Source: Actinomycetota bacterium
GTDB taxonomy: Bacteria; Actinomycetota; Acidimicrobiia; IMCC26256; VFJJ01
Direction: 5' to 3'
DNA: 35,161 bases
Assembly (NCBI GenBank): GCA_009886115.1
Contig: VFJJ01000139.1
Span: forward strand, 1-35,161
This document shows positions 1 to 35,161 of the stretch, one piece after another; position 1 is the stretch's first letter, and every line of letters begins with the position of its first letter. The notes beneath the pieces are model-generated. The model did no database searches. It was not told the DNA's origin and saw only the letters and a program-made list of their open reading frames with translations. The translations under genes and the position numbers were made by a program.

Positions 1-75
1 GCTGTCGCGAACATGGCGGTGATCGACGAGCTGTATCGGTTGGCCGATCTGGCGCCTCGCACGCCGACCGACTGA
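1..75 (+). CDS. C-terminal end of a probable Gfo/Idh/MocA-family oxidoreductase (partial)
   Basis: The window opens inside a reading frame that ends at the TGA at 73-75, and the 24 visible residues finish with DELYRLADLAPRTPTD. An AVANMAVIDELYRLA-type tail is typical of the last helix of Gfo/Idh/MocA NAD(P)-dependent dehydrogenases, which oxidise or reduce sugars and related alcohols. That family assignment rests on the tail alone, because no Rossmann motif is in view. The next gene follows on the same strand after 83 bp, so the two may be co-transcribed. Confidence 0.45.
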   Translation, partial: AVANMAVIDELYRLADLAPRTPTD

Positions 76-158
76 GACTGGCGTCGATCCAGGTCCGGCA
101 ACCAGCGATCGGTAACCGGGTGCGGGGCACGGGCCGGAGCCGGAGGGGGAGGGCAATC

Positions 159-950
159 GTGGCGATCGACCTGACGGGCAAGCGGGTGCTGGTGACCGGG
201 GCCTCGTCGGGCATCGGCGCCCGGGTGGCCGTGCACGCCGCGCGTGCCGGCGCCGTCGTCGGCCTGTGTGCTCGCCGAGCCGATCGATTGCGCGAGACGC
301 TCGACGAGTGCCGCGAGCATTCACCGGGTTCGCAGATGTGGGTCATCGACCTGGGCGACATCGATCTGCTGCCCACGTTGGCCAAGGCCGTCACCGACGA
401 GATGGGCGTGCTCGACGTGCTCGTCAACAACGCGGGTGCCCCGCGCCGCAAGCGCATGGGCGTGGTCGGGCTCGATGCCATCGACGAGACGCTGCGGGTG
501 AACTTCACGCAGGCCGTCCGGCTCACCCAGCTCTTCCTGCCCGGCATGATCGAGCGGGGCTCCGGTCAGGTCGTGAACGTCTCGTCGATGGGAACGCGCA
601 CCGCGGCCTTCGGCGTGGGCATCTACGCGGCAGCGAAGGCGGCGCTGAACCTGGCCACCGAGGCGTTCCACCTCGAGACGGCGGGCACGGGCGTGAGCGT
701 TCAGCTGTTCATCCCCGGAACGACGCACACGGAGTTCTCGATGCCCAAGGAGGGCAACGATCCGGCGATGGTGCTCCCGCCGAGCCAGTCGATGGCCGCC
801 ACCGACGTCGCCACCGCGTTGTGGGCCTTCGTCGGTGACGGGACGTTCGAAGGGTTCGCGTCCGAGAAGCTGGCTCGCATCAGCGCCGCCAAGCTCGCCG
901 ACGCCAACGCGTTCCTGGCCGACACCGTCCGCACGATCACCGCGGGCTGA
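159..950 (+). CDS. Short-chain dehydrogenase/reductase (classical SDR)
   Basis: A 263-residue NAD(P)(H)-dependent oxidoreductase of the classical SDR family, acting on an unidentified alcohol or ketone in the cytoplasm. Visible motifs are the TGASSGIG dinucleotide loop at residues 13-20, NNAG at about 90-93, the catalytic Ser at 142-143 (NVSS), and Tyr156 and Lys160 in YAAAK. The start is set at the GTG at 159 because a purine-rich Shine-Dalgarno stretch (GGAGGGGGAGGG, about 142-153) lies just upstream; the in-frame GTG at 120 would add 13 low-complexity residues. The length is normal. It precedes an extended NAD-binding protein by 67 bp, which suggests a two-gene oxidoreductase operon. The substrate cannot be read from the sequence. 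Confidence 0.9.
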   Translation: MAIDLTGKRVLVTGASSGIGARVAVHAARAGAVVGLCARRADRLRETLDECREHSPGSQMWVIDLGDIDLLPTLAKAVTDEMGVLDVLVNNAGAPRRKRMGVVGLDAIDETLRVNFTQAVRLTQLFLPGMIERGSGQVVNVSSMGTRTAAFGVGIYAAAKAALNLATEAFHLETAGTGVSVQLFIPGTTHTEFSMPKEGNDPAMVLPPSQSMAATDVATALWAFVGDGTFEGFASEKLARISAAKLADANAFLADTVRTITAG

Positions 951-1017
951 GAACGCCCGTCGTTGCGGTCAACGACTCCCACACCCCGGCCACACGAGCA
1001 GCGAGCGAGGAGCACCC

Positions 1018-2007
1018 GTGCTGTCAGGCGAGAAGATCCTCATCACCGGGCCGGCAGGGCAGATCGCCTTCCCGATGGCCGAGTTCCTGGCCCGCGACAA
1101 CGAGGTCTGGGGCATCGCCCGGTTCAGTGAGCCCGGATCGCGTGAACGGGTCGAGGCCGTGGGGGTGACCACTCGTGTCGTCGACCTCGGCACCGGCGAC
1201 TTCGGCGACGTTCCCGACGACTTCACGTACCTCGTGCACATGGCGACGTTCCAGACGGGTGGACTCGACTACGACCACGCGTTGCGGGTCAATGGCGAGG
1301 GTACGGGACTGGTGTTGGCCCACTGCCGCAACGCCCGAGCGGCGCTCGTCGCCTCCACGTTCTCGGTGTACAAGCCCCATCCCGATCCGTTGCACGCCTT
1401 CGTCGAGACCGATCCGCTGGGCGACTGCAATCAGCCGCATTCGCCGACGTACTCGATCTCGAAGATCACCCAGGAGGCCGTGGCCCGCACGTGTGCCCGG
1501 CTGTTCGACCTACCTGTCACCATCGCTCGCATCAACGCGTCGTACGGGCCCAACGGCGGTCTCCCCGCCTACCAGCTCGACTGGATGATGGCCGGCTCGG
1601 TGGTTCCGCTGCGCGCGCCCGGGCCCACTGCGTACAGCCCCATTCACCAGGACGACATGAACGCCCAGGTCGAGCCGTTGCTCGCCGCGGCATCGGTCCC
1701 GGCGACCATCGTGAACTGGGCCGGCGACGACGCGGTCACGGTCGAGGAGTGGTGCCACTATCTGTCCGAGTTGACCGGGTGCACACCGACCTACGAGTAC
1801 CGCGACTATCCGCACAGCATCCGCGGCGCGATTTCCGAGAACACGCGTCGACGTGCGCTGACCGGGCCCTGCCGGGTCGGTTGGAAGGACGGCTTTCGCC
1901 AGACGTTCGACGCGCGCTACCCGGACGGGGTGGCTGCCGACGGCGCGGCGGCCCGTGCCGCCCGTCTCCTGAACGCGTTCGAGTCGTCGGCAGCCGTCGA
2001 GGGCTGA
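1018..2007 (+). CDS. NAD-dependent epimerase/dehydratase (extended SDR)
   Basis: A 329-residue extended SDR. It has the N-terminal nucleotide-binding motif GPAGQIA at residues 11-17 and the catalytic YSISK at 145-149. Family members act on nucleotide sugars or on hydroxy/keto groups such as those of 3-beta-hydroxysteroids; nothing here fixes the substrate. The GTG at 1018 is preceded by GAGGAG at 1007-1012 with 5-nt spacing, so this start is preferred over a much longer in-frame extension that would overlap the upstream SDR. The gene ends at 2007, only one base before the stop codon of the convergent acyl-CoA dehydrogenase (2009), which leaves no room for a terminator between them. Confidence 0.85.
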   Translation: MLSGEKILITGPAGQIAFPMAEFLARDNEVWGIARFSEPGSRERVEAVGVTTRVVDLGTGDFGDVPDDFTYLVHMATFQTGGLDYDHALRVNGEGTGLVLAHCRNARAALVASTFSVYKPHPDPLHAFVETDPLGDCNQPHSPTYSISKITQEAVARTCARLFDLPVTIARINASYGPNGGLPAYQLDWMMAGSVVPLRAPGPTAYSPIHQDDMNAQVEPLLAAASVPATIVNWAGDDAVTVEEWCHYLSELTGCTPTYEYRDYPHSIRGAISENTRRRALTGPCRVGWKDGFRQTFDARYPDGVAADGAAARAARLLNAFESSAAVEG

Positions 2008-2008
2008 G

Positions 2009-3316
2009 CTACAGGTTGTGGTTGGCCAGGTTGTGGTCGACGACGTGAGCGAACCTGGCCTTGGCCGCGGCGACGCGCTCGGGCAGGTGGGCGGTGGGCC
2101 AGAGACCCTCGTAGGGCTTGTAGCCCTTGAGCACCTGGCGGGCCACGGTGATCTTGTGCACCTCGGTGGGACCGTCGGCGATGCCCATCACCGGAGCCAT
2201 CGTCCACATCCCGATGAGGGGCATCTCGTTCGACACGCCCAACGAGCCGTGCACGTGCATCGCCCGGAACACGATGTCCTTCAGGATCTTGGCGGTGGCA
2301 ACCTTGCAGGCCGCGATCTCCTTCCGGGCCTTGTGCCCGCCGACCTGGTCGATGAGCCAGGCCGCGTGCAGCACCATGAGCCGGAACTGGTGCAGCTCGA
2401 TCCATGAGTCGGCCACGTACTCCTGCACCATCTGCTTCGACGCCAGGGGCGAACCCTGGGTGTGGCGCGACAGAGCCCGCTCGCACATCATGTCGATGGC
2501 CTTCTGGCACATGCCGATGGTTCGCATGGCGTGGTGGATGCGCCCACCCCCGAGACGGGTCTGGGCGATCACGAATGCCTGCCCCGGGCCGCCGAGCACG
2601 TTCTCGGCCGGCACACGTACGTTCTCGTAGCGAACGTACGCATGGCTGCCTTCGTCCGGCTCCTCGCCGCCGATGCCGGTGTTGCGCACGATGTTGATGC
2701 CGGGTGTGTCGGTGGGCACGAGGAACATCGACGCGCCCTGGTAGATCGACACGTTGGGATCGGTGACGGCCATCACGATGGCGAAGGCCGAGTACTTCAG
2801 GTTCGACGAGAACCACTTCTCGCCGTTGATGACCCACTCGTCGCCGTCTTGCTCGGCTCGGCAGGTGAACACACCCGGGTCGGCGCCACCCTGGGGCTCG
2901 GTCATCGAGAAGCACGAGACGATCTCGCCATCGAGCAACGGCTTGAGGTACTTGGCCTTCTGCTCATCGGTCCCGTAGTGGGCGATGATCTCGGCGTTCC
3001 CGGTGTCGGGCGCCTGGCAGCCGAACGTCGACGGAGCCCATGTCGATCGCCCGAGGATCTCGTTGATGAGCCCGAGCTTGAGCTGTCCGAACCCGAGGCC
3101 ACCGAGGTCGGGCCCGAGGTGACAGGCCCACAGACCCTGATCCTGCACCATCTTCTGGAGGGGCCGGATGACCTCCTCGTGGACGGGGTGGGTCTTGTCG
3201 TAGACGGTGTGGCTGTCGAAGGCCAGGTCGACGGGCTCCACGTGCTCCTTCACGAATGCGGCGATCCAGTCGAGCTTCTCCTGGAACTCGGGCTCGGTCG
3301 AGAAATCCCACGCCAT
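2009..3316 (-). CDS. Acyl-CoA dehydrogenase, ACAD10/11-like
   Basis: A 435-residue FAD-dependent acyl-CoA dehydrogenase. Visible features are the substrate/FAD segment CFSMTEPQGGADPG in the middle domain, an RLGGGRIHHAMRTIG segment in the C-terminal helical domain, and ADGPTEVHK near residue 385. The last motif resembles the ADGPxEVH block of the ACAD10/11-like branch, where the usual MCAD-type YEGT is replaced. Known members of that branch process 4-phosphoacyl-CoA or branched acyl-CoA substrates. The ATG at 3316 has GAGGAG five bases upstream. A nitroreductase lies 71 bp upstream on the same strand. A free-standing APH-fold kinase (5060-6124), which is fused to this dehydrogenase in animal ACAD10/11, lies 2 kb away on the opposite strand. 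Confidence 0.9.
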   Translation of the reverse strand: MAWDFSTEPEFQEKLDWIAAFVKEHVEPVDLAFDSHTVYDKTHPVHEEVIRPLQKMVQDQGLWACHLGPDLGGLGFGQLKLGLINEILGRSTWAPSTFGCQAPDTGNAEIIAHYGTDEQKAKYLKPLLDGEIVSCFSMTEPQGGADPGVFTCRAEQDGDEWVINGEKWFSSNLKYSAFAIVMAVTDPNVSIYQGASMFLVPTDTPGINIVRNTGIGGEEPDEGSHAYVRYENVRVPAENVLGGPGQAFVIAQTRLGGGRIHHAMRTIGMCQKAIDMMCERALSRHTQGSPLASKQMVQEYVADSWIELHQFRLMVLHAAWLIDQVGGHKARKEIAACKVATAKILKDIVFRAMHVHGSLGVSNEMPLIGMWTMAPVMGIADGPTEVHKITVARQVLKGYKPYEGLWPTAHLPERVAAAKARFAHVVDHNLANHNL

Positions 3317-3387
3317 GACTGCTCCTCAGAGTTTCGTTGTTCGGGTGTCGGTGTTGTGGTGGTGTCGGTGATCGAGTGGGCGAGGGC

Positions 3388-4149
3388 TCAGTGCCGTGTC
3401 GGTCCCGATCTCGGCGGGCCGGCCGAGGTGTGCGTGGTACCGGGAGGGTCGACGGCCCACGATGGGCTCGATCCCCATTCGTCTTCGAAGACCAGTTCCC
3501 CCAAGGGGCGACGCCGCACAGGGCCGTGTCGGCCCTCGGGGCGTCCGAGGCTGATGGTGGCCGCCATGAAGACCTCGTCGGGGATGCCGAGCAGAGCCCT
3601 GAGCTCGTTCTCGACGATGCCGTGCCAGCCGGTGAGCACGCCGCCATAGCCGAGGGCACGAGCGGCCAACAGGATGTTCTGGCACGCCGGGTAGACCGAG
3701 GCTCCCTCGAACGACGTGGCTTCGCGATAGCGCACGAGGCAGGGCAGGATCACGACCGGCGTGCGGTGGAACTCGTCGACGAAGCGGTCCATCGTGCGGG
3801 CCATTCGGGCCTTGGGGGAATCGTCGATCGTTCCCGACCCGGTGTCGTACCCGTCGGTGCCGCGCTTGGAGGCCCAAGCACGCCGCGCTGCTTCACCCAT
3901 GAGCCGCTTGGCCTCGACGGCTTTCGGACCATCGCGCAGCACCAGGAAGCGGAAGGGCTGCCGATTGGAGCCGCTCGCGGCACGGGTGGCCGAGAACACG
4001 ATGGCCCTGAGGACGTCGTCGGGGATGGGCTCGTCGCGATAGCGCCGGATGGCGCGCGTCGTGGCCATCCCTTCGAGCAGCCCCACCGTGTCTCGCGCGA
4101 GAGCGTCCGTCGACAGACCGTCAGCAGAACTCGTCGCGGGTTCATCCAC
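3388..4149 (-). CDS. Nitroreductase family protein (FMN-dependent)
   Basis: A 253-residue nitroreductase-fold protein, a family that uses FMN and NAD(P)H to reduce nitro groups, quinones, enones or iodotyrosine-type substrates. The N-terminal FMN phosphate motif TRAIRRYRDEPIPDD lies at about 31-45. SGSNRQPFRF at about 59-68 is the classic second cofactor segment, and CQNILLAARALGYGG lies in the C-terminal half. I chose the GTG at 4149. An upstream in-frame GTG-type extension to 4290 would run into the divergent SDR gene and reads as low-complexity sequence, but no strong Shine-Dalgarno marks 4149, and a start at the ATG of GMATTRAIRR is possible. The 71-bp spacing suggests co-transcription with the acyl-CoA dehydrogenase. 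The intergenic bases are GT-rich. Confidence 0.85.
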   Translation of the reverse strand: MDEPATSSADGLSTDALARDTVGLLEGMATTRAIRRYRDEPIPDDVLRAIVFSATRAASGSNRQPFRFLVLRDGPKAVEAKRLMGEAARRAWASKRGTDGYDTGSGTIDDSPKARMARTMDRFVDEFHRTPVVILPCLVRYREATSFEGASVYPACQNILLAARALGYGGVLTGWHGIVENELRALLGIPDEVFMAATISLGRPEGRHGPVRRRPLGELVFEDEWGSSPSWAVDPPGTTHTSAGPPRSGPTRH

Positions 4150-4215
4150 GCTCGGATCATGGCACGCCCCCGGGGCTGTGCGCCGGGTCGCTCGCGAACC
4201 GGGGGCACGACCAGC

Positions 4216-4221
4216 TAGGTT
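4216..4221 (+). promoter_or_regulatory. Possible -10 box (TAGGTT) for the SDR/kinase operon
   Basis: TAGGTT fits the actinobacterial -10 pattern TANNNT and lies 29 nt ahead of the ATG at 4251. It stands in the 101-bp divergent space between the nitroreductase and SDR starts. No convincing -35 hexamer is visible, so this is only a candidate. Confidence 0.3.
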
Positions 4222-4250
4222 CGCCCGCAATCGTCGATCGAGGGGGAGAG

Positions 4251-5063
4251 ATGGCCAAGAGCGGGTTGGGCCTGAAGGGGCGCAAGGCAATCGTGGTGGG
4301 GGCGGGGTCGGGTATCGGCGAGGAGACGTCGCTCCTGCTCGCCCGGTCGGGGGCCGACGTCGCTGCCGTCGACGTCGATGCCGGCCGTGCGGCGGCGGTG
4401 GCGAAGGCCATCGCGGCCGAGGGTGTCCGGTCCGTTGCCGTCATTGGCGACGTGACCGTCAGGGCCGACGCCGAGCGCGTCGTCGACGAGGCAGCCGAAG
4501 CGTTGGGCGGGCTCGACGCGCTCGTGAACATCGTGGGCTTCGCAGCCTGGAGTGATCTCATGTCGATGGAAGACGACACCTGGGCTCTCGATCTCCAGCG
4601 CAACCTCACGCACCACCTGTACACCTCCCGGGCGGCAGCCCGTCGGATGATCGCCAGTGGCACCAAGGGGTCCATCGCCGTCGTGGCCTCGGTCAGCGGG
4701 CTCTATGGAGCCCCCAACCACGGTGCCTACGGAGCGGCGAAGGCCGGGCTGATGGACCTGGTCCGGACCATGGCCCAGGAGTGGGGAGTGCACGGTATCC
4801 GCGTGAACGCTGTCGCTCCCGACATGATCGCGACACCCCGGGTGGCCGCGGCGATGGCTGCATCGGGTCGCAGCCTCGATGCCGACGCGGCCGGCGACGG
4901 TGCGCCGCTGGCCCGGGCCGGGCTCCCCGACGAGATCGCCGGGCCGCTCGTGTTCCTCGTGTCCGACCTGGCCAGCTTCATGACGGGCCAAACCCTGGTC
5001 GTCGACGGCGGCATGCGGTCGGCGTTCCCGCACCTGGGCGGCACCCGGGCCATGCCCCGATGA
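4251..5063 (+). CDS. Short-chain dehydrogenase/reductase
   Basis: A 270-residue classical SDR with the cofactor loop GAGSGIG at 17-23. NIVG stands at 93-96 where NNAG is usual, with the catalytic Ser near 147-149 and Tyr160/Lys164 in YGAAK. Members interconvert a secondary alcohol and a ketone with NAD(P); a 3-hydroxyacyl-CoA or cyclic alcohol is plausible here from context. The ATG follows the purine-rich stretch AGGGGGAGAG directly. The stop codon overlaps the next start as ATGA at 5060-5063, so the SDR and the APH-like kinase are almost certainly translationally coupled and belong to one pathway. The loss of the second Asn of NNAG is a modest deviation seen in some SDR branches. Confidence 0.9.
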   Translation: MAKSGLGLKGRKAIVVGAGSGIGEETSLLLARSGADVAAVDVDAGRAAAVAKAIAAEGVRSVAVIGDVTVRADAERVVDEAAEALGGLDALVNIVGFAAWSDLMSMEDDTWALDLQRNLTHHLYTSRAAARRMIASGTKGSIAVVASVSGLYGAPNHGAYGAAKAGLMDLVRTMAQEWGVHGIRVNAVAPDMIATPRVAAAMAASGRSLDADAAGDGAPLARAGLPDEIAGPLVFLVSDLASFMTGQTLVVDGGMRSAFPHLGGTRAMPR

Positions 5064-6124
5064 CCGCGGTCGGCGCCCTTTCCGACTTCGACGGGTTGCT
5101 GCACTGGGGGCGGCTCCAGGAATGGATCGCCGAGCAGCCGGCCATCCCGGGCACCGGGCCTGTGACGGCCGTCGAGCAACTGACGGGTGGATCGCAGAAC
5201 AACATCTACCGGATGACCCGCGACGGTGGCGACTTCGTGCTGCGCCGCCCGCCCACACATCTCCGGCCCAACAGCAACGACACCATGCTGCGCGAGGCTC
5301 GGGTGCTCGGGGCCATCGGTGGCAGCGACGTCCCCCACCCGCAACTGTTCGCCTCGTGTGCCGATCTCGACGTGATCGGGGTGGCGTTCTACGTGATGGC
5401 GACCGTCGACGGGTTCTGTCCGACCGGACCGCTCCCGGAGTCGTACGCCACCGACCCGGGCTGGCGACGCACGTTGGCGTTCGAGATGGTGGAGGGCGCG
5501 GCCAAGCTCTCCCGGATCGACCATGAAGCCGTGGGTCTGAGCGACTTCGGCAAGGCCGAGAACTGGCTGGAGCGCCAGGTGGGCCGCTGGCGCTCGCAGC
5601 TCGACGGCTACTCGCAGCTCGACGGCTACGAGGGTGCGCAGATCCCCGATGTCGACCGGGTCGGCGCCTGGCTCGAGGCGAACCGTCCGTCCGAGTACCG
5701 GATGGGCGTCATCCACGGCGACTACCAGTTCGCCAACGTGATGATGTCCCACGATGCGCCGCGGCTGGCCGCGGCGATCGACTGGGAGCTCTCGACGCTG
5801 GGCGACCCGATGCTCGATCTGGCGTGGGCCCTCTCCGCGTTCGTCGAGCCCGGCGATCCTCCGGGCAAGGAGCCCGCGTTCTCGCCGTGGAGCGACGTCC
5901 CCAGCCGGGCGGAGCTCATTTCGCACTACGGCGGGCTGGTCGGCCGTGACATGTCGGTGTTCCCGTACTACTTCGTGCTGGCGTGCTACAAGCTCGGCTG
6001 CATCCTCGAGGGGACCTACGCCCGGGCCTGCGCCGGACAAGCTCCGAAGGACATCGGCGACCAGCTCCATGCCTACACGCTCTGGCTGTTCGCCATGGCG
6101 AACACGACGATCAACCAGGCGTAG
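5060..6124 (+). CDS. Phosphotransferase family protein (APH fold), acyl-CoA-pathway type
   Basis: A 354-residue aminoglycoside-phosphotransferase-fold kinase. The catalytic loop HGDYQFANVM has His219-Asp221 and Asn226, and the metal-binding DWE motif starts at Asp241, followed by LGDPMLDLAW. This subgroup sits beside acyl-CoA dehydrogenases in actinobacteria and is fused to one in animal ACAD10/11. LvaA, a related bacterial kinase, phosphorylates a 4-hydroxyacyl-CoA during levulinate breakdown. A lipid or CoA role is therefore likelier than antibiotic resistance. The start overlaps the SDR stop (ATGA), which indicates coupling. Inside the gene an exact 18-bp tandem duplication at 5594-5629 encodes SQLDGY twice, in a region where homologues carry a similar-length but less exact segment. 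The specific substrate is unknown. Confidence 0.85.
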   Translation: MTAVGALSDFDGLLHWGRLQEWIAEQPAIPGTGPVTAVEQLTGGSQNNIYRMTRDGGDFVLRRPPTHLRPNSNDTMLREARVLGAIGGSDVPHPQLFASCADLDVIGVAFYVMATVDGFCPTGPLPESYATDPGWRRTLAFEMVEGAAKLSRIDHEAVGLSDFGKAENWLERQVGRWRSQLDGYSQLDGYEGAQIPDVDRVGAWLEANRPSEYRMGVIHGDYQFANVMMSHDAPRLAAAIDWELSTLGDPMLDLAWALSAFVEPGDPPGKEPAFSPWSDVPSRAELISHYGGLVGRDMSVFPYYFVLACYKLGCILEGTYARACAGQAPKDIGDQLHAYTLWLFAMANTTINQA

Positions 6125-6234
6125 TCGAGCCCACCACGCCGGCGGCTGCGATCACCGCATGCGCCGCGGTAGCGACGGGCCCGCCGTTGCCTCCTCCGTG
6201 TCGCCCACAAGATTCTCTGATTCGGGCATCCGGG

Positions 6235-6759
6235 ATGACCGTCGGCGTCGAACTGGTGCAGAGACTGTGCGAACAGCGCACGGCCGGTGCCGTCGACCCC
6301 AACCAGACGCCTGCGCCGCTCATCGGGCTGAGCGAGACCGATCAGCTCGTGCTGTTCGCGTCCGGGGCTCCCGGTGTGGTGACCACCAGAGCCGTCACCG
6401 GGCTGCAGGCGAACGAGTCGCTGCTCGGTGTCGACGTCCGTCCGCTCATCTTCGCCATCAGCAACACGAGCCGTCTCTACACGATCACCCTCGACGGCTT
6501 CGACATCAGCGGTTCGACCGGAAGGGCCTACGCGGCATGCACCGTCGGCGCCAACACCTTCACCACCGTGTACTCGGTGAGCCTGGCCAACGGCGTGGCA
6601 ACGCCCGTGGGTGCCACGGCGGCCGGCTCGACCTTCATCGACATCGCCGTGCTCGAACGTCCGGGCTACGTGCTCGCGGCGTCCGACGGCGGCGCGCCCG
6701 ACCTCGGTTCGCTCAGCGTCACCCCCGTCCGCCCGATCGTTGGGATCGCTGCTGGCTGA
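6235..6759 (+). CDS. DUF4394-like protein
   Basis: A 174-residue protein with the DUF4394 pattern. GLSETDQLVLFASGAPG is followed by a GLQANESLLGVDVRP segment, SRLYTITL, and a late AAGSTFIDIAVLER segment. DUF4394 proteins are usually secreted or repeat-containing beta-propeller-like proteins of unknown function. This copy has one unit and no signal peptide in the frame as called. The ATG at 6235 is the first good start after the kinase stop at 6124, but no Shine-Dalgarno is obvious. The frame remains open upstream, where it overlaps the kinase as a shadow. It could be a shortened family member. A strong hairpin follows at 6817-6854. Confidence 0.55.
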   Translation: MTVGVELVQRLCEQRTAGAVDPNQTPAPLIGLSETDQLVLFASGAPGVVTTRAVTGLQANESLLGVDVRPLIFAISNTSRLYTITLDGFDISGSTGRAYAACTVGANTFTTVYSVSLANGVATPVGATAAGSTFIDIAVLERPGYVLAASDGGAPDLGSLSVTPVRPIVGIAAG

Positions 6760-6816
6760 TCGCTGTATCGAACTGTGTGGGCGCTTGACCCGGTCACCGC
6801 CGGGATAGGCGATTCA

Positions 6817-6854
6817 GCGGGGTCCGCGACCACGTCCCTGGTCGCGGACCCCGC
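6817..6854 (+). terminator. Perfect 16-bp hairpin, probable terminator
   Basis: GCGGGGTCCGCGACCA at 6817-6832 is exactly complementary to 6839-6854, with the 6-nt loop CGTCCC. It lies 57 bp after the DUF4394 stop and 68 bp before the DUF35 start. The stem is GC-rich and lacks a clear T-run, as is common for actinobacterial hairpin terminators. It probably insulates the DUF35/thiolase operon from the genes upstream. Confidence 0.7.
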
Positions 6855-6875
6855 CCCTCGTTCGAGAGGAGTGAT

Positions 6876-6899
6876 CCGGCACACTTGCCCTCGTGCCGG
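6876..6899. promoter_or_regulatory. Interrupted palindrome upstream of the DUF35 operon (possible operator)
   Basis: CCGGCAC at 6876-6882 and GTGCCGG at 6893-6899 form perfect 7-bp arms around a 10-base spacer. They end 23 bp before the GTG at 6923, the position expected for a repressor site or a 5'-leader hairpin. The sequence does not match the KstR consensus I know, so the cognate regulator is unknown. Confidence 0.35.
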
Positions 6900-6922
6900 T
6901 CCGGTGTGTTTGACTGCACCTC

Positions 6923-7930
6923 GTGGCGACGACGACGGAAACCATCCAGACGATCGAGTACCCGTACACCCGGACGACCGGGGCGTACCTGGGACCGTTC
7001 CTGACTGCGCTGCGCGACGGGAGGCTGCTCGGCAATCGGATCGCGGGCAAGGTCTACTGCCCGCCGCTCGAGTACGACCCCGACAACGGCGATCCGGCTC
7101 CGACCGAGATGATCGAGGTCGGCCCGGGCGCAACGGTGCTCGGGTTCACCTGGGTCAGCGACCCGTCGACCAAGCATCCCGTCTCGCACCCGTTCGCCTT
7201 CGCGCTGATCAAGCTCGACGGCGCCGATGTGCCGATGGTGCACGCGGTCGACCTGGGCGACGGTCCCGGCGCCGGCCTCGACGGCATGTCCATCGGCATG
7301 CGCGTTGCGGCTCAGTACCGCGAGGAGCGGGTCGGGGCGATCACCGACGTGGTCTTCGTGCCCGAGAGCGCGGCACAGGCCCAGGTGATCGAGCCGGGCG
7401 ACGACCCCGTCCTCATCACGACGCATCTCATCTCGCTCCAGGTGAAGGAGCGGTTGTTCCCGCACCGGCAGCGTTTCGCCGAGGGGCTGCTCGCGGGCAC
7501 GATCATCGGCCAACGCAGCCCCGTCAGCGCGAAGGTGACGGTGCCGGGCCGCGGGTACGACAACCTCGAACGGGTCGTGTGCACCGACGACGACGATGTG
7601 GTGGTGTCCGACCGGGGGACGGTCGCGACGTACACGGTCATCACTCCTGTGCGTTACTACGGCCAGAAGGAGACCGAGCCGTACATCCGCTGCGCGGTCC
7701 TGCTCGACGGCTCCGACTCACCGATCATGGGTGTCGACGTCCGCGACATCCCACCGGACGAGTTCAAGATCGGCTTGCGGTTGCAGGCGATCTGGCGCCC
7801 GGCCGCAGAGCGGAGCATCTCCGATCTCGACAACCGCTCCGGGGGCAGCTGGGAAGGCGTGATCGCCCGCTGGGAACGCACCGGCGAGCCCGACCTCGAC
7901 CCCGAGCTCATGAAGGATCACAACTTCTGA
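6923..7930 (+). CDS. Tandem DUF35 (OB-fold) protein, acyl-CoA lyase/thiolase partner
   Basis: A 335-residue protein that reads as two DUF35 units in series: one around residues 22-150 (GPFLTALRDGRLLGNRIAGK) and one around 165-320 (RFAEGLLAGTIIGQRSP). DUF35 proteins such as ChsH2 pair with thiolase-fold partners and are needed for steroid side-chain hydration or retro-aldol cleavage. DUF35 normally starts with a four-Cys zinc ribbon. Here the first unit keeps a single Cys (VYCPPLEYDPDNG) and the second also lacks CxxC, so zinc is probably not bound. The GTG at 6923 starts the conserved part; the Shine-Dalgarno is weak. Two thiolase-fold genes follow directly after 61 bp, which supports a three-protein complex. 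The substrate is not determinable; a CoA-linked sterol or bile-acid-like side chain is the best guess. Confidence 0.8.
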   Translation: MATTTETIQTIEYPYTRTTGAYLGPFLTALRDGRLLGNRIAGKVYCPPLEYDPDNGDPAPTEMIEVGPGATVLGFTWVSDPSTKHPVSHPFAFALIKLDGADVPMVHAVDLGDGPGAGLDGMSIGMRVAAQYREERVGAITDVVFVPESAAQAQVIEPGDDPVLITTHLISLQVKERLFPHRQRFAEGLLAGTIIGQRSPVSAKVTVPGRGYDNLERVVCTDDDDVVVSDRGTVATYTVITPVRYYGQKETEPYIRCAVLLDGSDSPIMGVDVRDIPPDEFKIGLRLQAIWRPAAERSISDLDNRSGGSWEGVIARWERTGEPDLDPELMKDHNF

Positions 7931-7991
7931 TGCCTCCCCAGGCCGCACTTTCGTCCGTTCCCCGTCCCGTCACCTCGAGCTGGGAGCTCCC

Positions 7992-9062
7992 GTGACCCAC
8001 TCCGCCGACGACATCGCGATCGTCGCCTGCTCGCAGACGCCCTCGTATCGGGCGTTCCCCAACAGCGAGCAGATCATGATCATGAACTGCGTCAACGACC
8101 TGTTGACGCGCACCGGCCTCGATCGCCATCGCGACATCAACTTCACGATCGCCGGGTCGTGCGACTACCTGTCGGGCATGCCCTTCGCCTTCGTGCAGAA
8201 CATCGACGGTGTCGGGGCCTGGCCGCCGGTGTACGAGAGCCACGTCGAGATGGACGGCGCCTGGGCCATGTTCGAGGGCTGGATCCGCCTCCAGCTCGGC
8301 GACATCGACACGTGCCTGGTCATCGGCTCGGGCAAGTCCTCGCCGGGCACGCCCCGTCACGTCTTCCCGTTGCAGACCGACCCGTACGTCGCTGCGCCGC
8401 TCGGACTCGACTACATCTCGCTCGCCGGGCTCCAGGCCAACGCCTTGATCAACACGGGCAAGGCAACCGAGCGCGACTTCGCCGAGGTCGTATCGCGCAG
8501 CCGCCGAGCCGGGCTCGCCAATCCCAATGCCCAGGTGGCCAACGACACCTCGGTCGACGAGCTCCTCGCTGCGCCGTACTACAGCTCGCCGTTGCGGCTG
8601 CACGATGTACCGCCGGTCAGCGACGGAGCGGCCGTGCTGCTGCTCGCCCGCGGCGACAGGGCCCGCGAGATCACCGACACGCCCGTGTGGATCAACGGTC
8701 TCGATCATCGCATCGACTCGCACCACATCGGCTTGCGCGACCTCTCGGTGAGCCCGTCGGCCCGTCTGGCGGGCGAGAAGGCCGGTGTGCACGACGGCCC
8801 GGTCGACATCGCTGAGCTGTGCGTGAGCTTCAGCCCCGAGGAGATCATCCTGCGAGAGGCGCTCGGGCTCGGGGAGTCGACCTCGGTGAACCCATCGGGC
8901 GGACCCCTCACCGGTCATCCGTTGATGGCCACGGGGTTGATCCGTGTGATCGAGGTGGCGCAACGGATCATGAGTGGTGAAGCCCGCCGCGGTGTGGCCC
9001 ATGCTTCGAGCGGTCCGTGCCTGCAGCAGAACCTCGTGTGCGTCCTTGAAGGAGGCCAGTGA
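7992..9062 (+). CDS. Thiolase-fold lipid-transfer (Ltp/SCP-x-like) protein
   Basis: A 356-residue thiolase-superfamily protein with the C-terminal NPSGGPLTGHPLMATGL block and HASSGPCLQQNLVCVLEG tail typical of SCP-x/Ltp proteins. At the position where thiolases carry the nucleophilic Cys, the text reads EMDGAWAMFEG, so the usual acyl-enzyme Cys is missing. This suggests a retro-aldolase or structural role rather than classical thiolysis. The GTG at 7992 follows GGGAG with 5-nt spacing; the Shine-Dalgarno lies inside the perfect palindrome GGGAGCTCCC (7982-7991). The stop overlaps the next gene at the TGATG junction 9060-9064. It probably forms a heteromeric complex with its DUF35 and thiolase-fold neighbours. 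Confidence 0.85.
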   Translation: MTHSADDIAIVACSQTPSYRAFPNSEQIMIMNCVNDLLTRTGLDRHRDINFTIAGSCDYLSGMPFAFVQNIDGVGAWPPVYESHVEMDGAWAMFEGWIRLQLGDIDTCLVIGSGKSSPGTPRHVFPLQTDPYVAAPLGLDYISLAGLQANALINTGKATERDFAEVVSRSRRAGLANPNAQVANDTSVDELLAAPYYSSPLRLHDVPPVSDGAAVLLLARGDRAREITDTPVWINGLDHRIDSHHIGLRDLSVSPSARLAGEKAGVHDGPVDIAELCVSFSPEEIILREALGLGESTSVNPSGGPLTGHPLMATGLIRVIEVAQRIMSGEARRGVAHASSGPCLQQNLVCVLEGGQ

Positions 9063-10222
9063 TGGCTGCTCGTCCGGCTGCGGTGATCGGCATCGGTCAG
9101 ACCGAGTACAAGACCCGTCGCCCAGACGTGTCGCTGGAGGGCCTGGTGCGCGAGGCCGCGCTGCGCGCCCTGGCCGACGCCGAGCTGACGTTCAAGGACA
9201 TCGACGCCATCGTGCTGGGCAAGGCGCCCGACGCCATCGAGGGCGTCATGATGCCCGAGCTCTCGCTGGCCGACGCGCTCGGTGCGGTGGGCAAGCCCAT
9301 CCACCGCGTCCACACCGCGGGTTCGGTCGGGGCGTCGACGGCGATCTCGGCCACGACGCTCGTCGAGTCGGGCCGCTACGAGCGGGTGCTCGTGGTGTGC
9401 TACGAGAAGCAGTCGGAGGGCAACGCCACCTGGGCGCTCTCGGGCGGCAAGTCGGGTGGCCAGGGCGCCGGCGGCTCGTTCGCCCCCTGGATCCGGCGCT
9501 ACATCCAGCGGTCCAAGGCCCCCGAGCACATCGGCTGGCACGTCGCCGTCAAGGACCGCCTGAACGCACTGAAGAATCCGTACGCCCACTTGAAGATCCC
9601 CGACATCTCGATCGAGAAGGTCAAGGAATCCCCGATGCTGTGGGACCCGCTGCACTTCCTCGAGTCGTGCCCGTCGTCCGACGGCGCGGCTTCGGTGGTG
9701 ATCGGCTCCGAAGCCGCAGTGGCGAAGGCGCCCCGTAAGCCGGCGTGGATCATCGCCCACGCCAAGCGCACCGAATTCACGATGTTCCCGGGACGCGACA
9801 CCGTCCGTCCCCAAGCGGGCGTCGAGTGCGCCGAGGCGCTCTACAAGAAGGCCGGCATCACCAACCCCCGCAGGCAGATCGACTGCGCCGAGCTGTACGT
9901 GCCGTTCTCGTGGTACGAGCCGATGTGGCTCGAGGGTCATCTCATCGCTCCGCAGTGGGAGGGATGGAAGATGACCGACGAGGGCGCAACCGAGATCAGC
10001 GGCGACTTCCCCGTCAACATGTCGGGTGGGGTGCTGTCGTCGAACCCCATCGGCGCCTCGGGCCTCATCCGCTGTCTGGAAGCCGCGAACCAGGTACGCG
10101 GTACCGCCGGCGAGTACCAGGTCGACGGGGCCAACGTGGCCCTGGGTCACGCCTACGGTGGCGCCGCCAACTACTTCGCCATGTGGATCGTCAGCGCCGA
10201 CCTCAACCCCACCTACAAGTAG
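9062..10222 (+). CDS. Thiolase-fold lipid-transfer protein (Ltp2-like aldolase candidate)
   Basis: A 386-residue thiolase-superfamily protein. The region that should carry the nucleophilic Cys reads VHTAGSVGAST, so the Cys is absent, as in the Ltp2-type side-chain aldolases that act with a DUF35 partner. The C-terminal block SSNPIGASGLIRCLEA and the HAYGGAANYFAMWI tail match the family fold. The ATG at 9062 is preferred over the GTG at 9059 because GGAGG at 9051-9055 then has 6-nt spacing. The gene overlaps the upstream stop by one base, a sign of tight coupling. With the double DUF35 protein it forms a compact operon that ends at a 47-bp hairpin repeat 13 bp downstream. Confidence 0.87.
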   Translation: MAARPAAVIGIGQTEYKTRRPDVSLEGLVREAALRALADAELTFKDIDAIVLGKAPDAIEGVMMPELSLADALGAVGKPIHRVHTAGSVGASTAISATTLVESGRYERVLVVCYEKQSEGNATWALSGGKSGGQGAGGSFAPWIRRYIQRSKAPEHIGWHVAVKDRLNALKNPYAHLKIPDISIEKVKESPMLWDPLHFLESCPSSDGAASVVIGSEAAVAKAPRKPAWIIAHAKRTEFTMFPGRDTVRPQAGVECAEALYKKAGITNPRRQIDCAELYVPFSWYEPMWLEGHLIAPQWEGWKMTDEGATEISGDFPVNMSGGVLSSNPIGASGLIRCLEAANQVRGTAGEYQVDGANVALGHAYGGAANYFAMWIVSADLNPTYK

Positions 10223-10234
10223 GCCCCGCCCCGG

Positions 10235-10285
10235 CGTTCTTTGCGTCCCAGGTCACTGCCGGAGCCGTCGTGGACGCAAAGAACG
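10235..10285 (+). repeat. 47-bp hairpin element, copy 1 (terminator-like)
   Basis: TTCTTTGCGTCC at 10237-10248 pairs perfectly with GGACGCAAAGAA at 10272-10283 across a 23-base loop, and the flanks add two more pairs (10235-10285). A second element with the same 47-bp length, arms and loop start (C[A/C]GGTCACT) sits at 26285-26331. Read in the direction of the gene it follows, each copy has the same orientation and lies within about 15 bp of that gene's stop codon. This favours a reused 3'-end or terminator repeat, although each also borders an apparently broken gene. Confidence 0.65.
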
Positions 10286-10331
10286 GGTCGAGCCCGACCC
10301 CGGGCAGGTGGCCGTCCCTGCCCGAGCCGTC

Positions 10332-11320
10332 GAGGCCAACCCGTATCCCGTCCGCAAGGAGCTGCCCGAGTGGGCCGACCGGCTCGTGAGCCGGGGGACG
10401 TTGATGTCGCTCGGCGCGGCGACCACGCTCACCGAGGACTTCTCACCACCCTCCCTCGAGCTTGCGGCCGAGCTCGCTCGCCGTGAGGCCGAAGATGTCC
10501 GTACCAAGGGCGCGGCGCTGATCGCCATGCTGTTCAAGGGCTTGCTGGAACGCGGGGTCGAGACGATGCTGTCGACGCCGGCTCGCGAGCTCGTGGTCGC
10601 CGACGGCGAGGTGATCGGCGTTCGGGTCGAGCACGACGGCGCCTCGATGCTGGTCGGAACCCGCAACGGAGTCGTGCTGGCCTGTGGCGGCTATGAGTGG
10701 AACCCCGACCTGGTGAGGGCCCACATCGGCTACGAGGTGCACCCGCTCAGCCCGCCGAACAACGTGGGCGACGGGTTGACGATGGCCACCGAGGCCGGCG
10801 CCCAGCTCGGAAACATGACGTCGTACTGGGGCACCCCGGTGATGTTCGACCCCGACATCACCCGCGACGGTTCGATGGTGCCGCAGTTCGAGTGGGGACG
10901 AGGCGCGCCGGCCTCGATCGTCGTGAATCGCCACGGCAAGCGCTTCGCCAACGAGGCCCTCCCCTACAACGACTTCCCCAAGGCGTTCGGCACGTTCGAC
11001 GGAACCACGCAGGAGTTCCCCAACGCCGGGCCGGCCTACCTGGTGTTCGACCAAAGCGGGCATCGACGTCGACGGGCTCGAGTCCACCGTTGCCCGGTTC
11101 AACGAGCACGCAGCTCACAGCGAGGACCCCGATTTCGACCGCCACCGGGTGGGGCTCATGACCCCCGGTCAGGTCGCGCCCATCGTGAAGCCGTCGTTCT
11201 ACGCCGTGGCGATGTTCCCCGGGATGCTGGGCACCAACAGCGGCCCGCGCCTCGACCGCAATGGCCAGGTGCTGCGCCGAGGCGGTGGGGTGATCGGCGG
11301 GCTGTACGCCGCCACCCCGT
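10332..11320 (+). pseudogene. Remnant of an FAD-binding dehydrogenase (3-ketosteroid dehydrogenase/fumarate reductase-like)
   Basis: From 10332 one frame reads EANPYPVRKELPEWADRL and continues through REAEDVRTKGAALIAMLFKG, GVVLACGGYEWN and PPNNVGDGLTMATEAGA to NRHGKRFANEALPYNDFPKA. All of these are typical of the FAD-dependent dehydrogenase family that includes 3-ketosteroid delta-1-dehydrogenase. At about 11050 the frame changes: KAGIDVDGLESTVARFNEHA and TPGQVAPIVKPSFYAVAMFP continue one frame over, with an expected intervening segment missing. The N-terminal GxGxxG nucleotide loop is absent. The C-terminus breaks after GGVIGGLYAA instead of reaching the conserved GG-rich FAD loop. The gene is therefore truncated at both ends, internally deleted and frameshifted, and almost surely inactive. 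It lies just after the thiolase operon it may once have belonged to. Confidence 0.8.
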
Positions 11321-11418
11321 TCAGCACCTGTCGCTCAGGGGGGCTCTGTTGCTCTCGAGCGCCAGGTGCGCGCGGGGTGGTTGGCGGCGGCCGGGCGGGC
11401 CGCGTGAGGCGGGACGTG

Positions 11419-11898
11419 TCAGAGGGGACGGGTCTCGGGCAGACGGACGAGGGGGATGGTCCGGTCGGTCTTGGCCTGGTAGTTGGTGTACCAGGCACGG
11501 TCTTCGACGAGCTGGTCCCAGATGCGACGGTGCTCGTCACCTTCGAGGATCTCGGGGACCGACCAGAACGACCCGCCCTGCACCCGCACGAGGATCTCGG
11601 GGTTGGCGCCGCGGTCGGCCAGGTTCACGAACCACGACGGGTCCTTCGGCGCCCCGGCGAAGGACGCGACCACGATGCGGGCGCCGTCGGCATCACGCCA
11701 GAACGGCAGCGCCACCTTGTGCTGCGTACCGGTCTTGCGACCGATCGTACGGATCACCACGTGATGCATACCGGCCTGCACCCACACGGCTGGGTCGTCG
11801 CTCGACTCCATGGCCTGCACGTGCATCTTGGTGATGGCGGGGATCTCCTCGAGCGACGGTGTCTCCCACGCCTGCTCGACCTTCTGGTCTGTCGCCAC
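11419..11898 (-). CDS. Deazaflavin (F420)-dependent nitroreductase/quinone reductase-like protein
   Basis: A 159-residue protein of the Ddn/DUF385 family, split-beta-barrel proteins that in mycobacteria use reduced F420 to reduce quinones and nitro compounds. The core segment HHVVIRTIGRKTGTQHKVAL, then VASFAGAPKDPSWFVNL and NPEILVRVQG, is diagnostic. The length is normal. The ATG at 11898 begins MATDQKVEQAW. It lies 43 bp after a molybdopterin oxidoreductase remnant on the same strand and faces the FAD dehydrogenase remnant, so it is an intact gene between two wrecks. Whether this organism makes F420 cannot be seen in the window. Confidence 0.85.
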   Translation of the reverse strand: MATDQKVEQAWETPSLEEIPAITKMHVQAMESSDDPAVWVQAGMHHVVIRTIGRKTGTQHKVALPFWRDADGARIVVASFAGAPKDPSWFVNLADRGANPEILVRVQGGSFWSVPEILEGDEHRRIWDQLVEDRAWYTNYQAKTDRTIPLVRLPETRPL

Positions 11899-11941
11899 GG
11901 TTGCGCTCCCTGATCCGATTTCCTGTTGCGGGACGGCGACC

Positions 11942-12700
11942 CTAGCTGGTGACGGCCTCGTCGAGCGGGGCGATGGCCTGCTCGTTCCAACCCAGGTACA
12001 GGTGCCCCCACGCCGGCACCACGTCGAGCTGCTCGAGCTGGGTGGCGGCCGGGAAGACGATGTCGGCGTAACGAGCCGTGTCGGTCATGAACTGCTCGCT
12101 CACGACGCACAACAGCTCGTCGTTCGCCATGCCCTGGCGGGTGAGCGCGGCGTTGGGGACGGTCACCACCGGGTTGCCGTTCCAGACGAACAGCGCTCGC
12201 ACGGGCGGGGCGAGCGACTCGTCGGTGAGCGCCCGACCGAGATGGTTCATGCTGATCGACCGGGGGACCCCGTCGGACGCAGGTGCGGAGCGGCGTAGGC
12301 GCCGGAATCGACGGTATCGTCGAACCATGACCCGACGCTGCGCGAGAACCCGCCACCCCGTTCGCGCCAAGCTCCGGTGAGCGCGGGCAGGCAACTGAGC
12401 GTGCGGAAGAACATGGCTCCGTGCTCGTGATGCTCGGCACCGATGAGCGTGCGGATGAACGCCTTGCGGGTGCTGCCGTAGAGCGCTGCGAGACGTTCCA
12501 CGTCGGCCGGGTCGAGACCGCACACCGCCGCGGCACGCGTCGGAGGCCAGGCGGCTGCCCGATCAGCGAGCTCGTCGAAGCCCGACGTGTAGCGCTCGAT
12601 GTAGTCGTGGTCGAGCAGGTCGTCGCGCACGAGCACATGGATCAGCCCGAGCATGAGCGCCACATCGGTGCCGGGCTGAGTGTTCGAAGCGGCCGTCAGT
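11942..12700 (-). pseudogene. Remnant of a molybdopterin-dependent oxidoreductase
   Basis: Reading the minus strand from about 12690, NTQPGTDVALMLGLIHVL, HDYIERYTSGFDELADR and LYGSTRKAFIRTLIGAEHHE match the catalytic subunit of bis-MGD oxidoreductases (formate dehydrogenase/nitrate reductase type). Near 12265-12285 the reading frame shifts. The continuation SISMNHLGRALTDESLAPPV, VRALFVWNGNPVVTVPNA, TDTARYADIVFPAATQLEQL and WNEQAIAPLDEAVTS is in another frame and stops at 11942. The N-terminal Fe-S/MGD region and the C-terminal MGD-binding domain are both absent. A single-base error could explain the frameshift but not the two missing ends, so I call it a pseudogene. Confidence 0.8.
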
Positions 12701-12749
12701 CCCGGCCGGCTGAGTTTCTGACCGGGCCTTCCCGAGACCTGAACTGAGC

Positions 12750-13994
12750 TCAGGCGGGGACGGGTTCCCGGCGGGCGCCGGCGGTGAAGGCGACGGGCAT
12801 GTGCTTGACGCCGCCGATGAAGTTCGACCGGAGGATCTTGGGCTCGTCGACCACGCGCATGTCGGGGATGCGCTCGAGGATCTCGCGGAAGATCAGCTTC
12901 AGTTCCATCCGGGCCAGGTTGGCACCAAGACAGAAGTGGGGCCCACCGCCGCCGAAGGCGATGTGCTCGTTGGGCCAGCGGGTGATGTCGAAACGGAAGG
13001 GGTCGGCGAACACGTCCTCGTCGCGGTTGGCGGAGATGTGCCACATCACGACCTTGTCGCCCTTGGCGATGGGCACGCCACGGATCACGTCGTCGGCGAG
13101 GGCCGTGCGGCGGAAGTGGTAGACGGGCGAGGCCCAGCGCAGCATCTCCTCGACCGCGTGGTCGATCAGCCCGTCGGGGTCGGCTCGCAACGCCGCGTAC
13201 TGCTCGGGATGCTGCATGAGTGCCCACATGCCCCACGAGGTCGTGTTCCGGGTGGTCTCGTTACCAGCCACCGTCAACAACAGCATGAACGTGTCGAACT
13301 CGAACTCGGTGAGCTTGTCGCCGGCGATCTCGGCGTTGATGAGCTTGGTGACGATGTCGTCGCGGGGGTCGCTGCGGCGGAGCTTGGCCAGCTCGTTGAC
13401 GTACTGGTACAGCTCGAACGACGCCATGGCCCCGTCGTCGGACGCATACTCGGGATCGTCCATGCCGATCATCTTGTTCGACCACTCGAACAGCAGCCGG
13501 CGGTCTTCCTGGGGCACGCCCATGATCTCGGCGATCGCCTGGAGCGGCAGCTCCGACGCCAGGTCTTCGACGAAGTCGCACGAACCCCGTTCGATGATGT
13601 TGTCGACGATGAGCCGCGAACGGTGGAGCAGGTACTGCTCGAGGAGGCCGATCATGCGGGGTGTGAAGCCCTTGTTGACGAGCAGGCGGTAGCGCGTGTG
13701 CTTGGGGGCGTCCATCCACAGCATCAGCACGCCCCGCTGGTCGAGCTGGCCTTCCATGCGGGGAGACTCGCCGTGGGTGTAGATCGCCGTGCCCCCGACC
13801 TCGGACGAGTAGGTGTCGGCGTCGCGATTGACAGCCACGACGTCGGCGTGCTTTGTGAGGTTCCAGAACCCTTGGCCCTCGGGCAGATCGTGCCAGGCGA
13901 CGGGCTCCTCGGCCCGGAGTTTCGTGAACATCTCGTGGTGCCCGAGCCGCTGGAATCGGTCGAGGTCGAGCAGATCGATGCCGGGTGTCTTCAC
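12750..13994 (-). CDS. Cytochrome P450 (CYP125/CYP142-like group)
   Basis: A 414-residue soluble bacterial P450 monooxygenase. Visible features are the I-helix AGNETTRN, the K-helix ExxR in EEMLRW, and the heme-ligand loop FGGGGPHFCLGANLAR with Cys355. KHTRYRLLVNKGFTPRMI in the N-terminal half resembles mycobacterial sterol/fatty-acid omega-hydroxylases (CYP124/125/142). The GTG at 13994 has GGGAG seven bases upstream, so the longer start at 14045 is not preferred. A mycofactocin-type SDR lies 132 bp upstream on the same strand; oxidation of the alcohol product by that SDR is a natural two-step scheme. A TAGCGT -10-like box on the minus strand at 14091-14096 may provide a separate promoter. 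The redox partner genes are not in the window. Confidence 0.9.
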   Translation of the reverse strand: MKTPGIDLLDLDRFQRLGHHEMFTKLRAEEPVAWHDLPEGQGFWNLTKHADVVAVNRDADTYSSEVGGTAIYTHGESPRMEGQLDQRGVLMLWMDAPKHTRYRLLVNKGFTPRMIGLLEQYLLHRSRLIVDNIIERGSCDFVEDLASELPLQAIAEIMGVPQEDRRLLFEWSNKMIGMDDPEYASDDGAMASFELYQYVNELAKLRRSDPRDDIVTKLINAEIAGDKLTEFEFDTFMLLLTVAGNETTRNTTSWGMWALMQHPEQYAALRADPDGLIDHAVEEMLRWASPVYHFRRTALADDVIRGVPIAKGDKVVMWHISANRDEDVFADPFRFDITRWPNEHIAFGGGGPHFCLGANLARMELKLIFREILERIPDMRVVDEPKILRSNFIGGVKHMPVAFTAGARREPVPA

Positions 13995-14126
13995 GGTGGT
14001 GCTCCCATGCTCTCGCGGTGTTGCTCGGTCTGGGCGGCGCTGCATGGTGTTGGCGCAGACCGGGCGCGGGTCGATGCCCTCGGTGCGATGACGCTAGACG
14101 GTGATGTCGTCGATGCGCTTCACGTC

Positions 14127-14954
14127 CTACTTGGCGTTGAAGCCGGCGTCGACGGGGAGCTGCACCCCGGTGATGTACCTCGACGCGTCCGATGCCAGGA
14201 ACAGCACGGCGTCGCTGATGTCGCGGGGCGCCAGCGTGGCGATGGGCATGAGGTTCGAGAGGCTCGCGCCCAGGTCGGGGAACGACGTGAGGAAGGCCGT
14301 CATCTGGTCGTTGTTGATCATCATCGTGTCGACCGGGCACGGGTGGATGGTGTTCACACGGATCATGTAGGGCGCCAACGACTGCGCGAAGCACTTCATC
14401 AGGCCCACGACGCCGAACTTGCTCGCGGCGTACGACTCGCTCCCGAGCATCCCGGGTGATCCGAAGCCCTTCAAGCCCGCGGTCGACGACGTGAGGATGA
14501 TCGAGCCGCCCTGGTTGCGCTCCATCATCCCCGGAGCGCACGCGCGCACGGTGTTCCACACGCCCTTGCAGTTGACCTCGAGCGTGGCGTCCCAACAGTC
14601 GCTCAGGACGTCGTCCGTCGGCTCCAGGCTCATGGTCGAGATGCCGGCGTTGGCCGATACGACGTCGATGTGGCCGAGCTCGGCGACGCCCCGCTCGACC
14701 GCAGCTCGCAGCTGACCGATCTCGCGCACGTCGGCCTTCACGGCGACGATCCGGCGGTCGAGCTCGTTGACGAGGCGCTCGGTCTCGGCGAGGTCGGCCT
14801 CCGAGGCCATCGGATAGCCGACCTCGGCGATGTCGACGCAGCAGTCGACGGCGATGATGTCGGCCCCTTCCTCGGCGAGGCGTACGGCGTGTGAGCGGCC
14901 CTGGCCCCGGCCGGCCCCGGTGATGAACGCGACCTTTCCGTCCAACTGTCCCAT
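14127..14954 (-). CDS. Mycofactocin-coupled SDR family oxidoreductase
   Basis: A 275-residue SDR with TGAGRGQG at 12-19, NAG at 102-104, catalytic Ser at 156-157 and Tyr175/Lys179 in YAASK. It carries the family-specific insertion after the second beta strand (about residues 45-70, YPMASEADLAETERLVNELD). That insertion marks the mycofactocin-coupled SDRs, which keep NAD(H) bound and pass electrons to mycofactocin instead of exchanging it. The substrate is probably a hydroxylated lipid or alcohol made by the adjacent P450. The ATG at 14954 has GGGGAG six bases upstream. The long upstream extension of this frame is rejected as non-coding. No mycofactocin biosynthesis genes lie in the window. 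Confidence 0.9.
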   Translation of the reverse strand: MGQLDGKVAFITGAGRGQGRSHAVRLAEEGADIIAVDCCVDIAEVGYPMASEADLAETERLVNELDRRIVAVKADVREIGQLRAAVERGVAELGHIDVVSANAGISTMSLEPTDDVLSDCWDATLEVNCKGVWNTVRACAPGMMERNQGGSIILTSSTAGLKGFGSPGMLGSESYAASKFGVVGLMKCFAQSLAPYMIRVNTIHPCPVDTMMINNDQMTAFLTSFPDLGASLSNLMPIATLAPRDISDAVLFLASDASRYITGVQLPVDAGFNAK

Positions 14955-14981
14955 GATGATCTCCCCGAACGTGTGTGTGAT

Positions 14982-14999
14982 GGCGAGAGCATCCTCGCC
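14982..14999. promoter_or_regulatory. Inverted repeat upstream of the MFT-type SDR
   Basis: GGCGAG (14982-14987) and CTCGCC (14994-14999) are perfect 6-bp arms around AGCATC, 28 bp upstream of the SDR start. It could be a repressor site or a leader hairpin. The arms are short and GC-rich, so chance is a real alternative. Confidence 0.25.
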
Positions 15000-15035
15000 C
15001 ACTGCGAGGCCTCGCCGCCACGAGCTGCCCGCTCC

Positions 15036-15065
15036 TTGACTGATCGAACACACATTCGATACGAT
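15036..15065 (+). promoter_or_regulatory. Promoter with LexA-box-like operator between -35 and -10
   Basis: TTGACT at 15036-15041 and TACGAT at 15060-15065 are separated by 18 bases, a good sigma-70-type promoter for the coiled-coil gene at 15163. The spacer holds TCGAACACACATTCGA (15044-15059), a palindrome that differs by one base from the actinobacterial LexA consensus TCGAAC-N4-GTTCGA. Binding of LexA here would cover the promoter completely. That the regulator is LexA is inference; the promoter and the palindrome are seen directly. Confidence 0.55.
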
Positions 15066-15162
15066 GATCCCGATCCGGGTTCTGCTCGATCGAGCCTCCC
15101 TGGGGACGTACCGGTCGACCCGGCGCCGAACGGCCTTGTCGAGCTCGTCCCGGGGAGTCATC

Positions 15163-15609
15163 ATGGCAGTCAATGAACGTGATCGGTACCGCCTCTTCGA
15201 GGCCGTCCAGCAGCAACTCGGTGTCGACGTGGCCGATACGCTGATGCAGCTGCTCCCACCCGTTGGTTGGGCCGATGTCGCGCTCAAACGTGATCTGGAC
15301 CAGATGGAACTTCTCCTGCGCTCCGACCTCGATCGCACCCGGACCGAGCTCTCCGCGGCGCTGAAGCTCGAGGTTTCGGGGTTGCGGGCCGAGATGCACC
15401 GGGAGTTCGGTGCGGTGCGGGCCGAGATGCACCGGGAGTTCGGTGCGGTGCGGGCTGAGATGGGCGGGTTGCGGGCTGAGATGCACCAGGAGCTCGGTCG
15501 TGTGTCGCAGCGCATCGGAGAGCAGACCCGTACGCTCGTTCTGACGATGATGACGATGCAGCTCGCCACGATCGGCGCGACCGTGGCGGCGATCGCCCGG
15601 TTCGCCTGA
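15163..15609 (+). CDS. Coiled-coil protein with hendecad repeats and a C-terminal membrane helix
   Basis: A 148-residue protein. The N-terminal region (NERDRYRLFEAVQQQLGVDV, then LPPVGWADVALKRDLDQME) is followed by a long predicted coiled coil with near-exact 11-residue repeats RAEMHREFGAV. A C-terminal hydrophobic stretch follows (about 126-148, LVLTMMTMQLATIGATVAAI), probably a tail-type membrane anchor. The layout resembles DUF1640/CCDC90-like coiled-coil membrane proteins, whose bacterial roles are unclear. The ATG at 15163 has GGGGAG five bases upstream, which decides against the earlier ATG at 15064 that overlaps the promoter. A possible LexA-type operator suggests stress or DNA-damage control. 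No enzymatic motif is visible. Confidence 0.75.
   Translation: MAVNERDRYRLFEAVQQQLGVDVADTLMQLLPPVGWADVALKRDLDQMELLLRSDLDRTRTELSAALKLEVSGLRAEMHREFGAVRAEMHREFGAVRAEMGGLRAEMHQELGRVSQRIGEQTRTLVLTMMTMQLATIGATVAAIARFA
15384..15497 (+). repeat. 33-bp in-gene tandem repeat encoding hendecads
   Basis: Units begin at 15384, 15417, 15450 (shortened to 21 bp) and 15471. The first two 33-bp units are identical and encode RAEMHREFGAV; the third and fourth encode RAEMGGL and RAEMHQELG. The two exact copies suggest recent slippage that keeps the 11-residue coiled-coil register. Confidence 0.85.
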
Positions 15610-15632
15610 GCCCCGACGCTGATCCGCCGGCT

Positions 15633-16847
15633 TCAGCTCACGACCAGCGGGAGGCGTGTCCAGCCGATCTGGAACTCCGATGGCGGCCGCTCAGCCGCCG
15701 ACAGGTCGACCTCGTAGCGGGGCCACCGGCCGATCACGCCCTGCACCAGCGCGACACCGACGGCTCGTGCCGGATGAGCGCCGATGCAGAAGTGCACCCC
15801 GTGGCCGAAGCCGAGCTGACGGGGGATCTCGCGATGGATGGAGAACCGGTCGGGGTCCGGGAACTCGCGCTCGTCCCGATTCGCCGACTGGAGGAGCACG
15901 AGCGCCCGCTGACCGGCCCGCATCGGTTGACCTCCGATCACGGTGTCGCGCACCAGCGTCCGCCCCACGAACTGGAGCACTCCCTCGAGGCGCATGATCT
16001 CCTCGAAGGCCCGGGGCACGAGATCTGGATCGGCGTGCAGCTCCGCTCGCTGTTCAGCGAGCCTCGAGAGGCGCAGAAGTCCGCCGGCGACGATCTTGGG
16101 GAGGGTCTCGACCCCGCCGACCAGCAGGGTCACGAGCTGGGTGGCGATCTCCTCGTCCGACAGCGACCCGCCGTCGTGACGCCGCAGCATCGTGACGAGG
16201 TCCGGCGGGGCGCCCGGCTCTCCTGAACCTCGGTTCGGTTGCGAGCGCACGAGCCCGGTGAGGATCGCGTGCAGCGCGCGGTGCGCTTCAACTCCAGCGT
16301 CGGTGAGCCCCGGGCGTCCGGGCTCCCGCCGGGCGAAGGTGTTCACGAGCGTGCCGAGCCGCAGCCCATCGTCGGTCGGCAGGCCGAGGAACGCCAGCGT
16401 CGTGGTGACGGCGACCGGTCCGGCGAGGTCGGCGATCACGTCGAACCGGGTGCTTCCGTCGAGAGCTTCGATCCGGGCCGCGACCACGTCATCGATCGTC
16501 GTCTGCCGGAGGCGCGTGGCTCGCGGGGTGAACGCCCCGAACATGGCCTGGCGGAGCGCGGTGTGCACGGGAGGATCGATCATCGAGAAGCTCGGGACCG
16601 GGCGGCCGACGGCCGTGTCGGGCGGGCCGTCGAGATGACGCAGGAGCCGATCGCGGTGGAACACCGGGCCTTCGACGATCGAGAAGTGCTCACGGTCGTG
16701 CAACACCTGCCAACACTCGCCAAAGCGTGAGAGGGCCCAGGCGTCGTACTGCGGGAGATGGTGGACGGGCGATTCGTCGCGGAGCAGCCGGTAGATCGGG
16801 TGCGGGTCGGTCATGGCCTCGACGGAGAACGGGTCGTACTCGACCAT
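15633..16847 (-). CDS. Cytochrome P450
   Basis: A 404-residue P450 clearly different from the one at 12750. The I-helix reads LLVGGVETLPK (Glu-Thr retained, AG replaced by GG), the K-helix ExxR is in EEIMRLEG, and the heme loop is FGFGHGVHFCIGAHPAR with Cys354. The N-terminus VEYDPFSVEAMTDPHPIYRL is standard for soluble bacterial P450s. The ATG at 16847 is chosen because residues become P450-like exactly there; the longer frame upstream overlaps the divergent cyclase gene. The gene lies 64 bp from the cyclase-family start, so the two share a divergent promoter region and possibly a pathway. It ends 23 bp from the convergent coiled-coil gene. The substrate is unknown. Confidence 0.88.
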   Translation of the reverse strand: MVEYDPFSVEAMTDPHPIYRLLRDESPVHHLPQYDAWALSRFGECWQVLHDREHFSIVEGPVFHRDRLLRHLDGPPDTAVGRPVPSFSMIDPPVHTALRQAMFGAFTPRATRLRQTTIDDVVAARIEALDGSTRFDVIADLAGPVAVTTTLAFLGLPTDDGLRLGTLVNTFARREPGRPGLTDAGVEAHRALHAILTGLVRSQPNRGSGEPGAPPDLVTMLRRHDGGSLSDEEIATQLVTLLVGGVETLPKIVAGGLLRLSRLAEQRAELHADPDLVPRAFEEIMRLEGVLQFVGRTLVRDTVIGGQPMRAGQRALVLLQSANRDEREFPDPDRFSIHREIPRQLGFGHGVHFCIGAHPARAVGVALVQGVIGRWPRYEVDLSAAERPPSEFQIGWTRLPLVVS

Positions 16848-16911
16848 GGCCGCGAAACGTACCAGGATGTGGGACCGGCTCGGCAGAGGCGATCTCGGCA
16901 GGGGGACAGGG

Positions 16912-17850
16912 ATGGGACTGCACGATCGGACGGCACCCAGCGCCGAGGAGTACGCGTCGTGGCGTGAGCGGTTCTGCAACTGGGGCCGATGGGGTGCCGA
17001 CGACGAGCTGGGAACGCTCAACCACGTGACACGGGACGTGCGCGTCGGCGCCGCCGACCTCGTCAGGAGCGGGCGGAGCGTGAGCATGGCCCGTCCGATC
17101 GACACCTTCGCCGGGCCGGCCAATCCCTACCCGGCACACCATTTCGTGGCCTGTGCCGACTCCGGCGGGATGCTCGACTACATCGGGATGTTCATCCACG
17201 GGGTGACGCAGACCCACATCGACGCGCTCTGCCATCTGGCCACGGCCGACGGGCGCTTCTGGAACGACAAGCCCGTCGGGGCCCACCACATGCCGGCCGA
17301 GCACAGCGGCACCATCGAGTTCTGGCGCGAGGGCATCGTGACCCGTGGCGTGCTCTACGACATCCCCCGTTTGCGTGGGACGATCTCGGTGGAGCCGGGC
17401 CGGCCCGTGCACGGCTGGGAGCTCGTCGATGCGGCGGCGGCTCAGGGCGTGGTCCCCCGACCGGGCGACGCCGTCATGATCCGCAGCGGGCACGAGGCGT
17501 ACTGGCGGGCTCGGCCCGACGAGCGCCCCGGATTCGGCTTCCCGGGCGGTGTCCACGCCAGCGCCGTCGAGTTCCTCTACGAGACCGACGCCTCGCTGTT
17601 GTGCTGGGACTGGCAGGACGCACCCACGGTCGATCAGGGCATCCCGAACCCGGCGACGCATGCCGTGCCCATGCACGTCCACCATCTTCTCTTGCCGTAC
17701 ATGGGGATGCCGATCATCGACAACGCCGATCTGGAGCGCTTGGCCGAGGCCTGTGCCGAGCTCGGCCGCTACGAGTTCCTGTTCGTGTGCTCGCCACTCG
17801 TGATCCCGCGGGGGACGGGCTCACCGGTCAACCCGCTCGCGGTTTTCTGA
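16912..17850 (+). CDS. Cyclase family protein (metal-dependent hydrolase, kynurenine formamidase-like)
   Basis: A 312-residue member of the cyclase/KynB-like fold. The metal site is visible as HGVTQTHIDALCHL, with His96, His102, Asp104 and His108 as likely ligands or catalytic residues. Members hydrolyse amides, lactones or cyclic intermediates in aromatic and terpenoid breakdown, and some act as isatin hydrolases. The ATG at 16912 follows a purine run (GGGGGACAGG). ATG codons at 16813, 16849 and 16867 are in frame but overlap or crowd the divergent P450 start. The divergent arrangement with a P450 hints that it opens a ring or lactone formed after oxygenation, which is inference only. Confidence 0.82.
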   Translation: MGLHDRTAPSAEEYASWRERFCNWGRWGADDELGTLNHVTRDVRVGAADLVRSGRSVSMARPIDTFAGPANPYPAHHFVACADSGGMLDYIGMFIHGVTQTHIDALCHLATADGRFWNDKPVGAHHMPAEHSGTIEFWREGIVTRGVLYDIPRLRGTISVEPGRPVHGWELVDAAAAQGVVPRPGDAVMIRSGHEAYWRARPDERPGFGFPGGVHASAVEFLYETDASLLCWDWQDAPTVDQGIPNPATHAVPMHVHHLLLPYMGMPIIDNADLERLAEACAELGRYEFLFVCSPLVIPRGTGSPVNPLAVF

Positions 17851-17899
17851 CCCGACGGCCGACGGCCGAACCCGCCCGAACCCCGCCGCGCGAGTCGCG

Positions 17900-18745
17900 T
17901 CACATCCAGCTCGGCCAGTCGTCGGTCAAGGTCATCGACCATCGGGGCTCGCGCTTGTCGAGGAACGCGTGCACGCCCTCTTGGGAATCGGGGGCTCCCA
18001 TCAGGTGGAGGTGCAGGTCGGTCTCGAGCCGGTCGATCGTCGAACCGTCGGGCTGCGGATCCATCCACAGCAAGCGCTTCGACACGCCGACCGACACGGG
18101 CGCGGTGAACACGGCGATGTCGCGAGCGATCTCGATCGCTCGGGGAAGCACCTGGTCGCCATCGTGGGCCTCGTTCGCCAAGCCCCAGCGCTCGGCGTCG
18201 ACGCCGGAGAACTGGCGGCCGGTGAGCAGGATCTCCGCGGCCCGGGCGTGGCCGACGATGCGCGGCAGGGTCCAGTGGGAGCGGGCGTCGGGCATGACGC
18301 CCCTGCGGTTCTGCACGATGCCCAGCTTGGCTTCGCGAGCGACGATCCTGATGTCGCAGTGGAGGGCGATCGTGAGCCCCAGGCCGATGGCATGACCGTT
18401 GATCGCCGCGATGACGGGCTTGCGCACCTGCCACGCCGGGAAGCGCAAGGGATTGGCCCGGAAGGCCGACCGATCGCCGGGCGCACCGAACACCGCGGCC
18501 CCGCCCGAGAAGTCGGCTCCGGCGCAGAACGCTCGTCCCGCGCCGGTCACGACGATGGCCCGGACGCCGTCGTCGGCATCGAAGCGCTCGTACGCCTCGT
18601 CGAGCGCGGCCCCCATCGCCCCCGAGAACGCGTTGAGCACCTCGGGACGGTCGAGCGTGAGCACGGCGATGCGGTCGACGACCTCGACCACGACTGGAGG
18701 TCGGGAAGGCGGCGGTGGCGCGGGATGGTCGGCCTGGACGCTCAT
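17900..18745 (-). CDS. Enoyl-CoA hydratase/isomerase family protein (crotonase)
   Basis: A 281-residue crotonase-fold protein. LTLDRPEVLNAFSGAM, the oxyanion segment GRAFCAGADFSGG and NGHAIGLGLTIALHCDIRI are characteristic. Where hydratases carry the first catalytic Glu, the text reads VQNRRGVMPDARSHWTLPRI. The second Glu position (RAAEILLTG) is kept. The protein may therefore be an isomerase, hydrolase or lyase rather than a simple hydratase. It begins with a short Pro-rich stretch. The next gene upstream on the same strand is an NAD-binding epimerase-like protein 52 bp away, so the two probably form an operon. It converges on the cyclase gene with 49 bp between the stops. Confidence 0.87.
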   Translation of the reverse strand: MSVQADHPAPPPPSRPPVVVEVVDRIAVLTLDRPEVLNAFSGAMGAALDEAYERFDADDGVRAIVVTGAGRAFCAGADFSGGAAVFGAPGDRSAFRANPLRFPAWQVRKPVIAAINGHAIGLGLTIALHCDIRIVAREAKLGIVQNRRGVMPDARSHWTLPRIVGHARAAEILLTGRQFSGVDAERWGLANEAHDGDQVLPRAIEIARDIAVFTAPVSVGVSKRLLWMDPQPDGSTIDRLETDLHLHLMGAPDSQEGVHAFLDKREPRWSMTLTDDWPSWM

Positions 18746-18797
18746 GCATCCAGTCTCGCTCGGGCGTGCTCTCGGCGCCCATGCGAACCAGGCTTCC

Positions 18798-19895
18798 TCA
18801 GATGCGGGTGTCGGGGCGGACGTACGAGCTGCCGGGACCCCCGTAGGCCACGCCCAGCCCGGGCCGGACGGGCCAGTCGATGGCGGGCATCGAGGCGACG
18901 GCGGTCTTCCACCCGGCGATCAGACGGTCTTCGTTCGCGTAGTCGAAGGGATCCTCGAGGATGTGCTCCTCGATGCCGCCGGGCTCGGGACGATGCTCGG
19001 CCAGCCAACGGGCCGTGAGTCGGACGGCCTGGCGGGCCGGCACGAGATCGCGATAGCCCAAGAGCTGCTTGGCCTTGGCGATGTCGAGCACCCGGTGCGT
19101 CGGTCGATGCTGCTGCACGAGCGGACGTGCCGGGACCGCCAGCTCCCACGGCATCGAGACGATCTCCCACGTGTGGCCCAAGGTGTCGGCCACGATCTCG
19201 GCCACCTGACGGAGCGTGAGGGTCTCCTCGTCGCCTGCGTTGAAGACCTGTCCCGCAGCGGCTTCGGGCCGGTCGGTCGCGAGCAGGACCATGTGGGCCA
19301 GGTTCTCGGTATAGCCCTGGGTCAGCAGGGTGAGCCCGTCGTCGGCCAGCACGAGGTGGCGGCGACCGTCGAGCGCCCGCTTGACGAGACACCACTCGCG
19401 CGGCGCCGGCTGGCGGGGCCCGTAGACCATCGGGTAGCGGAAGTGCGCCGCCGTGGGCTGGTGCGCGAAGACCATGTCCTCGGTCCGGGCGATGCGGTAA
19501 CTCTTGCCGTCGTCGCCCTCGTCGGAGCGGACGAGGTCCTCGCCGGCGGAGACCGGCAGGCCCGGCGGATCCCAACGGTCGGGGTCGAAGAAACCCCGGA
19601 TCGCCGGTACTCCGCCGATCGACACGAACTGCCCGCATCGTCCTGCGAGCACCTCGGCGATGGCCCGCAGCCGCCCGTAGGTGGCCACGACGAGATCGAA
19701 CGTGCGAGTTCCGAGCGCCGCGGCGAGCTGCTCACCGTCGTGGGGGCTGGTGTGAACGTGCTCGAGGTGCTCGAGCTCGGGCAGCTCGTGACGGCCGGTG
19801 TGGAGCATCGTCACCCGATGACCCCGCGCGACGAGCCCATGGACGATGTGCGGTCCGGTGGGCCCGGTGCCGCCGATGACGAGAGCAGTGGTCAT
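18798..19895 (-). CDS. NAD(P)-dependent epimerase/reductase-like protein (extended SDR)
   Basis: A 365-residue extended SDR with GGTGPTG at residues 8-14. A mid-protein RYPMVYGPRQPAPREWCLVK and GQVFNAGDEETLTLRQVAEI are typical of NAD-dependent epimerase/dehydratases. The usual YxxxK is not obvious; the SYRIARTEDMVF segment could occupy that place, so catalysis may differ from epimerases. The ATG at 19895 has no clear Shine-Dalgarno and may be leaderless. An 86-bp divergent space separates it from the DUF2889 gene. With the downstream crotonase it may belong to a CoA or terpenoid degradation unit. Confidence 0.75.
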   Translation of the reverse strand: MTTALVIGGTGPTGPHIVHGLVARGHRVTMLHTGRHELPELEHLEHVHTSPHDGEQLAAALGTRTFDLVVATYGRLRAIAEVLAGRCGQFVSIGGVPAIRGFFDPDRWDPPGLPVSAGEDLVRSDEGDDGKSYRIARTEDMVFAHQPTAAHFRYPMVYGPRQPAPREWCLVKRALDGRRHLVLADDGLTLLTQGYTENLAHMVLLATDRPEAAAGQVFNAGDEETLTLRQVAEIVADTLGHTWEIVSMPWELAVPARPLVQQHRPTHRVLDIAKAKQLLGYRDLVPARQAVRLTARWLAEHRPEPGGIEEHILEDPFDYANEDRLIAGWKTAVASMPAIDWPVRPGLGVAYGGPGSSYVRPDTRI

Positions 19896-19967
19896 CGACG
19901 GAGTCTGGCAGCCCGAGCCGTGCTGTGAGCGGCTGGCTCCGCTCGGTGCGAGCTCGGCCGTTCCCCC

Positions 19968-19973
19968 TACATT
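19968..19973 (+). promoter_or_regulatory. Leaderless-type -10 box (TACATT)
   Basis: TACATT matches TANNNT and ends 8 nt before the ATG at 19982, so transcription would begin at or next to the start codon. The lack of any Shine-Dalgarno ahead of this ATG fits leaderless translation. Confidence 0.5.
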
Positions 19974-19981
19974 CTGCGGTC

Positions 19982-20623
19982 ATGACCGACGCGAACCCGT
20001 CTCCGACCGCCGTTGCCGTTCACCGGCGATCGATCGAGATCGAGGCCTTCGATCTCGGATCGGAGCTACGCGTCGTCGGCCGCTTGCACGACGAGCGTCC
20101 GTGGCAGGCCGAGGACGGTCATCGGATCGTCCACGACATGGAGTTGTCGGTCACCGTGGTCAAGTCCGGGCTCGTGATCACTGCCGCCGAGGGCCGCATG
20201 CGCAGCTTCCCCCACGCCGAGTGCCCGCAGATCGCGCCGGCGTTCGAGGGTCTCGTCGGCCTGTCGATCGCGCGGGGATACACCCGAGCGGTGCAGGAGC
20301 GCTTCGCCGGGGCCAAGGGCTGTGCACATCTCGCTCACCTGTCGATCGTGATCGGTCCGGTCGTGATGCAGGCGATCACCTCGTCCCGGGCCAGGGAGCG
20401 CATCGAGGCCGAAGCGGCTGGTGTCGATGCCGAGCGCGACGCATCGGCGATCCCGGGCCCGGGCTGGGTCGGCCCCGGGGTCAACACCTGCCATCTCTGG
20501 GCTGAAGGCGGGATCGGCCAGCAAAAGGTGGAGCTGGGTTGGCGGCCCGGCCGAGACGGGTTCCCTGCGCCGACGCTCGTCGAGATCCGCCGCCGGTACC
20601 AGCCGGCAACGCCACCAGAGTGA
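19982..20623 (+). CDS. DUF2889 domain protein
   Basis: A 213-residue protein. HRRSIEIEAFDLGSELRVVG, RIVHDMELSVTVV, AEGRMRSFPHAECPQIAPAF and KGCAHLAHLSIVIGPV match the DUF2889 family, whose function is unknown but which is widespread in actinobacteria and proteobacteria. Conserved His and Cys residues (FPHAECP and GCAHL) could bind a metal, which is inference. The ATG at 19982 is favoured over a longer start because a leaderless -10 box stands just before it. The last codons overlap the first copy of the 63-bp direct repeat, and its TGA overlaps a GTG of the degraded frame that follows. Confidence 0.8.
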   Translation: MTDANPSPTAVAVHRRSIEIEAFDLGSELRVVGRLHDERPWQAEDGHRIVHDMELSVTVVKSGLVITAAEGRMRSFPHAECPQIAPAFEGLVGLSIARGYTRAVQERFAGAKGCAHLAHLSIVIGPVVMQAITSSRARERIEAEAAGVDAERDASAIPGPGWVGPGVNTCHLWAEGGIGQQKVELGWRPGRDGFPAPTLVEIRRRYQPATPPE

Positions 20624-20651
20624 CGAACGGCCGGATCTCGGGCACGTCCCG
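20589..20651 (+). repeat. Imperfect 63-bp direct repeat, copy A
   Basis: Aligned without gaps to 21210-21272, 53 of 63 bases agree by eye, including exact GCCGCCGGTACC at the left end and CGGCCGGATCTCGGGC near the right. The copy covers the DUF2889 stop codon. In the +1-type frame both copies read VT-x-GRISG-x-SR, so a protein segment seems to be shared. Confidence 0.75.
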
Positions 20652-20888
20652 AGGTGCGTTCGAGGCGTGGCTCGATGCCAACGTCGATACACCCGAAGGT
20701 GTCTGGTCTGGCTCTCACGGCCCTTGGCCGGATGCGCCCGACAGGAGTCGCCGAAGTCGAATCCGCAAGACGCGACCGGCAACACACGGCAACGCCGGCT
20801 CGAACGCATCGTCACCGAGCTCGCGATCGAATCCCTGGAAGCCATCCAACCCCAATCAGGATCGACCGCACCGCCCACGACGACGTGA
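20620..20888 (+). pseudogene. Probable remnant of a YdeI/OmpD-associated-like gene
   Basis: From the GTG at 20620 the frame reads SRGAFEAWLDANVDTPEGVW, which resembles the start of YdeI-type proteins (FxxWLxxNxxxxxGVW). Near 20780-20870, in a different frame, DATGNTRQRRLERIVTELA resembles their C-terminal TRxRRIxxIVxxxA helix. The central domain is missing and the halves are out of frame, so an internally deleted, frameshifted remnant is likely. The similarity is short and judged by eye; a chance resemblance is possible. Confidence 0.35.
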
Positions 20889-20889
20889 C

Positions 20890-20988
20890 TCAGCGCTTGA
20901 ACGTGTGCACGTCGGGGTCGTAGATGTCGAAAGAGGGGCCCTGCGTCACCCCATCCAACGACATGAACTCCTGGACCACCAATCGCAT
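20890..20988 (-). pseudogene. 5' end of a RibD/dihydrofolate-reductase-like gene, truncated
   Basis: The minus strand encodes 32 residues beginning MRLVVQEFMSLDGVTQGP and then stops. That start is the hallmark N-terminus of the RibD C-terminal/dihydrofolate reductase-like family (about 180-200 residues when intact). A perfect GAAGGAG Shine-Dalgarno stands five bases ahead of the ATG at 20988, so the translation signal survives although almost the whole coding region is gone. The tail SFDIYDPDVHTFKR does not fit the expected next segment and probably comes from beyond the deletion. It faces the YdeI-like remnant. Confidence 0.55.
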
Positions 20989-21278
20989 GCGAACTCCTTC
21001 GGGTCCCGACATCCAACAAGGCGCCCACTATCAAACAACCATGTGGTCAGATCACCATCTGCTGCTGAGGCCGCTCTGGACAGACAGTTGCGGGCCCTGG
21101 CGGACCTCGTGAGGACCCGACCGATACGCCGAGACATCGTGGTGTGCTCGCTGGGGCGCGAATGGTCGATCGGTGAACTCGCACGACGGATCCAGGCGGA
21201 CCTCGATCAGCCGCCGGTACCGTTCGGCACCGCCTTCGGAGTGACGGACGGCCGGATCTCGGGCTGGTCCCGGGTCAT
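20989..21278. other. Gene-poor stretch with a coding-like fragment
   Basis: This stretch holds no gene I can support. On the plus strand about 21060-21275 reads ALDRQLRALADLVRTRPI and SLGREWSIGELARRIQADLD without a clear start, which looks protein-like but matches nothing I recognise. It may be a further remnant linked to copy B of the direct repeat. Confidence 0.4.
21210..21272 (+). repeat. Imperfect 63-bp direct repeat, copy B
   Basis: This is the partner of 20589-20651, lying 621 bp downstream in the same orientation. It ends 7 bp before the presumed -10 box of the M16 peptidase gene. The region between the copies is full of gene remnants, so duplication followed by deletion is a reasonable reading. 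Confidence 0.75.
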
Positions 21279-21284
21279 TAGTCT
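21279..21284 (+). promoter_or_regulatory. Leaderless-type -10 box (TAGTCT) of the M16 peptidase gene
   Basis: TAGTCT matches TANNNT and ends 6 nt before the GTG at 21291. No Shine-Dalgarno is present. The spacing supports 21291, rather than the adjacent GTG at 21288, as the real start. Confidence 0.45.
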
Positions 21285-21290
21285 CTGGTG

Positions 21291-24221
21291 GTGACCACAC
21301 TTCCCCGATGGGTCTCGACCACGCTGGCGCTCGCCGTCGTCACCACGCTCGTCGCGTCGTGCACGAGCGCTGACGACTCGGGCCATGCCTCCCCGACGAC
21401 CAAGTCGTCGTCCGAGGACTCCGAGGACTCCGAGAGCACGCGGTCCTCGTCGACCGATCCGACCGCGACCGTCCCCTCATCAGCCACGCAGATCCCCGTC
21501 GACCCCGATGTGCTGATCGGGGAGCTCGACAACGGTCTTCGGTACTACGTGCGTGAGAACCAGGCACCAGGAGGTCGAGCCTCGCTGCGGCTCGTCGTCG
21601 ATGTCGGCTCGGCTCTCGAGGACGACGACCAAAAGGGTGGTGCGCACTTCCTCGAGCACATGCTGTTCAACGGGACCGAGCTCTTCCCGGCCAACGAGCT
21701 GATCTCGGTGCTCGAGCAGTTCGGGGCCGAGTTCGGGCCCGACGTGAACGCGTACACCAGCGTCGACGAGACCGTCTACGAGCTCACGATCCCCACCGAT
21801 GACGACGAGATCATCGACACGGCGCTCGACGTGTTGCTGGAATGGGCGGCGAACGCCACCATCGACGAGGACGACGTGAACGACGAGCGGGGCGTCGTGC
21901 TGGAGGAATGGCGCCTGTCCGAGCAGAGCGCCGACGGACGTGTGTACTCGCGATACCGCGATCTCCTTCTCGCCGGCACCGAGTACGAGGGAACCGATCC
22001 CATCGGCTCGGAGGCGTCGATCGGCGCGCTCGACTCCGATGCCCTGCGCCGCTTCTACGAGGACTGGTACCGGCCCGACCTGATGACCGTCGTCGCCGTG
22101 GGTGACTTCGACGTCAACGACATGGAGGAGCGCATCAGCGATCGCTTCGCCGACCTGCCCCCGGCCGCCGACGACGCCCGAGCTCGTCCGGTGATCCCGT
22201 GGGAGAGCGTCGCCAGCGCAGTTCCCGAGGTGGCGGTGTACGCCGACGCCGACGTGCCGAACGGTTCGGCCGAGGTGTTGTACCCGACGCTCGTCGAAAC
22301 GACGGCCACGTTCGGGGCCTGGCGCGACGGCGTGGCCGCGTCGTTGGGCTGGGACATGGTGTCCACGCGCCTGGCCGACGACGCGACGCGAGGTGAGGCC
22401 CCGTTCCTGGGTGCTGGTTACACCTACGACCCGATCGGGCGGCCCGTGGCCATCGAAGGGATCTCTCTCGACGCCGCCGCTGCAGACCTCAGCGATTCGG
22501 TCGCGACGGTGCTCACCGAGCTGGAACGGGTGCGCCGCTTCGGGTTCTCGGCCGACGAGCTCGATCGGGCCGTCGAGGCGCGGCGTGCTTCGGCCGAGCA
22601 GTACTACGAAGGCCGCGACACCACCCAGGATGCCGAGTACGCCGACACGTACGTCTTCCACGCGCTCGAGGGCGGGCCGCTCCCGTCGGCTGAGACCGAG
22701 CTCGAGCTCGAGACCGATGCTCTCGACGCGCTTTCGCCCGAGGATGCTCAGGGCGCCCTCGTCGATCTGTTGGACGCGACGACGCCCCATGTGCTCGTGG
22801 TGGGACCGGCCGACGATGCCGACGGGCTGCCCAGCGTCGATGACCTCGTCGACATCGCCGCCGCCGTGTCGGAGAGCGACGACCTGGAGCCCCGCGATGC
22901 CGAGGCGGCGGGGCTGGAGTCGCTCATGGATGCGCCCGAGCCCATCACCGAGATCGACAGCTCGCAGCTCTCCGAGCTCGGGGCCCGTCAGCTCGACTTC
23001 GCCAACGGGGTACGGGTGTTGCTGATCGAGACCACCATCGCCGAGGGCGGTGTGGTGCTCACGGCTCTCAGTCCTGGAGGCCAGTCGCTGCTGGATGACG
23101 ACGTGTTCGTGGAGTCGATGGTGGCCGCCGATCTCGTGGGCTCCAGCGGGCTCGGTGACATAGACCGGGTCACGCTCGACCGGTTCCTCTCGGACCGGGT
23201 CGCGGCGGTCGGCCCCTTTCTCGACGAGACGAGCGAGGGTTTCTTCGGCAACAGCTCCACCGATGATCTCGAGATCATGTTCCAGCTCGTGCACCTGTTC
23301 ATGATCGAGCCGCGGATCGACGATGCGGCGCTGACGACGTATCTCGGTCGGGTCCGTCCCGTGGCCGAGGACGTGACCCTCCAACCCGAGCTGGCGTTGT
23401 TCTCCGAGCTCCTGGACGCCCGCTACGGGGGCGATCCGCGGTATCGGATCTACCCGACCGTCGCCGAGCTCGATGCCCTCGATGTCGATGTCGCGCTCGA
23501 TGTGTTCCGCGAGCGCTTCGGAGACGCCAGCGGCTTCACGTTCGCCTTCGCCGGCGACTTCGATGTCGACGAGGTCGAGGAGCTGAGCCGCCGGTACCTC
23601 GGCACGCTGCCCGGCACCGGCCGCGACGAGGCTGCACTCGATCGTCGACCCGACCCGCCCGAGGGCGTCGTGAGCCGAACCGTGCGCAGCGGCGAGGGCG
23701 ACCAGGCCACCCTGGCGGTGCTCTGGTCGGCGTTCGGCGACCTGAGCCCGCGCGAGCGCCTTCACGTCGACGTGCTCCAGAGCATCCTCGGTGCCCGTCT
23801 GCGCGACCACCTACGCGAAGCCCTGTCGGCGACGTATTCACCGTTCGTCGACGTCTCCTGGGACGACGAGCTCCAGCCGATCTCCGACACCTACATCCAG
23901 GTGTCGGGTGATCCCGAGCGCATGAACGAGATCGCCCGCGAGCTCCAGGCCGACCTGGCCGAGCTGCGGGCCGACGGGCCAGAGCCCGAGCAGCTCGCCG
24001 CGGCGCGCGAGGTGCTGTCGAGGGAGTTCGAGCTGGTGAGCAACGAGTGGTACATCGAGCAACTGCTGTTCTACGACGCCCATCCGGACGAGCGACCCAG
24101 CGACCTCGACCTGCGATTCCGATGGCTCGACGAGGTGACCACCGCCGACATCGCCGACCTGGCCCGTCTGCTGTTTCCCGAGGGCCGCTACGTGGAGGTG
24201 CGCCAGGTCCCTGCGGGCTGA
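21291..24221 (+). CDS. M16-family zinc metallopeptidase lipoprotein
   Basis: A 976-residue two-half M16 peptidase. The N-terminus is a lipoprotein signal peptide with lipobox VASC (Cys24), followed by an acidic Ser/Thr-rich linker (about 25-70). The inverted zinc motif HFLEH lies at 119-123 with Glu122 as catalytic base, and an ERGVVLEE block at 199-206 supplies the third ligand. The second half (about 560-976, beginning LDFANGVRVLLIE) is M16-like but has no HxxEH, as expected for the inactive clamshell half. It would be anchored outside the cytoplasmic membrane and degrade peptides. The many Asp and Glu residues resemble proteins of marine or halotolerant organisms. The stop lies in the first of three 14-bp tandem units. 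Confidence 0.9.
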   Translation: MTTLPRWVSTTLALAVVTTLVASCTSADDSGHASPTTKSSSEDSEDSESTRSSSTDPTATVPSSATQIPVDPDVLIGELDNGLRYYVRENQAPGGRASLRLVVDVGSALEDDDQKGGAHFLEHMLFNGTELFPANELISVLEQFGAEFGPDVNAYTSVDETVYELTIPTDDDEIIDTALDVLLEWAANATIDEDDVNDERGVVLEEWRLSEQSADGRVYSRYRDLLLAGTEYEGTDPIGSEASIGALDSDALRRFYEDWYRPDLMTVVAVGDFDVNDMEERISDRFADLPPAADDARARPVIPWESVASAVPEVAVYADADVPNGSAEVLYPTLVETTATFGAWRDGVAASLGWDMVSTRLADDATRGEAPFLGAGYTYDPIGRPVAIEGISLDAAAADLSDSVATVLTELERVRRFGFSADELDRAVEARRASAEQYYEGRDTTQDAEYADTYVFHALEGGPLPSAETELELETDALDALSPEDAQGALVDLLDATTPHVLVVGPADDADGLPSVDDLVDIAAAVSESDDLEPRDAEAAGLESLMDAPEPITEIDSSQLSELGARQLDFANGVRVLLIETTIAEGGVVLTALSPGGQSLLDDDVFVESMVAADLVGSSGLGDIDRVTLDRFLSDRVAAVGPFLDETSEGFFGNSSTDDLEIMFQLVHLFMIEPRIDDAALTTYLGRVRPVAEDVTLQPELALFSELLDARYGGDPRYRIYPTVAELDALDVDVALDVFRERFGDASGFTFAFAGDFDVDEVEELSRRYLGTLPGTGRDEAALDRRPDPPEGVVSRTVRSGEGDQATLAVLWSAFGDLSPRERLHVDVLQSILGARLRDHLREALSATYSPFVDVSWDDELQPISDTYIQVSGDPERMNEIARELQADLAELRADGPEPEQLAAAREVLSREFELVSNEWYIEQLLFYDAHPDERPSDLDLRFRWLDEVTTADIADLARLLFPEGRYVEVRQVPAG

Positions 24222-24254
24222 ACGATGCGGGCTGAACGATGCGGGCTGAACGAT
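24213..24254 (+). repeat. Three perfect tandem 14-bp units at the M16 gene end
   Basis: GCGGGCTGAACGAT occurs at 24213-24226, 24227-24240 and 24241-24254 without a mismatch. The TGA of the M16 gene is inside the first unit, so the expansion added stop-containing sequence after the gene rather than extending the protein. Replication slippage is the simplest origin. Confidence 0.9.
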
Positions 24255-24300
24255 GCGGTCTCCACGGTGGCGGGCCTTCGCTCCTGCGGCACAGACCGCG

Positions 24301-24306
24301 TACGTT
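24301..24306 (+). promoter_or_regulatory. Leaderless-type -10 box (TACGTT) of the methyltransferase gene
   Basis: TACGTT ends 7 nt before the ATG at 24314, and no Shine-Dalgarno is present. This is the spacing of a leaderless actinobacterial transcript. It indicates a promoter separate from the M16 gene. Confidence 0.5.
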
Positions 24307-24313
24307 TCCTGAG

Positions 24314-25774
24314 ATGGCACGTCCGACCTCGACAACGAAGCGATCACCGACAGCGACCCGCGAGTTCGGGGCTGGCAACCGTGAGAGTCACGACGCCAGC
24401 GCGTTCTACGCCCGGTTCACCCCACAGGTGGTGTCCGACGACGACACCGTCCACCCGCCGTTCGACCTGAGCCTCGACGAGGCGCTGGTGTGCGGAGACG
24501 CCCGGGCCCTCGATCTGCCCGAGGCCTCCGTGGCGCTGGTGGTCACCTCGCCGCCGTACTTCGCGGGCAAGGCCTACGAGACCGAGCTCGAACGTGACGG
24601 CATCCCCTCGTCGTACCTGGAGTACCTCGAGATGCTCCACCATGTGTTCGCCCGGTGTGTCGAGGTGATGGAGCCCGGCGGACGAATCGCCGTGAACGTG
24701 GCGAACCTGGGCCGCAAGCCGTACTGCAGCCTCTCGGGCGACGTGAGCCGCATCCTCCAGGATCTGGGGTTGCTGTTGCGGGGCGAGGTGATCTGGGCCA
24801 AGGCCGAAGGCGCCAGCGGCTCGTGTGCCTGGGGCTCGTTCAAGCAGGCGAAGAACCCCGTGCTGCGCGACATCACCGAGCGGGTCGTGGTCGCGTCGAA
24901 AGGCCGCTTCGACCGGGCCCGCACACCGACGCAGCGGCGGGCCGAGGGCCTCCCGTGGCGGAGCACGACGACGACCGACGAGTTCATGGAGGCGACCCTC
25001 GACCTGTGGCGCATCCCGCCCGAGAGCGCCCGCCGGGTCCAGCATCCGGCGCCGTTCCCGGTGGAGCTGCCGATGCGCCTCATCGACCTCTACACCTACG
25101 AGGGCGATCTGGTGCTCGACCCGTTCCTCGGCTCGGGATCGGCCGCGGTGGCCGCGGTGCGGCGAGGACGGCGCTTCGCCGGCTACGACCTCGACGACAC
25201 GTACGTGGGCATCGCCAAGGACCGGGTGCGCGCTGAGCAGGAGCGCATGGCCGGACGGGGCACGGCAGCGGCACGTACCCTCCCGCTGAGCCTTGAAGAC
25301 GCTGAGGAGTCCGACGACGAGTACCTCGTCCGGGCCCTCGACACGGGTTCGGCCACCAAGGACATCGCCGCCGAGGTCGTTGCGGCTGCGGGCTTCACGA
25401 TCGTCGATCGCAACAAGAAGATCGCCGCGACCGGCTCGGAGGTGAGCATCGTCGCCGATGACGCCACCGGCGGTCGTTGGCACTTCGACGTGACCGGCGC
25501 CTTCACCGCGACCCGGGGCGGCTTGGCCCGGACCGACGCCGTCTGGCGTGCGGTGGGCCGCGTGAGCGTGCTGTCTCGGACCCACCCCTCGGTGGCGCAC
25601 GTCGTGCTCACATCGCACCTGCCCACCCGACGCAGCCCGGGTGACAAGGCCCTCCGGGCGCTCGGCCCCGACGTGATCTTCGACGCCATCGAGATGCTCT
25701 CGAGCGCGGGTCGCAACCGGTTGCGCGCCTACGCCCGCGGGGACCGCACCACCGTCCTCCCCGGCTTCTGGTAG
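24314..25774 (+). CDS. Site-specific DNA methyltransferase (N4-C/N6-A type) with an unusual C-terminal domain
   Basis: A 486-residue protein. TSPPY (78-82, catalytic motif IV) precedes DPFLGSGSA (269-277, AdoMet motif I), the beta-class order of N6-adenine or N4-cytosine methyltransferases. Residues 1-310 make the normal enzyme. Residues about 330-486 form an extra domain with GSATKDIAAEVVAAAGFTIV, then EVSIVADD, then WHFDVTGAF, and finally GDKALRALGPDVIFDAIEML. The strand-acidic-strand layout recalls PD-(D/E)xK nuclease cores, but the E-x-K triad reads D-V-T-G, so nuclease activity is doubtful. No restriction gene lies beside it. It may be an orphan regulatory methylase or a degenerate single-chain restriction-modification enzyme. 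Confidence 0.85.
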   Translation: MARPTSTTKRSPTATREFGAGNRESHDASAFYARFTPQVVSDDDTVHPPFDLSLDEALVCGDARALDLPEASVALVVTSPPYFAGKAYETELERDGIPSSYLEYLEMLHHVFARCVEVMEPGGRIAVNVANLGRKPYCSLSGDVSRILQDLGLLLRGEVIWAKAEGASGSCAWGSFKQAKNPVLRDITERVVVASKGRFDRARTPTQRRAEGLPWRSTTTTDEFMEATLDLWRIPPESARRVQHPAPFPVELPMRLIDLYTYEGDLVLDPFLGSGSAAVAAVRRGRRFAGYDLDDTYVGIAKDRVRAEQERMAGRGTAAARTLPLSLEDAEESDDEYLVRALDTGSATKDIAAEVVAAAGFTIVDRNKKIAATGSEVSIVADDATGGRWHFDVTGAFTATRGGLARTDAVWRAVGRVSVLSRTHPSVAHVVLTSHLPTRRSPGDKALRALGPDVIFDAIEMLSSAGRNRLRAYARGDRTTVLPGFW

Positions 25775-25780
25775 CAGCGG

Positions 25781-25810
25781 CCCCCCTGACCCCCTGACCC
25801 CCAGACCCCC
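25781..25810 (-). other. Predicted G-quadruplex (minus strand) / i-motif (plus strand)
   Basis: The plus strand has four C-runs of 6, 5, 5 and 5 bases separated by TGA, TGA and AGA. The minus strand therefore reads G5-TCT-G5-TCA-G5-TCA-G6, a textbook short-loop quadruplex motif. Its core is three 8-bp tandem units (CCCCTGAC, CCCCTGAC, CCCCAGAC at 25783-25806). The last run overlaps the first two bases of the adjoining palindrome. Confidence 0.75.
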
Positions 25811-25859
25811 AAATTTGTGCAGAAATCGTCGCCTGGCGACGATTTCTGCACAAATTTGG
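25809..25859. terminator. Perfect palindrome with 25-bp arms, probable bidirectional terminator
   Basis: Bases 25809-25833 are the exact reverse complement of 25835-25859 around a single T. The outer arm is AT-rich (CCAAATTTGTGCAG) and the centre GC-rich (CGTCGCCTGGCGACG), unlike the surrounding GC-rich DNA. It sits between the convergent methyltransferase stop (25774) and the stop of the small minus-strand gene (25868), the usual place for a two-way terminator. Confidence 0.75.
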
Positions 25860-25867
25860 TCACGGTT

Positions 25868-26233
25868 TCATGACGGCGGCGGGAAGGGTCGGCTGACGAA
25901 CGTCTTGAGGGGCTCCGTGTCGCAGGAGCCATAGCAGTACTGGTGACCCGAGACGAGGAGGAGATCATCGGCCAACACCGGGGGGCTCGGGCTCGGCGCC
26001 TGGCCGATCTGCTCGAGCGGCAGTGTCGAGGTCGGTGCCGGTGGTCGGTCGAAGCGCGCCCGGGTCGTGCAGTCGTCCCCGTCGTCTTGGCCGCTGCTCC
26101 AGTGACCCGAATCCCAGGCGCCGGGCTCAACGACGACGGCGGCGTTGTCGATTCGAGCGGCTACCAACACGTCGTCGGTCCGCATGTCCTCGATCGCGGT
26201 GCCCGGGAAGCCGAGGCAGCGGCTGTCGGCCAT
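25868..26233 (-). CDS. Hypothetical protein, possibly a gene fragment
   Basis: A 121-residue minus-strand frame starting MADSRCLGFPGTAIEDMRTD. It contains DVLVAARIDNAAVVV and SPPVLADDLLLVSGHQYCYG, then ends in FVSRPFPPPS. I do not recognise the family. The PPVLADDLLLVSG run resembles a beta-propeller blade strand, which is only suggestive. There is no Shine-Dalgarno, no signal peptide and no plausible promoter before the ATG. Copy 2 of the 47-bp hairpin element lies only about 50 bp upstream, so this may be the 3' part of a longer, truncated gene. The three Cys residues (one near the start and two in YCYGSC) are unusual for a cytoplasmic actinobacterial protein. Confidence 0.4.
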   Translation of the reverse strand: MADSRCLGFPGTAIEDMRTDDVLVAARIDNAAVVVEPGAWDSGHWSSGQDDGDDCTTRARFDRPPAPTSTLPLEQIGQAPSPSPPVLADDLLLVSGHQYCYGSCDTEPLKTFVSRPFPPPS

Positions 26234-26283
26234 CTGGACTGTTGTATGCGTGCTCCGGGTGTCGTGAATCCGCGGGCTGGGGC

Positions 26284-26332
26284 CTTCTTTGCGTCCGAGG
26301 TCAGCGTGGGAGTGACCGGAGGCGCAAAGAAG
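26284..26332 (-). repeat. 47-bp hairpin element, copy 2 (terminator-like)
   Basis: TTCTTTGCGTCC at 26285-26296 pairs with AGGCGCAAAGAA at 26320-26331 over a 23-base loop. There are eleven pairs including one G-U, plus one flanking pair. It begins five bases after the glutathione peroxidase stop codon. Read in that gene's direction it aligns with copy 1 at 10237-10283 at equal length, sharing both arms and the loop segment GGTCACT. Confidence 0.65.
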
Positions 26333-26336
26333 CGGG

Positions 26337-26822
26337 CTATCCGAGCGCGGACTCGATGGCGGCGATGACCTCGGGGGCGTCGGGGGCGGTGGTTGGCGCG
26401 AAGCGGGCGACGACGTGGCCGTCGGGGGCGACGACGAACTTCTCGAAGTTCCAGCGGATGTCGCCGGTGTGGCCGTCCCCGTCGGCGACGGCGTTGAGCT
26501 CGGCGAACAACGGGTGCTGCTGAGCGCCGTTCACGTCGACCTTCTCCGACAGCGGGAACGTGACGCCGTACGTGCTGCTGCAGAACTCGGCGATCTCGTC
26601 GGCCGAGCCGGGCTCCTGGCCCAGGAACTGGTTGCACGGGAAACCCACGACCGAGAATCCACGGGGTGCGAGCTTCTCGTGCAGGGCCTCCATGGCCTCG
26701 TACTGCGGGGTGAGCCCGCACTTGGACGCCACGTTCACAAAGAGCGCAGCCTTGCCGGGAAGCGAGTCGAGCAGCCCGGGCGTGCCGTCGAGCGTGGCGA
26801 TGTTGTGCTGATAGACGGTCAT
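26337..26822 (-). CDS. Glutathione peroxidase-family protein (2-Cys, thioredoxin-dependent type)
   Basis: A 161-residue peroxidase with the peroxidatic Cys35 in NVASKCGLTPQY, FPCNQFLGQEPG with Cys63 at 61-72, and WNFEKF at Trp124/Asn125. Cys81 in EFCSSTYGVTFPL matches the resolving Cys of yeast Gpx3-type enzymes, so it is likely reduced by thioredoxin rather than glutathione. It removes hydrogen peroxide and lipid hydroperoxides in the cytoplasm. The ATG at 26822 begins MTVYQHN and is preceded by GGAGG. It lies 89 bp after the ABC ATPase on the same strand and may be read from the same transcript. The length is normal and all active-site residues are present. Confidence 0.93.
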   Translation of the reverse strand: MTVYQHNIATLDGTPGLLDSLPGKAALFVNVASKCGLTPQYEAMEALHEKLAPRGFSVVGFPCNQFLGQEPGSADEIAEFCSSTYGVTFPLSEKVDVNGAQQHPLFAELNAVADGDGHTGDIRWNFEKFVVAPDGHVVARFAPTTAPDAPEVIAAIESALG

Positions 26823-26911
26823 GGTGATCCTCCAGATCGGTGACGTGCGTGAGCACAGTCTCGCAGCGCGACGGCGACGGGCGCTATCGGGCCCACGACC
26901 CGCCGGGGAGC

Positions 26912-27691
26912 TCAGGCTTCGAGGAAGCCGGCGCGTACCCGGGGATGGGCGAGCACGGTTGCGAGCGTGCCGCTGGCGACGATCGCTCCGCCGTCGAGGG
27001 CGATCACGGTGTCGGCGACGCGCTCGATGAAGCCGAGGTCGTGGTCGACCACCACGATGCCCAGCCCCTGGCGCGCCAGCCTGCGCAGCAGTGCAGCGAG
27101 CACGTCGTGGCGGACCGGACCCTGCCCCGAGGCCGGTTCGTCGAGCAACAGGACCCGCGGCTGGCGCGCCAGCGCCCGAGCGAGATCGACGCGACGCAGG
27201 TCGGCCAAGCCCAGCTGCGCCAAGGGCTCAGTGAAGAGCTCATGTGCGAGGCCCGCCTGGTGCAACAAGGTGTCGGCGGTCGTACGCGCCCCCGACGAAC
27301 GTGTGGCGATGCGCCGGAGGCCGGGTGGCCGTCGGCGGAGCGAACCCAGCGCCAGTGCGACCGCGTCACGAGGGTCGGTCGCGACGAACGTGGGTACCTG
27401 ATCGGTCTTGGTGATGCCGGCCCGGGCCCGGTCGTCGGCTCCGACGCCTGTCAGGTCGGTCCCGTCGAGCAGCACCCGGCCGATGTCGGAGCGACGCCCG
27501 CCGGCGATCACGTCGAGCAGCGTCGTCTTGCCTGCGCCGTTGGGGCCGATGATCGCCGTGACCGTTCCGGCTCCGATGTCGAGCGACACCCCGGCCAGCC
27601 CTGCGCCCGTCTCGAAACGCAGCGTGACGTCGACCACCGACAGCAACGGGGAGTCGGCGACGGGCCCCGGTCGAGACCCTGCGGTGGTCAT
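26912..27691 (-). CDS. ABC transporter ATP-binding protein (LivG-like, degenerate signature)
   Basis: A 259-residue ABC ATPase with Walker A GPNGAGKTT (49-57), Walker B RVLLLDEPASGQ and the H-loop VDHDLGF. The overall layout resembles branched-chain amino acid transporter ATPases of the LivG kind. The ABC signature, normally LSGGQ or LSYGE followed by QRR, reads LAQLGLADLRRVDLARAL, so it is badly degenerated and ATP-dimer function may be altered. No permease or binding protein is nearby. The start codon overlaps the stop of the HrpB helicase (ATGA at 27688-27691), so the two are translationally coupled, an odd partnership. A non-transport role is possible. Confidence 0.85.
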   Translation of the reverse strand: MTTAGSRPGPVADSPLLSVVDVTLRFETGAGLAGVSLDIGAGTVTAIIGPNGAGKTTLLDVIAGGRRSDIGRVLLDGTDLTGVGADDRARAGITKTDQVPTFVATDPRDAVALALGSLRRRPPGLRRIATRSSGARTTADTLLHQAGLAHELFTEPLAQLGLADLRRVDLARALARQPRVLLLDEPASGQGPVRHDVLAALLRRLARQGLGIVVVDHDLGFIERVADTVIALDGGAIVASGTLATVLAHPRVRAGFLEA

Positions 27692-30249
27692 CGGCGTCCC
27701 CGTTCGGGAGGGGCCGCCGCCGCCGGATCGTCGGGCCAGGCGTGCTTCGGATAGCGGCCCGCCATGTCCTTGCGGACGTCGCGCCACGACCCGGTCCAGA
27801 ACCCGGCCAGGTCGGAGGTGATCTGGATGGGCCGCCCGGCCGGCGACAGGAGGTGCAGCACCACCGGCACGCGCCCGTCGGCCACGGTGGGATGGATGCG
27901 ACAGCCGAAGAGGTCCTGGACCTTGACGCTGAGCACCGGGCCGCCCTCGCCCGAGTAGTCGAGGCGCATCGTGCGCCCGCCGGGCAGGGTGAGCGAGGCC
28001 GGGGCCAGGCGCTGGAGCGCGCGGCGCTGCGGCGGTGTGAGGAGTCGTTCGACGATGCCGACGAGGTCGAGCGCCGCGAGATCGGCGCGACCGCGGGCGC
28101 CGGCGAGGTACGGCTCGAGCCACGCGTCGACGGTCGAGACGAGCCGAGCCTCCGAGACATCGGGCCAGGGCTCGCCTTCCCATCCCTCCGGCAGAGCCCT
28201 GGCGCAGAAGGCCACCCGGCTGCGGAGGATCTCCAAGGCCGGTGGGGGCGCCAGCACGGCGAGCCTGGTCGTGCGGATGCGATCCAACAAGGCCGTCGTG
28301 GTCGCAGCGCCCGATGCCGGACGGCGCTCGACGATGCCGAGACGCAACGACCCCAGACGTCGCTCCACGCGGGCGACGAGATCGTCCCGGTCACGGTCCC
28401 ACACGAGCCGGGCCGACTCCTCGACCTCGTGGCCGAAGACGAGGTCGACGTCGAGCGCGTCGAGCGGAGCGGCCAGACGGATGCGGGCGTCCTTGCGCTG
28501 GCCGTCGAGATCGGCCGCAACCAGGAACGCCTGTGTTGCCAAGGAGTCCGCGGCGGCGACCCAGGCGCCGGTCCCGGTTCGCAGCTTGAAGCCTCCCCGC
28601 CCGCTTTCGCGCGCCTGCGCGATGCGATCGGGATACGCGAAGGCCAGCACCCGTCCGACGGCGGACCCGTCGATGCTGCCTGGCGTGGGCTCGACCCCCG
28701 CCCGCCGGGCCAGGTCGTGGGCTTGTTCGCGCACACGTCGGAGCGCGCGGCCGTCGGCGAGCGGATGACGGGCGCTCGGGTCGTCGATGAGCCGGACCCG
28801 CAGCACCAGATCGGCCGGCAGCTCGTCGGGCCGACCCCGCAGCACGTCGCGCTCGGCCAGCAGCGCGGCCACGACGCACGCCAGCCATCCCGATCCCCAC
28901 TCGGTGGCCCCGTGGATCATCCGGGCCAAGCGGGGGTGCAGCGGGAGCTCGACCATCGCCCGGCCGACCGTGGTGATGCGCCCGTCGGCATCGAGCGCGT
29001 CGAGCATCCGCAAGAGCCCGTGGGCTTCGGCGATGCTGCGGGCCGGCGGCGGATCGAGGAACGGCAGCGCCGAGAGCGCATCGGGCCCGTTCACGCCCCA
29101 GGCGGCCAGCTCCAGGGCCAGACCGGCCAGGTCGACCTGGGTGATCTCGGGATCGGCAAACGGGCGACGGGTTCCGTGCTCGACCAGCGACCACAGGCGA
29201 TAGGCCACGCCGGGCTCGGTGCGTCCGGCCCGCCCGGCGCGCTGGTCGGCCGAGGCCCTCGACGTGGCGACCGTCGTGAGGCGGGTCATCCCCGTGCGGG
29301 CGTCGTAGCGGGGCACCTTGGCCAGGCCGGCGTCGACGATGATGCGCACGCCTTCGACCGTGAGGCTCGTCTCGGCGATGTCGGTGGCCAGCACGACCTT
29401 GCGCAGCCCCGGGGGACAGGGCGCGAGCGCGGCGTCCTGATCGGCGCTCGCCAGTGCGCCGTAGAGCGGCCGCACGTCCACGTCGAGGGGCCCGGGGAGC
29501 GGGCTTTCGCCGAGCAGGTCGACCGTGCGCCTGATCTCGGCCTCGCCCGGGAGGAAGGCCAGCACGTCGCCGGTCGGCTCGTCGCGAAGCGCCCGCCTGA
29601 TCGCCTCGGCAACGCTCGGCTCCACGTGCTGCTTGGGGTTGCGGGGAACCCAGCGGATCTCGACGGGATGGACCCGACCGTCGCTCGTGACGATCGGGGC
29701 GGGGTCGGCGTCGCGGGAATCGCCGAGCACCCGTGCCACCCGGGCCCCGTCGATCGTGGCCGACATCACGAGCAGCCGGAGCTCGGGGCGCAGGATCCGG
29801 CGCACGTCGAGCGCGAGCGCCAACCCGAGATCACCGGGGAGGCTGCGCTCGTGGAACTCGTCGAAGATGACCAGTCCCACACCGGCGAGCGACGGATCGT
29901 GTTGGAGGCGACGGGTCAGGATGCCCTCGGTGACCACCTCGACCCGGGTGGCCGGCCCCACCTGCCGCTCATCTCGGGTGCGGAACCCGACGGTCTGGCC
30001 CACGCTCTCGCCCAGCATCGACGCCATCCGGCGGGCCGCGGCCCGCGTCGCCAGTCGGCGGGGTTCGAGCATCACGATCCTCTGCTCACCGAGCCAGGGC
30101 TCCTCCAGCAGCCGCAACGGGACGAGCGTCGTCTTGCCCGCCCCGGGCGGCGCCTGCAGCACCGCGTGCGTGTCGACGGCCAACGCTCGCCGGAGCGCGG
30201 TCATGCAGTCCTCGACAGGTAGTGAGGTGGGGGGAACGAGCTGACCCAT
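27688..30249 (-). CDS. hrpB: ATP-dependent helicase HrpB
   Basis: An 853-residue DEAH-type RNA-helicase-like protein. Walker A APPGAGKTT is at 33-41, DEFH at 130-133 and SAT at 163-165, and the arginine-finger motif QRAGRAGRTEPG lies in the second RecA-like domain. A C-terminal HrpB-specific region begins around WGVNGPDALSALPFL and ends in VLHLLSPAGRPIQITSDLAG. HrpB is a common bacterial helicase of unclear cellular role. The ATG at 30249 (MGQLVPPTSL) is preferred over the GTG at 30285, which adds 12 atypical residues. The length is close to E. coli HrpB. It is coupled to the ABC ATPase downstream by a 4-bp overlap. Confidence 0.93.
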   Translation of the reverse strand: MGQLVPPTSLPVEDCMTALRRALAVDTHAVLQAPPGAGKTTLVPLRLLEEPWLGEQRIVMLEPRRLATRAAARRMASMLGESVGQTVGFRTRDERQVGPATRVEVVTEGILTRRLQHDPSLAGVGLVIFDEFHERSLPGDLGLALALDVRRILRPELRLLVMSATIDGARVARVLGDSRDADPAPIVTSDGRVHPVEIRWVPRNPKQHVEPSVAEAIRRALRDEPTGDVLAFLPGEAEIRRTVDLLGESPLPGPLDVDVRPLYGALASADQDAALAPCPPGLRKVVLATDIAETSLTVEGVRIIVDAGLAKVPRYDARTGMTRLTTVATSRASADQRAGRAGRTEPGVAYRLWSLVEHGTRRPFADPEITQVDLAGLALELAAWGVNGPDALSALPFLDPPPARSIAEAHGLLRMLDALDADGRITTVGRAMVELPLHPRLARMIHGATEWGSGWLACVVAALLAERDVLRGRPDELPADLVLRVRLIDDPSARHPLADGRALRRVREQAHDLARRAGVEPTPGSIDGSAVGRVLAFAYPDRIAQARESGRGGFKLRTGTGAWVAAADSLATQAFLVAADLDGQRKDARIRLAAPLDALDVDLVFGHEVEESARLVWDRDRDDLVARVERRLGSLRLGIVERRPASGAATTTALLDRIRTTRLAVLAPPPALEILRSRVAFCARALPEGWEGEPWPDVSEARLVSTVDAWLEPYLAGARGRADLAALDLVGIVERLLTPPQRRALQRLAPASLTLPGGRTMRLDYSGEGGPVLSVKVQDLFGCRIHPTVADGRVPVVLHLLSPAGRPIQITSDLAGFWTGSWRDVRKDMAGRYPKHAWPDDPAAAAPPERGRR

Positions 30250-30370
30250 GTACGACCCAGTGTGCCCGCCTCGAACCTCAAGCACCCGCGCTTGAGCCGA
30301 TGATGCCCATGTTCCGAAGCGACCGTGATGGCGCAGAGCGCTCGGTTCCCGTCGCCCCTCGCCCGTGCGA

Positions 30371-30411
30371 CCGATCGCCTCAGCGGTCGGGGCGCCTCGA
30401 ACCGTCGAGGC
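30371..30411 (-). terminator. Two adjacent hairpins after the kinase gene
   Basis: GCCTCGA (30394-30400) pairs with TCGAGGC (30405-30411) around ACCG. CCGATCGC (30371-30378) pairs with GCGGTCGG (30383-30390) around CTCA with one G-U pair. Both lie 10-50 bp beyond the kinase stop on the minus strand and before HrpB, and no T-tract follows. They are likely a terminator or 3'-end structure. Confidence 0.5.
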
Positions 30412-30420
30412 CGGGCAGCT

Positions 30421-32601
30421 TCACACCGTGAACGCTCTCGACGTGGCGTTGAGAACGCCGTCCTTGGTACGGAGATCGAGCGTGATCGTGTAGTCGCCGG
30501 CGACGAGGCCCGGGTACGCGCGACCGTTGTTCATGTCGAATGCGTGATCGGCGCCCCAGCACTCGGGAGGTGAGAGCGACCATCCGCCGTTCTCAGTTGC
30601 CGGGATCTCGGTGAAGCTCACCGGTCCGGTCACGGCCCATCGTGAGTCGGCACAACGATCGGAGCCGGCAGCGACGAACCGAGCCGTGTTGCGGGCGCTC
30701 GACAGCGTCGTCGTGATGCCCGAGAGCGCGGGTTTCAGCGTGAAGGCCTGTGACCGCTCGCCGATCTGGCCGAAACTGTCGCGCACCTCGAGCTTGACGA
30801 CGAAGTTGCCTCCACGAAGGGCTGCGACGATCTCGGCCGTGCTGAAGATGTGGTCCTGTGGCCAGCAACCACCGGACGGGATGGCCCATCCACCGTTCTG
30901 CGACGGCGAGATCTGCTGGAAGCTCACCGGTCCGGTGACGGTCCAACGGGAATCGGTGCATCGGGAGGCCTGGGGTGCGGTGACGTCGGCCCGGGTGGTG
31001 CCCAGACTCACGATGAGGCTGCCGACGACCGGCGGCGTCGGCGTCGGCGCCGGTGCGGCGGCGGGTGGCGGTGAGACCGGAGCGGGCCCTGGGGATGGCG
31101 GTGGCGGCGGTGGCCCGGGTGGTGCGGGTGGGTTCGGACTTGACGATGACACCGTTGGAGCCCCGGGGACCGGTGGCACCGGCGGCGAGGTCCCCGACGG
31201 CGAGGTCACGGACGGCGAGGTCCCCGACGGAGCTGACGGTGATCCCGATTCGTCGGGCAAGGGTGAGGGCGAAGCCGAAGCCGAGTCCGAGTCCGAGTCG
31301 GCGGGCGCCTGAGATCCGCGCCGCGGCGGTGGCGCGGTGAGCGTGGGAACGGTTCCCACCGTCGTGGGGCCGGTGTCCGCTGTGGAGAGCGTCGTGATCG
31401 ATGCCTCGCCGACGGTACCGGTGCTCGTCGTGGTGCTGGACGATGCGGCAGCGACGGGCTGAGCGTTGGTCTTGGTGCCCGTTGAGATCGTGGAGTCACC
31501 ATTGCCCGCGAGCAGGAGCGCCAAGGCCGCCGTCCCCACGACGAGCGCACCCGCCAGCGCGCCGAGGACCGCCTTGTGCCGCCGCCGTGACCGCGCCGGA
31601 GCTCCTTGTGCCGGGGCTCCTTCTGCCGGTCGCGGCGCAGCGTCGATCGCGGGCAGGGAAGGGACGATCGTGGGCAGGGTGACCGGGGCGACGATCGCGG
31701 CCGCGGTCCCGGCCGCGCCGAGAGCAGATGCTCCGACAGCGGTGGCGGTGAACACGGGTGTGGCTGCTCGGCCGTGGTCGTGCTCGATGGCGAGCAGCAT
31801 GTCGACCACGTCGGATGCCCGTTGGGGACGCGCCGCCGGATTCTTGGCCATCAGCCGCTCGACGAGGCCGGCCACGGGCTCGGGGACCCCGCGGGCGCGA
31901 AGATCGGGGACGGGATCGCTCACCACCCGCATGGCGACCTGGACGAACATCTCGTCGGTGGGGCGGAGGAACGCCGGTTCTCCTGCGAGGAGCGTGAACA
32001 TGGTCGATCCGAGCGAGTAGAGATCGGCCGCGACCTCTGCCTTGCCTCCCGTGATCACCTCCGGGGCCACGTGGGCCGGGCTGCCGGTGATGACCCCGGT
32101 GGTGGTGCTGTGCGTGCCGTTGATGCCGGCGATCCCGAAGTCACCGAGCTTCACCCGCCCGAGGCGGTCGAGGAGAAGGTTCTCGGGCTTCACGTCTCGG
32201 TGGAGCACCCCGTGGCGATGGGCGGCCTCGAGTGCGTCGGCGGTCTGGATCCCGAGTTGCACGACCTCGGCCCAGGCCAAGGCACCTCGGGCTGCCAGAC
32301 GCTGGGCGATCGAACCCGCCGGGAGGTACTCCATCACGAGGAAGCCCGCGCCGCTGTCTGGTACCCGGCCGGCCTCGTAGACCGCCACCACGTTGGGGTG
32401 CCAGGTGAGCGCGGCCATCACCTCGCACTCACGGAGGAACCGCCGCATCATCGAGTCGTCGAGGTCGAATCGCATCAGCAGCTTGAGGGCCACCTCGCGC
32501 TGCAGCGACTCCTGCACCGCCCGGTAGACGATGGCGAATCCGCCGCGGCCGATCTCCTCGTGCACCGTGAAGCCGGGAATCTCCAGCCGATGCTCTGCCA
32601 T
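30421..32601 (-). CDS. Transmembrane Ser/Thr protein kinase with two novel extracellular repeats
   Basis: A 726-residue receptor-type kinase. The Gly loop is GRGGFAIV at 18-25 with Lys40, the catalytic loop is HRDVKPEN at 134-141, DFG is at 154-156 and the activation-loop end APE at 179-181. A juxtamembrane Ala/Pro linker leads to a single membrane helix at about 344-366 (VLGALAGALVVGTAALALLL), then a Ser/Thr/Pro-rich stalk (about 380-520). Two repeats follow (about 525-622 and 623-726), each with a CxDSRWxVTGPVSF block, NGGW and CW. No PASTA domain is present. The two Cys of each repeat could form a disulfide outside the cell. Each repeat ends in a PKD/Ig-like beta sandwich pattern (GDYTITLDLRTKDG). 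The ATG at 32601 follows a GGAGG Shine-Dalgarno. The ligand and the targets are unknown. Confidence 0.9.
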   Translation of the reverse strand: MAEHRLEIPGFTVHEEIGRGGFAIVYRAVQESLQREVALKLLMRFDLDDSMMRRFLRECEVMAALTWHPNVVAVYEAGRVPDSGAGFLVMEYLPAGSIAQRLAARGALAWAEVVQLGIQTADALEAAHRHGVLHRDVKPENLLLDRLGRVKLGDFGIAGINGTHSTTTGVITGSPAHVAPEVITGGKAEVAADLYSLGSTMFTLLAGEPAFLRPTDEMFVQVAMRVVSDPVPDLRARGVPEPVAGLVERLMAKNPAARPQRASDVVDMLLAIEHDHGRAATPVFTATAVGASALGAAGTAAAIVAPVTLPTIVPSLPAIDAAPRPAEGAPAQGAPARSRRRHKAVLGALAGALVVGTAALALLLAGNGDSTISTGTKTNAQPVAAASSSTTTSTGTVGEASITTLSTADTGPTTVGTVPTLTAPPPRRGSQAPADSDSDSASASPSPLPDESGSPSAPSGTSPSVTSPSGTSPPVPPVPGAPTVSSSSPNPPAPPGPPPPPPSPGPAPVSPPPAAAPAPTPTPPVVGSLIVSLGTTRADVTAPQASRCTDSRWTVTGPVSFQQISPSQNGGWAIPSGGCWPQDHIFSTAEIVAALRGGNFVVKLEVRDSFGQIGERSQAFTLKPALSGITTTLSSARNTARFVAAGSDRCADSRWAVTGPVSFTEIPATENGGWSLSPPECWGADHAFDMNNGRAYPGLVAGDYTITLDLRTKDGVLNATSRAFTV

Positions 32602-32618
32602 CGCTGACCCTCCACCCC

Positions 32619-32636
32619 GTTGGCTTGACGGCCAAC
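32619..32636 (-). promoter_or_regulatory. Leader hairpin close to the kinase ribosome-binding site
   Basis: GTTGGC (32619-32624) and GCCAAC (32631-32636) are 6-bp arms around a 6-base loop, 17 bp upstream of the kinase ATG. It may modulate translation, but the stem is short. Confidence 0.3.
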
Positions 32637-32679
32637 ACGGCGAATGGTGCAGCGTGGCGGACGATCAGGCAATCAGTGG

Positions 32680-32693
32680 TCCCCCCGGGGGGA
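32680..32693. promoter_or_regulatory. 14-bp perfect palindrome TCCCCCCGGGGGGA upstream of the kinase
   Basis: The palindrome is 79 bp upstream of the kinase start, in the 157-bp space after the GH26-like gene. It could be an operator or a structural element. The poly-C/poly-G composition makes chance or slippage possible. Confidence 0.3.
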
Positions 32694-32732
32694 TCGCCAG
32701 CTCGGGAGGACCGCGGCGTGGGGTGAGGACGT

Positions 32733-32756
32733 GCTCAAGGGCTCAAGGGCTCAAGG
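32733..32756. repeat. Three tandem 8-bp units GCTCAAGG
   Basis: Exact copies lie at 32733-32740, 32741-32748 and 32749-32756, immediately downstream of the GH26-like gene's stop (minus strand, 32759). Slippage-type expansion is the likely origin. No function is evident. Confidence 0.85.
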
Positions 32757-32758
32757 GC

Positions 32759-33751
32759 CTACCTGCCGAAGAGTTGCTTGAACATCGCTCGGCTCTGGGG
32801 GACGGGGATCTGGCGGCCGGAGTCGGGATCGGCAACGCCGAAGCCGGGCTGCTCCCAGAAGGCGTGCCACCACACGTTCCACGCCGGATCGGAGATGATC
32901 TCGTGCATCCGCTGGATGAACAGGGGATTGTCGCCGCCGCCGTGACACAGCCCGTCGGACTCGATGATCCAGAGCTCGAGGCCCCATTCGGGGAACGCCA
33001 GGTTCTTCTTGTGGGCCCGGGCGAAGTCACGCCAGAACACCAGGCCTCGTTCACCGTTCAGGATCTGGTCCCACACGGCGTCCTGCTCGGCCCGGGTGGG
33101 CGGGGCGTCGACGCCGGGCCGCCAACCGCGGTTGTACCAACCGTCGTAGACGTCGATACCGATCTCGTCGACCCATTGGTCGCCGGGATAGGCATCATCG
33201 GGATGGCGCAGCGCCTCGGTGCCGACGGTGGGGTTCCACTCGAACACGAAGCGCTGCCCAGGCGTCGCCCGCATCGCGTCGACCCAGCGTCGCCACGCGG
33301 TGATGAAATCTCCGACCTCGCTCTGGTCGACGCCGTAGTGGAACCAGTCGCCGTTGAACTCGTGTCCGCCCCGGAGGATGGCGTCCTCCTGGCCGCTGGC
33401 GACCAGGCGCTGGCCGAGCGTCCTGTAGTGCTGGTCGTACGCCCCACGGGCGGCCTCGGCCCACGAGCCGCCCTCGGGGAAGATTCCCGTCCCCCCGAGA
33501 ACCAAGCGGGCGTTGGGCATCTTGGCCCAGGCCTGGGCTTGCCAGTCGGGCCAGGTCTGGTTCGACCACGTGTCGATGTCCTCGTAGTCGAGCACGTACT
33601 CGACGGGCTTGCCCAGGTACTGCTGGTAGCTGCCCATCTGATCGATGCCCCACTGTCCCGGGCCGCGGTACACGCCGATGGGTCGCACGCAGCCCGTGAG
33701 TGACACCACGGCCAGTGCGATCGCCATGAATCCCAAGCGTTTCTTGAACAT
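32759..33751 (-). CDS. Secreted GH26-like glycoside hydrolase lipoprotein
   Basis: A 330-residue lipoprotein: Lys/Arg start, hydrophobic helix and lipobox LTGC with Cys21. The enzyme part has LRGGHEFNGDWFHYG, in which Glu131 is the likely acid/base of GH26 mannanase-like enzymes. FPEWGLELW with Glu255 is the likely nucleophile, and the WNP and DEIGIDVYDGWYN segments lie between. It would act on beta-mannans or related beta-1,3/1,4-glycans outside the membrane; the exact glycan is unknown. The ATG at 33751 has GGAGGG and 3-nt spacing, so the ATG at 33784 is not used. It precedes the receptor kinase by 157 bp, so both may belong to an envelope-sensing unit. Confidence 0.85.
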   Translation of the reverse strand: MFKKRLGFMAIALAVVSLTGCVRPIGVYRGPGQWGIDQMGSYQQYLGKPVEYVLDYEDIDTWSNQTWPDWQAQAWAKMPNARLVLGGTGIFPEGGSWAEAARGAYDQHYRTLGQRLVASGQEDAILRGGHEFNGDWFHYGVDQSEVGDFITAWRRWVDAMRATPGQRFVFEWNPTVGTEALRHPDDAYPGDQWVDEIGIDVYDGWYNRGWRPGVDAPPTRAEQDAVWDQILNGERGLVFWRDFARAHKKNLAFPEWGLELWIIESDGLCHGGGDNPLFIQRMHEIISDPAWNVWWHAFWEQPGFGVADPDSGRQIPVPQSRAMFKQLFGR

Positions 33752-33912
33752 CAACCCTCCGTTTCGCGGCGCGTCGGCAGACACGCGCGCTCCCGCTGGA
33801 CACGACCGCCGAGACGACGCTCACGCCCGCTGAGGGGGCATCGTCACGTCCCGGGCCCCGGCTGAAGCTGCGCGGGGTGAGATTGCAGTGTGCCGAACCG
33901 TTGGTTGCGTCG

Positions 33913-33924
33913 ACCCCTAGGGGT
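33913..33924. promoter_or_regulatory. 12-bp palindrome ACCCCTAGGGGT between divergent lipoprotein genes
   Basis: It is located 161 bp from the GH26-like start and 101 bp from the FKBP start, so a regulator bound here could reach both promoters. The CTAG core is rare in many bacterial genomes. Confidence 0.3.
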
Positions 33925-34012
33925 TCTCAACGTGAGGTGAAATCTCGAACGACCGCTGTGGTGGACGTGCGAGGTGTGCCGTCGCCGCGAACGGGCGACG
34001 ACCCGGCCGCGG

Positions 34013-34018
34013 TAACCT
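34013..34018 (+). promoter_or_regulatory. Leaderless-type -10 box (TAACCT) of the FKBP gene
   Basis: TAACCT ends 7 nt before the ATG at 34026. No Shine-Dalgarno precedes the ATG, which again fits leaderless transcription. Confidence 0.5.
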
Positions 34019-34025
34019 GGCGCAC

Positions 34026-34562
34026 ATGCCCACGAAACCCTTGCAGTTCCTCGCGTTCGCGCTCGTCACCGCTTCTCTCGCGGGCCTCGTGGCGTGCGGT
34101 GACGATGACGATGACACCAGCGCGGGATCGGACGCCACCGAGGCCGACTCGACCGCCCCCGCAGCGGGCTCGGACACCACCGCGGCCGACACCACCATCA
34201 AGCCGGTGATCGAGGCCAAGACCGCAGAACCCCCGGCCGAGCTCGTCATCACCGATCTCGTTGCCGGAGCCGGAGCCGAAGCCGTCCTCGGGTCCACCGT
34301 CGAGGTCCACTATGTCGGGGCGCACTACGCCACCGGCGAGCAGTTCGACGCTTCGTGGGACCGGGGTGCCACGTTCCCGCTCGTGCTGGGCGCCGGCCGG
34401 GTCATCCCGGGTTGGGAGCAGGGTCTCGTCGGCATGCTCGTGGGTGGCCGTCGTGAGCTGATCATCCCGCCGGCCCTGGCCTACGGGGCGGCGGGACGCC
34501 CGCCGGTGATCCAGCCCGACGAGACCTTGGTGTTCGTGATCGACCTCGTCTCGGTCTCCTGA
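34026..34562 (+). CDS. FKBP-type peptidyl-prolyl cis-trans isomerase lipoprotein
   Basis: A 178-residue lipoprotein with a signal peptide ending in VACG (lipid Cys24) and an acidic Thr/Asp-rich linker to about residue 70. A single FKBP domain follows: VEVHYVGAHYATGEQFDASW, FPLVLGAGRVIPGWEQGLVG, MLVGGRRELIIPPALAYG, and a final DETLVFVIDLVSVS strand. It should speed proline isomerisation in proteins outside the cytoplasmic membrane. The aromatic pocket residues typical of FKBPs (Tyr, Phe/Asp, Trp, Tyr) are present. The ATG at 34026 is the only sensible start and has a leaderless -10 box. It is separated by 137 bp from the aminotransferase and so is probably transcribed alone. Confidence 0.93.
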   Translation: MPTKPLQFLAFALVTASLAGLVACGDDDDDTSAGSDATEADSTAPAAGSDTTAADTTIKPVIEAKTAEPPAELVITDLVAGAGAEAVLGSTVEVHYVGAHYATGEQFDASWDRGATFPLVLGAGRVIPGWEQGLVGMLVGGRRELIIPPALAYGAAGRPPVIQPDETLVFVIDLVSVS

Positions 34563-34699
34563 GGCGATTCCGTCCGCCTGGTTTCGCGGGGAGACACTGC
34601 GTCACCAGCGCCGGTAGCGCGACCAGAACGACCAGCGCGCCAGCAGAACGACCTCTCGGCATCGAGGCATCGAGGCGTGGACTTGGGCAGACTCGCGGC

Positions 34700-35161
34700 A
34701 TGAGTAGCACCACGGCCTCCACCGGCGACTCCGCTCACGCCCGCCTCGTCGACCTCGCTCGGCGGCATCTCTGGATGCACATGGCGACGGCCGAGGCCGA
34801 TGGCGAGGCCATGGCGATCCTCACCCGGGGTGAGGGCTGCTACGTCTGGGACGACAGGGGCAAGCGCTATCTCGACGGCCTCGCCGGGCTCTTCGCCGTC
34901 AACGTGGGGCATGGTCGAGCCGAGCTGGCTGCCGCCGCCGGGAGCCAGGCCGGCGAGCTTCCGTTCTTCCCGATCTGGGGCAACGCCCATCCCCCGGCGA
35001 TCGAGCTCGCGGCGCGCCTGGCCGGGTTGGCGCCCGATCATCTGAACCGGGTCTTCTTCACCAGCGGAGGCTCGGAGGCCGTCGAGACGGCGTGGAAGCT
35101 GGCCCGCCAGTACTTCCGCGCCATCGGGCAGCCCAAGCGATCGAAGGTGATCGCCCGAAAC
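34700..35161 (+). CDS. Class III (omega) aminotransferase, N-terminal part (runs off the window)
   Basis: The 154 visible residues begin MSSTTASTGDSAHARLVDLA and continue with YVWDDRGKRYLDGLAGLFAV, NVGHGRAELAAAAGSQAGEL, FFPIWGNAHPPAIELAARLA and VFFTSGGSEAVETAWKLARQ. The SGGSEA-type PLP phosphate-binding turn and the dimer-interface segment identify class III PLP-dependent aminotransferases, the group that includes beta-alanine:pyruvate, putrescine and adenosylmethionine-8-amino-7-oxononanoate enzymes. The catalytic Lys lies beyond the window end, so the specificity is open. The ATG at 34700 follows without a strong Shine-Dalgarno. A GGCATCGA repeat (two units, about 34660-34676) precedes it. 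Confidence 0.88.
   Translation, partial: MSSTTASTGDSAHARLVDLARRHLWMHMATAEADGEAMAILTRGEGCYVWDDRGKRYLDGLAGLFAVNVGHGRAELAAAAGSQAGELPFFPIWGNAHPPAIELAARLAGLAPDHLNRVFFTSGGSEAVETAWKLARQYFRAIGQPKRSKVIARN

Follow-up and report, generated by a model that had tools for sequence, protein, structure and literature searches.

A REP-like family of 47-nt palindromes behind stop codons in an Acidimicrobiia genome, likely serving as a two-way 3′-end element

Introduction

The closest described counterparts of the element reported here are the REP/RAYT systems, in which GTAG-tagged palindromes accompany TnpA-REP Y1 transposases and which likewise consist of short, genome-specific, many-copy palindromes lying near gene 3′ ends in convergent and co-directional gaps (PMC3733652, PMC6006769). 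A canonical REP is a multi-copy extragenic palindrome of ~20-65 nt with a GTAG/GTGG (or CGTC) tag that stays unpaired at one hairpin foot, and in a REPtron the enzyme gene is itself bracketed by repeats. The CGTC-tagged REPs are REP-like elements at gene 3′ ends without a known dedicated transposase (PMC3733652); their stems measure 8-9 bp, with the unpaired tag at one end. Mycobacterial I-shaped terminators are hairpins within ~50 nt of stop codons whose U-tract is poor or missing, and the references in PMC12288462 differ as to whether such hairpins terminate. High-GC Actinobacteria have few known canonical terminators, and how their genes end is an open question (PMC12288462).

Here we analyzed a 35,161-nt stretch of an Actinomycetota genome (class Acidimicrobiia; assembly GCA_009886115.1, contig VFJJ01000139.1), hereafter the window, which contains a perfect palindrome next to a G-rich tract between two convergent genes. 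The palindrome belongs to a repeat family of ~80 intergenic copies of 47 nt, which in size, copy number and placement near gene 3′ ends resembles canonical REPs. It lacks their tag, however, with flanks that read CCS...SGG on both sides, and its stem spans 22 bp, in contrast to that of the CGTC-tagged REPs, with CGTC found only inside the arm of one subfamily. A search for the Y1 HUH transposase (PF01797), the only transposase family searched, gave no match in the source genome or in seven other carrier genomes, while control genomes did give matches. On the absent tag and the absent Y1 transposase, membership in REP/RAYT was rejected, and we file the family as REP-like, not REP, and likely a two-way 3′-end element.

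Results

A G-rich tract adjoins a perfect palindrome between convergent genes

The 47-nt unit (25811..25857, no strand assigned) consists of 22-bp arms and a 3-nt centre and reads AAATTTGTGCAGAAATCGTCGCC T GGCGACGATTTCTGCACAAATTT; the flanking CC/GG extend it to a full inverted repeat at 25809..25859. Its 25-bp arms (25809-25833 and 25835-25859) are 100% complementary around T25834, and CC..GG at the palindrome edges is a family-wide trait. The adjoining tract (25781..25810) reads G5-TCT-G5-TCA-G5-TCA-G6 on the minus strand, and thus C6-TGA-C5-TGA-C5-AGA-C5 on the plus strand, where it lies between the methylase stop codon and the hairpin; C25809-25810 are common to tract and palindrome. With four runs of three or more G and short loops between them, it fits the G-quadruplex motif and is a predicted G-quadruplex. 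A sequence-only reading of this DNA had described G-runs of 5, 5, 5 and 6 with three 3-base loops, exact 25-bp arms around one T and a two-base overlap, and direct reading bears this out to the letter. The four-run motif with G≥5 occurs nowhere else in the window or across 295 kb of the genome, with 0.0 expected from a first-order Markov model of the window, whereas motifs of G3 are at chance level in that model (4 found versus 4.3 expected per window).

The genes are convergent, as that reading had also stated. On the left, a DNA methylase gene (PF01555; 24428..25774, plus strand) ends 36 nt from the 47-nt unit; on the right, a 121-aa ORF without a Pfam match (25868..26233, minus strand) ends 10 nt from it, followed by a glutathione peroxidase gene (26337-26822, minus strand). 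The methylase, to which the reading had drawn attention, is an incidental neighbor, as other copies adjoin many different genes. As RNA, the palindrome gives hairpin z-scores of -9.0 and -7.5 for the two strands. Past the stem, the U-tract amounts to UUU followed by GG, and a minority of copy ends in the genome (the TTCTGTG type) carry none at all. The site is absent from the output of a terminator scanner that requires at least 5 T in 8; over the half of the window that was scanned, the canonical terminator pattern did not exceed chance, and Rfam gave zero matches at gathering score within the window.

The palindrome is a dispersed repeat of one fixed size

Allowing up to 2 mismatches, the 5.45-Mb assembly contains 66 occurrences of the arm AAATTTGTGCAGAAAT, most of them in mirror pairs spaced 31 nt apart. 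Covariance models built from copies found ~80 genome-wide, all of one size with 22-bp arms and a 3-nt centre (81 after removal of duplicates, one weak match included), a lower bound given the limited number of candidates scored and the several copies at contig ends. Two main subfamilies have the cores CGTCGCC and GCTCACC, next to minor ones such as CAACGAACGTCGCC, and two main end types occur, AAATTT (or AAATGT) and TTCTGTG. The half-site TGYGCRGAAA is conserved in the source genome, while the 3-nt centre is the most freely varying part.

Copies lie within ~150 nt of contig ends more often than expected (contigs C17, C18, C21, C31, C82, C93, C124, C129 and C151). The assembly seems to break at these palindromes, so the count probably understates the true number of copies. 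By blastn, the palindromes gave no match that would indicate a phage or plasmid origin, IMG/VR matches to the half-site pattern turned out not to be true palindromes, and no target-site duplication was evident in the flanks of the copies listed.

Across 37 diverse copies, changes on both sides were seen in 19 of the 22 pairs, with 178 double-change cells versus 62 in shuffles and a signal that was destroyed by sliding the partner. Wobble pairs are rare in the arms. Among co-directional copies, sense-strand mismatches of the G-T and A-C kinds were about equal (14 and 16) and so give no sign that an RNA hairpin as such is under selection. Either the two strands both matter, or it is in the DNA that the symmetry is maintained. 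Correction by template switching can produce double changes in palindromes without any selection. The covariation therefore supports a conserved palindrome and not RNA specifically, and such correction of DNA palindromes could alternatively be what keeps the arms symmetric.

Copies follow stop codons and avoid divergent gaps

The 81 copies fall into 38 convergent, 33 co-directional and 2 divergent gaps, with 8 at contig edges, whereas background gaps of at least 60 nt in 295 kb number 26 convergent, 95 co-directional and 33 divergent (Fisher tests: convergent excess, P = 9e-8; divergent deficit, P = 1e-4). Gene calls came from a simple codon-usage finder, for which stops are exact and starts are not. 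The median distance of copies from stop codons is ~23 nt. Co-directional copies lie a median of 23 nt past the upstream stop and are closer to that stop in 27 of 33 cases; within co-directional gaps of at least 150 nt, 13 of 14 copies are nearer the upstream stop than the next start. A copy is missing from most convergent gene pairs (of 26 sampled, 1 has one), and the end type (AAATTT or TTCTGTG) shows no clear bias with gene orientation. A search for orthologous positions shared between genomes yielded one gene end, that of an EF-G-like gene in the source genome (G000) and G005, which we judged chance-level. Classical REPs are placed likewise (PMC3733652), so that placement alone is no proof of a terminator role.

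Two other observations on placement concern the source genome. In locus L085 (2156 and 3069), a PhyH dioxygenase gene lies between two copies of the rare subtype CAACGAACGTCGCC that are 913 bp apart, and a 48-nt palindrome of another family, CAACTGTCAGCGTGAGGGTCCG..., lies near a gene end in a 153-nt co-directional gap (L268).

The flanks are C-rich before and G-rich after the hairpin

The segments between stop codon and element (n = 103, median 25 nt) have a C content of 0.60 and a G content of 0.19, versus 0.37 and 0.34 after other stops. Past the hairpin the strand is G-rich, and this holds on both sides, so the flanks are symmetric. A GGGG run is found in 129 of 156 flanks versus 31% of background windows, and a G-quadruplex motif in 33 of 156 flanks (21%) versus 38 of 7174 background windows (0.5%), a ~40-fold enrichment beside copies. 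Because the G-rich tracts are symmetric, their coupling to the palindrome characterizes the family in this genome. The fusion of G-quadruplex and palindrome noted from the letters at this one site is thus systematic, although its G-quadruplex half is optional: the motif is present on at least one side in 32 of 80 copies and on neither side in 48, and hence is not a necessary part of the element. The source genome also encodes Rho (RNA-binding domain PF07497, E 5.7e-31), and the order of a C-tract followed by a hairpin resembles a predicted Rho loading site ahead of a hairpin.

Relatives of the same size occur patchily in other genomes

With a broad model, relatives with other arm sequences, mostly of the same size and with a common GTGC anchor, were matched in 23 of the 395 class genomes; the weakest of these matches are not clean palindromes. 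As the majority carry none, the distribution is patchy. GTGC lies at equal distance from both ends across genomes while the inner cores differ, and arms are alike within a genome, different between genomes, with a 3-nt centre that varies freely. The prevalence of the 47-nt size is partly favored by a model built on 47-nt copies, and independent palindrome scoring agrees with it. Half-site pattern searches found 12 copies with the core GGAGTAC in the metagenome-assembled genome Acidimicrobiia IP29b_bin.142, and multi-copy relatives in an Actinomycetota groundwater MAG too. A few Actinomycetota genomes outside the class also match the broad model; in Rhodococcus sp. Leaf247 and one similar genome the palindromes lie right at the stop codons of convergent genes, and the same position at stop codons is seen for relatives from other families and from beyond the class. 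The related families in other genomes are largely without G-tracts. The many half-site matches outside Actinomycetota (Bacteroidales and others) are not full palindromes and were set aside. Palindromes of 47 nt, perfect or nearly so and with GTGC at the same position, were seen in Dictyobacter and Ktedonobacter, also outside Actinomycetota (L170, L197, L203).

Genes for a putative AbiEi-DUF559 nuclease are bracketed by palindromes

Comparing copy-adjacent genes across genomes, one gene family surfaced, encoding an AbiEi-type N-terminal region followed by DUF559 / MTES_1575, as assigned by Pfam (DUF559 / MTES_1575, a putative PD-(D/E)XK endonuclease) and by PADLOC AbiEi models. The gene lies between two palindromes in the source genome (L115) and in G091 (L226); in G299 (L376) the bracket also encloses a DUF234 ATPase gene, and in G119 (L318) and G204 (L316) the gene has a palindrome on one side. 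The bracketed gene is the only member of its family in 400 kb of G091, and one of two members is bracketed in 400 kb of G299. A rough estimate, made for a family noticed after viewing the data, puts the probability of bracketing by chance well below 1% per genome. The association is in part post hoc, since three of the five proteins had supplied the lead before any test of the family; those of G091 and G204 came from a profile built from the other three. The source-genome protein has EAVG where the others have ExDG, and this copy may thus be altered.

Other kinds of genes are bracketed too, namely PhyH (L085), an HTH-nucleotidyltransferase (L294) and Usp (L256). The copies examined from G005, G328, G031 and genomes outside the class had no nuclease gene next to them, and in the Tsukamurella and Nonomuraea records (L342, L343) the DUF559 genes have no palindrome of this family beside them. 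Position alone does not show that the nuclease acts on the palindrome.

Two smaller features were seen at bracketed genes. Between palindrome and nuclease start codon, CTGTCACACCCC is common to L115 (~2595-2635, source genome) and L318 (~2530-2560, G119), which belong to two different families; it is possibly a common promoter, perhaps a damage-inducible one. The palindromes that bracket the HTH-nucleotidyltransferase gene in G299 (L294, 2022-2068 and 3228-3274) are nearly identical and both have GCG before and CGCGGGATCCCG after them, as if they were one duplicated unit. A cassette-like duplication around bracketed genes was otherwise set aside, with shared flanks seen in this locus only.

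Discussion

We find it somewhat probable that the palindrome is a REP-like dispersed repeat with a fixed length of 47 nt that serves as a two-way 3′-end element. RNA polymerized from either side would present a stop codon, a short, C-rich, unstructured leader, a long hairpin, UUU or similar, and a G-rich tract. From this arrangement we infer that the palindrome would most likely end the transcripts of one or both flanking genes, as a hairpin terminator with a poor U-tract and/or through Rho loading on the C-rich leader, and that the hairpin may also protect the transcript 3′ end; the G-tracts might contribute. The bidirectional transcription block proposed for the window site agrees with the placement at stop codons, the convergent excess, the divergent depletion and the G-rich tracts on both sides, yet the site is a member of a repeat family and not a unique fusion. 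The copies must have multiplied through some copying process, for which the AbiEi-DUF559 putative nuclease is, by the position of its genes, the best candidate enzyme.

Measured against known terminators, the element shares with bidirectional intrinsic and mycobacterial I-shaped terminators a hairpin near stops that has a poor or absent U-tract and is usable from both sides. It has the stable hairpin after the stop of a canonical intrinsic terminator, but not the U-rich tract directly past the stem, and it has the C-rich, G-poor RNA between stop and element, together with the presence of Rho, that go with Rho-dependent termination. To our knowledge, known terminators do not occur as near-identical dispersed copies of one fixed length. 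In Haemophilus and Neisseria, paired uptake sequences form inverted pairs after genes that double as terminators. Like these, the palindrome is repeated after genes, but it has no known uptake motif, and both its spacing and its length are fixed at 47 nt.

A different, more tentative reading takes the palindrome for a selfish repeat copied by the AbiEi-DUF559 (PD-(D/E)XK-type) nuclease, with tolerated insertions accumulating after stops and any effect on transcription as a by-product. It would account for the putative nuclease genes that are bracketed in the source genome, G091 and G299 (there with the DUF234 ATPase) or one-sided in G119 and G204, for the bracketed gene being alone of its family in 400 kb of G091, for arms that are alike within and different between genomes around a free centre, and for the patchy presence in the class. 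Tolerance alone, however, would not require copies to keep so close to the upstream stop in long co-directional gaps as well; no insertion event, target duplication or empty site was seen, the nuclease association is partly post hoc, and the copies from G005, G328, G031 and outside the class have no nuclease beside them. That the symmetry serves double-stranded DNA instead, as a mirrored half-site (TGYGCRGAAA here, GTGC more widely) bound by a dimeric protein such as a nucleoid or recombination protein, with the hairpin incidental, we consider improbable. GTGC equidistant from both ends despite differing inner cores, perfect DNA symmetry without a G-T bias and the fixed length would all suit such a site, but pairing spans the whole 22-bp arm, through lineage-specific cores with double changes, and the copies keep to gene 3′ ends and away from divergent promoters.

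Nor do the G-tracts make it other than very improbable that a G-quadruplex and a cruciform act together as DNA, pausing replication or blocking transcription. Although the lone four-fold G≥5 motif in 295 kb adjoins the palindrome and G-quadruplex motifs are enriched beside copies, 48 of 80 copies have none in either flank, and the related palindromes of other genomes occur without G-tracts.

Returning to the two-way 3′-end element, the palindrome family is real and systematic and, as far as the literature shows, undescribed; nothing relevant was found on it or on DUF559 with palindromes, and it is the function that we infer. As in a REPtron, an enzyme gene is bracketed by the repeats, with the AbiEi-DUF559 protein in place of the Y1 transposase. 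It is conceivable, if rather doubtful, that a previously unrecognized class of GTGC-anchored 47-nt palindromes in Actinomycetota has for its partner, in the place of a Y1 HUH transposase, an AbiEi-DUF559 (PD-(D/E)XK-like) nuclease, which would copy the palindromes into gene 3′ ends where hosts would use them as a two-way terminator. The nuclease would then be a second, unrelated solution to the REP/RAYT task, and one group of DUF559 proteins would gain a possible role. Overall, the data point, short of proof, to an unrecognized kind of mobile repeat that spreads gene-end signals. A gene-end repeat family of one size across a class and beyond offers dozens of matched test sites per genome.

Finally, in Tsukamurella tyrosinosolvens (NZ_LR134454.1; L342, 4597-4644), a 48-nt palindrome unrelated in sequence fills a convergent gap beside pntB, and other palindrome families at convergent stops may exist.
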